From: Melioribacter sp.
Lineage (GTDB): Bacteria > Bacteroidota > Ignavibacteria > Ignavibacteriales > Melioribacteraceae
Length of the DNA stretch: 64,000 nucleotides
Assembly: GCA_003155655.1 (NCBI GenBank)
Contig: PMDS01000032.1
Location: 1-64,000 of the forward strand
Reading direction: 5' to 3'
Shown: in pieces, positions 1 through 64,000 of the stretch
Position numbering within the stretch: the first letter of the stretch is position 1
How the letters are laid out: every line of letters begins with the position of its first letter
The notes under the pieces: generated by a model
Told to the model about the DNA's origin: nothing
The model's database searches: none
The model's input: the letters and a program-made list of their open reading frames with translations, nothing else
Translations under genes and position numbers: made by a program

Positions 1-28
1 TGATTGCCTCCTACTCGATTATAATAAT

Positions 29-349
29 ATGAACGAAAAAGAATTATTACCCTCGCTTGCAGAAAGACTTCAAAAAGACTTTTCATTGGAGAAAAATTCA
101 TTGCCGGCACTAGATAATATTTCAATAATTAGAGAGCATTTAATTAAAAAAGTTACAGAGTTAATGGGCAAAAACTTCAAATTGTTTTTAAACAGCCTGT
201 ACAGGATAGACATAGATGAGATAAAGGTTAATGAAGCGATAAGTTCAAAAGACAAAACAACAATTCCTGAAAAACTTGCAGACTTAATTATTGAACGCCA
301 GCTGCTTCGTGTCAGGACGCAAATGCTTTACCGCCAGGGCAAATTATAA
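29..349 (+). CDS. Small charged helical protein, unknown function
   Basis: I do not recognise this 106-residue protein. It is rich in Lys, Glu and Leu, has no Cys, no signal peptide and no membrane segment, and reads as mostly helical. Its last third is Arg- and Leu-rich and ends in a basic RQGKL tail, which could suit nucleic acid or ribosome contact, but that is a guess. The ATG lies close to the left window edge, so an upstream operon partner could be outside the window. Base composition matches the housekeeping genes around it. The next gene starts 87 bases downstream on the same strand. Confidence 0.6.
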   Translation: MNEKELLPSLAERLQKDFSLEKNSLPALDNISIIREHLIKKVTELMGKNFKLFLNSLYRIDIDEIKVNEAISSKDKTTIPEKLADLIIERQLLRVRTQMLYRQGKL

Positions 350-436
350 TCATTTCTTACAAGTAAACTTTTCTTTTATACTTTGTTAATTCTCATTATC
401 TTTAAAACGATTCCTAAAAAATAAAAATAATTTGAA

Positions 437-1372
437 ATGGTAAAAAAATTTTTGAAGAAATCTCCGGTAATTGATTATATAGCAATTATAATTGGCTCTG
501 CATTAATGGCCGCCGGTATAGGAATTTTTCTGATTGATGCGCGCGTTGTTCCTGGTGGTGTGAGCGGTCTTGCTATGGCACTTCATTATTTATCCGGGAA
601 CGTAATTCCTGTAGGTGCATTAATATGGATATTGAACATTCCTCTCTTTTTATGGGGTTTGAAAGAGCTTGGACGGGAATTTGGGTTAAAGACATTTGTG
701 GGATTTTCAGTAAGCTCTTTCTTCATTGACTTTTTCCGGGGAGACATCCCCGGATTTGGATACATCCGTCTACAGGATTCTCTGGCAATAAAAGATATTT
801 ACAAAAACGACTTTTTCTTTTTAATATTAATCGGCGCTGTACTTATTGGTGTGGGGCTTGGAATAATTTTTAAATTCAAAGGCACAACAGCAGGTTCGGA
901 TATTGTTGCAGCAATAATGCAAAAAAAATACGGTATAAAGCCTGGTCAAGCAATACTTTTTACAGATTTATTTGTTATTGCGCTTGCAGGTTTTATAATT
1001 GACCTAAAACATCTTTCGCCTGAAAGACCAGCTCTGGTATTAACATTTTATGCTGTGTTCCTCCTTTTTATTTCTTCAAGATTAATTGACTTGATCATTG
1101 AAGGATTCGATTATGCCCGCGCAGCATATATAATTTCTGATCATTTTGATAAAATTTCCGTAGCAATCATGAATGAACTTGGCCGGGGTGTAACGGCAGT
1201 TAAAACGCGCGGTGTTTACGGTAATGTTGAAAGAGAAATGCTTTTAACAGTTGTTTCTCTTCGAGAGATAACAAAACTTGTTGACGTTGTAAGGGAAGCA
1301 GACCCCAAAGCTTTTGTAATGATTTACAATGTCCACGAGGTTCTTGGAGAAGGTTTCAGAAGAAGAATTTGA
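437..1372 (+). CDS. YitT-family integral membrane protein with C-terminal DUF2179 domain
   Basis: The 311-residue product has the layout of the YitT (DUF161/DUF2179) family. About six hydrophobic segments fill residues 10-225, with Gly-rich turns such as RVVPGGVSGLAM and FKGTTAGSDIVA that recur in this family. A soluble domain follows from about residue 228 to the end (starting AAYIISDHF, containing GRGVTAVKTRGVYG), matching DUF2179. The family is found in the inner membrane; its transport substrate is not established. Length is slightly above the usual 280-290 residues. It stands alone and converges on the next gene with only seven bases between the stops. Confidence 0.9.
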   Translation: MVKKFLKKSPVIDYIAIIIGSALMAAGIGIFLIDARVVPGGVSGLAMALHYLSGNVIPVGALIWILNIPLFLWGLKELGREFGLKTFVGFSVSSFFIDFFRGDIPGFGYIRLQDSLAIKDIYKNDFFFLILIGAVLIGVGLGIIFKFKGTTAGSDIVAAIMQKKYGIKPGQAILFTDLFVIALAGFIIDLKHLSPERPALVLTFYAVFLLFISSRLIDLIIEGFDYARAAYIISDHFDKISVAIMNELGRGVTAVKTRGVYGNVEREMLLTVVSLREITKLVDVVREADPKAFVMIYNVHEVLGEGFRRRI

Positions 1373-1379
1373 TCCCGGA

Positions 1380-2405
1380 TTATTTTGACCAGGTTACTTT
1401 TCTATCCGTAATTCCGGAAAGAGATGTAATTTTTGTTAAACCGGTTCCATCAACGTTTACAACATAAATATGACTCACCTGGTTGTCTTCAGGAACATTG
1501 AATAACAATTTTTTCCCGTCCGGTGACCAACAGACTGTAACATTATTTATTTGATCTGCATTGCTGAATTCGGTATTTCCCCCGGCCGGAACAGCTATTA
1601 TGGACTTTGGCGAGGAGCCATCAACATTCATTATTTTAACTTCAACAGAGTGGTATAATTTGGTAGAATCCCTATCAACCGATAAATATGCAATTGAATT
1701 TCCATCAGGTGAAAAGCAGGGAGATTCCAGGTATCTATTTGACGGTTTAGCAAGAATCAAATTTGGATTATTTCCATCTAGATCAGTTGTGTAAATTCCA
1801 GATGGGCTGAGATTACCATAATAAACTATCTTGTCGGATGAAATGGAAATCGGACCCATCGGATAATTATCATCCGGTAAATACTGCCTGTCTGAAGCAC
1901 CAGAATATGGAGATTGAACAATTAAATGTTGTACACCATTAGTATAAATTGGCGAATTGTAAAAATAAATTTTTTGTTGGTCCGGACTCCAGGCCGGGTA
2001 TAGATCGTCTTCAGGTGTTGTTGAAATATTATCCCAAACAGTTCCATCTATGCTCATTACAAAAATATCATAAGAAAAGGAAAGAGATGATTGCGCTGAA
2101 AATGCAATTTTATCACCATTTGGAGAGAGAGCCGGAAAACTAATAACACCCGATAATGTTTCTACTGTTGCCTTATCAATATCAACTAATATAATTCCGA
2201 AATAATTACTATTCTTCTGACGACCAATTCTTTCAAAGGCAATTTTTCCAGAGCCAAGGACTGAGTATGGTATATTGTCGGTAAATGCCGGTAAAGGTAT
2301 AATATCCGGCAATGTTGGTACCTGGGAGGTATCGCATGAAGAAAATGTAATTGAAAAAAATAAAACTGATAATATTAAAAACAAATGTGAAATTTTAAAT
2401 TTCAT
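1380..2405 (-). CDS. Lipoprotein with WD40-like (PD40/TolB-type) beta-propeller repeats
   Basis: The 341-residue product starts with a short hydrophobic leader ending in the lipobox FSSC, so Cys24 should be lipidated and the protein anchored in the cell envelope. The rest holds at least four PD40 blades recognisable by SPDG-type turns: SPNGDKIAF near residue 93, SPDQQKIYF near 140, SPDGNSIAY near 232 and SPDGKKLLF near 296. This is the repeat of TolB and related propellers. There is no TolB N-terminal domain and no Pal or TolQRA neighbour, so it is not TolB itself. A periplasmic binding or scaffold role is inferred. It has its own promoter region of about 165 bases shared with the divergent methyltransferase. 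Confidence 0.8.
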   Translation of the reverse strand: MKFKISHLFLILSVLFFSITFSSCDTSQVPTLPDIIPLPAFTDNIPYSVLGSGKIAFERIGRQKNSNYFGIILVDIDKATVETLSGVISFPALSPNGDKIAFSAQSSLSFSYDIFVMSIDGTVWDNISTTPEDDLYPAWSPDQQKIYFYNSPIYTNGVQHLIVQSPYSGASDRQYLPDDNYPMGPISISSDKIVYYGNLSPSGIYTTDLDGNNPNLILAKPSNRYLESPCFSPDGNSIAYLSVDRDSTKLYHSVEVKIMNVDGSSPKSIIAVPAGGNTEFSNADQINNVTVCWSPDGKKLLFNVPEDNQVSHIYVVNVDGTGLTKITSLSGITDRKVTWSK

Positions 2406-2570
2406 TTTATATTCCTAATATTTTTCGTCTTAATGAATTGAACGTTTATAAGTTAAGTAAAATTTATCTTTGAAGTTAGAGTATTTTAAATTAGTCACGG
2501 TTTAATGAAAAATTGAAAATTAGATCTAGAAAAGTTTATTTTTCGTCACAAAACAAGGATTTAAACTAAT

Positions 2571-3572
2571 ATGCCGACCGAACAAAATGATTACCTGAAG
2601 CCCGAATCAATTCGGGCATTAGCAAATTCTTTTCAGCAAAGCAGGATTTTACTAACTGCATTTGAACTGGACATTTTTACAATTCTGGATAAACATATGC
2701 TGACAGCTGGGCAGGTGTCACTGCAAATAAGAACAGATGAACGAGCCACAGATAGATTGATGAATGCCCTTGTTGCACTTGGGTTCTTAAGAAAAACACA
2801 TAGTAAATATTATAATGCCGAAAGCGCTGCTCAATTTTTAGTAAGAGGCAAGCCTGATTTTATGGGTGGTCTTTATCATTCTTTAGGATTATGGAATACT
2901 TGGAGTTCATTAACAGAGTCTGTCAAAGCAGGAACATCTGCAGCAGAGCGTAAACCGTCGCCAAGCGGAATAAATTGGTCGGAAGCGTTTATAGGTGCAA
3001 TGCACTATCGTGGTGTAAAAGAAGCAAAAATTACTGCAATGATACTGGATCTTTCGGATGTGAAAAGTATGCTTGATGTTGGAGGCGGTTCCGGAGCTTT
3101 TGCAATGGCTTTTGTAAAACAAAATCCAAATATAAATGCGGTTGTATTTGATCTTCCAAATATTTTGCCAATAACAAAAAAATATATTGATGAAGAGAAT
3201 ATGAACAGCAAAATTCAGCTTCTGGGCGGCAATATGCTTGAAGACAACTTTGGCGGAACTTATGATCTAATTCTACTTTCGGCAATTGTTCACATGCATT
3301 CTTATGATAGTAACAAATTGTTAATTAGAAAGTGTTATGATTCGTTAAATGCCGGGGGACAAATTATTATTAAAGATTGGATTATGAATGATGATAGAAC
3401 GAATCCTTCAGGCGGGGCATATTTTGCTCTTAATATGCTTGTTGGTACCGCACACGGGGATACTTATACAGAAGCTGAAATGAAAGAATGGTTGAACAGC
3501 ACGGGAATAAAAAATATTGAGAGAAAAGATACAAGCTTTGGGTCATCACTTTTAATCGGGAAAAAAGAATAA
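2571..3572 (+). CDS. SAM-dependent O-methyltransferase (Methyltransf_2 family)
   Basis: The 333-residue protein has the two-part architecture of plant- and acetylserotonin-type O-methyltransferases. Residues 10-100 form a winged-helix dimerisation domain (SRILLTAFELDIFTIL, then a helix-turn-helix). Residues 150-333 form a Rossmann methyltransferase domain with SAM motif I MLDVGGGSGAFAMAF near residue 167. A His in the segment LSAIVHMHSYD near residue 240 lies where the family places its catalytic base. The substrate cannot be told from sequence and no biosynthetic partners are nearby. It is a stand-alone gene with an ATG start and a weak ribosome binding site. Confidence 0.88.
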   Translation: MPTEQNDYLKPESIRALANSFQQSRILLTAFELDIFTILDKHMLTAGQVSLQIRTDERATDRLMNALVALGFLRKTHSKYYNAESAAQFLVRGKPDFMGGLYHSLGLWNTWSSLTESVKAGTSAAERKPSPSGINWSEAFIGAMHYRGVKEAKITAMILDLSDVKSMLDVGGGSGAFAMAFVKQNPNINAVVFDLPNILPITKKYIDEENMNSKIQLLGGNMLEDNFGGTYDLILLSAIVHMHSYDSNKLLIRKCYDSLNAGGQIIIKDWIMNDDRTNPSGGAYFALNMLVGTAHGDTYTEAEMKEWLNSTGIKNIERKDTSFGSSLLIGKKE

Positions 3573-3631
3573 GGAATTTTTTATTTGTAAAGAAGCTATC
3601 TCTAAAATTTTTTTTAAAACATCCTTGTTTA

Positions 3632-4192
3632 TTAAAGATAGTATCTCATTATTGGACGGGACTGGCTTCTTCTTGCTGCTTCTGTGAAACCGGCTTTTTC
3701 AAATGATGATGGAATTCCCGTCCAGGCAAATGCAGCAGGAATATTTGAGCTGTTTGGAACTGAAGGATAGCCCTCTAATATTTTAACTTTTTTCTTTTTG
3801 CAGTATTCGATAAGACACTTTAACATCTCTGATGATATTCCTTTTCTTCTAAATTCTTTAAGAATAAAGAAACAGGTAATAGACCAGACGGATTGTTCAT
3901 CTATTTTCTTAAGTACACGCGAATTTTCCAATCTTACAAATTTTTCTCTGGGTGCAACTGCGCACCATGCTACGGCTTGCTTGTCTATATAACCAATTAT
4001 ACCAATCTGCTCCTTATTTTTCACTAATTTATGCATTGCATTTTTATTTGCTTGACCTTTTTGCTTTTCAAACACAGAAGATTTTAATCGCCATGACATA
4101 CACCAACACCCGCCGCAGGCTCCTCTTTGCCCAAAAAGAAATTCAAAATCTTTCCATGTCTTTTCTGAAAGAGGTTTATAGATAATCTTCAT
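3632..4192 (-). CDS. GNAT-family N-acetyltransferase
   Basis: The 186-residue protein shows the acetyl-CoA binding core of GNAT enzymes: strand VWSITCFFILKEF followed by the pyrophosphate loop FRRKGIS around residue 118 and a helix. A Cys-rich N-terminal stretch (CGGCWCMSWR, residues 26-35) is typical of one uncharacterised GNAT subgroup. The acceptor substrate is unknown. The gene ends 13 bases before the start side of the minus-strand kinase gene region and is read in the same direction as it, so the two might be co-transcribed, with the kinase downstream. Confidence 0.82.
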   Translation of the reverse strand: MKIIYKPLSEKTWKDFEFLFGQRGACGGCWCMSWRLKSSVFEKQKGQANKNAMHKLVKNKEQIGIIGYIDKQAVAWCAVAPREKFVRLENSRVLKKIDEQSVWSITCFFILKEFRRKGISSEMLKCLIEYCKKKKVKILEGYPSVPNSSNIPAAFAWTGIPSSFEKAGFTEAARRSQSRPIMRYYL

Positions 4193-4205
4193 AAGAAATT
4201 ATATT

Positions 4206-6758
4206 TTAATTTTGCTTTAAAAAGGTTACTCTAAATGTTGTTCCCTGACCTTTTATGCTGTTAACCTTAATATCTGCTCCGTTTAATTCGCAATATTTTT
4301 TTACAAGAGCCAATCCCAATCCGTTGCCCTCAAAATTTCTTGTATAGCCTTGTTCTTCTCTTGTAAAAGGGGTATACATCAAAGATTTATAATCTTCTCC
4401 AATACCGATACCGGTATCACTTATTTCAACAAATAATTCATTGTTAGAATCAAGCTTGATATAGATCTCAACTTTTCCTTTTTGAGTGTATTTAATTGCA
4501 TTATCAACCAGATGATTGAAAATCTGTGTGATAGAATATTCATCACCATTTATGACCGGTTTATCAACCTCGCAATATAATCTGAAGAGAACGTTTTTCC
4601 GGTCTGCAGTTGTCTGAAAAGTATGAAGGGTTTTTTGAAGTATATCTTTATATAAATCCATTCTTTTATAGCGGGGAGAATAGGAGCCCGTTTGTAGTTC
4701 TGACATATTGAGAATTAATTCAACAGTGCGCATTATGCGTTTGCCTTCAGAATTAATTACATCAAAAGCATTTTTTAATTCAGGGTCCACCTGGTCCTGA
4801 AGTTCTTCTTTCATTATATCAGCGAAACTTAAAATTACATTCAAAGGAGTTCTAATTTCGTGGGACATCTGTGCAAGGAATTCAGACTTGAGCCTATCCG
4901 ACTGCTCTGCATGTTCTTTTGCCTCTATGAGAGCTTCTTCAGTTTTTTTCTTGTCGCTTATATCTTCTATTGTTCCTTCATAGAACGAAATGTTATCGTT
5001 AATATCTTTAACAGCGCGGGCGCTTTCTCTAATGTAAATTATAGAGCCGTCTCTTTTTTTCCAGATTGATTCAAAGCCAAAAAGGTTTCCCTTCTTTTGC
5101 AGTTCATTCTGGAAAATATTCCGTGTTGCAGGATCAGCATATTTTATCTCTTGAAGTTCATCTAGATTTTCGCAGCTGAATATTTTTAGCAGGGTTGGAT
5201 TTGCCATCAGAACTTTTCCATTCAGAGCAGAACGATATATACCTATAGTAGCATTTTCGTAGAGACCGCGAAAGCGTATTTCACTTTCCCGAAGAGCTTC
5301 CTCAGCCTTTTTACGTTCGGATATATCCTGCTTCACAGCAACAAAATAAATTATCTCTTCAAGAGAATTTTTAATTGGTGTAACAGTCATCTCCTCGTTA
5401 TAAATTGAACCATTTTTTCTTTTGTTATTAATTTCACCATACCAGGTTTCGCCGGCACTAATTTTATTCCACATATATTCATAAAAATCCTGGGTATTAA
5501 AACCTGTTTTCAAAATGTTCATGTTGGAATCAAGCATTTCCTTTAAAGAATAGCCAGTTAATTTTGTAAAAGCAGTATTAACCCAGATAGCGTATCCTTC
5601 TTTATCTGTAATAACGATTCCATTAGCCGCAGCTTCAAGCGCAGAACCTTGAAGAGCAAATTGATCCTCAACAGTCTTTTGTTCCGTTATGTCTGTAATG
5701 AATCCTTCAAGAGCAACAAACTCATCATCATATTCAGAGAAAACCGCAACACCTTGTTCCCACACCCATTTTTCGTACCCACTTGCTGTTTTAATTCTAT
5801 AAACAAGTTGATATGGCTTTTTTTCTTCAGCCGCTTTCTGAATTTGTTCAAAAATCTTTTTCTTATCCTCCGGGTTAATGAGATCATAATAAGATAGTAG
5901 TTTATTATTTATGAGTTCATCTGCTTTGAAGCCGGTTATCATTAAGCTTTTATCGCTTACATAATCAAATACCCAAACCTGACCAATCTTGCATCTATAA
6001 ACCATTCCCGGAAGGTTCTGAACCAAAGTGGTTAGTTTGCGTTGGCTTTCCTGCAATGCTTCTTCAACACGAGTGGTTCTAATCATTCTTTTATTAACGT
6101 CAATAGTTGTGTCTTCTAACTTACGTCTGAATTCAATTTTTTGTTTTTCTAATCTGAAAAAAATAAACGAAGAAATTATACACAGAGTTAAACTTGCTGC
6201 AATTAGAATTAGCTGGCTAAGTCTAAAGATCTTATCAAATGAAAATAGAATTTTATGAAGTTCTCCTTCAACAATGTCACCTTGTGCTTTCACTCTACCG
6301 GAAAGAGTTTCCCAAGCTTCAAGGGATGAAATTGGTTTTTTGAATTGATCTTTTGCTGATAATTTGTTTGAAGTATCTTTCAAATCAAGCAGCATTACTT
6401 GCAGTTTCTGCACATCCTGCTGAAGCTTAGACTCGTTAAGAGGAAATAAAAATAAAGACAAATTTTTTCTTTCTTCCAGTATTATTTGAGTGTTAAACTC
6501 TGCAACCTCAAGATAGCCCCAGGCAGTTTTTATACCGGCAGAAGATGTATCATTCATTGCTTGTAAAAGTTCAACACGTGCATTGTTAACATTTGCCTTT
6601 ATGTCTAAAGAAGAGTTAAGAAGGGTAGTATATATAAGATTAATTCGAACACCAATAAAAAGACTATACATTATTGCCGCAGCAACAATAATTCCGACAA
6701 TAAGAATAATAAAGTAAAATCCTTTATTGGTGGAAGATATTTTTTCTTTATGACTCAT
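4206..6758 (-). CDS. Membrane hybrid-type sensor histidine kinase with three PAS domains, no receiver
   Basis: The 850-residue protein has an N-terminal membrane segment (about residues 14-36), a periplasmic helical sensor of about 145 residues, and a second membrane segment (about 183-203). A coiled coil and three PAS/PAC domains follow (roughly 240-360, 365-490, 490-610). The kinase core carries the H-box SHEIRTPLN with phospho-acceptor His633, the N-box DNAIKYT, and G-boxes DTGIGIG and GNGLGLAL. No receiver domain is fused and no response-regulator gene is adjacent, so it is an orphan kinase. The ligand is unknown. A 254-base divergent promoter region separates it from the AI-2E-family gene. 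Confidence 0.93.
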   Translation of the reverse strand: MSHKEKISSTNKGFYFIILIVGIIVAAAIMYSLFIGVRINLIYTTLLNSSLDIKANVNNARVELLQAMNDTSSAGIKTAWGYLEVAEFNTQIILEERKNLSLFLFPLNESKLQQDVQKLQVMLLDLKDTSNKLSAKDQFKKPISSLEAWETLSGRVKAQGDIVEGELHKILFSFDKIFRLSQLILIAASLTLCIISSFIFFRLEKQKIEFRRKLEDTTIDVNKRMIRTTRVEEALQESQRKLTTLVQNLPGMVYRCKIGQVWVFDYVSDKSLMITGFKADELINNKLLSYYDLINPEDKKKIFEQIQKAAEEKKPYQLVYRIKTASGYEKWVWEQGVAVFSEYDDEFVALEGFITDITEQKTVEDQFALQGSALEAAANGIVITDKEGYAIWVNTAFTKLTGYSLKEMLDSNMNILKTGFNTQDFYEYMWNKISAGETWYGEINNKRKNGSIYNEEMTVTPIKNSLEEIIYFVAVKQDISERKKAEEALRESEIRFRGLYENATIGIYRSALNGKVLMANPTLLKIFSCENLDELQEIKYADPATRNIFQNELQKKGNLFGFESIWKKRDGSIIYIRESARAVKDINDNISFYEGTIEDISDKKKTEEALIEAKEHAEQSDRLKSEFLAQMSHEIRTPLNVILSFADIMKEELQDQVDPELKNAFDVINSEGKRIMRTVELILNMSELQTGSYSPRYKRMDLYKDILQKTLHTFQTTADRKNVLFRLYCEVDKPVINGDEYSITQIFNHLVDNAIKYTQKGKVEIYIKLDSNNELFVEISDTGIGIGEDYKSLMYTPFTREEQGYTRNFEGNGLGLALVKKYCELNGADIKVNSIKGQGTTFRVTFLKQN

Positions 6759-7012
6759 CTACTTTTACCCTATTGAACAAAAACATTTTTGCAAGCAATT
6801 TTCAATAGCGTGGTGATATTGTCATTTCCCCGGAGGTTATTTGTCTAGAGATATTAATAATAGGCAAAAATAAAAAACCTGGTAGAAATGCTTTGTCATA
6901 ATCCCAAATATCCCACTTTAAATTATTAAGGCTACGGTTTAATTTAACAAAAATAGTGGTTATATAAATCAGTTTTTTGGTATTTTAAATATGGAATAAA
7001 TTTTAATTTACT

Positions 7013-8149
7013 ATGAAAAAATCATTTAGCGACCCGTCAGTCAAATTTTTTATCTCTGTTTTAGGTCTATTTGTGATTTTTTTGGTACTGAAAGAACTTC
7101 AGCACATTTTTATTCCATTAGTAATTGCATACTTCCTGTTTTTCTTTTTTGAACCGCTTAATGATTATTTAGAAGCCAAAAAAATTCCTATTGTTTTAAT
7201 AATATTTATAGATTTATTTCTAACCATATCATTGTTTTATGGAATTTCAAGGATAGTGATTGATTCATTCATGCGGTTTGGAGCTCAGATGCCCCAGTAT
7301 GAACAGAAGTTAAATAATATAATAAGTGCTGAAGCAGTGTCTCTTGGTATGAAAAACAGGCTTTTAACTCACTTTGATATTTCTAGAATTTTAAAATCCA
7401 TTGATATCGGTGTTTTAGCCAGTGGCGTATTTTCATCAACCTTGACTATCGTGGCGTCAATGTTCTTAGTTATATTCTTTTTCATTTTCATAAATACGGG
7501 CCATAATAAAATTTTCGAAGCAATTAGAATGCGTTATCTTGAAAGAGAAGTCAACTCAACATTGAAGAAAATGAAAAAAGAAATGAAAACAGGAACTATT
7601 CCAGAGGCATTTAACGAAAAAGAATATTTTGAGACAATGACAATTCAACGCGAGCTGACACTCAAGAAAACATTTAAAGAAATTACAGAGCAGGTGCAGC
7701 GTTACATAATTACAAAATTTTTGATTAGTTTATCATTGGGGCTATTGGTTGGTATAATTCTTCGCCTGTTTGGGGTCGAGTTTTACATTATATGGGCAAT
7801 GTTTGCAATTCTGTTGAATTTTATTCCAAACATCGGGTCAGTTTTTGCTGTTATTATGCCTGCACTAATGGCTTTGGTTCAATATGGATCTTTTGGATAT
7901 GCGGCAATAGTTGCGGCAGTAATAATTGTAGTACATAATATTGTTGGAAACATTCTTGAACCCAAAATATATGGTAATCGTCTTGGCCTTAATCCTTTAG
8001 TAATATTGCTTTCATTATTGATTTGGGGTTATATATGGGGCATTGTTGGAATGTTGTTATCCGTTCCACTAACTGCAATTGTTAAAATTGTATTGTCCAA
8101 TTCAAAATCAAGTAATTTACGTTTCATTACAAACTTAATGAGCAATTAA
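7013..8149 (+). CDS. AI-2E / PerM-family transporter
   Basis: The 378-residue protein has the architecture of the AI-2E (TqsA/PerM) permease family: two membrane helices near the N terminus, a third after a soluble linker, a longer cytoplasmic or periplasmic loop (about residues 150-225, rich in Lys and Glu), and a C-terminal bundle with the conserved block NFIPNIGSVFAVIMPA near residue 270 and the segment VVHNIVGNILEPKIYGNRLG. The family includes autoinducer exporters and ion antiporters, so a specific substrate cannot be assigned. The ATG start has no obvious Shine-Dalgarno. It is followed by about 140 bases of noncoding DNA before the RNase P RNA. Confidence 0.9.
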   Translation: MKKSFSDPSVKFFISVLGLFVIFLVLKELQHIFIPLVIAYFLFFFFEPLNDYLEAKKIPIVLIIFIDLFLTISLFYGISRIVIDSFMRFGAQMPQYEQKLNNIISAEAVSLGMKNRLLTHFDISRILKSIDIGVLASGVFSSTLTIVASMFLVIFFFIFINTGHNKIFEAIRMRYLEREVNSTLKKMKKEMKTGTIPEAFNEKEYFETMTIQRELTLKKTFKEITEQVQRYIITKFLISLSLGLLVGIILRLFGVEFYIIWAMFAILLNFIPNIGSVFAVIMPALMALVQYGSFGYAAIVAAVIIVVHNIVGNILEPKIYGNRLGLNPLVILLSLLIWGYIWGIVGMLLSVPLTAIVKIVLSNSKSSNLRFITNLMSN

Positions 8150-8286
8150 ATCACTTCCTTTCGCAATATGTGAACTTCGTAATTCAGCAGTCAGTTAATT
8201 TTACAGATGTTTCCACACACCTTTTTTGTTATATTTACTACAAGTGAAAAAATAATTTATTAATTAAAAAGAAGTTGAAAAACAGT

Positions 8287-8687
8287 TGATGATTTGTGTT
8301 GGGCAGTTGCTATTTAAGGAGAATCTTCTTGAATAGAGGAAAGTCCGAACTCCGCAGAACGAAGTGCCGGGTAACTCCCGGGGTTCCATTAAAAATGGGA
8401 CACGGAAAGTGCCACAGAAAACGTACCGTCTGGCAATTGCCGGATAAGGGTGAAAAGGCAGGGTAAGAGCCTACCGCAACAATGGTAACATTGTTGGCAG
8501 GGTAAACCACACTTGGTGCAAGGTCAAGCAGAAGGTTTCTGTAGGATTTTCCTTCAGACAAGGTTGTTCGTCTTGACTCCTTCGGGTAGACCGCTAGACC
8601 GCGGCAGTAATGCCGTGGCGAGATAAATAATTGCCATCCCGATTTTTTATCGGGAAACAAAATTCGGCTTATAGGCATGAATCATCT
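8287..8687 (+). ncRNA. rnpB: RNase P RNA, bacterial class A
   Basis: The catalytic RNA of RNase P, which matures tRNA 5' ends. Diagnostic conserved elements occur in order: GAGGAAAGTCCGAACTCC at 8336-8353, the block GTGCCACAGAAA near 8410, GGTAAACCAC near 8501, and the 3' core ACAAAATTCGGCTTA at 8657-8671 that pairs with the 5' core to form P4. The ends are set by an outer helix P1 that I could pair: GATGATT 8288-8294 with AATCATC 8680-8686. A T-rich tract (GTGTTTTTCTTT) follows P1. A spurious minus-strand reading frame covers most of it and is not real. recJ starts 24 bases downstream. Confidence 0.96.
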
Positions 8688-8710
8688 GGTGTTTTTCTTT
8701 AGAAGGCACC

Positions 8711-10441
8711 ATGCAAAATAAATTGTGGAAGTTAAGTGAACCAGAGGATGAAAAATCTGTTCTCTCACTTGCTGACAGCTTAAACATCTCGACTGTTTTA
8801 GCTAACCTATTAGTACAACGGGGTATAACAAATTTTTACGAAGCAAAAAACTATTTTAGACCTTCTTTAGATACCCTGTACGATCCATTTATAATGAACG
8901 GAATGCATGAAGCAACTCAAAGATTAATACGTGGATTAACAAGCAATGAAAAAATTTGTGTCTATGGAGATTATGATGTTGACGGCACGTGCTCTGCAGC
9001 TTTGATGTACCTCTTTTTAAAAGAACTTGGTGCTAATGTAATGTCTTATATTCCAAATAGACTTACAGAGGGCTATGGTGTTTCAATCCAGAGTATCGAT
9101 TTTCTAAAAGAGAAGGGAATTCAGCTTCTTATAACGGTCGACTGTGGAATTACTGCTGTTGAAGAAATTGACCATGCAAATACTCTTGGAATTGATACAA
9201 TAGTTTGCGATCATCACCAGTCTAAAGAAAAAATTCCAAATGCTTATGCAGTACTGGATCCAATAAAGCCAGGCTGCAACTATCCCTTTAAGCATCTTTC
9301 CGGTGCCGGGGTAGCTTTTAAATTGGCCCGTGCTGTTGGAGAACGTATTGGTAAAAAAGAATTGCCTCTAAAGTTTCTTGATCTGGTTGCTCTTGCAGGG
9401 GCGGCTGATATTGTATCGTTAACAGGTGAAAACAGAGTTTTAGTTAAAGAAGGATTGGATTTAATAAATTCAAATCCTCGACCGGGAATCTTAGCCTTGA
9501 TTAAAAGCGCAAGAATGGAACCGGGAAATTTAAACGCCGGACAAATAGTTTTTACAATTGCGCCACGCATCAATGCTGTTGGAAGGCTAGGTGATGCAAA
9601 CCGTGCGGTTGAACTTTTTACAACAGACGACCCGCAAAAAGCATTGGAGCTTGCGCAAGTTCTTGAAGATGAAAATACGGAGAGAAGAAAAATTGATGAA
9701 ATGACATTCTCTCATGCAATGCAGCTTGTAGATTCTGAAATTGATATGAAGAATGATCTTGGAATTGTTTTACATTATTCAGACTGGCACCCGGGAGTAA
9801 TAGGAATTGTAGCCTCACGACTTGTTGAAAAATTTCATATGCCATCTGTTATGCTTACAACAATAGATGGTGTTGCAAAAGGATCAGCGCGTAGTATCCC
9901 AGGGTTTAATATTTACGAAGCGCTCCAAAATTGTGATGACCTTCTTCTTCAGTTTGGCGGGCACGAAGCGGCTGCAGGTCTTGCAATAGGATTAGAAAAC
10001 GTAGATGCTTTTAAAAAGAGATTCAACGCAGTTCTAAAATGTAATATGACTGATGAAAACATACTTCATGAAATACATGTTGATGCCCGGCTTAACTTTA
10101 ATGAGATATCCTCTAAGTTTTTACGGGTGCTGGATCAATTTGCGCCGTTTGGACCCGGGAATATGCGGCCTGTATTTTTATCCGAGAACGTAAATTTAGT
10201 TTATACTCCTCGAATTGTTGGCGCTAACCACCTTGTAACAAGTTTTAAACAGAATGGAAACGAAAAAATATTTGACGCAATCGGGTTTAATCTTGGCTCT
10301 TTTGTAAACCGTATTGATAAAGAAAAAAATTTGGTTGATATTGTATATACAATTGAAACTGTTCAAAAGGATGGGAAGACTTATCCTCAGCTAAGAATAA
10401 AGGATATTCACATAAAAGAAAATACAAACGGAAATTCATAG
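8711..10441 (+). CDS. recJ: Single-stranded-DNA-specific exonuclease RecJ
   Basis: RecJ degrades single-stranded DNA 5' to 3' in recombination and mismatch or base repair. The 576-residue length is close to the E. coli enzyme. Metal-binding motifs are intact: GDYDVDG at residues 86-92, VDCG near 143, the DHH at 167-169, and the DHHA1 motif GGHEAAAG near residue 417. An OB-fold-like C-terminal domain follows. It begins 24 bases after rnpB, so its transcript may start with the RNase P RNA or from a promoter inside it. It leads a same-strand run with yebC, ruvC and ruvA, all linked to DNA repair or its regulation. Confidence 0.97.
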   Translation: MQNKLWKLSEPEDEKSVLSLADSLNISTVLANLLVQRGITNFYEAKNYFRPSLDTLYDPFIMNGMHEATQRLIRGLTSNEKICVYGDYDVDGTCSAALMYLFLKELGANVMSYIPNRLTEGYGVSIQSIDFLKEKGIQLLITVDCGITAVEEIDHANTLGIDTIVCDHHQSKEKIPNAYAVLDPIKPGCNYPFKHLSGAGVAFKLARAVGERIGKKELPLKFLDLVALAGAADIVSLTGENRVLVKEGLDLINSNPRPGILALIKSARMEPGNLNAGQIVFTIAPRINAVGRLGDANRAVELFTTDDPQKALELAQVLEDENTERRKIDEMTFSHAMQLVDSEIDMKNDLGIVLHYSDWHPGVIGIVASRLVEKFHMPSVMLTTIDGVAKGSARSIPGFNIYEALQNCDDLLLQFGGHEAAAGLAIGLENVDAFKKRFNAVLKCNMTDENILHEIHVDARLNFNEISSKFLRVLDQFAPFGPGNMRPVFLSENVNLVYTPRIVGANHLVTSFKQNGNEKIFDAIGFNLGSFVNRIDKEKNLVDIVYTIETVQKDGKTYPQLRIKDIHIKENTNGNS

Positions 10442-10452
10442 GGAGAATCTTT

Positions 10453-11178
10453 ATGTCAGGTCATTCCAAGTGGGCAACTATTAAAAGAAAAAAAGGAGCA
10501 CTGGATGCCAAACGCGGAAAAATATTTACAAGATTAATAAGAGAAATTACAATTGCAGCGCGGCAAGGAGGCGGGGATCCCGATGGAAACCCGAGATTGC
10601 GTCTTGCAATTGATAACGCTAAAGCCGCAAATATGCCGGCAGAAAATATTGAACGTTCCATAAAAAAAGCTACCGGCGAACTTGAGGGGACTCAAATATC
10701 AGAGTTGACTTACGAAGGATATGGTTCAGGAGGAGTTGCAATTCTTGTTGAAGTTGCAACAGATAATAAAAACAGAACTGTTGCTGAGATTCGTCACATA
10801 TTTAGCAAAGGACTTGGAAATATGGGAGAGACAGGATCTGTTGCCTGGATGTTTGAACGCAAGGGAATTATTACTGTTAAGCGCGATGGAATGGGGGAAG
10901 ATGAAATGATGGAAATTATTCTTGATGCCGGTGCAGACGACTTGAGTACAGAGGAAGAATTTTTTGAAGTAACAACTTCACTTGAATCGTTTGAACACGT
11001 AAGAAAATCCCTTACAGAAAAGAAGATGACAATTGAAAATGCATCTTTGCAGTGGATTGCAAAAAATCACACCCCGGTTAAGGGAGACGATGCTGAAAAA
11101 CTTATGAAACTTATTGAGAGCATTGAAGAATGTGACGATGTTCAGAACGTTTATTCAAATGCAGATTTTGTAGAGTGA
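10453..11178 (+). CDS. yebC: YebC/PmpR-family protein
   Basis: The 241-residue protein opens with the family signature MSGHSKWATIKRKKGA and carries the usual three-domain YebC sequence throughout. Members bind DNA as regulators in some bacteria, and YebC has been linked to ribosome stalling relief in others; which applies here cannot be read from sequence. A GGGAG ribosome binding site sits about ten bases before the ATG. It lies 11 bases after recJ and 11 bases before ruvC, the common yebC-ruvC-ruvA order, which supports one operon. Confidence 0.96.
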   Translation: MSGHSKWATIKRKKGALDAKRGKIFTRLIREITIAARQGGGDPDGNPRLRLAIDNAKAANMPAENIERSIKKATGELEGTQISELTYEGYGSGGVAILVEVATDNKNRTVAEIRHIFSKGLGNMGETGSVAWMFERKGIITVKRDGMGEDEMMEIILDAGADDLSTEEEFFEVTTSLESFEHVRKSLTEKKMTIENASLQWIAKNHTPVKGDDAEKLMKLIESIEECDDVQNVYSNADFVE

Positions 11179-11189
11179 TAATAAAATAA

Positions 11190-11726
11190 ATGAGAATTCT
11201 TGGAGTAGACCCCGGAACAATTGTTACCGGTTATAGTGTAGTTGATTACGACAAAAACGAACTGACCCGGGTAATATCGGGTATTATCAAAATTCCTTCA
11301 ACAAAAGATCAAGCACCCCGTCTTCAAAAAATTTATAATGAACTTGATAAATTAATCAAACAATTCAAACCGGATGAGTTTGCGCTTGAGACTGCATTTT
11401 ATGGAAAGAATGTTCAGTCTACACTTAAAATTGGTTATGCACGTGGAGTTTCAATGCTCGTTGCCACACACAATAATTTACCGATGAAAGAATACTCGCC
11501 AAGAGAGATAAAAAAATCTGTTGTAGGTAATGGCGGCGCTTCAAAGGAACAAGTGCAATACATGGTTAAAAAGCTTCTTGCTGTCAGTAATACAAAAATG
11601 AAATTCGATGAAAGCGATGCAATGGCAGTAGCTATTTGTCATGCCTTTAAAACAAATACATTTTCAAAAAAAAGCAAAAACTGGAAAGAGTTCATTAAGG
11701 AAAATCCGGGTAGAGTAATTGATTAA
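11190..11726 (+). CDS. ruvC: Crossover junction endodeoxyribonuclease RuvC
   Basis: RuvC cuts Holliday junctions after branch migration by RuvAB. The 178-residue protein keeps all four acidic catalytic residues: Asp7 in GVDPGT, Glu67 in ALETAFYGKN, and Asp140 and Asp143 in FDESDAMAVA, at spacing matching E. coli Asp7, Glu66, Asp138 and Asp141. The fold is RNase H-like. It follows yebC closely and precedes ruvA by 36 bases. No ruvB lies in the window. Confidence 0.97.
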   Translation: MRILGVDPGTIVTGYSVVDYDKNELTRVISGIIKIPSTKDQAPRLQKIYNELDKLIKQFKPDEFALETAFYGKNVQSTLKIGYARGVSMLVATHNNLPMKEYSPREIKKSVVGNGGASKEQVQYMVKKLLAVSNTKMKFDESDAMAVAICHAFKTNTFSKKSKNWKEFIKENPGRVID

Positions 11727-11762
11727 CAAATTGTATTTTGCTAAAAGTTAAAAAAAAAGTTT

Positions 11763-12350
11763 ATGATTGGGTACCTTCACGGTAAAATAATTTTTAAGAA
11801 ACCAACAAAAATACTCGTTGATGTAAATGGAGTTGGTTTTCTTGTAAACATTTCAATTAATACATTCGAAAAAATTGCCGATAAGGAAGAAGTTTCTCTT
11901 TATACTTATATGAGTGTACGTGAATCTGCAATTGATCTTTATGGATTTTACAATCTTGCAGAAAAAGAAATGTTTGAATTACTTATAAGCGTCAGTGGGA
12001 TCGGTCCAAAATCCGCCCAGGGCATTTTATCAGGAATTCAGATAGAGGATTTGAAAGAGGCGCTCAAAGCCGGAAATATTTCACGTCTAATATCAATTCC
12101 CGGTATTGGTAGGAAAACTGCAGAACGTCTGATGATTGAATTGCGCGATAAAGCTGAATCCGTTTCTGAAACAGGTGAGATTAGTGTTCTTGGTGCTTCA
12201 AGCGTAAGAAATGACGCAATTGCCGCACTTCTTAATCTTGGCTACAATCAAAAAATTGCAGAACGAGTAATTCGGGCAATTCTTGACCGCGCGCCAAATA
12301 TGTCAATAGAGGATTTGATAAAAGAAGCTTTGGTAAGTTTAAATACGTGA
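11763..12350 (+). CDS. ruvA: Holliday junction branch migration protein RuvA
   Basis: RuvA tetramers bind the four-way junction and load RuvB. The 195-residue product has the N-terminal OB domain (MIGYLHGKIIFKKP), two helix-hairpin-helix motifs (SVSGIGPKSAQ near residue 77 and SIPGIGRKTAE near 112), and the C-terminal three-helix domain III (about 150-195) that contacts RuvB. It is the last gene of the recJ-yebC-ruvC-ruvA run and is followed by a strong hairpin. RuvB must be encoded elsewhere in the genome. Confidence 0.97.
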   Translation: MIGYLHGKIIFKKPTKILVDVNGVGFLVNISINTFEKIADKEEVSLYTYMSVRESAIDLYGFYNLAEKEMFELLISVSGIGPKSAQGILSGIQIEDLKEALKAGNISRLISIPGIGRKTAERLMIELRDKAESVSETGEISVLGASSVRNDAIAALLNLGYNQKIAERVIRAILDRAPNMSIEDLIKEALVSLNT

Positions 12351-12358
12351 TATGATAT

Positions 12359-12389
12359 TTATCCTCCCCCTCAACACGGGGGAGGATAA
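12359..12389. terminator. Strong hairpin between convergent ruvA and M56 peptidase genes
   Basis: A perfect 12-base-pair inverted repeat (TTATCCTCCCCC with its complement) encloses a seven-base loop in the 49 bases between two convergent stops. It has no long T tract on either side, so it may act as a bidirectional stop, an mRNA 3'-end stabiliser, or both. Confidence 0.65.
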
Positions 12390-12399
12390 TAACAAGTAG

Positions 12400-14499
12400 T
12401 TAGTCGTTAAGTCTAAATTTTTTATCTCCCTTTAATTCTTTCCCAAAATGTTTCTTATAGAGCTCAAGATATTTTTTGTGTAAATCCTCCGGAGCTTTTT
12501 TATCGTTAACAATCATTTCATTTTGTGATAATGTTAAATTATCAATGTCATCTTCATCTTTAATCAAATTGTCCTTTACAAGTTCCTCTTTCATCTCATT
12601 GATAAATTCTTTTAAAGGTCTCAATTCTTCATTTAATTTGCCCATTTTCTTTTTCAGATCTTCCATGCTCTTCTTAAATGATTCGCTGTTAGGACCGTTC
12701 TTTTTCATCTCTTCTTTAAATTCATCCATGTTAACATTGAAATTCTTCATGTCAATCTTGAAATGTTCCATTTCCTTTTTGAAATTTTTACCCCACTCTT
12801 TCATAGATTCCTTAAATTCTTCTTTATTAAAAGAATCACAATTCCAGGTACTATCCCAGTCAATCTTGGGAATATTTATTGGTGGAATGTGTATTGGAGG
12901 TATATGAACCGGCGGGATGTGTATTGGCGGAACCGGAGGAATATGAAAAGAATGATTAGCAAAATTTTCCTTAATCCCGTGCTGGATATTTTTCATCATT
13001 TCTTTCCAATCTGCCGAGTCGGTATTTGGCGGAAAAACTGATTCATTGTCAAAGCCGTAATAATAATTATTACTACCTCTGAATTTTTTCATTTTATCTT
13101 TTAAAGTTTTCATTTTCTCTTTGAATTCCTTCATATTACCATGGAATTCATTCATTGCAGAATCATATTCATCAACGCGCTCTGTAACTTTACCTTCATA
13201 TTTCTGCAAATCTTTTTGATCAACCTTGTCGCCATCTATGTACAGCTCTTCTAATTTTCCGTTATTCAGCTTTGCTTTGTATCTTTTATCATCATCGTCA
13301 AATTTTAAAGTTCTCTTTCCCTTTTTGATAGAAGAAGTATCTGGTATTGGTGTAATATTACCGGGTTGAGATTTCAAATCGGTATCCTCATTTAATACAT
13401 TGAAAGGGTTAACGAAAGAGGCAGTGACAACGTTTAATGTTTTTTCCCTGCCGGAAGATGTTGAGTAAATTGACGCAGCAGCAAATAAAACAAGCATAAC
13501 TGCAAATGTTGCAAACTTAGCGCCGTACGAGGTGTTCTTGCTATTTGAATTCATTCTGTTTATCCTCCTGAATAATTGGTTCCGTTTTCCTAATGCAGCA
13601 AGAACAATATCCCTTTCTTCAGAGCAGATCTGCTGCAGGTTATATAATGCTTTGAAATAAACAAGTGATCCGCTGCATAATTTTAACGTTAAGTCATCAC
13701 AGCAATTTTCCCTTTCATTTTTAATTACAGAAGAAATCCACCAAACGGCAGGATGATAAAAGAAAATGGTTTCAATTAATGTCTGTATTAGATTAAAGAG
13801 AAAATCATAGCGCTTAATATGGGCAAGTTCATGAAGAATAATGGCTTCAACTTGATCCTGCGGGAGACCGCTTAACATTCCTATTGGAAGTAATATTATG
13901 GGTTTTAGGTATCCTAAAGTTATTGGCGTTTTAACTTTTGCCGATTCATATATTTTAATTATTTGTTTTAGTTCTAGAGAGCCGGCAAGTTCTTTTAATC
14001 GGTAAAACCAGTATTCATTGTCAACAAGGTTTATTCCGGAAGTTCTAAGTTTTTGTACATATAGAACCCCGCCTCCAAATCTAATAGAAAAGATAATAAA
14101 TCCGGCCAGCCACATAGTAACAATAAAATTCAAATGCTGCGCAAAATAGTTTTCAAGAACTTCAATAACATCTTTATCAGAATTAATTTTTGCTGGTACA
14201 TTGTAATTCTGGGCTAATTGATCTGTGAACAAAGAGCTTGAAATAGTTTGGCTGCCGGAAAAGTTGTCTTTGTCTGTTGTGTTATAAATCTGTATAAATG
14301 TAGCGGCAGACAAGAGAAAGGTTACTATTAATGCAGCTAAAGAAAAATTGTAGCGCAGCTTAGCACTCTTTTTTCCAGAGATTAAAAGTACAACGCCAAG
14401 TAAAACAGAAATTATAACACCCTGCCAGAGAGAATGAAAAATTGTCCAGCCGGCAGCTTCAATTAATTCCTGCGGAAAGAAATTATAAATGAAATTCAT
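12400..14499 (-). CDS. BlaR1-like M56 membrane metallopeptidase with IPP-repeat and coiled-coil C terminus
   Basis: The 699-residue protein has four or five membrane segments within residues 1-350 and the M56 zinc site HELAH at 223-227, with a further candidate ligand in NERENCCDDL near 264. In BlaR1/MecR1 this peptidase inactivates the paired repressor. The penicillin-binding sensor domain of BlaR1 is absent. After the last membrane helix (about 330) comes a Lys/Glu-rich region, an unusual run of five or more IPP tripeptides (roughly residues 535-565, DNA 12868-12945) and long amphipathic helices rich in Met, Phe and Lys. Its start overlaps the BlaI stop by four bases, so translation is coupled. 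The signal is probably envelope stress rather than a beta-lactam, which is inference. Confidence 0.9.
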   Translation of the reverse strand: MNFIYNFFPQELIEAAGWTIFHSLWQGVIISVLLGVVLLISGKKSAKLRYNFSLAALIVTFLLSAATFIQIYNTTDKDNFSGSQTISSSLFTDQLAQNYNVPAKINSDKDVIEVLENYFAQHLNFIVTMWLAGFIIFSIRFGGGVLYVQKLRTSGINLVDNEYWFYRLKELAGSLELKQIIKIYESAKVKTPITLGYLKPIILLPIGMLSGLPQDQVEAIILHELAHIKRYDFLFNLIQTLIETIFFYHPAVWWISSVIKNERENCCDDLTLKLCSGSLVYFKALYNLQQICSEERDIVLAALGKRNQLFRRINRMNSNSKNTSYGAKFATFAVMLVLFAAASIYSTSSGREKTLNVVTASFVNPFNVLNEDTDLKSQPGNITPIPDTSSIKKGKRTLKFDDDDKRYKAKLNNGKLEELYIDGDKVDQKDLQKYEGKVTERVDEYDSAMNEFHGNMKEFKEKMKTLKDKMKKFRGSNNYYYGFDNESVFPPNTDSADWKEMMKNIQHGIKENFANHSFHIPPVPPIHIPPVHIPPIHIPPINIPKIDWDSTWNCDSFNKEEFKESMKEWGKNFKKEMEHFKIDMKNFNVNMDEFKEEMKKNGPNSESFKKSMEDLKKKMGKLNEELRPLKEFINEMKEELVKDNLIKDEDDIDNLTLSQNEMIVNDKKAPEDLHKKYLELYKKHFGKELKGDKKFRLND

Positions 14500-14885
14500 T
14501 TCTGTTCCCTTTCAATTTTGTTTAACAACTCTTTTATTTTCTTTAATTCATCTTTAGAAGGTATGGAATTTCCAAGCGCCTGCATTACAAGGCTGGCAGC
14601 CGAGCCGCTAAATGCCGTTTCCAATAATTTATCGAGAAGAATTTTTTGCATGTCACTTTGGCTAACAGAAGCACTATAAATATGGCTTCGTTCATCTTCA
14701 TTCCGTTCAACCAGGTTTTTTTCATACATAATCTGAAGCATTTTTAATGTTGTAGTATAACCAGTTTCCTTTTTCTCATTGAGAATTTCGTTTACTTTTT
14801 TCACAGTGCATGAACCATTTTCCCAAAGTATCTGTAGAATTTCGAGTTCTGAATCTGTGGGTTTTGGTAATAAACGCTTTGCCAT
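14496..14885 (-). CDS. BlaI/MecI/CopY-family transcriptional repressor
   Basis: The product, 129 residues from the chosen start, has the winged-helix domain of BlaI: PTDSELEILQILWENG, then a recognition helix in GYTTTLKMLQIM, followed by a helical dimerisation tail. I chose the ATG at 14885 over an upstream TTG because AAAGGA lies six bases before it. The stop overlaps the peptidase start (ATGA), the classic blaI-blaR arrangement, with cleavage of the repressor by the peptidase as the likely inducing event. A perfect dyad 41 bases upstream is its probable operator, so the operon should be autoregulated. Confidence 0.92.
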   Translation of the reverse strand: MAKRLLPKPTDSELEILQILWENGSCTVKKVNEILNEKKETGYTTTLKMLQIMYEKNLVERNEDERSHIYSASVSQSDMQKILLDKLLETAFSGSAASLVMQALGNSIPSKDELKKIKELLNKIEREQK

Positions 14886-14925
14886 TTCAAGTCCTTTTTT
14901 TTTCAATACTTTAGACTCTCTATTA

Positions 14926-14941
14926 TACGAAAGGTTTCGTA
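14926..14941. promoter_or_regulatory. Probable BlaI operator dyad
   Basis: A perfect inverted repeat TACGAAA-GG-TTTCGTA lies 41 bases upstream of the repressor start, in the only intergenic space between the repressor operon and the divergent sigma gene. BlaI-family repressors bind short dyads at their own promoters. Matching size and position support the call; the TACGA core differs from the TACA/TGTA core of staphylococcal BlaI. Confidence 0.72.
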
Positions 14942-15082
14942 GAAGAAGCCCAAAAATTTTAGATATTTAAAAAAACCCCTCTTCCAGAAAGAGAAAGTGT
15001 GTTTAGAGGGAAAATTCGAACTTTTGAGGATAATATTTAATTCCTTCTGTTATCTCATTTCTTTTTTCACCAATTTCCAGAC

Positions 15083-15109
15083 AACCTTTCCAATACCGGG
15101 AAAGTCTAA
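15083..15109 (+). promoter_or_regulatory. Candidate ECF-type autoregulatory promoter
   Basis: AACCTT at 15083-15088, a 15-base spacer and GTCTAA at 15104-15109 resemble the AACTT / GTCTAA layout used by sigma-E-like ECF factors. The box sits 22 bases before the chosen sigma start codon. ECF factors commonly drive their own operon, so autoregulation is plausible but unproven. Confidence 0.35.
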
Positions 15110-15131
15110 CAAACAAGAAGCCAAACAAGAA

Positions 15132-15713
15132 ATGATTTTGACAGATAATCAATTAATAATAAACGCACAGCAAGGTGATATGTCTTCCTTTGAAGAACTG
15201 GTATACCGTTATGACCGCCACGTTTTGAATATAGCGCGGTCATTCCGAAATAGTGATGAGGATGCAAAAGACATCTACCAGGAAGTGTTTATGCGTGTAT
15301 TCAGAGGATTAAAAAACTTTCAATTCAAAAGTGAATTTTCCACCTGGCTTTTTAGGATTACAACTAATGTATGCATAACCTATCAAACGCGAAAGAAAAC
15401 CCATGATTCACTGGACAGGGAAATTTCAGCGAGTGAAGATGAAACAAGAACGTTGGCAGATACGCTCACTGATAATAAGTCAACGGATGAATTAACCCTT
15501 GGGTCTGAAATTTCAAAATACATCAATAAGGCGCTGGAAGAACTACCGCCACAGCAAAAAATGGTATTCACTCTGAAATATTTTGAGGAATATAAAATCC
15601 GCGAGATTGCCGAAATGATGCAGTGCTCGGAAGGCGCGGTAAAGAAATATCTTTTTACGGCAACACACAAAATGAGAACCAGATTAAAAAATATAATGAG
15701 AGATGCAAGATGA
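15132..15713 (+). CDS. ECF RNA polymerase sigma factor
   Basis: The 193-residue product has sigma region 2 (FEELVYRYDRHVLNIARSF to YQEVFMRVFRGLKNF, residues 17-67) and region 4 (LPPQQKMVFTLKYFEEYKIREIAEMM, about 137-162) joined by a short acidic linker, with no region 1 or 3. An upstream in-frame GTG would add 45 residues unlike sigma factors, so the ATG at 15132 is preferred. Its stop overlaps the next start (ATGA), coupling it to a membrane anti-sigma candidate, and two DUF4097 genes follow within the same run. Confidence 0.93.
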   Translation: MILTDNQLIINAQQGDMSSFEELVYRYDRHVLNIARSFRNSDEDAKDIYQEVFMRVFRGLKNFQFKSEFSTWLFRITTNVCITYQTRKKTHDSLDREISASEDETRTLADTLTDNKSTDELTLGSEISKYINKALEELPPQQKMVFTLKYFEEYKIREIAEMMQCSEGAVKKYLFTATHKMRTRLKNIMRDAR

Positions 15714-16675
15714 AATGGGATAAATTTATTGAACTCGCTTATTTATTCCTGCTTGATGAGTTAAGCTTTGACGAAAGAATTGAACTTGAAAACGTAATGA
15801 TGCAGGATGACGAATTAAAGAGTGAGTTTGAAAATATTAAAGAATCTTTTGAAATTTTGAAAGAAAGCAAACCCCAGGTAGCAAGCGAAAGAATTCTTGT
15901 TAACGCACGTCAAACTTTAATGCGCCAGGTTAGAGCAGAGTCTGTCCGGGTGTCTTTCTTTAGGAAATTGGCAATTGATGTTAGAAAATATGTTTATGAA
16001 AATTATACACTTGCCATAAGCGGACTTGTAACTTTTGTGCTGGGAATAATTGTATGCTACATTCTATTAATTCCAAAATCAAATAAACAAATATTACAAC
16101 CGGAAGACCGCGCCCGCCTGGAGCAGGCAACTAAAGATGACGTGAAAATATCCAATTTGCAGATTTCTCAACCGGATTCAAAAAATGGAGAAGTTGAAGT
16201 AAAATTCGACGCAGTTAAACCCATTCAGTACAAAGCAAAAGTTGATGATCCCGCTATTCAAAAGCTGCTGCTTGCATCTCTTTTTAATGAAGATAATCCG
16301 GGCGCCAGAATAAAAAGTGTAAGTACAATAGCACAGCAATTCAAAGGCAAAGAATTCAAATACGATTTACAAATAAAGAATGCACTTATTAAAGCATTAA
16401 AAACAGATAGTAACCCGGCAGTAAGAAAAGAAGCATTAGTAGTACTGAATAAATATCCATACGATGAAGAAATAAGAGACGTATTGTTGTATGTTTTATC
16501 AAACGACCGCAATTCCGGAATGCGCGTTGCTGCAATTAATGCGTTGACTGATCTTCAGCAAAATGGACACACCTTAGATGAAGCAGTTAAAAATGTGTTA
16601 ACAAAAAAAGCAGAAGCAGACAAGAATGATTATGTTAAAATTCGTGCGGCTTCCATTTTACAGGAGGAAAACTGA
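15710..16675 (+). CDS. Putative membrane anti-sigma factor with C-terminal HEAT-like repeats
   Basis: The 321-residue protein starts inside the sigma stop codon, the usual position for an anti-sigma factor. The N-terminal ~95 residues are helical and acidic (LAYLFLLDELSFDERIELE) like the cytoplasmic sigma-binding end of such proteins, but without the HxxxCxxC zinc motif. One membrane helix follows (YTLAISGLVTFVLGIIVCYI, about residues 98-117). The C-terminal half reads as repeated helical pairs of HEAT type (PAVRKEALVVLNKYP, MRVAAINALTDLQ, VKIRAASILQ), predicted outside the membrane. A longer reading frame from 15623 overlaps the sigma gene and is not preferred. The role is inferred from position and topology. 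Confidence 0.78.
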   Translation: MKWDKFIELAYLFLLDELSFDERIELENVMMQDDELKSEFENIKESFEILKESKPQVASERILVNARQTLMRQVRAESVRVSFFRKLAIDVRKYVYENYTLAISGLVTFVLGIIVCYILLIPKSNKQILQPEDRARLEQATKDDVKISNLQISQPDSKNGEVEVKFDAVKPIQYKAKVDDPAIQKLLLASLFNEDNPGARIKSVSTIAQQFKGKEFKYDLQIKNALIKALKTDSNPAVRKEALVVLNKYPYDEEIRDVLLYVLSNDRNSGMRVAAINALTDLQQNGHTLDEAVKNVLTKKAEADKNDYVKIRAASILQEEN

Positions 16676-16676
16676 T

Positions 16677-17819
16677 ATGAAAAAGATAAATATTATTCCG
16701 GTTATTGTAATAATTGCTCTCTTATTTGCAGGGGCTGCAAAACCGGCTTACGCCCAGCAAAAAGAAAGAACATTCAGCGTAAATAGAAACGGAAAGCTGA
16801 TAGTTAACGTAAATCCGGGTACAATAAAAATAAAGACTACTACAAAAGATGAAGTTGTTGTAATAATAAAAAACCTTGATGAAGATCTTTTAAAAAGCGT
16901 TGAAATAAATGCCGATAAAAATGTAGTTGAAGTGAAATATGATGAAGGAATGGACGATCCTGAATTTGAAATAACCGTACCGGATAAATTCAATTTGGAA
17001 TTGAAGACCGCTGCGGGGGACATCCAGATTAAAGATGATATAGATGGAAATGTTGATGCAACAACCAGTGGCGGAGACGTTTCTATAGATGGAGTTAAAG
17101 GAAGTTTGTCGGTGGAATCAAGCGGTGGTGATATCAATCTGCGTGGAACTGTCGGCGGCAGTTTGAAAGTGAATACAATGGGCGGAGATATTACTGTTGC
17201 AAGCGTTCTTGGTAAAAATGCAAAGGTAAATACAATGGGCGGCGAAATTACAATCAATAAAGCTGCTAATGGAATATCCGTAAAAACATACGGCGGAGAT
17301 ATTTCTGCCGGTAATATTGGGGGTGATTCTGATTTTATTACCTACGGAGGAAGCGTTTCTGTAGAGAATGCTGCAGGAAATATTAAAATGGAGACTTACG
17401 GAGGCAACCTTACCATTGTGAAAGCTAATGGGAAAGCAAGAGGAAAAACTAATGGTGGAAATATAGATTTCCAAAATATTACAGGGAGCGTTGATGTGAA
17501 AACATTGGCGGGGGAAGTAAGTGTTGGACTTAATCCCGCATCGGGAAGCGAAAGCGTAATTACTACAAACGCCGGCTCTATTGAATTAAGAGTACCAGCA
17601 AAAGCAAAAGTAACAATTATTGCAAGAATTCATGTTCAAGGATGGTGGAGAGAAGCAAAAGAAAATTATAAGATACAATCAGATTTTGAAACCACTACAT
17701 ACAATATCGAGGAAGACAATCATGATATAGTCGGTGTTTATCAAATAAACGGCGGCGGCAGTAAAGTACAGTTGAAAGCCGTTAATGATGAAATAAGAAT
17801 TCTTAAAGAAACCAAATAA
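16677..17819 (+). CDS. Exported DUF4097-type repetitive beta-helix protein
   Basis: The 380-residue product has a cleavable signal peptide (MKKINIIPVIVIIALLF, likely cut after AYA near residue 27). The body is about eleven short strand repeats marked by a Gly-Gly or Ala-Gly turn followed by an alternating strand: SGGDVSI, SGGDINL, MGGDITV, MGGEITI, YGGDISA, YGGSVSV, YGGNLTI and others, spaced about 18-24 residues. This is the DUF4097 pattern, predicted to fold as a right-handed beta-solenoid. AGGAGG lies before the ATG at 16677, which I prefer to an upstream start. It follows the anti-sigma gene by one base and is probably a target or partner of that envelope regulon. Confidence 0.85.
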   Translation: MKKINIIPVIVIIALLFAGAAKPAYAQQKERTFSVNRNGKLIVNVNPGTIKIKTTTKDEVVVIIKNLDEDLLKSVEINADKNVVEVKYDEGMDDPEFEITVPDKFNLELKTAAGDIQIKDDIDGNVDATTSGGDVSIDGVKGSLSVESSGGDINLRGTVGGSLKVNTMGGDITVASVLGKNAKVNTMGGEITINKAANGISVKTYGGDISAGNIGGDSDFITYGGSVSVENAAGNIKMETYGGNLTIVKANGKARGKTNGGNIDFQNITGSVDVKTLAGEVSVGLNPASGSESVITTNAGSIELRVPAKAKVTIIARIHVQGWWREAKENYKIQSDFETTTYNIEEDNHDIVGVYQINGGGSKVQLKAVNDEIRILKETK

Positions 17820-17837
17820 ATATTAATGGAGTTTGTA

Positions 17838-19043
17838 ATGAAAAAGTTAGTATTAATACTTGTACTTGCGGCACTTGGCCTTTTGTTTATGCTTGTAAGA
17901 CAAACAAAAGCGTCTTCATTAGACCGGTTTTGGAGCAGTCAATCCAAATTGAGCAGTGATAATTCGAATAACGAAAGAGAAGTTAAAAAAGAATTTGAAG
18001 TCAAACCCGGCGGTAAACTTACTATTGATCTGAAAACCGGCGCCGCTATCGATATAAAAGGATGGGATAAAAGCCTGTTAAGCGCAACTGCAGTGATAAG
18101 CGAGGAAGATGAAGATAATCCAATGGAATTCAGCTTTGAGAAAAACGGTAATAGTGTTGAAATTACATCCAAGTTTAAGTACGAAAAAAGAAGCAACCAC
18201 TCTAACGCAAAATTAATTGTTTATCTGCCGCAAAAATATAATGTTGAATTTAATACAATGGGCGGAGCTGTTATTATTGGCAATGTTGATGGAAACACCG
18301 AGGGCAAAACAATGGGCGGCGCAATTGTTTTATCCGAACTAAAAGGCTACGTAAATACAGAAACAATGGGCGGTGCTATTTCATTAATAGATTCTGAAGT
18401 TGACGGCAGGGTAAAAACTATGGGCGGTCCTGTAAATCTTAAAAATGTTAAAGGGGATGTTGATGCCACTACCATGGGAGGACCTATTATTCAATCTAAT
18501 GTACAGGGCAAAGACAAATCAGGTAAAGGAGTAAGCATAAGTACAATGGGCGGCCCAATTGTTGTTGATGAAGCTCTTAATGGTGCTAATGTAAAAACTA
18601 TGGGTGGAAATATAGATATTAAAAAAGCAGCGAAACATGTTTACGCAGAAACTATGGGCGGTAAAATTTCTATTGGTGAAATTGACGGAAGTGTTGAAGC
18701 CTCTACAATGGGTGGAGACATTGATGTTAAGATGACCGGCGCACTGAAGGCAGGTGACAAAAACGTTTCTCTTTCTTCAAAAGGTGGAGATGTTACATTA
18801 ACAGTGCCCGATGGTTTGCCAATGGATGTTGATATTCAAATTACCGTTAAAGATGAAGATAGATATGATAAGTACAAAATAGTAAGTGATTTTCAATTAA
18901 AGGAAGACCATTCTTCTGGAGAATGGAAAGAATCACATCACAACCGCGGTAAACATATTAATGGAACAGGAACTATTAATGGCGGCGGTAATAAAATAAA
19001 AATCAGAACAATTAACGGAAATGTTTATCTAAAAAAGAGCTGA
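17838..19043 (+). CDS. Exported DUF4097 protein with nine TMGG repeats
   Basis: The 401-residue product begins with a hydrophobic leader (MKKLVLILVLAALGLLFM) that is a signal peptide or membrane anchor, then a first beta-domain, then nine copies of a TMGG turn at intervals of roughly 17-29 residues between about residues 145 and 295. Each TMGG is followed by a strand of the type xIxx. It is a paralogue of the preceding protein, with the turn homogenised to TMGG. The ATG at 17838 is favoured over 17826 by GGAG six bases ahead. A terminator-like hairpin follows. Surface or periplasmic localisation is inferred. Confidence 0.85.
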   Translation: MKKLVLILVLAALGLLFMLVRQTKASSLDRFWSSQSKLSSDNSNNEREVKKEFEVKPGGKLTIDLKTGAAIDIKGWDKSLLSATAVISEEDEDNPMEFSFEKNGNSVEITSKFKYEKRSNHSNAKLIVYLPQKYNVEFNTMGGAVIIGNVDGNTEGKTMGGAIVLSELKGYVNTETMGGAISLIDSEVDGRVKTMGGPVNLKNVKGDVDATTMGGPIIQSNVQGKDKSGKGVSISTMGGPIVVDEALNGANVKTMGGNIDIKKAAKHVYAETMGGKISIGEIDGSVEASTMGGDIDVKMTGALKAGDKNVSLSSKGGDVTLTVPDGLPMDVDIQITVKDEDRYDKYKIVSDFQLKEDHSSGEWKESHHNRGKHINGTGTINGGGNKIKIRTINGNVYLKKS

Positions 19044-19061
19044 TGAAATAATTTCTTCGAT

Positions 19062-19100
19062 AAAGCCTGGAATTATTTAACTAGTTTCAGGCTTTTGTTT
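19062..19100. terminator. Terminator between two convergent sigma modules
   Basis: AAGCCTGGAA pairs with TTTCAGGCTT across a 14-base loop, followed on the plus strand by TTTTGTTTTA. It ends the DUF4097 operon and lies just before the stop of the convergent zinc-finger gene, so it may serve both strands. Confidence 0.7.
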
Positions 19101-19110
19101 TATACAAGCA

Positions 19111-19347
19111 CTACTCACTTAACCCCAAAAATTCAATCAGGCGTTTATGAGCCTCATTAGAGAGCGTTACATCATATTTTTTATAAAACAGGATAGTGTT
19201 ATCTACAGAGTTAAAATATTTTTTGCATGACTCACATTTTTCAAGATGGGCTTTAATCTCAATACATTTAGGCGAGCTTAATTCCTCACCAAGGTTATCA
19301 CAAATGTGAGACATTACATCTTTGCAAGTTGGTTTATTTTCACTCAT
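19111..19347 (-). CDS. Small zinc-finger anti-sigma factor
   Basis: The 78-residue protein carries the ZAS signature HLEKCESC (H-x3-C-x2-C, residues 34-41), with further Cys at 8, 16 and 28. It overlaps the 3' end of the adjacent sigma gene by eight bases. This is the organisation of soluble zf-HC2 anti-sigma factors. No membrane helix is present, so it should act in the cytoplasm, possibly as a redox or zinc switch. C-terminal to the finger is a short helix suited to wrapping the sigma factor. Confidence 0.85.
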   Translation of the reverse strand: MSENKPTCKDVMSHICDNLGEELSSPKCIEIKAHLEKCESCKKYFNSVDNTILFYKKYDVTLSNEAHKRLIEFLGLSE

Positions 19348-19903
19348 AATGCAGCTTCTTGTTTAGTTCATTTCTTAAAAATGCGCGTGCCCTGTGCAGC
19401 CGTGATTTTGTTGCAGGAATAGTAAGCTCAACTATTTTTGCCGTTTCTTCCGTTGATAAACCTTCTACGTCTCTAAGTGTAAAGACAATTCTATAATCTG
19501 CAGGCAGTTTTTGAATTGCATCATCTAGAATTGTTCTTAGTTCGTTATTCTCGGTAATTTTTTCTGGAGTAATCTTCCAATCAGCAATGTTTTTTTCATC
19601 AATCAATGCCTCATCATTTTCAATTGATTCATAATTGAACTTCCCCTCAGTACGTGCAAGCATAAGGCAATGATTAGAAACCACCCTGTACAGCCACGTT
19701 GATAATTTTGATTCTCCGCTAAACTGCTTAATATTTTTTACCATGCTCAAAAAAGTTTCCTGCATAGTATTTTCCGCCCTGTCTTTATGTCTACAGATTT
19801 TATAAGAAAAATTATAGACAGTTTGTTCATACATTTTAACAAGCTCCGTCAAAGCCTTTTTATCTCCGTGCTGGGCCTGTTCAATAAGTGTTTGTTCTTC
19901 CAT
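19340..19903 (-). CDS. ECF RNA polymerase sigma factor
   Basis: The 187-residue protein has region 2 (LTELVKMYEQTVYNFSYKIC, then ENTMQETFLSMVKNIKQF) and region 4 (LPADYRIVFTLRDVEGLSTEETA, then TKSRLHRARAFLR). It is paired with the overlapping zinc-finger gene downstream and lies 23 bases after an AlkA-like glycosylase on the same strand, so all three may be one transcript. It is clearly different in sequence from the plus-strand sigma at 15132, and the two modules end tail to tail. Confidence 0.94.
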   Translation of the reverse strand: MEEQTLIEQAQHGDKKALTELVKMYEQTVYNFSYKICRHKDRAENTMQETFLSMVKNIKQFSGESKLSTWLYRVVSNHCLMLARTEGKFNYESIENDEALIDEKNIADWKITPEKITENNELRTILDDAIQKLPADYRIVFTLRDVEGLSTEETAKIVELTIPATKSRLHRARAFLRNELNKKLHYE

Positions 19904-19926
19904 GTAATTTGATGCTTCTTTCTTAA

Positions 19927-20550
19927 TTAGGATTCGTTCTTATTATCCAGACTCATCCAAAGGAAAAGACTTGCTACAGAGCTGTAAGGATGCCAATTAT
20001 TTTTTGCCGCTAATGATTTGATTTTTTTCTCATCAGGTAATTTCTTCAAGTTGTAATGTAACATAATAGATTTACGAATACCAAGGTCACTAAAAGGCAG
20101 AACATCTAATCTACCCAGCTTAAAAATAAGAAACATATGTACAGTCCAGACTCCAATTCCTTTAACTATTGTAAGTTCAGTCAGAATTTTTTCATTTGTC
20201 TTTTTAGTCAGGCCTTTTAACCTAACCTCACCTGAAATTATTTTTTGAGAAAGATCTTTTACATATTTTACCTTGGCATTAGATAAACCAAGAGATCTAA
20301 GTGCCGCATCGTCTGTTTGAACGATTAAATGAGGTTCAGGGCTGTTCTTGTAAAAAGCCATAAATTTCTTAAATATTGAAGCAGAAGCATAAACAGACAA
20401 TTGCTGCCCAATAATAGCTTTTAGCAAATGATTGAAGTATTGCTTGTGCTGTGTTAAATTAATAATGCCGTTTGTTTTTATTATTGTTGATAGAACCTTA
20501 TCTTTCGAGGAAAGATGCTTCATTGCCTTTTTAATATCGTTTTTAAGCAT
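19927..20550 (-). CDS. AlkA-like DNA-3-methyladenine glycosylase (HhH-GPD)
   Basis: This base-excision repair enzyme releases alkylated purines. The 207-residue protein has the HhH-GPD core: the helix-hairpin-helix LTIVKGIGVWTVHMFLIF (residues 126-143) and catalytic Asp155 in LPFSDLGIRK. It lacks the N-terminal TATA-fold of E. coli AlkA, as do many bacterial 3-methyladenine glycosylases of about 200 residues. Only 24 bases separate its start from the divergent kinase-like gene, so the promoters must overlap coding DNA. Co-transcription with the sigma factor downstream would link DNA-damage repair to that stress module; this is inference. Confidence 0.9.
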   Translation of the reverse strand: MLKNDIKKAMKHLSSKDKVLSTIIKTNGIINLTQHKQYFNHLLKAIIGQQLSVYASASIFKKFMAFYKNSPEPHLIVQTDDAALRSLGLSNAKVKYVKDLSQKIISGEVRLKGLTKKTNEKILTELTIVKGIGVWTVHMFLIFKLGRLDVLPFSDLGIRKSIMLHYNLKKLPDEKKIKSLAAKNNWHPYSSVASLFLWMSLDNKNES

Positions 20551-20574
20551 TTGTTTTTCCCGGGCTAATTATAT

Positions 20575-22944
20575 ATGGAAAATCAGTTACAAATTGCATT
20601 AAGCAGAAACAAATTACTGAAAAATGCAGACATTTCGAAAATTGACCTTAGAAATGTGAAAGGGAAGCTCATTACTATAGGAGAAGGTGAAATACTCTAC
20701 CGGGAAGGAGATGTTGCAGATATTATTTTTCTTGTAGTCAGCGGTGAGATTAATGTTCTTAAAAAACGCCTACTTGGAAAAACTAAATCATACATTTTTG
20801 TTGAAAATGATTTTTTTGGTCACGAAGAATTCTTTGAAGAGACAACGCGTACATCAACTGCCGTGGCCCTTCGCGATTCATACCTCATTTCTTTAACCCG
20901 GGAAGAAGTGGATATATTAATCCAGCATGAAGATGAAATTTATGTAAATTTGCGTGAACCGGTTCTTGAAATTGATGATGAAATACTTAACCGGAAAGAA
21001 GAAGATATAAAAACAATCCCGGCAGAAAAAGTAGAAGACCCGCATTGGGCTCCGCCTTTCGAAGAAAAGCTTATCTCAAAAGAAGATTCCGGCAGCACCG
21101 GTAAGCAGAAATCGCAGGATATTTCTTCCGGTACCTTTGAAGAAGAGAAAAAGAAGGAAAGTGAATTTGAAGAACCTCATAAAATAATTGACAGCACAAA
21201 ACAAGAACCCAAAATAGAAGATAAAATTTCCTTTGATGAAAGTGCATTCCTTAATGAAGATGGAATTCCAAAAGCGGAATATGAAATTCCCGAGCCTCTT
21301 TCTAAGCCTCAAGCAGCGGGTGCAAAAACAGAAGAAGATTTGAATGATGCATTGTTTCAGATATTAAGCGGTACACAGGAAATCCATTTTGATAAACCGC
21401 CCAAAGAAGAAACCCCTTCTTTACAAGAGACAGACAATGCGTTTTTGTCTTCACTTGATTTCAAAGAGACTGCGGCTGAAGAAAATGCTTTTGTTCCCCA
21501 ACATGAATCAATTTACGAAGATATAATAAAGCAGGAAGATCATATTCCTGAACAAACGGCTTCTGTACAAAAATCAGAAAAAAATATAGAACCAAAAATA
21601 AGCGACACATCTTTATCCGCTGATGCTGAAAGTAAATATCACCTTAATCTAAAGGGAGAAGACCGGAAAGAAATTGAGCCATTGGAAATAACCCCGTATC
21701 AATCAATTCAGCCCGAGTCACCACAGAAAACAGTTGATAAACAGACAACACCGATTCAAGATTCAGGGGAAATGAATGTTAATGAATTGCAGATGATCAT
21801 TAAGGCTGCTGAACTTGTTAATTCAGATATTAGAGTTGATGAGGTTCTGAAAAATATAGTTGATGTTGCAACAAACATAACATCTGCAGACCGAGGCACA
21901 TTGTACCTGATAGATAAGGACAAGGATGAATTGTGGTCGTTGATTACTATGGGTGATGAAACACGGGAAATTCGTTTGAAAATTGGAGAAGGACTTGCTG
22001 GTTTTGTAGCAAAGAGCGGTGAGACAATCAATATCAAAGATGTAAGAAAAGATACCCGCTTCAACCCGGAATTTGACAAGGCTAGCGGTTATATAACAAA
22101 AAACATGATTTGTTTTCCTATTAAAAACAGCAAATCGCAAATTATTGGCGTACTTCAATTATTGAACAGTGTTAATAACGAGTTTTCGAAAAGAGACGAG
22201 GAGTTTTTAGCTGCTCTTTCAATACACGCTGCAATGGCGCTTCAAAATTCAGAATTGGTTGAAAAACTTCTTCAGGTGGAAAGAATTCATTCACTTGGTA
22301 AAATGGCTAATTTCCTTATTCAGGATATTAAAAAACCAATTCTTGTAAGTAAAAGATATGCAGAGCATTTACGCAGTAAACAGCTATCACCAGATACACT
22401 TCAAGTAGTAGACATGCTTTTGGAACAGCTTTCACAGGTTGCCGATCTTGTTCAAACAACATCAAGTTATTCTGAAGGCAAAACAATTCTACGCGCATTG
22501 AATGTAAGCTTAAACAATACTCTTTCAGATTACTACTCGCGCATTGAACAATATGCAGCGGGATGTAACTGCCAGATTCAAACAGAGTATGATAAAGATG
22601 TAAATATTAAGCTGGATGTAAAGGAATTTTACCAATGCTACATGCATATTATTAAAAATGCATGCGATGCAATGCCGGAAGGAGGTAAAATTCTTGTATC
22701 GACAAAACGCATTAATAAGAACGTTGAGATTCGAATTCATGATAACGGCTTTGGGATTCCTGAAGGAATTAAGGAAAAAATCTTTGAACCGTTTATGACT
22801 TATGGAAAAAAAGAGGGTACCGGACTTGGGCTTTCCATTACGAAAAAGCTAATTGAAGCGCATAAAGGAACAATCCGGGTAGAAAGTTCAATAGGTGAAG
22901 GCGCATCGTTCATTATTACACTTCCGGTAGTAAATGTGTTTTAG
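20575..22944 (+). CDS. cNMP-binding / GAF / histidine-kinase-like sensor lacking the phospho-histidine
   Basis: The 789-residue protein has an N-terminal cyclic-nucleotide-binding fold (residues 15-125, GEGEILYREGDVADIIFLVV), an acidic, probably disordered linker (130-400), a GAF domain (about 405-560), and a kinase core. The dimerisation helix keeps the family frame (RIHSLGKMANFL-IQDIKKP), but the position of the phospho-His is Gln583 (codon CAG at 22321). The ATPase half is intact: N-box KNACDAM, G-boxes DNGFGIP and GTGLGLSI. No membrane segment is seen. It may work as a pseudokinase or ATP-dependent scaffold. miaA starts nine bases downstream. Confidence 0.88.
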   Translation: MENQLQIALSRNKLLKNADISKIDLRNVKGKLITIGEGEILYREGDVADIIFLVVSGEINVLKKRLLGKTKSYIFVENDFFGHEEFFEETTRTSTAVALRDSYLISLTREEVDILIQHEDEIYVNLREPVLEIDDEILNRKEEDIKTIPAEKVEDPHWAPPFEEKLISKEDSGSTGKQKSQDISSGTFEEEKKKESEFEEPHKIIDSTKQEPKIEDKISFDESAFLNEDGIPKAEYEIPEPLSKPQAAGAKTEEDLNDALFQILSGTQEIHFDKPPKEETPSLQETDNAFLSSLDFKETAAEENAFVPQHESIYEDIIKQEDHIPEQTASVQKSEKNIEPKISDTSLSADAESKYHLNLKGEDRKEIEPLEITPYQSIQPESPQKTVDKQTTPIQDSGEMNVNELQMIIKAAELVNSDIRVDEVLKNIVDVATNITSADRGTLYLIDKDKDELWSLITMGDETREIRLKIGEGLAGFVAKSGETINIKDVRKDTRFNPEFDKASGYITKNMICFPIKNSKSQIIGVLQLLNSVNNEFSKRDEEFLAALSIHAAMALQNSELVEKLLQVERIHSLGKMANFLIQDIKKPILVSKRYAEHLRSKQLSPDTLQVVDMLLEQLSQVADLVQTTSSYSEGKTILRALNVSLNNTLSDYYSRIEQYAAGCNCQIQTEYDKDVNIKLDVKEFYQCYMHIIKNACDAMPEGGKILVSTKRINKNVEIRIHDNGFGIPEGIKEKIFEPFMTYGKKEGTGLGLSITKKLIEAHKGTIRVESSIGEGASFIITLPVVNVF

Positions 22945-22953
22945 TAATTCAAA

Positions 22954-23862
22954 ATGAATTATAATCTTATAACCATCCTTGGACCTACCGCAGTTGGAAA
23001 AACGCGCTTAGCATCAATGCTGGCAAAACGTTTTGCCGGTGAAATCATTTCTGCCGATTCCCGCCAGGTTTATTGCGGAATGGATATTGGCACAGGAAAG
23101 GATTTGGATGATTATGTAGTAGAAGGGGAAAAGATTTCACATCATCTAATTAATGTGATTAATCCAAATGAAGAATTTAATCTTTTTCTTTTCAGCAAAT
23201 TATTTTATCAAGCATTTAATGAGATAAGTTCCCGCAAGAAAATTCCGTTCTTTGTTGGGGGAACAGGGTTGTACCTGCATTCAGTTTTGAAAAATTACAA
23301 CTTAAATAAAGTTAAGTTTGACAAGAATCGCACAGATGAACTTGAAAAATATTCAATTGAAGAACTAACAAACCATTTGAAAGAAATAAATTCCGTTCTT
23401 CATAATACAACAGATTTATTAGTTAAAGAAAGAATTATACGTGCTATCTTAGTAGCGGAGAATGATAATCAACTTAATAACAGTGAAAAAACAGAAATTA
23501 ATTCACTAACCATTGGTATTAAGCTTGAGCGTGAAGAAATAAAAAAAAGGATTACCGCCCGTTTAAAACATCGTTTGCAAAATGGAATGATAGACGAGGT
23601 GAAACAATTAATTAAAAATGGAATTACTTTTGAAAGGCTTGAACTGTTTGGTCTAGAATACAAATTTGTAGGCAGATATCTTAAAGGGGAGCTTAGTTAT
23701 AATGACATGTTTCAAAAACTTAACAGCTCAATTCATGGTTTTGCGAAGAGACAAATGACCTGGTATAGAAAAATGGAGCGCGAGGGAATTGAGATACATT
23801 GGATCGAGGCACAAAATTTTAACGCTGCCGAAGAATTAATTATGAATAAATATTTCTCATGA
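22954..23862 (+). CDS. miaA: tRNA dimethylallyltransferase
   Basis: MiaA transfers a dimethylallyl group to A37 of tRNAs reading UNN codons. The 302-residue protein has the P-loop GPTAVGKT (residues 9-16), the substrate motif SADSRQVYCGMDIGTGK (about 34-50), the GGTGLYL block near residue 98 and the C-terminal KRQMTWYRK signature near 269. All key residues are present and the length is normal. It overlaps the following glycosyltransferase start by four bases (ATGA). Confidence 0.96.
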   Translation: MNYNLITILGPTAVGKTRLASMLAKRFAGEIISADSRQVYCGMDIGTGKDLDDYVVEGEKISHHLINVINPNEEFNLFLFSKLFYQAFNEISSRKKIPFFVGGTGLYLHSVLKNYNLNKVKFDKNRTDELEKYSIEELTNHLKEINSVLHNTTDLLVKERIIRAILVAENDNQLNNSEKTEINSLTIGIKLEREEIKKRITARLKHRLQNGMIDEVKQLIKNGITFERLELFGLEYKFVGRYLKGELSYNDMFQKLNSSIHGFAKRQMTWYRKMEREGIEIHWIEAQNFNAAEELIMNKYFS

Positions 23863-25295
23863 AAGATATTTCAACAGTCATAAATGAATTACCACATAAT
23901 GTAAGAAATTATAAGCAAAAGTATGGCTTACAGGGATGGAAACTTGAACTGCACTCAACAAAAGGATTCAATAATATTGTTGTTATTCCGGCAATTCAAG
24001 AATACGAAAACATCCGCAGTCTATTATTGTCTCTCAATTCAAATGATAAAAAATATTATGATGAAAGTTTATTCATTTTTGTAATTAATAATTTGAAATC
24101 CTCTGCCGAAGAAGCCAAGGAGGATAATCTCAAAAGCATTGAATTTTTGCGTAGCATTATATCAAAAGAGAATACAGCAGAATCTTTTGGCGCTATGAAT
24201 CTAGGCGTTGTTGACGCATCAACAACAGGGTATGAATTGCCGGAGAAAGAAGGAGGGGTTGGACTGGCGCGTAAAATTGGAATTGACCTTGCGCTTGAAC
24301 AATTTGATTATAGAAATAATAAAAAGAAAATAATAATCTCTCTTGATGCCGACTGCATAGTTGAACAAAATTACCTCTCCGCAATTGTTGACGCATTTAA
24401 CACAAAAAATATTTCAGCCGCGTATGTTCAATATGAACATAAATTGACGGATGACGAAAATGAAAAAAGAGCAATAATTTGTTATGAAATGTTTCTGCGT
24501 TATTATGCGCTTGGTTTGAAGTATGCCCGGTCAAGGTATGCTTTTCCAACAATCGGTTCAACCATTGCCTGCGATTGTGATAGCTATATTAAAGTTGGGG
24601 GAATGAATAAAAGAAAAGCTGGAGAGGATTTTTATTTTTTAGAAAAATTAGCAAAGATAACTGAGATTGGAAAAATTGCCGGTACAAAAGTATATCCATC
24701 AAGCAGGAGTTCATGGCGGGTACCTTTTGGAACAGGTCAGCGTATAAGCAGATTCAACAAGGGCACGCATAATGAATATGTGCTGTATGATCCCAATACT
24801 TTTAAAATATTGAAAGATTGGCTGCAAATTTTTAACTCCGGGAAAATATTGAATGCCGAAGAATATCTCAAAGCGGCAGAAAGAATTAATCCTTTATTAA
24901 AGGAGTTTTTAATAATTAATAATTTTCTTTTAAGCTGGAATAAAATACTAAATAATTCAAAATCTGAAGCGCAAGTACAAAAGCAAAAGACCATCTGGTT
25001 TGATGGTTTCCGGACGTTGAAATTAATTCATTTTTTACGTGATAATGGATTCCCGCCGATCAATATGTTTAAGGCAATTGAGGAACTAATAGAAATTGAG
25101 AATGGAGAATGGAGAATTGAGAATGAAAAATGGAGAACCATGAATGCGGAATTGAGAATTGCAAATGGAGAACCATGCCTATCGGCAGGCAAGTTGAGAA
25201 CCATGCCTATCGGCAGGCAGGTGGAGAGAGGCGAGGAATTACCGCCAATTGAAATACAAACAGAGTATCTCAATGTGTTAAGAACACTTACTTAA
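23859..25295 (+). CDS. Family 2 glycosyltransferase with repeat-derived C-terminal tail
   Basis: The 478-residue product has a GT-A nucleotide-sugar domain (VVIPAIQEYENIRSLLLSL near residue 46, the metal-binding DADC near 165, and GEDFYFLEKL near 259 in the acceptor region). It has no membrane helix. The acceptor and sugar are unknown. From about residue 412 the protein turns into Glu/Asn/Trp/Arg-rich sequence encoded by GAGAATTGAGAA-type and 24-base repeats (25093-25225). The native C terminus was probably near residue 410, with the tail read through inserted repeat DNA. Four-base overlap with miaA suggests translational coupling. Confidence 0.85.
   Translation: MKDISTVINELPHNVRNYKQKYGLQGWKLELHSTKGFNNIVVIPAIQEYENIRSLLLSLNSNDKKYYDESLFIFVINNLKSSAEEAKEDNLKSIEFLRSIISKENTAESFGAMNLGVVDASTTGYELPEKEGGVGLARKIGIDLALEQFDYRNNKKKIIISLDADCIVEQNYLSAIVDAFNTKNISAAYVQYEHKLTDDENEKRAIICYEMFLRYYALGLKYARSRYAFPTIGSTIACDCDSYIKVGGMNKRKAGEDFYFLEKLAKITEIGKIAGTKVYPSSRSSWRVPFGTGQRISRFNKGTHNEYVLYDPNTFKILKDWLQIFNSGKILNAEEYLKAAERINPLLKEFLIINNFLLSWNKILNNSKSEAQVQKQKTIWFDGFRTLKLIHFLRDNGFPPINMFKAIEELIEIENGEWRIENEKWRTMNAELRIANGEPCLSAGKLRTMPIGRQVERGEELPPIEIQTEYLNVLRTLT
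25093..25225 (+). repeat. Dispersed repeat inserted in a coding region
   Basis: The block starts with degenerate GAGAATTGAGAATGGA units and continues with two identical 24-base copies at 25168-25191 and 25196-25219, each holding the palindromic core TGCCTATCGGCAGGCA. Related GAATTGA units occur at 43394 and 61035. The reading frame stays open through it. Confidence 0.85.
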
Positions 25296-25406
25296 TCAAA
25301 TTGGTTTGGATTTCAGGCTCATTTCTACCCTATTTAGAAATTAGGGTTAAACTTGAGTATATTTTGCCCGCAATTTTATTCAGTTGCAGAATTTTAACGA
25401 GGATGC

Positions 25407-26477
25407 ATGGATTTATACGATAAGCTAAAATCAATAAAAGAAAAGTACGATAGAATTAATGAGCAGCTTGCTGATCCCCAAAATCTATATGATCAGGCAA
25501 AGCTGATCTCGCTTAGCAAGGAAAGGAGCGAACTTATTGATTTAGTAAATGCTTACAATGAATATGATGCGCTGGTTAATAACATCAAGGGAAACCAGGA
25601 AATTATAGACAGCGGGGAAGACAAAGAGCTTGCAGAGATTGCCGAAAATGAACTGAATGAATTAAGAGCCAAAAGGGACACGATGGAAGAAAGAATAAAA
25701 TTCCTTTTGGTTCCCAAGGATCCCGATGATGATAAGAACGTAATTATTGAAATTCGTGCCGGAACCGGCGGTGATGAAGCCGGGTTGTTTGCGGCAGACC
25801 TTTACAGGATGTATTCCCGCTATGCTGAAATACGCGGCTGGAAAAAGGAAATTATTGATGTTAGCGACACAGGCATTGGTGGAATTAAAGAGGTTGTTTT
25901 CAGCCTTGTTGGAGAAAGTGTTTTTGCGGATATGAAATTTGAAAGCGGCGTCCACCGGGTTCAACGTGTGCCTGCAACTGAAGCTAATGGGCGTGTACAT
26001 ACTTCCGCTGCTTCAGTAGTAGCTTTACCGGAAGTTGAAGATGTAGAAGTAAATATTGATCCAAGTGAATTACGCATTGATGTTTATAGAAGCGGCGGCG
26101 CCGGCGGGCAAAACGTTAATAAAGTGGAAACAGCAATTCGTATAACGCATCTTCCAACAGGTCTTGTTGTACAATGCCAGGATGAACGTTCGCAGTTAAA
26201 GAACAGGCAAAAGGCTATGAAAGTATTGAAAGCAAGACTGTATGATATGAAGCTTCAAGAGCAAAACAGTGAGATTGCCGCTGCGCGTAAACTGATGGTA
26301 AAGCGCGGAGACAGGAGTGATAAGATCAGGACGTATAACTTTCCTCAAAATAGAGTAACAGATCACAGAATAGGCTTAACACTTTATAATCTTTCAGAAA
26401 TAATTGAGGGGGATTTAAATGAGCTTGTTGAAAAATTAAAACTTGCTGATAGAGCAGAAAGACTTCAAGCCGGTTAA
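25407..26477 (+). CDS. prfA: Peptide chain release factor 1
   Basis: RF1 reads UAA and UAG and triggers peptide release. The 356-residue product has the GGQ motif in [14 protein letters not shown] (about residue 230) and the RF1-type codon-recognition tripeptide PAT in [16 protein letters not shown] (about 190), which separates it from RF2 (SPF). The N-terminal helical domain 1 is complete. The gene stands alone after 111 bases of spacer and converges on a small membrane-protein gene, with the stops overlapping by four bases. Confidence 0.97.
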
Positions 26478-26707
26478 AATTTTTTTATTGTGAACTGTTC
26501 AAAGTGTTTAACCAGGAAGAGAAAGCCAAATCCAATCAGCGAGAGCAAAAAATCTTTCAAATCAATCTGGAATGAATCATTCTGCCCGCTCAAAAAGTCA
26601 AACAATTTTATTAGTATAATAAGCAGAAATAAAATTAGGAATCCTATTAAACCAGCACCAAGAGAGTTTAAGTAATGTTTATATGGGCTTTGCTCTATTT
26701 TTATCAT
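26474..26707 (-). CDS. Small two-helix membrane protein, unknown function
   Basis: I do not recognise this 77-residue protein. It has two hydrophobic segments (about residues 17-36 and 51-66) separated by a polar, acidic loop, so a hairpin in the inner membrane is likely. A perfect AAAGGAGG lies seven bases before the ATG, which strongly supports expression and is unusual in this window. Its stop overlaps the convergent prfA stop by four bases. There are no clear partners. The 169 bases upstream hold no gene. Confidence 0.72.
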
Positions 26708-26876
26708 AAATTCCTCCTTTAATAGTCTAGAATAAAAAAAAGTAAACTAGTACTATGTGATATTCTTCACATAAGGAGTTAAATGACATTATATCAAATA
26801 ACAAAAAATTTTAAAAGAAAGTTTTATGAAGCTATTGTAATTACTGAATTGATCAAAAATAAAGTTTTATAGAAGG

Positions 26877-27860
26877 TTATTTTATTAAGAAATTACTTTT
26901 AAGCACCACATTTTTATTTTGCGTTGTTAATGAAAAGTTAAACCCATCATAAAGAGAAAACGCACCACGTTCGCCATTTTTATTAAGAGCCAGATAACCT
27001 ATTTGAATATCCTTTTCATTTCTTGAATTTTTATAAATTCTTTGAATAGCAAACTCACAAGCTTTTTGAGGGGAAAGACCTTCGCGCATTTTTTCAACAA
27101 TTAAAAAACTTCCAAGAGTTTTCATTACAAATTCACCATTTCCGGTTGCAACCGCACCGCCAACTTCATTATCAACAAACATTGCCGCGCCAATAATAGG
27201 AGAATCTCCAACCCTTCCATGAATTTTAAAAGCAAGACCACTAGTAGAAACACCTCCGCTCATGTTATTTGATTTATCAATGGCAAGCAATCCAATTGTA
27301 TCGTGATTTTTTGAATCCACCCTGTAAGCACCATGCGGGAATTCCTTTTTCCACTCAAGCCAGGCTTTACGTGAATCCTCAGTAAGTAAATTCTCCTCTT
27401 TAAATCCGTTAGCAAGAGCGAATTTTTTAGCGCCATCGCCGACAAGCATAACATGCTTAGTCTTTTGCATAACAAGTTTAGCAACAGAAATAGGATTTTT
27501 AATCCCCTCAATAGCTGCAACGGAACCTGCATTTCCCTTCCAGTCCATTATTGAAGCATCCAGTGTTACAATTCCATCTTCATCGGGCAGTCCGCCATAA
27601 CCAACAGTATTAATGCCCGGATCATTTTCAATAACATTAATTCCTGCTTCAATAGAGTCTAAAGAATTAACATTTTTTTGTAACAAATCAAATGTTTTAG
27701 AGTTGGCATTAATACCAAAGTCCCAGGTCGATATTACAATTGGGCCGGGAGAATCAGCCGAAAATCTGCCAAACAGTTTAGAAGAAGAAAACTGACTGGT
27801 TAAAATACCGCCGCTTGTTATAACACCGGCTTTAACAAAATTTCTTCTGGTGATTTTCAT
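26877..27860 (-). CDS. Tat-exported N4-(beta-N-acetylglucosaminyl)-L-asparaginase (glycosylasparaginase)
   Basis: This Ntn-hydrolase family splits the GlcNAc-Asn bond of N-linked glycopeptides after self-cleavage before a nucleophilic Thr. The 327-residue protein has a twin-arginine leader (TRRNFVKAGVITSGG, Arg5-Arg6 region) and the autocleavage site HDTIGLLAI with Thr188. The binding segment GRVGDSPIIGAAMFVD and the Gly-rich block GGAVATGNGE follow. It lies one base after pseF at the end of the glycan locus and may share its transcript. Periplasmic location next to glycan genes suggests turnover of a glycoconjugate, though scavenging of external glycoproteins is equally possible. Confidence 0.9.
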   Translation of the reverse strand: MKITRRNFVKAGVITSGGILTSQFSSSKLFGRFSADSPGPIVISTWDFGINANSKTFDLLQKNVNSLDSIEAGINVIENDPGINTVGYGGLPDEDGIVTLDASIMDWKGNAGSVAAIEGIKNPISVAKLVMQKTKHVMLVGDGAKKFALANGFKEENLLTEDSRKAWLEWKKEFPHGAYRVDSKNHDTIGLLAIDKSNNMSGGVSTSGLAFKIHGRVGDSPIIGAAMFVDNEVGGAVATGNGEFVMKTLGSFLIVEKMREGLSPQKACEFAIQRIYKNSRNEKDIQIGYLALNKNGERGAFSLYDGFNFSLTTQNKNVVLKSNFLIK

Positions 27861-27861
27861 A

Positions 27862-28623
27862 TCACTCTCCCAGGTTTTTTTGTTTAACGGTCTGATTAAT
27901 TTTTATGAGTTCCGGCCGTATATCAAATAGCTTTAATATATCTTTTACCAAAAAAATATTGTTCCCATTATATAGAGAAATATAAATTTCCTTTATTAGC
28001 TCGAGGTCATCGTTAGTATCAACAGTCCATCTATGAAAGGAATAGTCTTTATCATTATAAAAATTTTTTAACGTAAAACATTCGGGATGCATGTAAATGT
28101 AAGGTGTAACATGTTCACGTTCATAAATCTCTTTAGCTTCACTAAATGTTTTTTGCAGCGCTTCAAAAGAAAAAATTTCAACATCCAACCCCCGGGGGAA
28201 TGTCCGTTCCAAAGTGTTGCTTAGATAATCCAATTTATATTTACAATTTTCAGCTTTGAAAAAATTAATCATATCGTCTAAAATTTCCGGGTCAATAACC
28301 GGACAGTCACTTGTAATTCTAATTATAATATCAACGTTAAATTTTTTTGCAGTTTCATAATAGCGTGAAAGAACATCTTCTGCGCTGCCCCTGTTGAAAT
28401 GAATATTATTCTCAACGCAGAAATTTTCTATCTGGTCATCTTCAGAATTTGTAGTTGTTGCAATAATAACATCATTGATCATTTTGGAATGTGTTAACCT
28501 GTTCCAAACATGCCATAATATGGGCTTGCCGGAAATCAACCTAATAATCTTACCGGGCAAACGTGTTGATCCAAACCGTGCTTGTATAATAGCGGCAATA
28601 TTCATTTTAGCGTTATTGTTCAA
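27862..28623 (-). CDS. pseF: Pseudaminic acid cytidylyltransferase (SpsF/NeuA-type)
   Basis: PseF activates pseudaminic acid with CTP to give CMP-Pse, the last step of the pathway. The 253-residue protein begins IIQARFGSTRLPGKIIRLI, the CTP-binding signature of the acylneuraminate cytidylyltransferase family in its SpsF form, with the Asp-containing segment RITSDCPVIDPEI near residue 100. It overlaps the pseI gene by 11 bases and follows it in transcription order, which fixes the substrate as Pse rather than KDO or sialic acid. That assignment is by context. Confidence 0.88.
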   Translation of the reverse strand: MNNNAKMNIAAIIQARFGSTRLPGKIIRLISGKPILWHVWNRLTHSKMINDVIIATTTNSEDDQIENFCVENNIHFNRGSAEDVLSRYYETAKKFNVDIIIRITSDCPVIDPEILDDMINFFKAENCKYKLDYLSNTLERTFPRGLDVEIFSFEALQKTFSEAKEIYEREHVTPYIYMHPECFTLKNFYNDKDYSFHRWTVDTNDDLELIKEIYISLYNGNNIFLVKDILKLFDIRPELIKINQTVKQKNLGE

Positions 28624-29671
28624 TCAAATTCCAGCTTAACGGGGTTCCTCTTCCAACATCCTGTTTAGCCTTTTTGCCAAGAATATCTTTGAGATATTTA
28701 GGAGGCAGACCATTAGATGGACGAATGGAACGAATATTTTCTTCAGTGAATATTTCACCGGCACGAATATCTTTTACAACAAATAATGAGCGGGCAAATG
28801 AACGGCTGCGTTTTATCTTATCCGTGAGTTCAAAAGTTACTTTGCCCAAAGCTTTTTCAACTTTGCGGATTTCATCAACCATTGTTTTAAATTCAGCAGG
28901 CTCAAGAGAAAAGGATGAATCGGGTCCGCCAAGTTTTCTATCTAAAATAAAATGCTTTTCAATTAATTTAGCCCCAACAGCGGCCGCAGTAACCGGCACA
29001 GTTGATCCAACGGAATGATCAGAAAGGCCTACAATGCAATTGAATTTTTCAGCAAGCGCCGGAATAGTTTTTAAATTGGCATCTTCAATTTTTGCGGGAT
29101 ATTCCGACGTGCATTTTAAAAGAGCAATCTGTTTATTCCCTGATTTCTTACAGGCTTCAATTGCATCTTTTATTTCTTCTTCGGAAGCTATCCCAGTTGA
29201 AATGATTACAGGTTTTCCTTTTGACGCAGTGTATTCTATTAATGGAATGTCAACTATTTCGAAAGAAGCTATTTTATAAGCCGGCACATTTAATTTTTCC
29301 AGGAAGTCTACCGCGCTTTTATCAAAAGGGGATGAAAAGCAAACAAGACCCAAATCCCCGGCAATTTGCATAAGTTTGGGCTGCCATTCCCACGGGGTAT
29401 ATGCCTGCTGGTAAAGTTTGTATAGAGTTGCTCCATCCCAGATTGTACCCTGCTGAATTTTGAAGTAATCGTTGCTGCTGTCTATAGTCAGAGTATCAGC
29501 TGTATATGTTTGAAGTTTTACTGCATCGGCACCGCATTCTTTTATAGCTTTTATTGAGTCAACAGCAACGTTGTAGTCTTGATTATGGTTCGCCGAGAGT
29601 TCTGCAATGATAAATGCAGGCGAATCATTATCAATAATTCTTTCTTTAATTTTAATAAACGGCTTAGACAT
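28613..29671 (-). CDS. pseI: Pseudaminic acid synthase (NeuB family)
   Basis: PseI condenses 2,4-diacetamido-2,4,6-trideoxy-L-altrose with phosphoenolpyruvate. The 352-residue protein has the NeuB TIM barrel (FIIAELSANHNQDYNVA near residue 20, KLQTYTADTLT, GLSDHSVG near 220) and a C-terminal SAF/antifreeze-like domain (about 295-352, VVKDIRAGEIFTEENIRSIRP). The PNGLPPKY motif fits PseI. It sits between pseG-H and pseF in the order of the pathway. Ninety-four bases of noncoding DNA precede it. Confidence 0.93.
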   Translation of the reverse strand: MSKPFIKIKERIIDNDSPAFIIAELSANHNQDYNVAVDSIKAIKECGADAVKLQTYTADTLTIDSSNDYFKIQQGTIWDGATLYKLYQQAYTPWEWQPKLMQIAGDLGLVCFSSPFDKSAVDFLEKLNVPAYKIASFEIVDIPLIEYTASKGKPVIISTGIASEEEIKDAIEACKKSGNKQIALLKCTSEYPAKIEDANLKTIPALAEKFNCIVGLSDHSVGSTVPVTAAAVGAKLIEKHFILDRKLGGPDSSFSLEPAEFKTMVDEIRKVEKALGKVTFELTDKIKRSRSFARSLFVVKDIRAGEIFTEENIRSIRPSNGLPPKYLKDILGKKAKQDVGRGTPLSWNLIEQ

Positions 29672-29765
29672 AATTAGCCTTCAGTCTATTTAGTTCTTCC
29701 TGTAATGTTTTTACAGAAACCAATTACTTGAATGAGTAAGATTATTCTTCCACTGATTTCGGTTT

Positions 29766-31238
29766 TCATTTTTTTCGTATCATCTTGTAGACAAGATATT
29801 TTTCATCATCAATAGTTTCATTGTGAGAAAGAACATAATTTGCACTTGTAAAACTTTTTATCGAAGGGATGTTCTTTGGATTAATGTGAGCAAGGATATA
29901 ATCAACTTCTTTTCTTTCACCAAAACATTTGGAACTGGCAGTAGTAATCATGGGGGCAGAAAGGCCTTTTCCCCTAAAGTCTTTGTTTAAAGCTAAGCTT
30001 ATAATTGCAAAATTTTCTTTGATATCAAAACGTACTTGTCCTATAAACTCATCCGCAGAATTAAACGCCAATTTAAAAATAGTATTAGGGTCGGCAATTT
30101 TTTTATTGTACCAATCAACATGTTCTTTCCAAACAATCGGGCTTTGATTGATTGAATTAAGGCGTACAATTCTTTCGTTAGCCAGGTTAAAAATATTATT
30201 TACATCTTTAAGTATTGCAGCGCGGAAATAAAAGCCCTGGTTTTTCGAAATTATTGTATCAACAAGAGATTGCACAATTCTTTTAGCACCAAGCCCGTCA
30301 ACTCTTTTCTTTCCAAGAGTAGCGAATTTTATCCGTTGTTCTCTTTTCTTATAAGCATTGAATGTAAGCTGCAAACGATTTTCGAGATTGACAGTTTGAG
30401 ACGTATATTCTGCAAGTAAGAATTCTTCTTTCAACCAGCCTGTAAGGTTATTTTTTTGATTGTCTGCGATCGAAATTGCAATTGTCGGCACACCAACGTG
30501 AGCAAGCTCAAAAATCGTTTGCCCTGCCGCTGAAACAGCAATATCACTATCGAGCATAATTTTGAACATTTCGGCTGCAGATGGAGAACTAAAAATCTCA
30601 GTATTTTTATCTTTTAGTTCATTTATCTGTTCAACATTTTCAAAACCGCTGCCAACGACAACATATTTTTTTAAATCGGGATAATTTCTAACAAACATTC
30701 TAAGCATTCTGGGTGTCATGTTTTGGGTATCTTGACCTCCAAATGTAATAAGAACAGTCTGGATCTCAGGCTTGATAGCTTTCTCTTTTGTCTGCCAAAA
30801 ATCTTTTCTGAGCGGGACGTATTTAGGACCTAATAAGTAAGTTAGACCAGCTCTGGGTTCATATTTCATCTGTTCTGCATTTATAGCGCCATTAATAACT
30901 ACCCCGGAAGGATATTCAATTCTCATGTTATCATCAATAAAAACCGGGAGAGCAGTTATGGAAGAAATTTTATCATAAAACTCTTTAGAAGCCTGATAAG
31001 AATCAACAATTATTATATCACTGCTGTTTATTTTATCAAATAATAGATCAGAATTTTCTATCCAATTAATCAATTCATAATTAGTATTCAGTAAAAAAGA
31101 TTTACAAGCTTCGTCTCCATTAACATAAATAGTTGGGGTAAGATTTCTTTCTTCAAATGCCTGATAAATAGATTGGCATCTTGTTAAGTGCCCATACCCA
31201 GTACTATGAAATCCTTCAGTAATGATAGATGTTTTCAT
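29766..31238 (-). CDS. PseG-PseH fusion: UDP-sugar hydrolase plus 4-amino N-acetyltransferase
   Basis: Two pathway steps are joined in 490 residues. Residues 1-330 are PseG, a GT-B fold hydrolase that removes UDP, with the motif GYGHLTRC and His17 at the position of the proposed C. jejuni catalytic His, plus SAAGQTIFELAHVGVPTIAI near 236. Residues 336-490 are a GNAT domain (RAAILKD, then the acetyl-CoA loop FRGKGLSAPM near 430), matching PseH, which acetylates the 4-amino group before hydrolysis. In Campylobacter and Helicobacter these are separate proteins. It follows pseC by nine bases. Confidence 0.92.
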   Translation of the reverse strand: MKTSIITEGFHSTGYGHLTRCQSIYQAFEERNLTPTIYVNGDEACKSFLLNTNYELINWIENSDLLFDKINSSDIIIVDSYQASKEFYDKISSITALPVFIDDNMRIEYPSGVVINGAINAEQMKYEPRAGLTYLLGPKYVPLRKDFWQTKEKAIKPEIQTVLITFGGQDTQNMTPRMLRMFVRNYPDLKKYVVVGSGFENVEQINELKDKNTEIFSSPSAAEMFKIMLDSDIAVSAAGQTIFELAHVGVPTIAISIADNQKNNLTGWLKEEFLLAEYTSQTVNLENRLQLTFNAYKKREQRIKFATLGKKRVDGLGAKRIVQSLVDTIISKNQGFYFRAAILKDVNNIFNLANERIVRLNSINQSPIVWKEHVDWYNKKIADPNTIFKLAFNSADEFIGQVRFDIKENFAIISLALNKDFRGKGLSAPMITTASSKCFGERKEVDYILAHINPKNIPSIKSFTSANYVLSHNETIDDEKYLVYKMIRKK

Positions 31239-31247
31239 CTTAGGTTC

Positions 31248-32435
31248 TCAAAGATTTTCTAAAATTGTTTCGGTAATGTAAATTAGATCTTCTACCCTGA
31301 GAGAAGGATAAACAGGAATTGAAATCTCGCGTTCATAAAACTTTTCTGCTATAGGGAAGTCACCAACTTTAAATCCGTAATTTTTTCTATAGAATGGCTG
31401 TAAGTGTACGGGAACGTAATGAACCTGTAAAGAAATATTATTCTTTTTCATTTTTGCAAAAAAATCTTTCTTAGAAATTTGCAATTCATCAAATTTAATT
31501 TGCAGGGGATAAAGATGGTAAGCATGCTTTGAATCTTTTGAAACACCCGGTATAATGAAACGTGCATCATTGCAAAAGAAATTATCATAATACTTTGCTA
31601 TAAGTCTTCTTTTTTCAATAAAGGAGTCGATTTTTTTTAATTGGCTTATTCCCAATGCGCACTGGAAATCAGTAATTCTGTAATTAAATCCAATCTCATG
31701 CATTTCATAATACCAGGGGCCATCATTTTTTTCGAGTATATTCTCGTCTTTTGTAATGCCGTGAGTACGCAGAGTCTTAATATGCATATCCACTGTTTTA
31801 TCATTTGTTAATACAGCCCCACCTTCTCCGGTTGTAATATGCTTTACAGGATGGAAACTCAGGTTAACAGCATCGGCATAATTTGGTGCATATTTTAAGT
31901 CATTTTTATACTCTGCGCATAGTGCATGACAGTAGTCATTGACCAGTTGAAAACCATATTTTTCTTTTAAACTTTTTAACGCTTCCCAATTGCATGGATT
32001 ACCAGCGTAATCAACCGCAACAACAGCTTTAATTTTTTTATTTTGGGCGGAATATTGTTTTAGTTTGTCTTCAAGTTTATTGGGGTCTATTGTGTAAGTA
32101 GATTTTTCAATATCAACAAAAGTTGGTGTTGCCCCTACATAAACAGCACAATTTGCACTTGCTAAAAATGTAATCGGGGAAGTAATAACAACATCATCCT
32201 TTTTCCAACCAAGAGCCATTGCTATCAAGTGTAAACCGGCAGTTCCATTAGCAACGGCAGTTGCATATCTGCCTCCAAACTTTTGTACCAGCGCATTTTC
32301 AAAATTTTGAACTGCCGGACCCTGAGTAAGCCAGTCGGATTTTAGTGCGGCAATAACAGCAGCAATATCATCATCATCAATAGTTTGACGCCCATAGGAA
32401 AAGACCGGTTGTTGGTTGTTAGCTTTTGAATTCAT
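31248..32435 (-). CDS. pseC: UDP-4-amino-4,6-dideoxy-N-acetyl-beta-L-altrosamine transaminase
   Basis: PseC is the PLP aminotransferase that makes the 4-amino sugar from the PseB product. The 395 residues from the chosen Met hold the DegT/DnrJ/EryC1 fold: GTAGLHLIAMAL, NDYCHALCAEY, the PLP Lys in HPVKHITTGEGGA, and FNYRITDFQCALGISQL. The reading frame is open further upstream to 32630 and beyond, but those residues belong to a different family (see the pseudogene at 32436). I therefore place the start at the ATG at 32435, just before the conserved start FSYGRQTIDDDD. Whether the longer fusion is translated from 32630 is open. Confidence 0.9.
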   Translation of the reverse strand: MNSKANNQQPVFSYGRQTIDDDDIAAVIAALKSDWLTQGPAVQNFENALVQKFGGRYATAVANGTAGLHLIAMALGWKKDDVVITSPITFLASANCAVYVGATPTFVDIEKSTYTIDPNKLEDKLKQYSAQNKKIKAVVAVDYAGNPCNWEALKSLKEKYGFQLVNDYCHALCAEYKNDLKYAPNYADAVNLSFHPVKHITTGEGGAVLTNDKTVDMHIKTLRTHGITKDENILEKNDGPWYYEMHEIGFNYRITDFQCALGISQLKKIDSFIEKRRLIAKYYDNFFCNDARFIIPGVSKDSKHAYHLYPLQIKFDELQISKKDFFAKMKKNNISLQVHYVPVHLQPFYRKNYGFKVGDFPIAEKFYEREISIPVYPSLRVEDLIYITETILENL

Positions 32436-32797
32436 TTTTTTGCTTATTGAAGAAATTAAAGAATTAATTTTTTTACCTAACAGTACATAATTGCATTTAA
32501 AATTATTATAAATATCTTCTTTTAAATAACCCAAATCTTTGGCAAGAAGTAAATGATATTTCGTTTCTTCCAAAGAACCCCGGGCCATTATTAAAAAACT
32601 AATAAATTCCTTTTTGGAATATCTGTCCATACCCCCCGCAATATTAGCGGGAATTAACTGAGCAGATCTAATAATTTGCTGCGTTAAATAAAATCCTCAG
32701 CTTTTGGAAAAGACCTTACAGTTTTATATACCTCTAAAGTAAGTGAATGGGATAATTGCCAAATTTCCAAATCTTCAAAAGATTTGATCTTACTCAT
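32436..32797 (-). pseudogene. Frameshifted four-helix-bundle (S23/TIGR02436-type) gene running into pseC
   Basis: From an ATG at 32797 the first 37 codons read SKIKSFEDLEIW...RSFPKAEDFI, a normal start of the four-helix-bundle family first known from 23S rRNA intervening sequences. A stop occurs at 32686. Shifting frame at that point restores the family: LTQQIIRSAQLIPANIAGG, then KKEFISFLIMARGSLEET, then AKDLGYL. The restored frame has no stop of its own and continues in phase into pseC. So one frameshift broke the gene and loss of its stop fused its 3' half to pseC. Family function is poorly known. The intact copy would be about 120 residues. Confidence 0.85.
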
Positions 32798-32825
32798 TTA
32801 TTATCCACTAACCGATAACAAATAA

Positions 32826-33857
32826 CTAATGACCGGATACGTTTTCGTTAATTAATTTTCTTAGCTCATCAACACTCAAAAACCATTTGTTAGTACCGCT
32901 GTTATATTTAAAATCGGGCGCGCAGAATTTTCCAACTTTACTGTTGCTTGAGGTTCTAAATTTTTCAGTATCCCAAAGGTTGAGCTTATTATTATCTCCA
33001 AGCTGAACAGAGGGAAGTATTACAAAATAATTTTCAAATTCAATAGTATTCATTGCATCAGCTTCTGTAATCATTTCTTCGTGTATTTTTTCACCCGGTC
33101 TTATACCAACTTCTTCAATTTTACAATCCGGGGCAACTGCTTTTGCAAGGTCAATAATGTTAAAAGACGGAATTTTAGGTACAAACAACTCTCCTCCCCA
33201 CATTTTATCTAAACAGAATAATACAAAATCTACTCCTTCTTGAAGAGTAATATTAAACCTAGTCATTCTTTTATCAGTAATTGGAAGTGAACCGCTCTTT
33301 TTCTTGTCCATAAAGAAGGGAATAACCGAACCGCGGCTTCCCATAACATTTCCATAGCGAACAACAGAAAATTTTATATCGTGCTTGCCCTTATAATTAT
33401 TAGCAGCAGTAAATAATTTATCCGAAGTCAGTTTAGTGGCGCCGTAAAGATTAATCGGGGCTGCGGCCTTATCGGTGCTTAATGCAATAACTTTTTTAAC
33501 TCCACATTCAAAGCAGGCATCAATTACATTTTGCCCGCCGATTATATTTGTCTTAACGGCTTCAAAAGGATTATACTCTGCGGCAGGCACCTGCTTGAGA
33601 GCCGCTGCATGAATAACAATATCGACCTCCTCCATGGCGCGTGTTAACCTTTTTTCTTCCCTCACGTCTCCAATAAAATAGCGTAAAAGAACACCATCCT
33701 TTCTAAAACGTTCTTCCTGCTGCATTTCGAACTGCTTAAGTTCATCACGGCTGTAAATAATTATCTTTTTAGGATTGAAACGATTAAGGACAGTTTCAAT
33801 AAATTTTTTACCGAACGAACCCGTTCCTCCTGTTATAAGGATAGTTTTACCATCCAT
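32826..33857 (-). CDS. pseB: UDP-N-acetylglucosamine 4,6-dehydratase (inverting)
   Basis: PseB starts the pseudaminic acid pathway by dehydrating UDP-GlcNAc with C5 inversion. The 343-residue SDR protein has the NAD(P) motif TGGTGSFGKKF at residues 9-19, the YSRDELKQFEMQQ segment typical of PseB/FlaA1, and the active-site region ALSTDKAAAPINLYGATK that supplies Asp, Lys and Tyr. Lack of N-terminal membrane helices separates it from the long WbpM-type dehydratases. It is the first pse gene in transcription order. Confidence 0.94.
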   Translation of the reverse strand: MDGKTILITGGTGSFGKKFIETVLNRFNPKKIIIYSRDELKQFEMQQEERFRKDGVLLRYFIGDVREEKRLTRAMEEVDIVIHAAALKQVPAAEYNPFEAVKTNIIGGQNVIDACFECGVKKVIALSTDKAAAPINLYGATKLTSDKLFTAANNYKGKHDIKFSVVRYGNVMGSRGSVIPFFMDKKKSGSLPITDKRMTRFNITLQEGVDFVLFCLDKMWGGELFVPKIPSFNIIDLAKAVAPDCKIEEVGIRPGEKIHEEMITEADAMNTIEFENYFVILPSVQLGDNNKLNLWDTEKFRTSSNSKVGKFCAPDFKYNSGTNKWFLSVDELRKLINENVSGH

Positions 33858-33958
33858 AATACCCTCTATTAACTAAAAACAAATTTATGAAAATTATTAC
33901 TCTATTTAGCTGAAAATAAAAAATCCGGAATTAAATATTTATCTGCATATTATTCTGA

Positions 33959-35017
33959 TTAATTCTTTTTGAGAATAACCCAGACTACCGGAGAAATTAA
34001 ATCCATTGGCGTTAAACTTACAAAATGCTCTTTTGCCTCTTCAAAACAGTGATTATTAAAAATAGAAAGATGAGCCTTTTTTACAAATGGAATAATTGTT
34101 AAAACTTTCAAGCCTGCTTTTTGGGCAGAATTTTCTAAATCCTTCATAGTTAAACGGTTTAGACTATTTTTATAAAAACTTTCAGCCAGTTGAATTTCAT
34201 TGGATCTAAATTCTTTAAGATATCTTTGAAAATCATTCTCGTTTAAACGGCAGTGACCCCACGGGAAATCAAGCGTGCATAAACTATGCCCGCCGTTGAA
34301 ACTGAAGAAAGGATTGTATTCGTGGAAGGCTATTCCATTTTTCTTAAGAATCCTGCTCATATTGTTGAGAGCTGAATCAACATCAATAATGTGCTCAAGA
34401 GTTTCCCAACTCGCAATAACATCAAAGGAGTTTTCTTTGATATTAGAATTTGAAATATCATCCTCGATGAATTTCACTTTATTATCGATTGCCTGTCTAT
34501 CTTTTTCCTTGAATATATTTTTTACAGATCCGCGCAGCTTGTCCAAATAATTATCCACTTCTTTTTTCTCATTAGCCTCCAGTTGTTTTTCATAGTAAAA
34601 TGAAACATCAGACCCGGTAACATTTGAGCAACCCTCGCGGCAAAGCAAAAAAGTTTTCATTCCGTTGTGGCAGCCCACTTCCAGTACTGATTTATCCTTA
34701 AGATCAAAATTGAACGAATGAAGCGCTCTTTTAAAACTTCTTATATTTCTTTCTGCTTCCACAAGATTAATTTTAAGCTCAGTCCCGGAAGGAATTCTGT
34801 TTGTTTTTTTAGGATCAAACATTGACTGCCAACCGGGCTTAATTCTATCTCTCAATCCGGCATATAATTCATGTTTTCTTCCGGATGAATCAGTGAACGT
34901 GCCAATTACATTTTTATTATAGTGAAAATTTTCTTCAAGCAAATTTGTAATTACCGGTTCTATATATTTTTTTGCAAGAGGAGAGCTTTTTAATTTTGAA
35001 AGTAAACGAGTAATCAT
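33959..35017 (-). CDS. Class I SAM-dependent methyltransferase
   Basis: The 352-residue protein has the Rossmann SAM motif SVLEVGCHNGMKTFLLC near residue 107, an acidic motif II region, and SFDVIASWETLEHIID near 200, the post-motif block of small-molecule methyltransferases. Segments before and after the core are not recognisable. Position inside the glycan locus, right after the DUF115-like gene and before pseB, suggests it methylates a sugar or a glycan end, possibly capping chain growth. That is inference. Confidence 0.82.
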   Translation of the reverse strand: MITRLLSKLKSSPLAKKYIEPVITNLLEENFHYNKNVIGTFTDSSGRKHELYAGLRDRIKPGWQSMFDPKKTNRIPSGTELKINLVEAERNIRSFKRALHSFNFDLKDKSVLEVGCHNGMKTFLLCREGCSNVTGSDVSFYYEKQLEANEKKEVDNYLDKLRGSVKNIFKEKDRQAIDNKVKFIEDDISNSNIKENSFDVIASWETLEHIIDVDSALNNMSRILKKNGIAFHEYNPFFSFNGGHSLCTLDFPWGHCRLNENDFQRYLKEFRSNEIQLAESFYKNSLNRLTMKDLENSAQKAGLKVLTIIPFVKKAHLSIFNNHCFEEAKEHFVSLTPMDLISPVVWVILKKN

Positions 35018-35030
35018 AATAGGCAGTTAA

Positions 35031-35900
35031 TTAGTTGATGTGAATTTTTTCAAAAGCGTCGATGTAACTCTTAGAGCTTGCATTGAGCACCGTAACTTTC
35101 ATATAATCAGCGTAGTTTTTCAAAATAAAATAACCACTGAAGGCTAAGTACAATTTGCGGAAAATGTCATGAATATAATATTGCTTACCGTCAAGTTTGT
35201 ACATCGGCATTCTTACTTCTTTCTTATCATAAAAATGTTCGTGATTTAAGGTCATCCTGTTGGATTCATCAATAATTATTTCTTCATGAAAGGAATGATC
35301 CGCACCAAAAATAATAATTTTTCTGAAACCAAGATTTATAGCAAGATAAATTGAGGGAACAAGAACATTATGAGGGCGCGGCATTCCAAGATTCATCTTA
35401 AAAAGAACATTTATTATTGTTGTAAAGCCCTCAACTGGAGTGTTGTTAAAATAGGTTATTTCAATGTTTTTTTTTGAATTAATCTTTTGGCACAATTCAG
35501 AATTTTTGGCTGCAAATGGTATAAGCAGGTTCATCCGCCAGGTGGTTTTGGATAAAAGACTCTCTAATAATAGTGTGCGTTTTTCCAAGAACCAGTCTGT
35601 AGTATTAGTGAGCCAGTATTCCGGAGCAGATAAAACATAATAATCCGGCTTAATAAGATCATATTCTTTAGAAAGCGCAAAAAAGTTTACGCACAATTTC
35701 TTTCTTGATTTAATAAAATCGAGGTTAAGCTCGAAATCTTTATTCAGGCAGGGACCGTTGCCAAGTATGACACATTCAACTTCGTCTGTTCCCATTTTTT
35801 TTAAACCCACAAACCAATTTGAAAGCAATGCTATTTTAACAATAGAGAAGAAAGACTGAAATAATGCAGTGAAAAAATTTGTAATCTTTTGCAGTTCCAT
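35031..35900 (-). CDS. DUF115/Maf-like protein, possible glycosyltransferase
   Basis: The 289-residue protein is not a standard glycosyltransferase. It carries VECVILGNGPCLNKD near residue 42, resembling the GxGPSL motif of the DUF115 family, which includes Maf/PseE proteins that transfer nonulosonic acids to flagellin. Later segments (KIIIFGADHSFHEE near 195) also resemble that family. An N-terminal hydrophobic stretch may make it membrane-associated. With a full CMP-Pse pathway next door and no other candidate, it could be the pseudaminyl transferase. This rests on weak motif similarity plus context. Confidence 0.5.
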   Translation of the reverse strand: MELQKITNFFTALFQSFFSIVKIALLSNWFVGLKKMGTDEVECVILGNGPCLNKDFELNLDFIKSRKKLCVNFFALSKEYDLIKPDYYVLSAPEYWLTNTTDWFLEKRTLLLESLLSKTTWRMNLLIPFAAKNSELCQKINSKKNIEITYFNNTPVEGFTTIINVLFKMNLGMPRPHNVLVPSIYLAINLGFRKIIIFGADHSFHEEIIIDESNRMTLNHEHFYDKKEVRMPMYKLDGKQYYIHDIFRKLYLAFSGYFILKNYADYMKVTVLNASSKSYIDAFEKIHIN

Positions 35901-35926
35901 TAAAAACTAATTCCTAATATTAATTG

Positions 35927-36826
35927 CTATTTAATAAAGTATCCGATCAAGACATACCACCTGTTTCTAATTAAATAATCAGCTTTCTTGAATTCTAATC
36001 TAAGCAAAAAGACAGCGGCAATAGCTAATGTGCTCAAAAATTTAATAATATATTCAACAACTTTTAGAATATTCTTTAGTACTCCTGAATTAATAAGACG
36101 GTCATGCTCTCCACGGCCAACCCCAAGTGACATTTTTTTGAATGATTCAAAAGTTGTACGTGAGTTATCAATATGATGATAAACTATAAATTCCGGGTTA
36201 TATAAAAACATCTTGTTATGTGTTTCAAGCTGTGTAAAAATATATTTGTCTTCACTACGGAAAAGAAGACCGCTGTTGAATAAGCCTATCTCCTTGAAAA
36301 CATTTTTTCTGAATGCCATACTGCAGCCATAAGGACGTTTTCCTTTTGGATACTCTCCAATTTTATTGCCCCAGTCTGCTTTTGTAACCAGACCCCACAA
36401 CGGTTTTGACATCCATTCAGGCTCATTCCCATCTTCATAAACCGGAATTATTTTACCTCCAAAGGCAGCCATACCGGGATTATTTTCGAAAAAGTTAAGT
36501 CCCACTTCGAGATAGTTCTCTGTAACATCGGCATCATCATCAATGAAGATAATAAAATTGCAAGACGACTCTTTAATGCCCCTATTTCTTGCCGCCGATA
36601 AACCTTTTTGAGCTTCAAGAAAATATTTTACCTTCAATTTAGGATTGGAGGCTAAAAAATTTTTACTGATGGTTTCCGTATTATCAGTTGAGTTGTTGTT
36701 GATAATCAATATTTCAAAGCGTGATGGTTCTAAAGTCTGTTTTACCAAAGAATTAAGAGCACCGGGAAGAAATTTTGCACGATTGTAAGTGCAAATAATG
36801 ATTGATATTTCAGGATTTTTTGGCAT
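35927..36826 (-). CDS. Family 2 glycosyltransferase
   Basis: The 299-residue protein starts with the GT2 nucleotide-sugar domain (ISIIICTYNRAKFLPGALNSL), has the metal-binding DDD in FIIFIDDDADVTEN near residue 95, and the acceptor-side motif RSEDKYIFTQLE near 190. A hydrophobic helix near the C terminus (about 255-275) suggests it docks to the inner face of the membrane. It overlaps the flippase stop region by 17 bases, indicating tight coupling. The donor sugar is unknown. Confidence 0.88.
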   Translation of the reverse strand: MPKNPEISIIICTYNRAKFLPGALNSLVKQTLEPSRFEILIINNNSTDNTETISKNFLASNPKLKVKYFLEAQKGLSAARNRGIKESSCNFIIFIDDDADVTENYLEVGLNFFENNPGMAAFGGKIIPVYEDGNEPEWMSKPLWGLVTKADWGNKIGEYPKGKRPYGCSMAFRKNVFKEIGLFNSGLLFRSEDKYIFTQLETHNKMFLYNPEFIVYHHIDNSRTTFESFKKMSLGVGRGEHDRLINSGVLKNILKVVEYIIKFLSTLAIAAVFLLRLEFKKADYLIRNRWYVLIGYFIK

Positions 36827-38318
36827 CTGTTAACAAGGTTGTTATAATATTTTTCAATTCAAGAGGGTTTTTCAATTTTTTAAAGCTTTCTTTTATAGTC
36901 TTCAATTCAATATCTTCGTAAAAATTCAGCGCCAGCATAATTAACGGGAAAGCCAAAATAAAAGCCAGTTTAGTCAATGAAGAGGCAATAATTCCGCTAA
37001 ATGGTATTAGTTCTGAAAAAATAAATAGTATAATTCCAACAGCAAAGAGCTTAATTATTTTCAAGTTTTCATAATCAACATTGTAAAAGCGGTCGGATAA
37101 TATTTTTGTAACAACATAAAAAATAATGAATGCAATTAAGGTTGTATATGCCGCAGCAATAACGCCATAAATAGGAATGAGAATAATGTTCAAGCCAATA
37201 TTTAATAACCCGGCCACAACCGTTATTATTCCAATGTAATAAGTTTTTTGAGAGAGCAACATACCAATTGAAGCAACATTTCTCATTGCGCTGAATATAT
37301 ATGCAGTAATAATAATCGGGACATAAATTCCAGCGCCGCCAAATTTATTATCGCCCAAAACTTTAATAATGAAGCCGCTAAACAACGAAAGTGCAAGTCC
37401 GCCCCAAATAATTACAAAGCATAAGTATGTCATTAATTTGCTGTAATATCTTTTATCTCCCGGCTTTTTATATTCTTTAAAAGCTAACGGCATAATTGCC
37501 AGGTTAAAAGGAATTATAAGAAACATTTGCAGAGTTCCGGCTATTTTATATCCAAAGTCATATACTCCCACTGCTTTAAAATCAAGAAAATAACGTATCA
37601 AATAACGGTCGCTTAAATTCAGGATGTTAATTCCTATTGCAGAAAAAACAAGCGGGAATCCATATTTCAGCGCCTTCATGACAATTTCTTTCTCAAAATG
37701 AAATTTCATTTTAGTCAACATTGAAGGAAGAAGAATCGCAAGAATGAAAATTTCATTGAAAAGGAACGAGTACATAATTCCTGCTACTGATAACTTGAGA
37801 TATACAACCGTATAAAATATTAATCCAATGAATGAAACTACTTTTATCAGAATAACAGCAGTGAATAAGGATGATTTTTCGTCGGCACGCAGTTTAATAA
37901 TCAAAACAGATGTTAGAGCTCTAAGTGCGCTAATTGCGATTATAAAAGCGAAATAAATTGTGAAGTTGGAAGTAGAAATGAGCAAAGCAGGTGCAAGAAT
38001 TTTAATGACAAAAGCAATTACTGTAAAAATGATATTTATACCAAGAACAGATGCAACTATTGTAAAAAAAACAGATTCTTTCTTATCCTGGTAATCTTTT
38101 GTTGTATTGAAAAATAAAATAGAGTTTGCCTGCCCTAGCGTTAAAATCTCGGCAAGAATTATTATTGTAATTTCCAGGATTCCGTAAATTCCAAATTCGC
38201 TAGTTGTTAAATAGTGTGTAATAACAGGAAGGGTAATTAAACCCATCCCTTTCAAAGCAATATTGCCAAAACTGTAGACCGCTGAATGTTTTAGAACGCT
38301 ATAGATTTTTTCTTTCAT
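36810..38318 (-). CDS. Wzx-type oligosaccharide flippase
   Basis: The 502-residue protein is hydrophobic throughout with about 12-14 predicted membrane helices and fits the polysaccharide transporter (MATE-like, Wzx/RfbX) family, with the N-terminal block YSFGNIALKGMGLITLPVITHYL typical of it shortened here to its core. It should move lipid-linked repeat units to the periplasm. No Wzy polymerase or Wzz is evident in the window. It starts one base before the YfhO gene stop, so the two are co-transcribed. Confidence 0.86.
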   Translation of the reverse strand: MKEKIYSVLKHSAVYSFGNIALKGMGLITLPVITHYLTTSEFGIYGILEITIIILAEILTLGQANSILFFNTTKDYQDKKESVFFTIVASVLGINIIFTVIAFVIKILAPALLISTSNFTIYFAFIIAISALRALTSVLIIKLRADEKSSLFTAVILIKVVSFIGLIFYTVVYLKLSVAGIMYSFLFNEIFILAILLPSMLTKMKFHFEKEIVMKALKYGFPLVFSAIGINILNLSDRYLIRYFLDFKAVGVYDFGYKIAGTLQMFLIIPFNLAIMPLAFKEYKKPGDKRYYSKLMTYLCFVIIWGGLALSLFSGFIIKVLGDNKFGGAGIYVPIIITAYIFSAMRNVASIGMLLSQKTYYIGIITVVAGLLNIGLNIILIPIYGVIAAAYTTLIAFIIFYVVTKILSDRFYNVDYENLKIIKLFAVGIILFIFSELIPFSGIIASSLTKLAFILAFPLIMLALNFYEDIELKTIKESFKKLKNPLELKNIITTLLTDAKKS

Positions 38319-40838
38319 CTATTTTTTACTACGCTTCACTTGTGCAGTTATTACAAATGCCAAAACCAATGAGATTACAATTAAATTAATTGCCAATGAA
38401 ATGTATTTACCAAGAACATATCCTTGCGGTTCATATACAAACTCAATTTTGTGTTTGCCTTGCGGAACAACAATGCCCTGGAAACCGTGATTTGTCTTAT
38501 AAACATTTGTAGGAACACCATCAACGAGTGCTTTCCACCAAGGGAGATAAGTTTCACTAAAAAATAAAAAGTTGCTGCCTGTGGTGGTGGTGTTAATAAT
38601 TACATGTTCATCTTTATAATCCGAGATCTCAGCCGCCGCTGTAGAATCCGCCTTGTCAAATTTAAAATCAATTTTATCCACATAAGCTGTTTTCTTAGGA
38701 TCAAATGAAAATTCCTTAATAGCATTTAAAATATCTACCGAAGATTTCTGTTCAACATTATTTACAAAGTAAGCTCTTGGCAGTGCTTTGTCATTACGGA
38801 AGACATAATTGTTTTGGGATTGCTGAATGTTTGTGAATCCATCCATCATAAAAGGGCGGTCAGTAACAATGTACTTAACGCCCAGCATACGCCACAGAGT
38901 TGGATTTGCGGGACCCACAACATCCATTAAATCCTGGTAACTCCTTGGTTTTGCAGAAGAATATCCGTAAAAATCTTCCTGCAAAAAGCCAACATTAAAG
39001 TTTCCATTATTACTGAAAGAACCAAGTGAACCATCCTGCTTAAGGTTTAGAAGCCTGTATGGTTCTTTATCATTTTGGCTTTTTATAGCTGTAATATATT
39101 CCGGCGCCTTAAACTGTTCATTAACCTGTGACGCATCAACATAATTAGCGCCGCGGTTTCCAATTCTAAAAAGATCAAATAAAACCAAAACTATTAAGCC
39201 GCCAATGAATAATTCTTTACTCAATTTTGAAGTAACGAATGCAAAGCTGATACCAAAGGTTATTGAAAGAAGAGCCATTGCAATAGTTAAATCAGTTGTG
39301 AACATATCAGAGATATATGGAGCCAATGCTGTAAACGTTTGAGCTTCCCTTCCCTGTCCTAATGTTGCAGCATAATCAGTCACTCTTTGTGTAAACCAGC
39401 TTGTCAAGCTGCCGTTCAAAAGCATAGAGATTACAAAAAGTACAGCAAAAATGATTGCACAATTTTTTAAAACCTTTTCCAGCTTCAGATTTTTTTCTTC
39501 TCTTAGAGAAAGAATTTTCATAACGCCAAACCCGGCAAGAATTGGGAATATAATCTGGACTATGTGCAATATCATTGAAGGCGCACGGAAATTATTAAAC
39601 GAAGGGAAGTGATAATAGAATAAATTGTAAAGCAAAGGAAAAGTTTTTCCAAATGAGAGAATAATGTAAAAAATTACAACAATGCCAAAAAACTGTACAA
39701 CCGGTTCTTTCCACCTGGTAAATAAAGCAAACAAGCCAAGAGCAAGAATTATTATACCCATATACATTGCTGTATCCACCATTGGCATTTGACCAAAATA
39801 AGTGCTCACTTCAACATCCTGATTCTGGGTCAACGGTCCGTTATATGTAGATCTACCAAAGCCATAATATGAAGGGACAATAAATGTTAAAAGCTCTCCG
39901 GGAGAAAAAGAATAATCCGTAGCATATTTATAAGCGTTATTTTGAGATGCATTTCCCGTATCATTTGATTCAGTTAAGCTTTGAGTCCCGCGAGTTGAAT
40001 AAGGTTTGTATTCAAAAATCTGGACGTAATTATCGAACGACATCAGCATTGCAATAATGCCTGCCAAAGCAAGAACCCCAAGAGATTTGAGGAGCTGCAT
40101 TATTAAGAATTTGTCTTTAACAACAAAAGCACGGATAAAGAAATAGATGAAATATAAAAGTGCAGTTAATCCAAAATAGAAAACGATTTGCACGTGCGCA
40201 CTGAATACAAGCAGGTGCATTCCCAAGATCAGCAAAAGAATATCAACGGGTTTTATCTCTTTCTGAAATTTAAATATCATCATCAAGATAAAAGGAAAAA
40301 TAGACAGACTTACAAGTTTTGACGTGTGTCCTATATAAAACAAAACAAGAATGCCCGTACAGAAAATAGTAGAAAGAGAAACAAACAAGCTTACACCCCG
40401 GTTAAAGCCAAAGCATCTCATAAAAAAGAAAGAAGAGAACGCAAGTATCAGAAAATTAAAAGTAAACCTTGCATTGTATTCCTTCGAAAAAACCGTGTAA
40501 ATATTTGAAGCGATTGAATAAACCGCAATTGAAAGATCATGCCAGCGAGCGGAACCGGATGTAACTACTGCAGGAATGCCGCAAAACATATACGGATTCC
40601 AGAGTGCAGAGCCGTCGCGGTCTTTTGTAGCATAAACGCGCAAACTTTTACCCTGTGCCAGATCGCCTGAAAATGTTGTTTTATCACCGAACATCACTGA
40701 GGAAAAAAAGATAAGAACTAAAATTAAAATTACCAGCAATGCTGCGGGTGTTTGATATTTTTCAGGGATAAATTTACTAAACGAGAAACCATCCCCGCTT
40801 GATTTGCCCAATGAAGTTTTTTTCTGCTGCTTTGACAT
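38319..40838 (-). CDS. YfhO-family large membrane protein
   Basis: The 839-residue protein has about 11-13 membrane helices in residues 15-560 and a soluble C-terminal part (about 570-805) before a last helix. The sequence GTRGTQSLTES-like loops and YLPWWKALVDG near residue 762 fit the YfhO family of putative lipid-linked sugar transferases (GT-C-like). YfhO proteins in Gram-positive bacteria add sugars to lipoteichoic acid, so a role in decorating this glycan is plausible. A cytoplasmic Lys/Gly-rich N terminus precedes the first helix. GGAG lies a few bases before the ATG. Confidence 0.85.
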   Translation of the reverse strand: MSKQQKKTSLGKSSGDGFSFSKFIPEKYQTPAALLVILILVLIFFSSVMFGDKTTFSGDLAQGKSLRVYATKDRDGSALWNPYMFCGIPAVVTSGSARWHDLSIAVYSIASNIYTVFSKEYNARFTFNFLILAFSSFFFMRCFGFNRGVSLFVSLSTIFCTGILVLFYIGHTSKLVSLSIFPFILMMIFKFQKEIKPVDILLLILGMHLLVFSAHVQIVFYFGLTALLYFIYFFIRAFVVKDKFLIMQLLKSLGVLALAGIIAMLMSFDNYVQIFEYKPYSTRGTQSLTESNDTGNASQNNAYKYATDYSFSPGELLTFIVPSYYGFGRSTYNGPLTQNQDVEVSTYFGQMPMVDTAMYMGIIILALGLFALFTRWKEPVVQFFGIVVIFYIILSFGKTFPLLYNLFYYHFPSFNNFRAPSMILHIVQIIFPILAGFGVMKILSLREEKNLKLEKVLKNCAIIFAVLFVISMLLNGSLTSWFTQRVTDYAATLGQGREAQTFTALAPYISDMFTTDLTIAMALLSITFGISFAFVTSKLSKELFIGGLIVLVLFDLFRIGNRGANYVDASQVNEQFKAPEYITAIKSQNDKEPYRLLNLKQDGSLGSFSNNGNFNVGFLQEDFYGYSSAKPRSYQDLMDVVGPANPTLWRMLGVKYIVTDRPFMMDGFTNIQQSQNNYVFRNDKALPRAYFVNNVEQKSSVDILNAIKEFSFDPKKTAYVDKIDFKFDKADSTAAAEISDYKDEHVIINTTTTGSNFLFFSETYLPWWKALVDGVPTNVYKTNHGFQGIVVPQGKHKIEFVYEPQGYVLGKYISLAINLIVISLVLAFVITAQVKRSKK

Positions 40839-40906
40839 TTATTCTCCGTTAATAAAAATCATTAAAATATTTATTCAAATGTAAGAATTACTTTATAATT
40901 TGGTTC

Positions 40907-42196
40907 CTAATCACTCAAAATAGCTTTAGCGTAATTTTCCCAGCTCATGTTTTTAGCCTGTTCTTCAACTCTTTGACAGGGAATAGGGTTCCGTAAAAAT
41001 TCCTTCATAACGCCATGCATAGAGTCAATATCTTCAGGTTCGGCAAGATAACCAGTATATCCGTGTTTTATTGTTTCCGGGAAATGCCCAACTTTAGTAG
41101 CCACGCTTGGCAAATTGAAATTATAAGCAATTGATTCCACCCCCGAAGGAGTTGCAACTAGGTAGAACAAAACATTGCAGTCTGCCACCTGGAAATATTT
41201 ACCAACCTCTTCATTACCAACATAGCGGTTGACAACAACAACCCGGTCTTTTATTCCAAGCTGACCGATTAATTCAAGCGGGCGGTAATTGTTCTCATCG
41301 TCAGACTTCCGGATCACGATTTTCTTAATCAGTTCAAACAATTTCTTTTTAATTTTTGTAGAGAGTTTTTTTGAATCAAGCGTATTCCAAAAAGATTCAC
41401 CAACAATCAGTAACGAAACATCATCCCGTTCTTTTGTAAGTTTTGCAAATGATTTTATTACGTTGTGCAGACCTTTATACTGTCGAATAAAACCAAAGAA
41501 CAAGAAAACATTTTTACGCAGTCCCAGTTCTTTTTTTACTTTCTCTTTATTAAAATCAGGATCAGAACGGAACATATCATAAACCGGATGATATAATTTA
41601 ATAACCTGCTGTTTGTTATTTGCGGTTAGTGCTTTGTGGTCCGGTCTTTTCGAATTATTTTCAATAAGTACATAATTGCTCTGCGGTAAAATCTTTTTTA
41701 ATTCATCAAAAGTTTTGAGAGAGTGTACTATAAATGAATGAGGTTTAGACAGTGCGTATTGAAGCATAACCCTGTCAACCATGCTTCCTTCTTTTTGTGC
41801 AACAACGTGAAGATCAAATAGAATTTCCGCTTTGCTTTCACGTTTAAGTTTGTTTGCAATATATCCCATTGGCAATCCCTGTATAGCAATTGCCCATTGA
41901 AAAATAATTATATCAGCATTTATTTTTTTTATTGTATTTACAGTACTAATCCATGAAAGAGGATTATTGTAGTTTGTGATATATTGCACTTTAATGTTAG
42001 TTCCTTCAAGAAGATTTTTTTTGCTTGAGCGGTCGATAAAATCACGTGGGATTATTGATGGATATTGGTGTGTCCAGGAAACAATATGAACTTCGGCACC
42101 TAGTTTATCCAACGCTTTAGCCAGCGAGGTAGTATAATTAGCTATTCCGCCTTTGAATTGGGGACCGGGACCAAATACAACGATCTTTTTAGACAT
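40907..42196 (-). CDS. Family 4 (group 1) glycosyltransferase
   Basis: The 429-residue protein has the GT-B fold of GT4 enzymes: the N-terminal acceptor domain beginning VVFGPGPQFKGGIANYTTSLA, the hinge-region strand NVFLFFGFIRQYKGLHNVI near residue 230, and the donor-binding motif PSGVESIAYNFNLPSVATKV near 355 with a Glu of the EX7E type. The sugar donor cannot be told. A hairpin and 78 bases separate it from the epimerase upstream in transcription order. Confidence 0.9.
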   Translation of the reverse strand: MSKKIVVFGPGPQFKGGIANYTTSLAKALDKLGAEVHIVSWTHQYPSIIPRDFIDRSSKKNLLEGTNIKVQYITNYNNPLSWISTVNTIKKINADIIIFQWAIAIQGLPMGYIANKLKRESKAEILFDLHVVAQKEGSMVDRVMLQYALSKPHSFIVHSLKTFDELKKILPQSNYVLIENNSKRPDHKALTANNKQQVIKLYHPVYDMFRSDPDFNKEKVKKELGLRKNVFLFFGFIRQYKGLHNVIKSFAKLTKERDDVSLLIVGESFWNTLDSKKLSTKIKKKLFELIKKIVIRKSDDENNYRPLELIGQLGIKDRVVVVNRYVGNEEVGKYFQVADCNVLFYLVATPSGVESIAYNFNLPSVATKVGHFPETIKHGYTGYLAEPEDIDSMHGVMKEFLRNPIPCQRVEEQAKNMSWENYAKAILSD

Positions 42197-42235
42197 CTAT
42201 TTTTAGTAATTAGTATTTAGTAGTTAGTCTTTAGT

Positions 42236-42262
42236 CCCGAATTTTCTTTAAGAAAATCCGGG
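42236..42262. terminator. Imperfect hairpin between epimerase and GT4 genes
   Basis: CCCGAATTTTCTT pairs with AAGAAAATCCGGG with one A-C mismatch and almost no loop. It lies in a TAGT-rich spacer, so it may be an internal processing or attenuation site or a repeat rather than a full terminator. Confidence 0.45.
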
Positions 42263-42274
42263 ATTAAATTTATT

Positions 42275-43330
42275 TTACTTTTCACGTATTAAGTTTTCTA
42301 AAGCAACATCATAAACACGCCGCATACCTTCTTCCAAAGAAATTTTTGGCGCCCATCCAATCTTTTCTTTAACGAAACTCATATCGCAGTAGCGCGAATG
42401 TACGCCCATAGGCTTATCCACTAGCGGCTTAATAGTAGGATTATACCCGGCAAACCCGCTAAAAACTTTAATAAGATCTATAAATGAAGTCAGCTTTCCG
42501 GAACCAATGTTTATTGCAGTGCCGTCGTGAATTTTATCCATCGCAAGAAACATACAATCCATTACATCATCAATATGCACAAAATCTCTACCTTGCTGCC
42601 CGGTACCCCAGACTTCAAACGGATTTTCCTTTTTTGCAGCCCGCCTTGCTATTGCAGGCACGGGATAGCTTAGATCCTGATCTTCACCATAACCTGAGAA
42701 AGGACGAATACACACAATTGAAATACCGTAATTGTGTGCGGCAATCTTTGCAAGAAATTCCCCGGTCATTTTTGTCCAGCCGTAAGTTAAATCAGGCATT
42801 CCCAATGTATATCCATCAATATTAATATCTGCTTCTTTCAGGGCAACCGCGTCACTTTCAGTCTGCATATTTATAGGATAAGCAGCAGAAGAGCTTGGGT
42901 ACATTACACGTTCAGGTTTTGCTTTAGCAATCCAGTTAAAAAATTCCGCATCAATAGAAAGATCAAGAGCAACAGCCATTGGGTCGCCTTCAATTTTTGC
43001 GCGTCCGCCGACAATCGCCGCAAAATGAAATGCATCAGCAAAGCGTTCAATCTTCAATCCATATTCTCTTTCAAGCCATTTTGGGTCTTGTAACAGTTTA
43101 TTCAGGAATTGCCTAAAGTCCAATTTCCAATAAAAAAGCCTGCCTTCTTTTCCAAAAATTTCTATATCCTTTAGTCTTTTTGCCGTACTATCTTGAAGCC
43201 ATGTAGAGGGATGCGTTCCAACCGACAGGTCGTCAACCATTATAACGCAGTCGTTAGTACGTTTTAATAATTGCTTGACCGTATTTCTTCCAACAAAGCC
43301 GCAAGCACCGGATACAAGATGATATTTCAT
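42275..43330 (-). CDS. NAD-dependent nucleotide-sugar epimerase/dehydratase
   Basis: The 351-residue extended SDR protein has the NAD motif GACGFVG at residues 8-14, the active-site Ser block PSSSAAYP near 146 and the YGWTK motif with catalytic Tyr and Lys near 183. C-terminal substrate-binding segments (RDFVHIDDVMDCMFLAMD, INIGSGKLTSFIDLI) are those of UDP-sugar 4-epimerases and related GDP-sugar enzymes. The exact substrate is unclear. It makes a precursor for the adjacent glycosyltransferases. Confidence 0.87.
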   Translation of the reverse strand: MKYHLVSGACGFVGRNTVKQLLKRTNDCVIMVDDLSVGTHPSTWLQDSTAKRLKDIEIFGKEGRLFYWKLDFRQFLNKLLQDPKWLEREYGLKIERFADAFHFAAIVGGRAKIEGDPMAVALDLSIDAEFFNWIAKAKPERVMYPSSSAAYPINMQTESDAVALKEADINIDGYTLGMPDLTYGWTKMTGEFLAKIAAHNYGISIVCIRPFSGYGEDQDLSYPVPAIARRAAKKENPFEVWGTGQQGRDFVHIDDVMDCMFLAMDKIHDGTAINIGSGKLTSFIDLIKVFSGFAGYNPTIKPLVDKPMGVHSRYCDMSFVKEKIGWAPKISLEEGMRRVYDVALENLIREK

Positions 43331-43393
43331 ACAAGTTATTTCCTAATGTTGGTCTAAAAATAAGAATTTTATTTGATATGAATGTAGAGTGCA

Positions 43394-43417
43394 GAATTGA
43401 GAATTGAGAATTGAGAA
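43394..43417. repeat. Short tandem GAATTGA repeat
   Basis: Three head-to-tail GAATTGA units followed by GAAAA lie in the 142-base spacer between the epimerase and the upstream glycosyltransferase. The same unit recurs at 25093 and 61035. Confidence 0.8.
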
Positions 43418-43472
43418 AAAAAATCAATTCTATGCCCTTTTCTAATTATTCTTTTTATAAAGATTGAATTTT

Positions 43473-44597
43473 CTATTTTTTTTCTTTAATCACATATTCT
43501 TTATCATCTTGAGTATTGTGTACCATTATCTCACCTAAAAGCCCGATGGCAAAGAATTGCACCCCAACAATGATCAATAAGATACCTAAAAAGAATACCG
43601 GACGATTATTAATACCAACGTGGTAAAATAATTTGTCGATAGTTAAATAAATGTTGATTGCAATTCCGGCAAGAGCTGTAAGAAAGCCTACAAAACCAAA
43701 AAGATGCATAGGGCGTTTAATATAGCGAGTTGTAAAAAGAACAGTAATAAGATCAATAAAACCTTTGAAGAACCTGGAGATTCCGTATTTAGTTTTACCA
43801 AAACGGCGGGGATTATGTCTAACAACTATTTCTGAAACAGAGAATCCGTTCCATTTAGCCAGCACCGGGATGTATCTATGCAGCTCGCCGTATAAATTTA
43901 CGTTTTGTACTACAATATTTTTATAAGCTTTAAGCCCGCAATTGAAGTCGTGAATTTTAATACCGGAAAAAATTCTAGTAATAAAATTAAAAAAGCGGGA
44001 AGAATATTTTTTAATAAACGGATCGCGGCGTTTTTTCTTCCATCCGCTAACAAGATCGTAACCCTCTTCAAGTTTCTTGAGCAGATTCGGAATTTCTGCG
44101 GGGTCATCCTGAAGATCAGCATCCATTGTTATAACAGCATCACCGGTTGCCTGCTTAAATGCAATTTGAAGAGCAGCGGCTTTGCCGTAATTCATTCTAA
44201 AACTATTATAGCGGATTTTATTATCAAAACGGGCAAGGTCTTTAATAACATTCAAAGATTTATCTGTACTGCCGTCATCCATAAAAATAATTTCATAATC
44301 AGAAGAAATTGTTTTGAGGGTTTTCCTGATCTCATTGTATAAAGGCCGTAAAGATTCTTCTTCGTTAAGCAAAGGAATTACAATAGAGATTTTTTTGAAG
44401 CTGAAACGCTGAATAGATTGCGGCGCCTGGTTTTGCTCAGGTTTGTGCGGACGGAATCTTTTTCTATTGTTATAATACCGTCTGAACGGTTTTTTCTGCT
44501 GGCCCTGCTGCTGCTGAATTGGATTGTTTTGCGTATCTGGTTTTTGCTGCTGGCTGGGTATTTCCGGTTTGTTCTGGTTATCCAAATGCGTTTCCAT
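43473..44597 (-). CDS. DPM1/GtrB-type polyprenyl-phosphate glycosyltransferase with disordered basic N terminus
   Basis: The 374-residue protein has a GT2 catalytic domain (SIVIPLLNEEESLRPLYNEI, FMDDGSTDKS near residue 106, MDADLQDDP near 158) and two C-terminal membrane helices (about 295-315 and 335-358), the layout of enzymes that load a sugar onto undecaprenyl phosphate. Residues 1-68 are a low-complexity extension: Gln/Asn/Pro-rich, then strongly basic (KKPFRRYYNNRKRFRPHK). That tail is absent in ordinary GtrB proteins and could bind phospholipid or RNA. It is the first gene of the glycan locus in transcription order. Confidence 0.9.
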   Translation of the reverse strand: METHLDNQNKPEIPSQQQKPDTQNNPIQQQQGQQKKPFRRYYNNRKRFRPHKPEQNQAPQSIQRFSFKKISIVIPLLNEEESLRPLYNEIRKTLKTISSDYEIIFMDDGSTDKSLNVIKDLARFDNKIRYNSFRMNYGKAAALQIAFKQATGDAVITMDADLQDDPAEIPNLLKKLEEGYDLVSGWKKKRRDPFIKKYSSRFFNFITRIFSGIKIHDFNCGLKAYKNIVVQNVNLYGELHRYIPVLAKWNGFSVSEIVVRHNPRRFGKTKYGISRFFKGFIDLITVLFTTRYIKRPMHLFGFVGFLTALAGIAINIYLTIDKLFYHVGINNRPVFFLGILLIIVGVQFFAIGLLGEIMVHNTQDDKEYVIKEKK

Positions 44598-44794
44598 TTA
44601 TTCTAAAAAAGATTGTTTTAATGATTCCTTTATTAAAATTAAAACAAGATGCCGCTAAAATCAATCCGGTATTCTTAAGAAACGGTTAAATTTTATAAAG
44701 GGAATTAATTGAACCTTTTATAGGTACAAAAGGTTATGATATTTGACCTTGCAGAAAACTATGTTTAGATTTCTCTCAAAAAGAAAATAAAATT

Positions 44795-45136
44795 ATGGGC
44801 GGAATAATATTCTGGGGAATTATAAGAACGGCAATATTAATTCCGGTGCTGTGGATTCTTTACGGAATGACTGAATATAGATATTGGTGGTGGCTAGGAA
44901 TATTTTCCGTTTATGGAATAATTATTCATCCGGCAATGATTCAGTATAGAATGTTTTTAAAGGAGAATGATGAAGTTATCAACAACACACTTTGTTCTTC
45001 ATGTAAAAATTTTGACAAAACGGCGGTAATTTGTTTAAAATATGATAAACATCCAACATTAGATAATCTTCCCTGCGAGGGAATGGACTGGGAGCCGGTG
45101 GAATTAAAAAATGAAGAAAAAGAAATACATTCATAA
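44795..45136 (+). CDS. Small membrane protein with C-terminal Cys cluster
   Basis: I do not recognise this 113-residue protein. Two hydrophobic helices (about residues 4-24 and 30-46) are followed by a soluble tail with four Cys: CSSC at 68-71, then Cys81 and Cys95 (CEGMDWEP). The pattern suits a small zinc ribbon or metal site facing one side of the membrane. The next gene overlaps its last 26 bases in another frame, so the pair is probably translated together. Confidence 0.68.
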   Translation: MGGIIFWGIIRTAILIPVLWILYGMTEYRYWWWLGIFSVYGIIIHPAMIQYRMFLKENDEVINNTLCSSCKNFDKTAVICLKYDKHPTLDNLPCEGMDWEPVELKNEEKEIHS

Positions 45137-45353
45137 AAAAGATACGGCACTAAAAGCCAGCGTGATATTTTGCGCTGAATGCGGTGATGACCTTGAAAAG
45201 GTTGGCGTTACAAACGGCAAACTTGACGTTGCAAAGATAAAGGAAAGACATAAGAATTGCAGAGACAAAGGAAAGTTCAAGGGTGATAAATGCGCAATGC
45301 TGTTCATTGCAGATGATAATGATATCAGTTTACCCGTTGATGAAGACGAGTAA
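45111..45353 (+). CDS. Small Lys-rich protein with possible zinc ribbon
   Basis: I do not recognise this 80-residue soluble protein. It has a very basic N terminus (KKKKYIHKKD), a CAEC motif (Cys21, Cys24 region), Cys at about 50 and 60, and an acidic tail. A treble-clef or ribbon-like zinc site is possible. It overlaps the preceding Cys-rich membrane gene by 26 bases and the convergent BtuF-like gene by 29 bases. Both overlaps make the exact ends plausible but untested. Confidence 0.6.
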   Translation: MKKKKYIHKKDTALKASVIFCAECGDDLEKVGVTNGKLDVAKIKERHKNCRDKGKFKGDKCAMLFIADDNDISLPVDEDE

Positions 45354-46221
45354 ATAAATCGTTCACAGCTTCTGCAAAACGCGGTCCAGGCCTCATATAC
45401 AAATCACGATCAACAAAAATTACATTATTATTTTTAATAGCTTTTAAACGCGCCCATTCCGGGTATGCATTTTTTATTATTGAAATGTTATCATCACCGC
45501 CGGTAGGGTAAATAATATAATCCGGATTGCGTTTCAAAATATCCTCCCGCGAAAACATAGGATAATTTGCAGGAGAATCTTCGGCAATATTTTTAAGTCC
45601 GCATATTTGCAAGTACTGGTTGATAAAAGTGTTTTTACCTGCAAGCATCAAGGGCTTTAATTCAATTACAAACATAGCAGGCGCCTGCTGAATGTTTTTT
45701 GACTCTGCTGTGACTTTTGTAATAACCGAATCCCACATTTTTATTTTATTGTTAGTAGCCTCTGTAATATCAAAAATTTTTCCCATATCCATGTAGGATT
45801 TTTTAATCCCCTCAAAGTTGCGCGGGTTAGTGGCAAAAATTTTTAATCCAAGCTCACGGAATTTATCATAAGTTTGTTTTGTATTACCTTCAACAGTTAT
45901 TAATATAAGGTCGGGTTTAAGGGTTAGTATCTTTTCAAAATCAAAAGTAAGCATATCACCAATCTTTTCAATTTTACGGGCGGCAGCGGGGTAATTGCAG
46001 TAAAGAGTGTTGCCCACCAGGTATTTTTCAAGTGCAAGATCATAAATCATTTCAGTAAGGTTAGGTGCAAGTGTTATAATCCGCCGGGGTATTTTGTCGA
46101 AGTTAATTTCATTTCCGAGATCATCTTTAATAGAAAATATATGCTGCTCAGGTTTTTTCGTATCTGCGCATGAAGTTAAAATCAGAAGCGTGAAAATCAG
46201 AGCCCAAAATTTTTTTGCCAT
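45325..46221 (-). CDS. BtuF/FecB-like metal-chelate-binding lipoprotein
   Basis: The 298-residue protein has a lipobox ending at Cys18 (LLILTSC), so it is envelope-anchored. The fold is the two-lobed helical-backbone periplasmic binding protein: PRRIITLAPNLTEMIYDLAL near residue 48, VGNTLYCNYPAAARKIEKIG, KPDLILI near 105, and RPGPRFAEAVNDL at the end. This family binds cobalamin, heme or siderophore iron. No ABC permease or ATPase lies next to it, so the transporter is elsewhere. I found no cobalamin-riboswitch box upstream. The ATG at 46221 is preferred to a TTG one codon earlier. Confidence 0.88.
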   Translation of the reverse strand: MAKKFWALIFTLLILTSCADTKKPEQHIFSIKDDLGNEINFDKIPRRIITLAPNLTEMIYDLALEKYLVGNTLYCNYPAAARKIEKIGDMLTFDFEKILTLKPDLILITVEGNTKQTYDKFRELGLKIFATNPRNFEGIKKSYMDMGKIFDITEATNNKIKMWDSVITKVTAESKNIQQAPAMFVIELKPLMLAGKNTFINQYLQICGLKNIAEDSPANYPMFSREDILKRNPDYIIYPTGGDDNISIIKNAYPEWARLKAIKNNNVIFVDRDLYMRPGPRFAEAVNDLFTRLHQRVN

Positions 46222-46544
46222 CAATATTAAATCTTTAAAAATTTGCCGCGGAATAATACAAAAATTTGATTGAAGGAAATTAGAAAAAAAACGGGAAAGC
46301 AGGATTTGAATGTCTATTTAGCCAATGCGAAAAGTAGTTGATAATTAATGAACTTATAAATATGTTCAAACGCAAATTACAATAAACTGTTGTAACTGAA
46401 GAATTTGAAAGGAATAATACGCTATTGAAATTCCTGCAGAGTTATGGTTCAATTCTAATCTCAAAAACAAACCGGAAATTATATTAAAGGAATTATAAAA
46501 AACTTAATTAATATTAATAGAAATCAAAATAATTGTGAGGAAAG
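46222..46544. other. Divergent intergenic region
   Basis: This 323-base AT-rich stretch between the BtuF-like and permease genes must hold both promoters. I see no RNA gene, riboswitch box or convincing inverted repeat. Confidence 0.6.
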
Positions 46545-48092
46545 ATGATTAGTCAACTATGGCAGCGCAAACCTGTTGAGCATTTTGAAATTGAAATGAA
46601 AGAGAGCAAACTAAAACGCGTACTTGATAAAGTAGGGCTAACTTCTCTAGGTGTAGGCGCAATAATAGGCGCCGGAATTTTTGTAATGACGGGTGTGGGA
46701 GCAAAAGAATATGCCGGTCCGGCGTTAGCTCTTTCATTTGTTGTTGCGGGAATAGGCTGCGCCTTTGCAGCATTGTGTTATGCAGAATTTGCTTCTTTTC
46801 TACCCGTTGAAGGTTCCGCTTACGCATATGCTTACGCAACAATTGGAGAATTATTTGCATGGATCATAGGATGGGATTTAATACTAGAATATGGCATGGC
46901 TTCATCTGCAGTAGCAGTAGGATGGTCGGGTTATTTGAATAAATTTTTACACCTGTTTAATGCAAAACTGCCTATCTGGTTAACCAATGACCCATTTACC
47001 GCAAAAGAATTGTTAGCAGATGCAACACAAAAGGGAACACTTAGCCAGCTTTCATCACAATATTCCTCAATGAATTTTCCTACACTTTTTGGACTTCATT
47101 TTTCATGTAATCTTCCCGCATTTCTAATTATCTGGATACTCACTGCAATTTTGGTACGGGGAATAAAGCAGGCATCGAATACAAACAATGTGATGGTTGC
47201 AATCAAAGTTAGTGTTGTACTTTTTATAATTATTTTGGGATCCCAGTACATAAATACCGCAAACTGGACACCTTTTATACCTGAAAGGGGAACATACAGA
47301 GATGCACTTGGCAGTTCTCATCAAGCATATGGCTGGCTGGGAATTGTTGCGGGTGCTGCATACATATTTTTTGCTTACATAGGGTTTGATACCGTTTCAA
47401 CTCACGCGGGAGAGGCAAAGAATCCGCAGAAGGATGTACCGTTTGGAATAATAACATCTCTAATTGTCTGCACTATTCTTTACATACTTGTAGCGCTTGT
47501 ATTAACAGGAATGATCCCTTATGCATCTATTGATATTAGCGCGCCAATTGCCGCAGCATTCGGCGCTATGGGGCTGAATTATGCTGTTTTTATCATTTCC
47601 CTGGCAGCAATTGCGGGGCTCACTTCCGTAACAATAGTGATGCTTCTTGGGCAGTCGCGAATATTTTATGCAATATCGAAAGACGGTCTGCTGCCTAAAA
47701 AAACATTTGGAGAAGTGCATCCAAAATTCAGGACGCCGTGGAAATCAAATTTACTAATAGGCGCAGTTGTTTCCGTTATAGCTGCTTTTACACCAATTGA
47801 TTCGATTTCCAAATTGGTAAATATTGGTACGCTGCTTGCGTTCGTTATAGTATGTATTGCTGTGTGGGTAATGCGTAAAAAAGAACCAAACCGTCCGCGT
47901 CCGTTTAGAACACCTGCAATTTGGTTTGTTGCGCCAATGGGAATAATTTTTAATTTTGGTATGATGCTTACATTGGAATGGCAGAACTGGGCACGGCTAA
48001 TAGTCTGGCTGATAATTGGTCTTGTAATCTATTTTACGTATGGAAAAAAGCACAGCGTTATGGCACAGCGCCTGTTAGAAGCAGAAAAATAA
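46545..48092 (+). CDS. APC-family amino acid permease
   Basis: The 515-residue protein has about 12-14 membrane helices and the APC fingerprint GVGAIIGAGIFVMTGVGA near residue 35 (unwound helix 1) plus FAYIGFDTVSTHAGEAKNPQ near 273. It most resembles the cationic amino acid transporter (CAT/YfnA) branch. GAGGAAAG lies just before the ATG. A strong terminator follows. The substrate is not determined by these motifs alone. Confidence 0.93.
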   Translation: MISQLWQRKPVEHFEIEMKESKLKRVLDKVGLTSLGVGAIIGAGIFVMTGVGAKEYAGPALALSFVVAGIGCAFAALCYAEFASFLPVEGSAYAYAYATIGELFAWIIGWDLILEYGMASSAVAVGWSGYLNKFLHLFNAKLPIWLTNDPFTAKELLADATQKGTLSQLSSQYSSMNFPTLFGLHFSCNLPAFLIIWILTAILVRGIKQASNTNNVMVAIKVSVVLFIIILGSQYINTANWTPFIPERGTYRDALGSSHQAYGWLGIVAGAAYIFFAYIGFDTVSTHAGEAKNPQKDVPFGIITSLIVCTILYILVALVLTGMIPYASIDISAPIAAAFGAMGLNYAVFIISLAAIAGLTSVTIVMLLGQSRIFYAISKDGLLPKKTFGEVHPKFRTPWKSNLLIGAVVSVIAAFTPIDSISKLVNIGTLLAFVIVCIAVWVMRKKEPNRPRPFRTPAIWFVAPMGIIFNFGMMLTLEWQNWARLIVWLIIGLVIYFTYGKKHSVMAQRLLEAEK

Positions 48093-48114
48093 TTTTTTCT
48101 TGAACTCACCCTAG

Positions 48115-48148
48115 CCCCTCTCTTTGAATAAAAGAGAGGGGTTTTTTT
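48115..48148 (+). terminator. Intrinsic terminator of the permease gene
   Basis: A perfect 11-base-pair stem (CCCCTCTCTTT with its complement) with a five-base loop is followed by seven T. Confidence 0.92.
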
Positions 48149-48162
48149 GTTTTTAAAGGGAA

Positions 48163-48184
48163 TTCTTAATCAGCAAGTCGGGAG
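48163..48184 (+). pseudogene. tRNA-Lys fragment (anticodon to variable region)
   Basis: Nineteen of 22 bases match the anticodon-loop to T-stem part of the intact tRNA-Lys at 48312-48333, including the unbroken run TCTTAATCAGCA. The flanks do not extend into a tRNA, so this is a remnant. Confidence 0.6.
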
Positions 48185-48244
48185 AAGTGCCGAGGCTACA
48201 GAAAATGTAAGAAATTGATCACAATTCAGAAATTTTTCAAACTG

Positions 48245-48276
48245 TTTTGCTGGCAGACGAAATTTATTTATTTTTA
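48245..48276 (+). promoter_or_regulatory. Bacteroidetes-type -33/-7 promoter for tRNA-Lys
   Basis: TTTTG at 48245-48249 and TATTTTTA at 48269-48276 are separated by 19 bases, the spacing of the Bacteroidetes TTTG / TAnnTTTG consensus (one mismatch in the -7 box). The tRNA starts five bases after the -7 box. Confidence 0.55.
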
Positions 48277-48280
48277 CCAC

Positions 48281-48353
48281 GCATCCTTAGCTCAGCTGGT
48301 AGAGCATCTGACTCTTAATCAGCAGGTCGGGGGTTCGAATCCCCCAGGGTGCA
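48281..48353 (+). tRNA. tRNA-Lys (anticodon CTT)
   Basis: The cloverleaf folds by eye: acceptor GCATCCT with AGGGTGC (one G-T pair), D arm GCTC/GAGC, anticodon loop CTCTTAA giving CTT, T arm GGGGG/CCCCC with TTCGAAT. The first anticodon-stem pair is a T-C mismatch. The discriminator is A and CCA is not encoded. Decodes AAG. Confidence 0.96.
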
Positions 48354-48367
48354 CGAAATCACTCTTG

Positions 48368-48399
48368 CCCCTTTCCTTGAAAAAAGGAGAGGGGTTTTT
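48368..48399 (+). terminator. Intrinsic terminator of tRNA-Lys
   Basis: CCCCTTTCCTT pairs with AAGGAGAGGGG (one G-T pair) and five T follow. It resembles the terminator at 48115 in sequence, so the two may share an origin. Confidence 0.85.
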
Positions 48400-48454
48400 G
48401 TTTTAAAACTCATCACTGAGAGAACCAAGTTCGCATATTTCGATAGACCAATTT

Positions 48455-48485
48455 ATCAGGCATATCGGGTAATCCCCTAGGATGC
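48455..48485 (+). pseudogene. Decayed 3' half of tRNA-Lys
   Basis: ATCAG, then ATCGGG, then AATCCCCTAGGATGC line up with the 3' half of the intact tRNA; the last 15 bases match at 13 positions. The T loop is shortened. This looks like a degraded copy rather than a working tRNA. Confidence 0.5.
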
Positions 48486-48634
48486 CACCTGGCAGAGGTG
48501 GACTTGAAACCCTGAAAATCGCAAGAATTCGGTGATTATTAAAAACACCAAATGTTTTTTAAATTTCAAATATTCTATTTTAATTCAATTATTCTGTTAT
48601 TTTATCGAAAATAAAATGATAAGTAAAAAGAAAA

Positions 48635-50686
48635 ATGGAAAAGTTTTTTAAATCCACGAGTAATTTTGGGTTAATCTTAATAATTATCTTAACTGTCCGG
48701 CTACCGGCGCAGACCAATATAGATACATTAAAGCAGCTCCTTTCAGTACAAAAAGGCAGCGAGCGGTTATACACATTGCTATCCCTCAGTCAACGGAATC
48801 TTTATGTCGATTCAAAGCAATCCAAATTTTATGCAGAAGAAGCCATAACACTTGCCGGGCAATTAGGCGATGAAAGCAAAAGAGCCGACGCATATTACTT
48901 TTTAGGTTTTAGCAAATACAGACTTGGTAATTATAAAGAAGCATTGGATGAACTATATAAATCTGTGAATGGTTATGCTAAACTTAAGAATTATTACTCG
49001 GTGTCGCTGGTTAAAAATCTTATTGCTATAATTAATTTTTACATAGGCAGATACGAGATATCAACCAAGCTTTACTCTCAGAATTTGTTTTATTACAAAT
49101 CAAATAACATGATGAGAGATTATTCCAAAATGCTTACTAATCTTGCCACAGTATACTCCAGGAAAGGTGATTATGATAAAGCTCTTGAAAATCTTCTTGA
49201 AGCAGAATCAATTGCCAAACAAACTTCTAAAAATGATGATGTTTCACTTTATGTTAAAGGAAATATTAGCTGCAATATAGGTGAAGCGTATTTTGGTAAA
49301 AAAGAATATGAACTTGCGCTCAAAAATTACTTAATTGCGCTTGACTGCCTGGAAAAGATCAAACTTTTAGATGGTGTTGCTAATACACAGATGGATATCG
49401 GCACAGTATATCTCGAAATGAAAAATTTTACACAGTGCATGAACTATTATAAACTTGCCCTTAATAATTACAAGCAAATAAACTATACTAAAGGTATAAT
49501 GGATGTCAACGAAAGCATCATCAATTATTATAAAAAAGTTAAGCAGCCTGAAAAAGCGCTTGAAGAAACACACAGTCTTGAATTAATGAGTATTGACGCC
49601 AAGGATACGGTTATGCTTGCAAAGTGCTATAATCATTATGCCGATCTATACGAAGCCAAAAACGACCACGCTACATCATCGAAGTATTTTAAAAAATATT
49701 TTATTCTGAAAAGCATTATTGAACGGGAAGAAAACAAACAAAATATGATTGGGCTGCAAGTGCTTACAGATGCCGAAGAAAAAGATATGGAAAATATGAC
49801 CCTGAAGCAGCAGAATGATTTGCAGAAAGAAAGATTAGATAGGATAATGTTAATATATTTTGCAATTATTGCAGGCCTGATTCTTCTTTCGGCTTTTTTT
49901 ATCATACTTTACAAAAAAGAAAAAAATATAAGAAAATATGCAGCGCTTCTTGAAAAGAAAAACGAAGAAATAAAGATTCAGAATAATAAGCTTGAAGATA
50001 TAATTCTTGCAAAGGATAAATTCTTCTCAATTCTGGCTCATAATCTAAAAAATCCCTTCTGGGGAATACTTGGTTTAAATAAATTGCTCGAAGAAAACTA
50101 TTATGATTTTTCGGATGCCAAAAAAAAGGAAATAATAACCCGTATAAACAGTTCTGTTGAAAATGTATACAAATTATTTGAAGATTTATTAAGCTGGGCA
50201 AAGACGCAGCAATCAACAATTAAACCGGTTAAGGAAAAATTGAATGCCGCCGAGCTTTTTTATAATTCTATTAAACCTTTCGAAATACGCGCAAAAGAAA
50301 AAAATGTTACTATAACCGTAAAAGCAGATAACAATATTTCCTTCTCTGCAGATAAGTTCATGCTTGAAACCATCATTGGAAATTTTGTTGACAATGCAAT
50401 TAAATTTTCCAAAGAAAACAGTAATGTTATACTTAGGGCATTCTATGATGAAAATGAAGTAAGCCTTTCAATAGAAGATGCGGGTATTGGAATACCATCT
50501 GAAAAAATTGAAAAATTATTTAAGATTGATGAAAACATTTCTTCCAAAGGCACACTGCAGGAGGAAGGAACAGGTTTGGGGCTTATTATCAGTAAAGAGT
50601 TTGTAAAACTTAATAACGGCGAAGTAATTGTTGAAAGTGTTCTAAACGAAGGCACAAAATTTACAATCCGGCTTCCTATTGAATAA
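48635..50686 (+). CDS. TPR-containing membrane histidine kinase, no receiver
   Basis: The 683-residue protein has an N-terminal hydrophobic leader (about residues 10-26), six or more tetratricopeptide repeats (about 60-360, such as KALENLLEAESIAKQT) predicted outside, and one membrane helix (about 406-428). A coiled coil and a kinase core follow, with H-box ILAHNLKNPFWG (His469), N-box VDNAIKFS and G-boxes DAGIGIP and GTGLGLII. This outside-TPR plus inside-kinase layout is common in Bacteroidetes. No response regulator is adjacent. The ligand or partner protein bound by the TPR part is unknown. Confidence 0.92.
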   Translation: MEKFFKSTSNFGLILIIILTVRLPAQTNIDTLKQLLSVQKGSERLYTLLSLSQRNLYVDSKQSKFYAEEAITLAGQLGDESKRADAYYFLGFSKYRLGNYKEALDELYKSVNGYAKLKNYYSVSLVKNLIAIINFYIGRYEISTKLYSQNLFYYKSNNMMRDYSKMLTNLATVYSRKGDYDKALENLLEAESIAKQTSKNDDVSLYVKGNISCNIGEAYFGKKEYELALKNYLIALDCLEKIKLLDGVANTQMDIGTVYLEMKNFTQCMNYYKLALNNYKQINYTKGIMDVNESIINYYKKVKQPEKALEETHSLELMSIDAKDTVMLAKCYNHYADLYEAKNDHATSSKYFKKYFILKSIIEREENKQNMIGLQVLTDAEEKDMENMTLKQQNDLQKERLDRIMLIYFAIIAGLILLSAFFIILYKKEKNIRKYAALLEKKNEEIKIQNNKLEDIILAKDKFFSILAHNLKNPFWGILGLNKLLEENYYDFSDAKKKEIITRINSSVENVYKLFEDLLSWAKTQQSTIKPVKEKLNAAELFYNSIKPFEIRAKEKNVTITVKADNNISFSADKFMLETIIGNFVDNAIKFSKENSNVILRAFYDENEVSLSIEDAGIGIPSEKIEKLFKIDENISSKGTLQEEGTGLGLIISKEFVKLNNGEVIVESVLNEGTKFTIRLPIE

Positions 50687-50867
50687 TTCTTTTATACTTT
50701 TCCAAAATTTCTGAACAACTGCTGGTAAAGCTGCAATTTTATCTTGAGTTTTCTACATGATTGAAATTGAAAATAAACTAACTTTCCGTTGGTGAATGGA
50801 GCTCGGGTAAACCACGCCAACGATATCCGTTAGCTAACGGAAACGGAGGCAGGTAAGGTAATGTGTT

Positions 50868-50891
50868 CTGCCAAGGATTGGTCCTTGGCAG
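50868..50891. repeat. Perfect hairpin in repeat-rich spacer
   Basis: CTGCCAAGGA and TCCTTGGCAG form a 10-base-pair stem around the loop TTGG. Confidence 0.7.
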
Positions 50892-50956
50892 CCTAGAAAT
50901 CTTCGGCGGATGAATTCCAGAATCCAGCCCCGCAAATTTTTTTTAATGGTTCTTCA

Positions 50957-50979
50957 ACTTTTCTTGGCGCAAGAAAAGT
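50957..50979. repeat. Perfect hairpin, dispersed-repeat type
   Basis: ACTTTTCTTG and CAAGAAAAGT form a 10-base-pair stem with a GCG loop. Sequences of the form CTTTTCTT...AAGAAAAGTA are, from memory, frequent intergenic repeats in Bacteroidetes. Confidence 0.65.
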
Positions 50980-51529
50980 AGCAAAAGAACATGCACTGAA
51001 AAATAATTGCTAAATCTTCACTTCGTTTCGGGAAGAAAAATAAACTCGCCCCGCCCTTGATAATATTATTTTGAATGCGGGGCTCAGACATATTTTTCTT
51101 CTTATCCTCCACTCCGTTCAGATTTTTAACGCAATTCTTTTTAGGTGCCCCGCAAAAAACGCGGGTAAACTCCAGGATTTGGATTATTCTGAAAAGCAAT
51201 GGTGCCTGGCAACTGGGCGAATCGGAAACCAGTTTCGTATTTTTTATGATTGCTTGTAGTAAAGGAATTGATTAGATTTTTATAAATTTAATTCAAAATT
51301 CGAAAATAATAGTGAAAGGAAAAAAGTCTTTTCCAACGACAATTCTATTCAAAATCGGGTCAGTTTAAAGCAGGAATTTCTTTTTCCTTTCTTAGCGAAA
51401 AATTATCACAAATAAATGATGAACGTCAAATAGATTTTGTAGTTTAACAACTTAACGCAAAAAGTATTTAAGATGAATTGGTCGAATTGAAAAAGCAAAA
51501 ATGTAAATTATCTATAATCTGGAGTTGCT

Positions 51530-54500
51530 ATGAACGACAATAATTTTAATGATCAAATTTATATTGATCAAATAACAAAAAGACTATGGTGTGGTAAAGA
51601 ATATGGTCATGCGGCAGTCATGGTAGGAACTGGTTTTAGTCGTAATGCAACACCGATTTCACCGTCATCAAAACCATTCCCGTTGTGGAACGATCTTACA
51701 AAGATAATTAAGAATGAATTATATGGCGCTATTAAAATTGACAATAACAATGCCTTACAATTAGCTGAGGAATATGTTTCTGCGTTTGGTCGTGAAAGTT
51801 TAAATAATATGCTGATCAAAAATATTCCAGATATTGAATACCAACCAACAGAAATTTTTGAATTATTGTTGACATTACCGTGGTCTGATGTTTTTACAAC
51901 AAATTATGACACTTTACTAGAAAGAGCAGCACAAAAAATATATCAAAGAAAATATAACGTTGTATTTACTCATACAGATATTCCAGTTCGGATTAAACCT
52001 AGAATTATTAAGTTGCATGGAAGCTTTCCATCTCATTTCCCTTTAATTTTAACGGAAGAAGATTATAGAACATATCCAAAGAAAATGGCTCCCTTCGTTA
52101 ATTTAGTCCAACAGTCATTGATGGAAAACATTTTTTGTTTAATTGGTTTTTCAGGTGATGATCCAAACTTTCTATATTGGAGTGGTTGGGTACGTGATTA
52201 TTTTGGTGAAAATACGCCTAAAATTTATTTATGTGGTTTACTTAATCTTAGCAATTCTAAAAGACAATATTTTTTGAATAGAAATATTATTCCAATTGAT
52301 TTAACACCATTATTCCCAAAAAGTAAATTTCCTGAAATAACTATTCGACAAAAGTTTGCCATTGAATGGTTTTTATTAAATCTTTTTTACGGTGCCCCGC
52401 CGAATCCATTACAATGGCCATACTTTAAAAAAAATGTTTTTCTAGCAATACAAAATGAAGACAAATTACCCCCTATTCACAGACAAGAATACAAAATTGG
52501 TCAAGAAAGTTTAATACCTTCTTTAAGTCAAGATAAATTGAAAGAAGAATTGACGAATCTGTTATTTACATGGTCGTTAATCCGTAAGAGTTACCCAAAT
52601 TGGATAATTATGCCTAAAGAATTACGATATCAAATATGGCAGATTACGGAACAATGGATTGAACTTATTATTGAAAATTTATCAATGTTGGATCAACCAA
52701 ACGATCTGTTAATAATATATGAACTTCTCTGGCGCTTGGATAAAGTATTTTTTCCATTAGTTGATACTTGGGTTGAACGGATTGAAAAAGTATTGTTAAA
52801 GTATATTCCTTTCCCTGAATTACTAGAGTCCCTTCAAATTGGTAAAATAAAAACGCAGGATGTAAAAGATATACAGCACATATGGATTGAAATTGTTTTT
52901 TCAATAATACGGACTTCTAGAGAAGATCAAAATATAAAGAAACTAAACTATTGGGTTGGTATTATAGAAAAAATAGCAAATCCTAATCCTAAATGGAGCA
53001 TGAGACTGTATTACGAAAAATTAATGAATTCACTATTTCATCTAGATTATGAGCAAGTAAGAAATTATTTAAAAGGTTGGCCTCAATATATTTATGAACC
53101 TTATTGGGAAATAAAACGTGCGGCATTACTTGCAGAGATAGGAGAAATTTCAGAAGCTGAAAAAATATGTGTAATTGCTCTTACTAGAATAAGAGAAAAT
53201 GTTAAAGATTTTGATAACGATTTTTATTGGGTTTCGTTAGAAAGTTGGGCAATGATTTTAACAAAGATTATTAAACAGAGTGTCTCTCCATATCAAGATA
53301 AGTTTGTGCAAGAATTTAACGACCGTTGGGAAAAATTAAATTCTTATAAGTGTAATCCTTGGAGCGAACTTGAATTTCTTTCAGCAAATGTAAAGTTACC
53401 AATGAAGATCTCTCCAAAAGGAAAACAAATTAAAAAATCATTTGATCCAGATATTAGTACAGTAAGTTTGTCGTTTTATTCTAATCTAAACATCTTTGAT
53501 TTTATAAATGAATTCTCGCTACTCAGATTATTTGAAGATGCTGCCATACCGTTTAGGTGTGGATATATAGTAATAAATAATGAAGAAATTAAAGAAGCAG
53601 CTATTAAAATTTATCCATTTTCTCCATTTACAACAATTATTAGTTTAATAAGGATTCAAAACAAAGAAGGTATTGAAAAAATATTTACAAGAGTTTCTAT
53701 AGCACAAACATCTCAAGAAGATATCGATAGAGTATGGAGCATATTTTATTCAAACTTAGAAAAACAACTAAAACACTATTCTGGGATTTATAAAAGTGAC
53801 GATAAAGGGCATGAACAAAATTTTGTTAAAAATTCAATATCAGTTTCATGCGAGATACTTTCAAGAATATCTTTCAGATTAGGGTTAGAAGAGCGTTCGA
53901 AATTATTAAAAGTAACTATATATTTATATAATACTTACCCGGATGATTTTTATGAACAAATAAATTATTTATTTATGAGATTATTGTATGCTGTTCAACA
54001 AGACGATTTACCTTCTATTATTGCTTCTCTTATTCAATTACCTATTCCAACAGTAAATGCATTTTTTATTGATATGCTGGGAGTAATAAGAGATCCCTTC
54101 GGATACATTGAAATAAAAAATATGCACACGATTCCATCCATAATTGGAATTTCTGAAAAAATTAACGAGCTAATTAACATTGCAAAAAATAATTTACATA
54201 TTGCTCGAGAAAGAGCTATAACAAGAATTGCTAAGCTTTATAATTTACATTTATTGGATAATAATCAAATTCAAGAGTTTGGTGAAGCTCTTTGGAAATC
54301 TGTCGATAGTGAGAATGGATTACCAATCGATACACCATTTTACTTCTTTGCATTTATTAACCTTCCTAGCCCAGAAGAGATTGATCCCAAATTAAAAATA
54401 AAAGAATATTTACTTAAAAATAATTTTGAACCATTGTTTAATATCTCCCCAGCAAAAGATGGGAAAATATCAAAATTATTTTCACCTGGAACTAAAGATG

Positions 54501-55402
54501 TATATGCATATAATCTTTTGAATTCTACAAGGCCCCTTTTTGAGGATGGAAATATTTTCTTAGATTGGACAATAGATGAAATTAATTTAATTGCACAGAA
54601 GGTAATTACTTATTGGGATACATGGAAAGATGATATAATTAATGTTATTAATGAGAAATCATATTATAATGAACAAGACCATATAATTGAAAGAATAAGA
54701 CAAATGATGGAAATCATTGGCCATGTTATTTTTCATTATTATAAAAGTGACAAAACTTATTTATTAAACAAACTAATAAATATAACTGAAACATTCGAAG
54801 AGAAGGGGATAGGGCTAACTAGAAATCTCCCATTTTATTTAATACAAAAACCAGAAATGGAAAATCATGTTGCATCAATAATTCGCAAAGATATGAATTC
54901 AATTTCGTTGAACAAAATACGTGATGCAATAGTTGGTCTTTTCTATTGGTTAGTCCTTTATTCACAAGAAAAAATTAAGGAACCACCTAAGGATATACTG
55001 AATGAATTAATTAATAGAATTGTTACGCGTCGCCAACCCGGTTTGGATGTTGCAATTAAACAAACGGCTATAATTTTTTGGAGAATTCCTTCAATAATAA
55101 AAGAACAACATATTAGTGACATAAGCATAGGTTTAGAGTATTTGTTAACTGAAACAAAATACGAAACTGATATTAATTCTTCTTCCGAGACTTTATCTGA
55201 TTTCTTTACTTTAGAAGAAATTCCTCATTATCGTGCTTTATGCTCTGAATTATCAAAACGAATTTATGATTATCTAACGGAACGTGATTTTATAATACCA
55301 GCCACCATTGATAAATGGAAAACAGAAGCTATTAATGATCGATTACCCGAAGTAAAAAAAATATGGTTAGAAAATACATCTAACCCCTCTCAAATAAAAT
55401 AA
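51530..55402 (+). CDS. Large SIR2-domain protein, probable antiphage effector
   Basis: The N-terminal ~290 of 1290 residues form a SIR2-like NAD-binding domain: MVGTGFSRNATPISP at 31-45, the catalytic-site motif TTNYD with Asn125 and Asp127, KLHGS with His163, and GFSGDDPNFLYWSGW near 207. The Asn and His are the residues needed for NAD cleavage in ThsA and DSR-type defence sirtuins. The other ~1000 residues read as helical repeat-like sequence, without a visible ATPase or nuclease motif, and would be the sensor. The gene is markedly AT-rich compared with its neighbours and stands alone with noncoding DNA on both sides. GGAG lies seven bases before the ATG. NAD depletion on infection is inferred from the family. 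Confidence 0.85.
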   Translation: MNDNNFNDQIYIDQITKRLWCGKEYGHAAVMVGTGFSRNATPISPSSKPFPLWNDLTKIIKNELYGAIKIDNNNALQLAEEYVSAFGRESLNNMLIKNIPDIEYQPTEIFELLLTLPWSDVFTTNYDTLLERAAQKIYQRKYNVVFTHTDIPVRIKPRIIKLHGSFPSHFPLILTEEDYRTYPKKMAPFVNLVQQSLMENIFCLIGFSGDDPNFLYWSGWVRDYFGENTPKIYLCGLLNLSNSKRQYFLNRNIIPIDLTPLFPKSKFPEITIRQKFAIEWFLLNLFYGAPPNPLQWPYFKKNVFLAIQNEDKLPPIHRQEYKIGQESLIPSLSQDKLKEELTNLLFTWSLIRKSYPNWIIMPKELRYQIWQITEQWIELIIENLSMLDQPNDLLIIYELLWRLDKVFFPLVDTWVERIEKVLLKYIPFPELLESLQIGKIKTQDVKDIQHIWIEIVFSIIRTSREDQNIKKLNYWVGIIEKIANPNPKWSMRLYYEKLMNSLFHLDYEQVRNYLKGWPQYIYEPYWEIKRAALLAEIGEISEAEKICVIALTRIRENVKDFDNDFYWVSLESWAMILTKIIKQSVSPYQDKFVQEFNDRWEKLNSYKCNPWSELEFLSANVKLPMKISPKGKQIKKSFDPDISTVSLSFYSNLNIFDFINEFSLLRLFEDAAIPFRCGYIVINNEEIKEAAIKIYPFSPFTTIISLIRIQNKEGIEKIFTRVSIAQTSQEDIDRVWSIFYSNLEKQLKHYSGIYKSDDKGHEQNFVKNSISVSCEILSRISFRLGLEERSKLLKVTIYLYNTYPDDFYEQINYLFMRLLYAVQQDDLPSIIASLIQLPIPTVNAFFIDMLGVIRDPFGYIEIKNMHTIPSIIGISEKINELINIAKNNLHIARERAITRIAKLYNLHLLDNNQIQEFGEALWKSVDSENGLPIDTPFYFFAFINLPSPEEIDPKLKIKEYLLKNNFEPLFNISPAKDGKISKLFSPGTKDVYAYNLLNSTRPLFEDGNIFLDWTIDEINLIAQKVITYWDTWKDDIINVINEKSYYNEQDHIIERIRQMMEIIGHVIFHYYKSDKTYLLNKLINITETFEEKGIGLTRNLPFYLIQKPEMENHVASIIRKDMNSISLNKIRDAIVGLFYWLVLYSQEKIKEPPKDILNELINRIVTRRQPGLDVAIKQTAIIFWRIPSIIKEQHISDISIGLEYLLTETKYETDINSSSETLSDFFTLEEIPHYRALCSELSKRIYDYLTERDFIIPATIDKWKTEAINDRLPEVKKIWLENTSNPSQIK

Positions 55403-55732
55403 GAGTTAATTTTCTCTGAGATAAAATCTCTTTGGTGGAATTTCTAGGCTCTGATCCATTGGAATTGTTAAATAAGAAGATTAACATTTTATAAAAATAC
55501 TTGTTATGTGAAATGGATTACTTTTATTGACGTAAAAAAAGAAAAAAACCGACCCCCGATTCACCGGGACTTGGTTTAGTAAAAAATATTTATTAGAACA
55601 TACTTTATTAACCAAAAGACTAACCCGTTAGAATAATTGACTGTCTTTTTAGAATTGATTACTTTTTTCATCAAGTTAATGCGAAGAATACAAATAATTA
55701 ATTTTGTAAATGTATTTTAGTTCAAGTTAAAT
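55403..55732. other. Noncoding region between SIR2 and radical SAM genes
   Basis: These 330 bases hold no supported gene. A weak imperfect hairpin near 55548-55578 (AAACC...GGTTT with CCC...GGG inside) could end the SIR2 transcript. TAATTTTG at 55699-55706 matches a Bacteroidetes -7 box ahead of the radical SAM gene, but no clear -33 box is present. Confidence 0.45.
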
Positions 55733-56974
55733 GTGAAAGAGAAAAATCTTTCCCGCCGTCAATTCATTTTAAAATCCAGCCTGTTTGCAGCAGGAACCTG
55801 CATTTCGTTATCATCTTTTCCTGTTCTTGGAAAAGCATTTTCATATGTAAATAATGAAATACAGAGAGACTATTTACAGGATCTTTTAAGGAATGCACCG
55901 CGTGCGCGTTATTATATTTCAACAAATACAAAAAATGTTGACTGTCTTTCCTGTCACTCTTCCGAACAGGTTAAAGATCTAAAATATTTTGACCACGGAG
56001 AAAAAATTGTAAAATGTCTTTTATGTGCGCAAGGGTGCATAATAAAAGATAAAGAGCGCGGTAAGTGCAGGGCAAGAATAAATATTGATGGAGAATTGAA
56101 AAGTCTAGTTTACGGCAGACCGGTTTCCATCCATGTTGACCCGATTGAGAAAAAGCCGTTTTATCATTTTCTGCCGGGAAGCAGCGCTTACTCGCTTGCA
56201 ACTTCTGGATGCCCGTTATCATGCCAGTTCTGCCAGAACTGGGAAATATCACAATCTAAACCGGAAGATTTTTCAGTAAAATTTTACCCTGCAGAGGAAA
56301 TTGTTGCGGGCGCCAAATCACAGGATGTTCCTATTATCGCTTTCACATATAATGAGCCGACAGTTTTTACAGAATACATGCTTGACATTGCATACCAGGC
56401 AAAGAAAAATAATTTGAGAAGCGTTCTTATTAGCTGCGGATTTATGAACTATGAACCTCTGAAAGACATGTGCAATATTCTGGACGCAATTAAAATTGAC
56501 CTGAAAGGTTTCAGCGAGGATTTCTATCACAATGTTTGTTCTGCGGAACTTAAACCGGTATTAAGAAGCATAAAGCAAATTTCACAAACCAAAACTCATC
56601 TCGAAATTGTGAACCTGGTTGTACCCACGTTAAATGATTCGGAAAAGATGCTTACTGATTTATGCAGCTGGATAGCCGGAGAGATTGGTCCCGACGTTCC
56701 AATACATTTTACAAGATTCCACCCGGATTATAAACTTTTAAATCTTCCGCCGACGCCAATTTCAACATTAGAACGCGCCAGGGAAATTGCAATGTCTAAA
56801 GGAATTCATTATGCGTTTGTAGGCAATGTACCGGGACATGCAGGCAACTGCACTTACTGTCCTAACTGTAAAAAAATGATAATAAAACGCTCCGGTATGT
56901 TTACTGAAGAAATTCATTTGAAAAACGGACGGTGTGAATATTGCAGTAACCCAATTGCCGGCGTTTGGAAATAA
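55733..56974 (+). CDS. AmmeMemoRadiSam system radical SAM enzyme with Tat leader and CxxCH motif
   Basis: The 413-residue protein belongs to the PflA-like radical SAM group paired with Memo and AMMECR1. The SAM cluster motif is CPLSCQFC (Cys160, 164, 167). A Cys-rich segment precedes it (CLLCAQGC at 95-102, Cys112) and a C-terminal zinc-ribbon-like part follows (YCPNCKK, CEYCSNPIAGVW), both usual for the family. Unusual are a twin-arginine leader (SRRQFILKSS, residues 7-16) and CLSCH at 71-75, a heme c attachment pattern. The start is GTG; the ATG two bases earlier is followed by a stop. The reaction is not established for this system. It leads the run to the Memo-AMMECR1 gene. Confidence 0.88.
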   Translation: MKEKNLSRRQFILKSSLFAAGTCISLSSFPVLGKAFSYVNNEIQRDYLQDLLRNAPRARYYISTNTKNVDCLSCHSSEQVKDLKYFDHGEKIVKCLLCAQGCIIKDKERGKCRARINIDGELKSLVYGRPVSIHVDPIEKKPFYHFLPGSSAYSLATSGCPLSCQFCQNWEISQSKPEDFSVKFYPAEEIVAGAKSQDVPIIAFTYNEPTVFTEYMLDIAYQAKKNNLRSVLISCGFMNYEPLKDMCNILDAIKIDLKGFSEDFYHNVCSAELKPVLRSIKQISQTKTHLEIVNLVVPTLNDSEKMLTDLCSWIAGEIGPDVPIHFTRFHPDYKLLNLPPTPISTLERAREIAMSKGIHYAFVGNVPGHAGNCTYCPNCKKMIIKRSGMFTEEIHLKNGRCEYCSNPIAGVWK

Positions 56975-57115
56975 CTTTTTTACTCATGTTACGCAAAAAC
57001 GGTATTTACAACAATTGATTTTAAGACTTCATAGCAAAGCAAGCTTTCAAATTTTCGAGTTCACTATAAAGATGTAAGCTAATAACGAAATTATCTGTCC
57101 ATTGAACAAAGAGTT

Positions 57116-57170
57116 GGGCTAAAGCCCGCATCTTTTTACTTGGTTAGACTCCACGTCCTGAAGGACGTGG
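57116..57170. repeat. REP-like pair of palindromes
   Basis: GGGCTAAAGCCC at 57116-57127 and the perfect hairpin CCACGTCC-TGAA-GGACGTGG at 57151-57170 form a pair like bacterial REP/BIME elements. They lie in the 248-base gap between the radical SAM and Memo-AMMECR1 genes. The GGCTAAAGCC/CCTGAAGG theme is, from memory, widespread in low-GC Bacteroidetes-type genomes. Confidence 0.7.
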
Positions 57171-57222
57171 TTATAAATTAAATTATGCGTAAGGTGAGTT
57201 ATTTATTAAAGAGAGTATAGCT

Positions 57223-58752
57223 ATGAAAAAGATTTTTTGTTACTTAATTTTTCTTCTATTGGTATCTTCATGTAAGGGAGAGAAGCTTAACACAAATAAT
57301 TTTGAAGCCGACTCAACAAGACTGCCGGTATTTGCCAATCAATTTTATCCGGGAGATTCTTTAACACTTACCAAAGCAATCAAAACATTTATTGAAAATG
57401 CAAAACCCGCTGCTGCGGAAAATCCAATTGCAATAATTGTACCTCATGCGGGTTATATATTTTCCGGTCAGATTGCAGCAGATGCCTACAACCAGGTCAA
57501 AAATAACAAGTATGATGTAATTGTTGTTCTTGGTACAAATCATACAACAGCGGGGTTTACAAATATCGGCATTTACCCTCGCGGTGCATTTTCAACTCCT
57601 ATCGGGTCAGTAAAAATTGATGAAGTTGTCTCGCAGGAATTATTAAAGGAAGACCCGGATGTTACTGTAAATCTTGCCGTTCATTCAAAAGAACATTCAA
57701 TCGAAGTGCAAATTCCTTTTATAAAATATTTATTTCCCGGCGCGAAAATAGTTCCTCTTATTGTTGGGGAACCGGACATAAAAATGTGCGTAAAATTCGG
57801 GCAGACTCTGGCAAAAGCTCTAAAGAATAAAAAAGCATTAATTATTGCCAGCTCGGATTTGTCACACTATCCCTCTTTTGATGATGCGGTTAAGGTTGAT
57901 AACATCACACTTAAAACAATTACCGGGTTAAATCTTTCCGCAATAAGTTCTGAAATGCAAAAAGAAATGAATCAAAATATTGACCAGCTTGTTACATGTG
58001 CCTGCGGAGAAGCGCCAATACTGGCAGCAGTTGCATCGTCAAAAGAACTTGGTGCTAATTGCGGATCAATAATCAGCTACAGTAATTCCGGTTACAGCTC
58101 TGTTGGAAGCGCGGACAAAGTTGTCGGATACGGCGCTGTTGTACTTGGCGCAGGAAAATCATATCCACCGGCTGATGTTGACACATTAATGACCGATCCT
58201 TCTTATAAATTAAATTCTACCGATAAGAGAGCGCTTTTAAAATATGCACGGAAAACTTTGGAACAATATTTTTCATCACAAACACTGCCGCTTCCAAGGA
58301 ATATGAATCCGAAATTAAAAATAAAAAGAGGCGCGTTTGTAACTTTGAAAAAAAACGGCGAATTGAGGGGATGCATTGGACACATGGCAGAGACAACCCC
58401 GCTTTGTTCTGTTGTTGGCGCAATGGCTCTGCAGGCTGCGTTTAATGATTCCAGGTTTTCGCAGTTAACGCAAAATGAATTATCTAAAGTTGAATTTGAA
58501 ATTTCTGTTCTCACACCATTTATGCCTGTAAAAAATGCTGATGAAATTGTTCTTGGACGGGACGGTGTTGTTGTAAAAAAGGGAGAAAAGCAGGCTGTAT
58601 ATCTGCCACAGGTAGCCACTGAAACAGGATGGAGTAAAGAAATGTTCTTAGATCAGCTTTGTTATAAAGCGGGATTAAGCGCCGGAGATTGGAAAAGCGC
58701 AAAACTGTTCACGTTCCAGGCGGATGTATTTAGTGAATCTGAATTACATTAA
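57223..58752 (+). CDS. Memo-AMMECR1 fusion lipoprotein (AmmeMemoRadiSam proteins B and A)
   Basis: The 509-residue protein has a lipobox ending in Cys17 (LLVSSC). Residues about 35-310 are a Memo domain, related to class II extradiol dioxygenases, with putative metal His in IVPHAGYIFSG, LGTNHTT and AVHSKEHSIEVQ and the CGEAPILAA block. Residues about 325-505 are an AMMECR1 domain with the invariant LRGCIG (Cys384). The two are separate proteins in many bacteria. The leader predicts that both sit outside the cytoplasm. The 3' end overlaps the next gene by 29 bases. Confidence 0.9.
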   Translation: MKKIFCYLIFLLLVSSCKGEKLNTNNFEADSTRLPVFANQFYPGDSLTLTKAIKTFIENAKPAAAENPIAIIVPHAGYIFSGQIAADAYNQVKNNKYDVIVVLGTNHTTAGFTNIGIYPRGAFSTPIGSVKIDEVVSQELLKEDPDVTVNLAVHSKEHSIEVQIPFIKYLFPGAKIVPLIVGEPDIKMCVKFGQTLAKALKNKKALIIASSDLSHYPSFDDAVKVDNITLKTITGLNLSAISSEMQKEMNQNIDQLVTCACGEAPILAAVASSKELGANCGSIISYSNSGYSSVGSADKVVGYGAVVLGAGKSYPPADVDTLMTDPSYKLNSTDKRALLKYARKTLEQYFSSQTLPLPRNMNPKLKIKRGAFVTLKKNGELRGCIGHMAETTPLCSVVGAMALQAAFNDSRFSQLTQNELSKVEFEISVLTPFMPVKNADEIVLGRDGVVVKKGEKQAVYLPQVATETGWSKEMFLDQLCYKAGLSAGDWKSAKLFTFQADVFSESELH

Positions 58753-60946
58753 ATCAATTAAATTTACTCCCGGGTCAGTTTATTTATTTGCAGCCGGATT
58801 TATTTCAATTCTTGGGCAGGTTGTTGTTCTGCGTGAATTAAATGTTGCATTCTTCGGGGTTGAGCTAATCTATATTTTATCTTTAGGTTTTTGGCTGATT
58901 GGAACTGCAATTGGAGCAGCAGCAAGCCGGGGTTCAAATATTCCTAAAGAAAAAAACATTCGCACACTCTTTCTTATAACTGCAATAATTCTACTGATAG
59001 ATATAGTTTTTATCCGCGGGGTAAGAAATATTTTTAGCGGTGTACCAGGTGCATACCTTTCTTTTACCTATCAAATTATTGGAATGATAATATCATTATT
59101 GCCGTTTAGTTTTTTAATGGGGTTATTATTTCAATACCCGGCAAAATTGTTTGTGAGTAATGGAAGAACTCTTGCAAGGGCATATTCAATAGAAAGCGCC
59201 GGAGGAGTAGCCGGAGGGCTTGCATCAACTTTGTTTTTACATTTTGGCATGCAGAATTTTCTAACCGTTTTGGTTTGCAGTACGTGTTCCGTTCTTGCCG
59301 CATCGTATTACTCAAAACAATTAAATTTGAAAAGCAGAAAAATTTTTTCACTTACCGCGCTAATGTTTTTACTTGTACTGTTTGTATTCAATACTAAAAT
59401 TGATACTTGGCTTACATCCTGGAACCATCCTTCTCAAGTTGCATCAGAAGATACTCCTTATGGGCGTGTAACTGTAACTGAATCCGGAGAACAAATTTGT
59501 GTTTTTGAAAATGATGCGCTTACCTATGAGACAGAGGGTATTGCAGCAGAAGAAATTGTTCATCTTTCCACACTACAGACTGTAAAAATGGATTCTGTAC
59601 TTGTTCTTGGCGGCGGGTTTGAGGGAATAATTACAGAACTACTAAAATTAAATGTAAAAAAAATTGATTATGTTGAAATAAATAAAGAGTTACTTTCAAT
59701 CGTTAAAGAACACTTTCCTAATCAGGAGACTAAACCGTTAGCCGACACAAAAGTAAATATTATTTATGAAGATCCCCGCCAATATCTCCGGCAGGCAAAA
59801 AAGTATGATTTTATTTTGGTTGGAATGCCGGAACCAATGTCTGCCCAGAATAACAGGTTTTATACAAAAGAATTTTTTGAACAGTGTCCGGAAAATTTAA
59901 ACACGGGCGGAATTCTTGCATTTAAAATTGCATCGGCAGAAAATTTATGGACAAGACAGCTTATCGAAAGGAATAAAAGCATTTATGCAGCATTAAAATT
60001 ATCCTTCAATAATATAATTGTACTTCCGGGTGTAACAAATATTTTTATTGCTTCAAAATCAAAGTTAATAACAGATACAAAAATTCTTTCTGGAAGGTTT
60101 ACAGAAAGAAATTTAAACACGCGTTTGGTCTCTCCGCAATATATAAACTATCTATATAAAAATGACAGATTTGCCAGTGTGCAAAAGCTGCTTGAACTAG
60201 GTTCAGTTGAGGCAAATTCGGATTTTCAGCCAATTTCTTTTAACTATACAGTTTCAATATGGCTTTCTAAATTTATCCCCGGATTTGTAAATAACACTCA
60301 GCAATTCCTTAAAATCAGCAGTTACGAAAAATCACCTGTCTTCTGGGCACTGGTTATTTTTGTATTATTACTTTTTATTCTTGCCAAAAAAAGAATTGCA
60401 TTGGGGAAAATGGCTTTGGTCTTTTTTGCCGGTTTTGCGGGAATGATAATTGAGACAATTCTGATTCTGAACTATCAAAACAGGAACGGCGTATTGTTTC
60501 AAAATATCGGGATCCTGCTTATGTCTTTTATGCTGGGTCTTGCTTTAGGCTCATTGACCGTTGATGAATTTTTTGCAGATACAAAGCATCGTGCTAAAAT
60601 AAACCATTTAAATGGAACATTACTGCTAATTAGTTTTGCTGTTGTTTGCTTTATAATTTACATTTTTATTCAGTATAATTTTTTAGCAAATCTTGTTATA
60701 ACATCTTTAGTTCTGCTTCTTGCCGGCATTTTTGTAGCCGCAATTTTTGCATTTGTGAGCTTATATAAAGTTGCGGATAAACAGGCTGCAGTGACACAGC
60801 TTTATTCTGCAGATTTAGCGGGCGGCAGTCTGGGTTCTATATTGGCAAGTTTAATTTTGATTCCAATTTATGGACTTCCGGCGTCTATGCTGTTAATAAT
60901 AATTCTAATTTTATTTACGTCAGGTTTGTTTTTTAGAATGAGGTGA
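58724..60946 (+). CDS. Polytopic membrane protein with degenerate spermidine-synthase-like domain
   Basis: The 740-residue protein has six or seven membrane helices (about 10-225), a soluble Rossmann domain (about 240-450), and about six more helices (540-740). The soluble part matches spermidine synthase: LVLGGGFEGIITELL, YVEINKELLSIV, YEDPRQYL. The catalytic DxxDP is replaced by VGMPEP (Gly367, Glu370), so aminopropyl transfer is unlikely. Similar membrane proteins are often found next to AmmeMemoRadiSam genes. It overlaps the Memo-AMMECR1 gene by 29 bases; a GTG at 58733 is an alternative start. Function is unknown; SAM or nucleoside binding at the membrane is inferred. Confidence 0.85.
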   Translation: MYLVNLNYIKSIKFTPGSVYLFAAGFISILGQVVVLRELNVAFFGVELIYILSLGFWLIGTAIGAAASRGSNIPKEKNIRTLFLITAIILLIDIVFIRGVRNIFSGVPGAYLSFTYQIIGMIISLLPFSFLMGLLFQYPAKLFVSNGRTLARAYSIESAGGVAGGLASTLFLHFGMQNFLTVLVCSTCSVLAASYYSKQLNLKSRKIFSLTALMFLLVLFVFNTKIDTWLTSWNHPSQVASEDTPYGRVTVTESGEQICVFENDALTYETEGIAAEEIVHLSTLQTVKMDSVLVLGGGFEGIITELLKLNVKKIDYVEINKELLSIVKEHFPNQETKPLADTKVNIIYEDPRQYLRQAKKYDFILVGMPEPMSAQNNRFYTKEFFEQCPENLNTGGILAFKIASAENLWTRQLIERNKSIYAALKLSFNNIIVLPGVTNIFIASKSKLITDTKILSGRFTERNLNTRLVSPQYINYLYKNDRFASVQKLLELGSVEANSDFQPISFNYTVSIWLSKFIPGFVNNTQQFLKISSYEKSPVFWALVIFVLLLFILAKKRIALGKMALVFFAGFAGMIIETILILNYQNRNGVLFQNIGILLMSFMLGLALGSLTVDEFFADTKHRAKINHLNGTLLLISFAVVCFIIYIFIQYNFLANLVITSLVLLLAGIFVAAIFAFVSLYKVADKQAAVTQLYSADLAGGSLGSILASLILIPIYGLPASMLLIIILILFTSGLFFRMR

Positions 60947-61306
60947 ACACGGAGAACTTTTGTTAATTGAATGGTGGTTAGTTGTTAGTGGTGTCCGTTA
61001 TCCATCAGTCGGATTACAGAAAGGGACGTCGTGTAAATTGAGAATTGAAAATTGAGAATTGAGAACGGAAAATGAAGCCACTCTATAAATTTAGGGCACA
61101 CGGGAGTGTAGAATAATTTATATTACACCAGGGTACAGCCTTGACAAATCCGTTAGCAAACAGACGTCCCTGCAAAAGGCGCGGGACAAGCTGGACAGGC
61201 TGTGGTGAGCTGAAAAATATTAAATTTATACTTGTTTATTAAAATTTTATCAGTATTTTTGTAATGAGTTTTGTTATCTAGCGTCTGTAGCTAGATTATT
61301 GATTTG
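60947..61306. other. Noncoding region with simple repeats
   Basis: This 360-base stretch before the terminator contains TAGTTAGT-like sequence (about 60975-60990), the GAATTGA repeat at 61035-61065, and a small hairpin near 61278-61296 (TCTAGC...GCTAGA). No gene is supported. Confidence 0.6.
61035..61065. repeat. GAATTGA-type tandem repeat
   Basis: Four units of the form AATTGAGA or AATTGAAA in tandem, related to those at 25093 and 43394. Confidence 0.8.
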
Positions 61307-61337
61307 AACGGGAACTGCGTAGCGGGTCCCGTTTTTT
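61307..61337 (+). terminator. Intrinsic terminator
   Basis: AACGGGA and TCCCGTT form a seven-base-pair stem around a 13-base loop, with a run of T immediately after on the plus strand. It separates the AmmeMemoRadiSam run from the convergent DUF3800 gene. Confidence 0.75.
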
Positions 61338-62068
61338 TATGGGATAATTACCAATCCATAACCCCGGTATTTGCCATTAGAATTCTTTCTAAATTTACTT
61401 TCAACTATTTCAAAATCTTTTTTAACTTTTTTCCCGATTATATATCTTCCTATCGGAGTTGCTGCTAAATCTGCAATTTGTAAGCCGGCAATATTTTCTT
61501 CTTTTTTCCTTATGAAAAACCCTTCAATATTTTCTTTAATTTCTTTTGATCTGATGAATCTTGTGCCGCTGATTTTAGTGTTTAAATAAGCAATTTCGAG
61601 CTGGTTATCCAGCAAACTATTTCTTGCCTCTGCAATCACAAAACCCTTTGAATGTGTTTCTCTCAACTCATATACAAATCTTTCTATTAAAACTTCCAAA
61701 CAAAACAGATACGGATCAATTGCTCTTATTCCATATCGATGTTTATATTCTTTCTTTTTTATTGCTGCCGCAATTACTTTAAAATCAATTCTGCTTAATA
61801 GATTGTTTGACTTTTCATAGAAATTATTTCTAAACTCCGTTTCCTTAAGCCTTTCAAATCCATTCTTATTTCTTGTTATATCAGCCGTATGCAGAATAAT
61901 ATTTTCATCCCCGAATAGCTCTATTTTAAAGTTTTTTAACTCATCCGTTAGTGTAGTGTTATGGCAATCCTCCTCTATTAAAACACCAGTTAATACAAAT
62001 ACAGGATATTGGTCATCTATCTGTATTAAATTATGATCGCCTGATTCGTCAATATAAAGTTGATACAT
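61337..62068 (-). CDS. DUF3800 protein, predicted RNase H-like nuclease
   Basis: The 243-residue protein begins with the DUF3800 signature YIDESGD (residues 5-11) and has the second acidic block GLQIADLAATPIGRY near residue 205, the two motifs that place the family in the RNase H-like fold. Activity is unproven for most members, but they are common in defence islands and mobile elements. AGGGG lies seven bases before the ATG. The SIR2 gene is upstream on the same strand with a 296-base gap, so the two may or may not form a unit. Confidence 0.85.
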   Translation of the reverse strand: MYQLYIDESGDHNLIQIDDQYPVFVLTGVLIEEDCHNTTLTDELKNFKIELFGDENIILHTADITRNKNGFERLKETEFRNNFYEKSNNLLSRIDFKVIAAAIKKKEYKHRYGIRAIDPYLFCLEVLIERFVYELRETHSKGFVIAEARNSLLDNQLEIAYLNTKISGTRFIRSKEIKENIEGFFIRKKEENIAGLQIADLAATPIGRYIIGKKVKKDFEIVESKFRKNSNGKYRGYGLVIIP

Positions 62069-62364
62069 TAATTCCCCTTTTTATTATATCCAATTTATTT
62101 TTGATATTTAAATATTATAACCGGTGTTTTTTATTTTGGTGAAGAAAGTATTTTAATACTAAAATCTTATTTAGCATTAATTTTATCAATATCCTTCTAA
62201 GCTATCTTTAAACAATAAAGATATTGTACAGCATTCAAGCTTGCCTGACTGTGGCTGGTCCCATGCCTTGACAGCCAAGAAATAATTAGTTTTCAATTAT
62301 TTTTAACATGTCTGAACTCTGTATATCCGCGATACTTTTTAAAATTAAAATTACATTTTCTTTA
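62069..62364. other. Noncoding gap between DUF3800 and SIR2 genes
   Basis: AT-rich with one bulged hairpin at about 62252-62275 (GGCTGGTC...GACAGCC). No gene or clear promoter is visible. The size is large for an operon gap and leaves room for a DUF3800 promoter or a small RNA. Confidence 0.5.
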
Positions 62365-63552
62365 TCAATGAGTGGACTCATTGTTTTTTTTAATATCAAC
62401 CACAATCATTTTTTTCCGCAAGTCGGATAGAAAATTATTTTCAATTATTTCATTGATCTTTGAGTCTCCGAATCCGTAACCGATTACAATTAACACTTGG
62501 GAGTTTATCAGATTATTTACAAAATGATTAATAATTGGTTTGTAGTAAACTTGCCGATAATAGTTCAATATTTTTGTTAATGTACCAGAAAGAAAATCTG
62601 GATATACTTCTGTATGACCTCTGTAATATTCTAGTTTACCTTTATCGTTTTTTATTTCTTTGAAGAGTTCATGATTTGAAATACCGTAAAGCAATTTGAT
62701 TGTTGTATATTCTTTATTCTCGTAGTTGAAAACATATTGATCAATGCTGCCGTGTAATTTGTATAAACAAAATTGACGTGAAAATTCATTTGTAAATTTT
62801 CGGAGTCTAACTGTATAATGTGCTACAGGTTCCTCAATATCATAATTATTTATTTTTTTATATAAAGTATGATAGCCGTAAAATGGAGAACCATATTCTT
62901 CAAATCCATCTGATAATTTATTACCAAGTGTTTCTGTGTGTGCAAATCTTTCCATCAGCAAATCATGGTTAAGCGAATGAATATGGACTTTATATTTATT
63001 TCCTAGACCATCTAACAATTCAAGAAATTCTGAATAGTTCCTTTGATATGGTCTAACCAAGGAAACTGGTTCAGGCCATTTGATTGAAAGAAGACTTGCC
63101 AATAACTGGCTGAAGGTATCATGAAAATTCAATAAGAAATTGTAATGGTCATATTCTTGTCCAGATTCTTTTCTGAAATCATCAAAAAACTTTTTGATTT
63201 TATCACTCAACTTGTCTGTTCGTCTCAACTCACAATAGAAATCGTAGAATTTTTCGTAATTGAATACTTCGCCAGCGATTATTTCATTATTATAAAACTC
63301 TAAGAATCTTTGAACAAAAAGTTTTTGTTCTTCTTTTGACCAAGAGTTCGGATCATCTTGCCCATTTAAAAACCATGCGCTACCACTTGTGTGAATATGA
63401 ATTGCGTTTTGATTGATTGCTTTAAGACAATTATTGATTTGTGTGGTTGGCGGATAACCATCAGGGATAGAAAAACCAGAACCTAAAAGAAAAGAGACGT
63501 GTTGAACTTTTGAAGTTCTAAGAAGTTTATTGAATAATTGAGACATAATCAT
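62365..63552 (-). CDS. SIR2-like domain protein, probable defence effector
   Basis: The 395-residue protein has the SIR2_2-type NAD fold: FLLGSGFSIPDGYPP (residues 21-35), the active-site variant SLNHDLL with Asn195, KLHGS with His267, and the C-terminal GYGFGDSKINEII near 360. Between the first motif and the active site lies a helical insertion of about 150 residues. It has no membrane segment. NAD hydrolysis or deacylation are both possible from the fold; stand-alone bacterial members are often found in defence loci. It is read away from the repeat block at 63611. Confidence 0.82.
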   Translation of the reverse strand: MIMSQLFNKLLRTSKVQHVSFLLGSGFSIPDGYPPTTQINNCLKAINQNAIHIHTSGSAWFLNGQDDPNSWSKEEQKLFVQRFLEFYNNEIIAGEVFNYEKFYDFYCELRRTDKLSDKIKKFFDDFRKESGQEYDHYNFLLNFHDTFSQLLASLLSIKWPEPVSLVRPYQRNYSEFLELLDGLGNKYKVHIHSLNHDLLMERFAHTETLGNKLSDGFEEYGSPFYGYHTLYKKINNYDIEEPVAHYTVRLRKFTNEFSRQFCLYKLHGSIDQYVFNYENKEYTTIKLLYGISNHELFKEIKNDKGKLEYYRGHTEVYPDFLSGTLTKILNYYRQVYYKPIINHFVNNLINSQVLIVIGYGFGDSKINEIIENNFLSDLRKKMIVVDIKKNNESTH

Positions 63553-63610
63553 AATTCAAATTAATCCTCCATCTTCGCTTCTGCCGGGAAAGTTGCTCTT
63601 ATTTCATAAG

Positions 63611-63817
63611 TTTGGTATTAATATTGTCAAAGAAACTTTTGAAAGCAAATCACAATCCAGAAGAAAGGAGAAAGTAGTAAGTAGTAGTTGGTTATAATGT
63701 TGTCAAAGATACATTTGAAAGAAAACAACAACTCTTAGATTAAGATTATGATTAAGAGTAAGATTAAGATTAAAAAGTAAGTTGGTTTAAATATTGTGAA
63801 AGAAACTTTTGACAACC
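63611..63817. repeat. Three imperfect direct repeats upstream of the SIR2 gene
   Basis: Copies of about 37 bases begin near 63611, 63687 and 63781. They share GTTGGTTTAATATTGT-type sequence followed by AAAGAAACTTTTGA (some bases vary). Spacers of about 40-57 bases are low-complexity TAGTAG and TTAAGA runs. Copies diverge at about one in six positions. Confidence 0.7.
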
Positions 63818-64000
63818 TTACCTATTCCAATTTGAATAAACTGAAGAGGACAAACAAATTATAAATTTAACCCAAGCATGATTTTTGAAAAATTCAGAAT
63901 AATCTTAAAAAAAAGTTTTACATATTTGTTAGGAGCATAGAGGCAGTACTGGATACAATTGAAGTTTTTACTTGGATGTTAAGAGGAAGAAAGTGGATGG
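63818..64000. other. Right window end, no supported gene
   Basis: AT-rich sequence after the repeat block. No start with a credible reading frame of gene size is visible before the window ends. A gene could begin to the right. Confidence 0.5.

Follow-up and report, generated by a model that had tools for sequence, protein, structure and literature searches.

A Tat leader-bearing AmmeMemoRadiSam radical SAM enzyme with a likely heme c site, encoded in a gene set with a predicted envelope location

The window, a stretch of 64,000 nucleotides of DNA from Melioribacter sp., carries three neighbouring genes on its forward strand, coding for a radical SAM protein, a Memo-AMMECR1 fusion and a polytopic membrane protein. 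The radical SAM gene (55733-56974, +) starts with a GTG codon and encodes 413 aa; its translation begins MKEKNLSRRQFILKSSLFAAGT.... The product matched TIGR04337, the profile that defines the AmmeMemoRadiSam radical SAM family, with 365.8 bits (E 1.8e-109; curated cut-off for membership, 220 bits), and also matched PF04055. The genomic association with Memo and AMMECR1 that marks the family was found as well: the Memo-AMMECR1 fusion gene adjoins in the window, and likewise in relatives. By every test made the protein belongs to the AmmeMemoRadiSam radical SAM family, but as an exported variant.

The radical SAM motif, CPLSCQFC (C160-x3-C164-x2-C167; 56210-56233, +), was invariant in all 74 sequences of the family alignment, as was a four-cysteine site formed by C95, C98, C102 and C112 (56015-56068, +), a candidate site for a metal or an auxiliary cluster. 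C160, C164 and C167 were retained in 31 of 31 aligned rows of the clade described below, together with D256 and K258, which correspond to the D-x-K stretch in the aligned PFL-activating enzyme (PFL-AE). Since D256 and K258 are kept in all clade rows, the protein looks, from its residues, like a functional radical SAM enzyme. The best PDB fold match of its AF2 model (pLDDT 91.8) was PFL-AE (3cb8, E 7.7e-15, TM 0.80 on target). Four further cysteines, C376, C379, C401 and C404, were nearly invariant in the family alignment, and weak matches to zinc-ribbon profiles were common among family sequences.

The leader of the protein (MKEKNLSRRQFILKSSLFAAGTCISLSSFPVLGKAF) contains a twin-arginine motif, SRRQFILK, at residues 7-14 (55751-55774, +) and a hydrophobic stretch. 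Paired arginines were found in 36 of the 37 N-termini inspected, the remaining one having KR, and TatC was present in 32 of 33 genomes, the source genome included. A mis-assigned start that would fake a leader was ruled out: a TAG closes the reading frame five codons before the GTG, and relatives have the same leader. As a prediction, export of the enzyme is well supported.

Alignment revealed a clade-specific insertion, residues 62-86 (55916-55990, +), between the AxxW and VxCxxC segments of the family: columns 62-83 were empty in 43 of 43 non-clade rows, and columns 84-86 in most. The insertion holds CLSCH at residues 71-75 (55943-55957, +), a candidate attachment site for heme c with His75 as proximal ligand. 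C71, C74 and H75 were conserved in 29 of 31 clade rows; no other residue of the insertion was near-invariant. Just past it, seven residues before C95, lies His88 (55994-55996, +), a candidate distal ligand, which was kept in 30 of 31 clade rows. The residues between H75 and H88 vary, and the length of this loop ranged from 10 to 18 residues (in L014 the pattern took the second of two histidines). The preliminary description had reported the Tat leader, the CLSCH and, after them, the CxxxCxxC radical SAM motif; all were confirmed in the sequence. The analysis adds the distal histidine, kept in every CxxCH member, the operon with its exported products, and a second, leaderless set of paralogues elsewhere in the source genome.

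When 84,980 species genomes were scanned, 31 loci (L004-L034) matched the window protein at 51-76% identity, in Ignavibacteriota, Bacteroidota, Thermodesulfobacteriota, Acidobacteriota, Electryoneota and MAGs labelled Deltaproteobacteria. These were aligned with 43 outgroup members (74 sequences), and a maximum-likelihood tree was built from the columns after residue 92 only, which left out the leader and the insert. The CxxCH proteins formed one clade with support 100/100. Mapping onto the tree gave one gain and two losses for CxxCH and one change for the leader, so that CxxCH appears to have arisen within a lineage that already bore the leader. Two later genome searches yielded 16 further clade members, 11 of which carry CxxCH and the same histidine. 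The CxxCH members total 40, from several phyla, and His88 was present in all of them.

The co-occurrence of leader and CxxCH, which had been put forward for checking, is borne out: the two are conserved together in a single clade that comprises 40 proteins or more. Their linkage holds in one direction only: no member was seen to have the CxxCH insertion and lack a leader, but the leader is the more widespread of the two and was also found in relatives devoid of CxxCH (L035, L037-L042, L046, L120, L121 and L123-L126).

The CxxCH module was lost in at least three lineages. L026 and L113-L116 have neither CxxCH nor the distal histidine; L027 has a deletion at CxxCH, yet a histidine is kept. Most members that lost the motif lost the histidine as well, and the two behave as a unit. 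In the clade member L097 (G127) YLKCH replaces CxxCH, only the first cysteine lacking and the distal histidine kept; this may be a site with a single cysteine, the result of a point loss, or an error of sequencing. Fortuitous C-x-x-C-H sequences were observed at the other cysteine site of the family in some cytoplasmic relatives (CTACH in L062, CLACH in L068).

A lone CxxCH in a cysteine-rich protein would be weak evidence. Chance was ruled out in this case by conservation in 40 members and by the coupled distal histidine, and conserved ligands in a variable linker would show the pattern of a bis-His heme c, or of a C2H2 zinc site. With CxxCH the window protein combines the axial candidate His88 and a leader, and proteins of the cytochrome c assembly type (PF01578) are encoded by 40 of 40 CxxCH genomes, versus 24 of 32 others; the genomes of L042 and L050, which have a leader-bearing enzyme and no CxxCH, contained none. 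As a discriminating test for heme PF01578 was dropped, since genomes that lost the CxxCH module also have it; its presence agrees with heme without settling the matter. No cytochrome c family was matched significantly: the best match, to the NrfB-like PF22678 (E 0.045, residues 63-98), was below the cut-off of that profile, which gave weak matches in 4 of the 74 family sequences. The protein was therefore not filed as a cytochrome c. On the conserved residues, a heme c at the CxxCH...H module is likely.

The alternative that fares best accepts that the system is exported and takes C-x-x-C-H...H as a structural site for zinc or another metal, electrons arriving by another route. Two cysteines and two histidines are able to bind zinc, and the lack of a significant cytochrome match would agree with this, but 40 members preserve the C-x-x-C-H spacing exactly while the residues around it vary. 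Zinc-ribbon-like cysteine sites abound in the family, C376/C379/C401/C404 among them, and so do weak zinc-ribbon profile matches; the module, however, is limited to leader-bearing members, as expected of heme c and not required of zinc, and every CxxCH genome has cytochrome c assembly-type proteins. We consider a zinc site unlikely.

The Memo-AMMECR1 gene (57223-58752, +) follows after a gap of 248 bases with a terminator-like stem, which counts against the reading proposed below. Its product, of 509 aa, has a lipoprotein-type leader (LLLVSSC) and scored 244.6 bits with TIGR04336 and 176.5 bits with TIGR04335, both above cut-off. A Sec or lipoprotein leader was found on the Memo-AMMECR1 neighbour in the 26 clade loci where both genes could be seen, and again in 10 additional clade loci fetched with their flanks. 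The leader status of the two genes agreed in 49 of the 51 loci in which both were readable: a leader was present on both in 41 loci (26 of the clade, 11 added with flanks, and L035, L039, L043 and L046), on neither in eight (L049, L057, L062, L068, L069, L074, L079 and L080), on Memo alone in two (L036 and L048) and on the radical SAM gene alone in none. Where the hydropathy threshold missed leaders these were counted by eye, and the loci are related, hence no probability is attached to the agreement.

In L036 and L048 a leaderless radical SAM gene lies beside an exported Memo-AMMECR1 and a SpeE-like membrane protein, and a search of the DNA upstream of the two radical SAM genes for a leader found none. 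Because of these two loci strict co-localisation is not universal; they suggest that the location of the enzyme can be uncoupled from that of its partner. Elsewhere the leader is nearly always of the Tat type on the radical SAM gene and of the Sec or lipoprotein type on Memo-AMMECR1, a split that would fit a radical SAM protein needing to fold around its cluster before export.

Additional Memo proteins were also observed. One, at L088 4282-5367 (C133 of the source genome, a little beyond the end of the window), is a divergent Memo that bears a signal peptide of its own and scored 83.8 bits. Comparable Memo proteins were seen in several of the genomes that have the exported system; the one in L090 lies about 9 kb from Memo-AMMECR1. 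A few genes downstream in L088 (7971-8747, -) lies a gene for a small exported protein with two CxxCH and TPR repeats, which matches the reaction-centre cytochrome c.

The third gene (58724-60946, +), which begins within the Memo-AMMECR1 gene and shares 29 bases with it, encodes a membrane protein of 740 aa with seven predicted TM helices, a spermidine-synthase-like domain and seven more predicted TM helices. PF01564 was found in 19 of 19 homologues. The AF2 model (pLDDT 88.3) shows 7+7 long helices, and the two seven-helix halves are homologous (hhalign E 1.5e-8). Family-averaged K+R counts in alternate loops were 19.0 vs 4.4; these positive-inside counts and the 7+7 helices place the N-terminus inside and the SpeE-like domain outside, so that this domain is predicted to face the periplasm.

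Spermidine synthases have an acidic residue in GGG(D/E)G and a catalytic DSTD-type motif. In the window protein GGGFEG and VGMPEP stand in their place, with similar replacements in relatives; the loss of the acidic motifs ruled out an ordinary spermidine synthase, the SpeE-fold domain being retained. The outward domain is predicted to bind SAM or a SAM-like nucleoside. A fold search with the protein returned the SpeE-like domain only, with no transporter among the best 50 listed. The third gene adjoins clade members and L035, L036, L046, L048 and L050, and was not found beside the leaderless cytoplasmic-type sets examined. Clustering turned up no further conserved neighbour beyond the three genes; what it gave were artefacts of overlapping frames and genes local to a lineage.

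Just upstream of the operon, at 51530-55402 (+), lies a gene for a DSR2-type SIR2 anti-phage defence protein (PADLOC Dsr2, 889 bits), probably unrelated to it. Downstream are genes for a DUF3800 protein (61337-62068, -) and a second SIR2-like protein (62365-63552, -), so that the operon stands between defence-type genes.

The source genome contains, in addition, a radical SAM copy that lacks a leader (C65, 505.7 bits), as well as Memo and AMMECR1 as separate genes, likewise leaderless (C108). Each of six other clade genomes checked also had two copies of the radical SAM gene, of which one lacked the leader (seven of seven with the source genome).

Radical SAM chemistry needs SAM and a low-potential electron donor, and both SAM and flavodoxin-type donors are cytoplasmic. 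The export signal, the likely heme site and the outward partners together suggest radical SAM chemistry in the cell envelope. Against this stands that neither SAM nor a low-potential donor is established in the periplasm. We assign a probability of about 0.6 to an AmmeMemoRadiSam system located in the envelope, with a Tat-exported radical SAM enzyme wired by heme c. Motif conservation, the insertion, the operon, the leaders, the predicted topology and the paralogue set were computed; from these we infer actual export, heme attachment, electron route, SAM supply and substrate, as follows.

The enzyme would fold and take up its iron-sulfur cluster or clusters in the cytoplasm and then cross the membrane by Tat; this order of events would explain the Tat leader on the enzyme and the Sec or lipoprotein leader on Memo-AMMECR1. 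In the CxxCH clade the N-terminal insertion would receive one heme c, with His75 proximal and His88 distal, beside the four-cysteine site. Most likely this heme would pass electrons from the periplasmic cytochrome pool to the radical SAM cluster, in place of flavodoxin or ferredoxin. It counts against this reading that the chemistry can do without the module, since the exported L026, L027 and L113-L116 never had CxxCH or lost it. The radical would act on an envelope substrate together with the exported Memo-AMMECR1, and the outward spermidine-synthase-like domain of the third gene would belong to the same pathway; this protein may act as another SAM-dependent enzyme, or help to bring the ligand into the periplasm. 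Its outward domain is the first place to look for a periplasmic SAM source. A complete periplasmic radical SAM pathway, which unites the exported heme-c-wired enzyme, periplasmic SAM, cytochrome electrons, Memo-AMMECR1 with the outward SAM-binding membrane protein and an envelope substrate, is more tentative, and we place it somewhat short of even odds.

The cytoplasmic location of SAM and flavodoxin-type donors would also agree with a Tat leader that serves as an uncleaved anchor or quality-control device, the enzyme staying on the cytoplasmic side or being loaded with SAM and used once before export. The preliminary description had raised retention by an uncleaved leader, and the window protein indeed has only a GKA-type cleavage site, uncounted by the strict A-x-A pattern; A-x-A-like sites, however, follow the leader in 32 of 37 members. 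The leaderless radical SAM genes next to exported Memo-AMMECR1 in L036 and L048 would suit an enzyme on the cytoplasmic side, but the CxxCH insertion arose in leader-bearing members only, each genome checked already has a leaderless cytoplasmic copy, and the partners, the exported Memo-AMMECR1 and the outward-facing third protein, point outward. Because of these neighbours and the cleavage sites of most members, export is preferred and an anchor appears distinctly improbable. A heme that switches the enzyme, as a sensor of redox state, NO or O2 or as a protective device, and does not serve as an electron wire to the radical cluster would accord with a dispensable module, lost by at least three lineages that kept the enzyme, but we judge this role quite improbable, given that the fixed seven-residue spacing to the invariant four-cysteine site suits short-range electron transfer and that both axial positions are seemingly filled by invariant histidine, so that a gas ligand could bind only if a histidine were displaced.

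To our knowledge, all characterised radical SAM enzymes work in the cytoplasm or in an organelle matrix, where SAM, flavodoxin and the means of cluster repair are close by. The literature searched, which omits most subscription journals, yielded no radical SAM enzyme described as exported or heme-bearing, and no account of the arrangement proposed here. If true, an exported clade with its own electron port would mean that radical SAM chemistry can run in the envelope, and would imply periplasmic SAM. Memo and AMMECR1 are of unknown function and are both linked to human disease; the exported set offers a tractable entry to what they do. Having left the cytoplasmic context, it should have an envelope component as its substrate, and its leaderless paralogues, present in that same cell, provide an internal control.

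Several known systems share parts of this arrangement. The bis-His modules of NrfB-like PF22678 also have C-x-x-C-H and an invariant later histidine, but the match is sub-significant and here a single site of about 25 residues is fused to a radical SAM enzyme. PFL-AE (3cb8) is the best fold match and its aligned D-x-K stretch is conserved; unlike it, the window enzyme has an extra N-terminal four-cysteine domain, the leader, the insertion and a zinc-ribbon-like C-terminal end, and no glycyl radical enzyme lies beside it. The third protein resembles NHMT, a fungal seven-TM methyltransferase that methylates secreted proteins and in which seven TM helices are followed by a spermidine-synthase-like domain with the acidic aminopropyltransferase residue replaced (PMC10349129); NHMT, however, is fungal, lacks a second seven-helix half and has neither a radical SAM nor a Memo partner, and the likeness is one of analogy, homology not being implied. 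Closest is AmmeMemoRadiSam itself, the association of Memo, AMMECR1 and radical SAM proteins that a passage of PMC7159879 credits to Burroughs et al. 2019: TIGR04335, TIGR04336 and TIGR04337 are all present and every invariant cysteine is kept. In contrast to the classic leaderless set, which is found elsewhere in the same source genome, the radical SAM enzyme and the Memo-AMMECR1 fusion described here both carry export leaders, one clade has the CxxCH...His insertion, and a 14-TM SpeE-like protein joins the operon.
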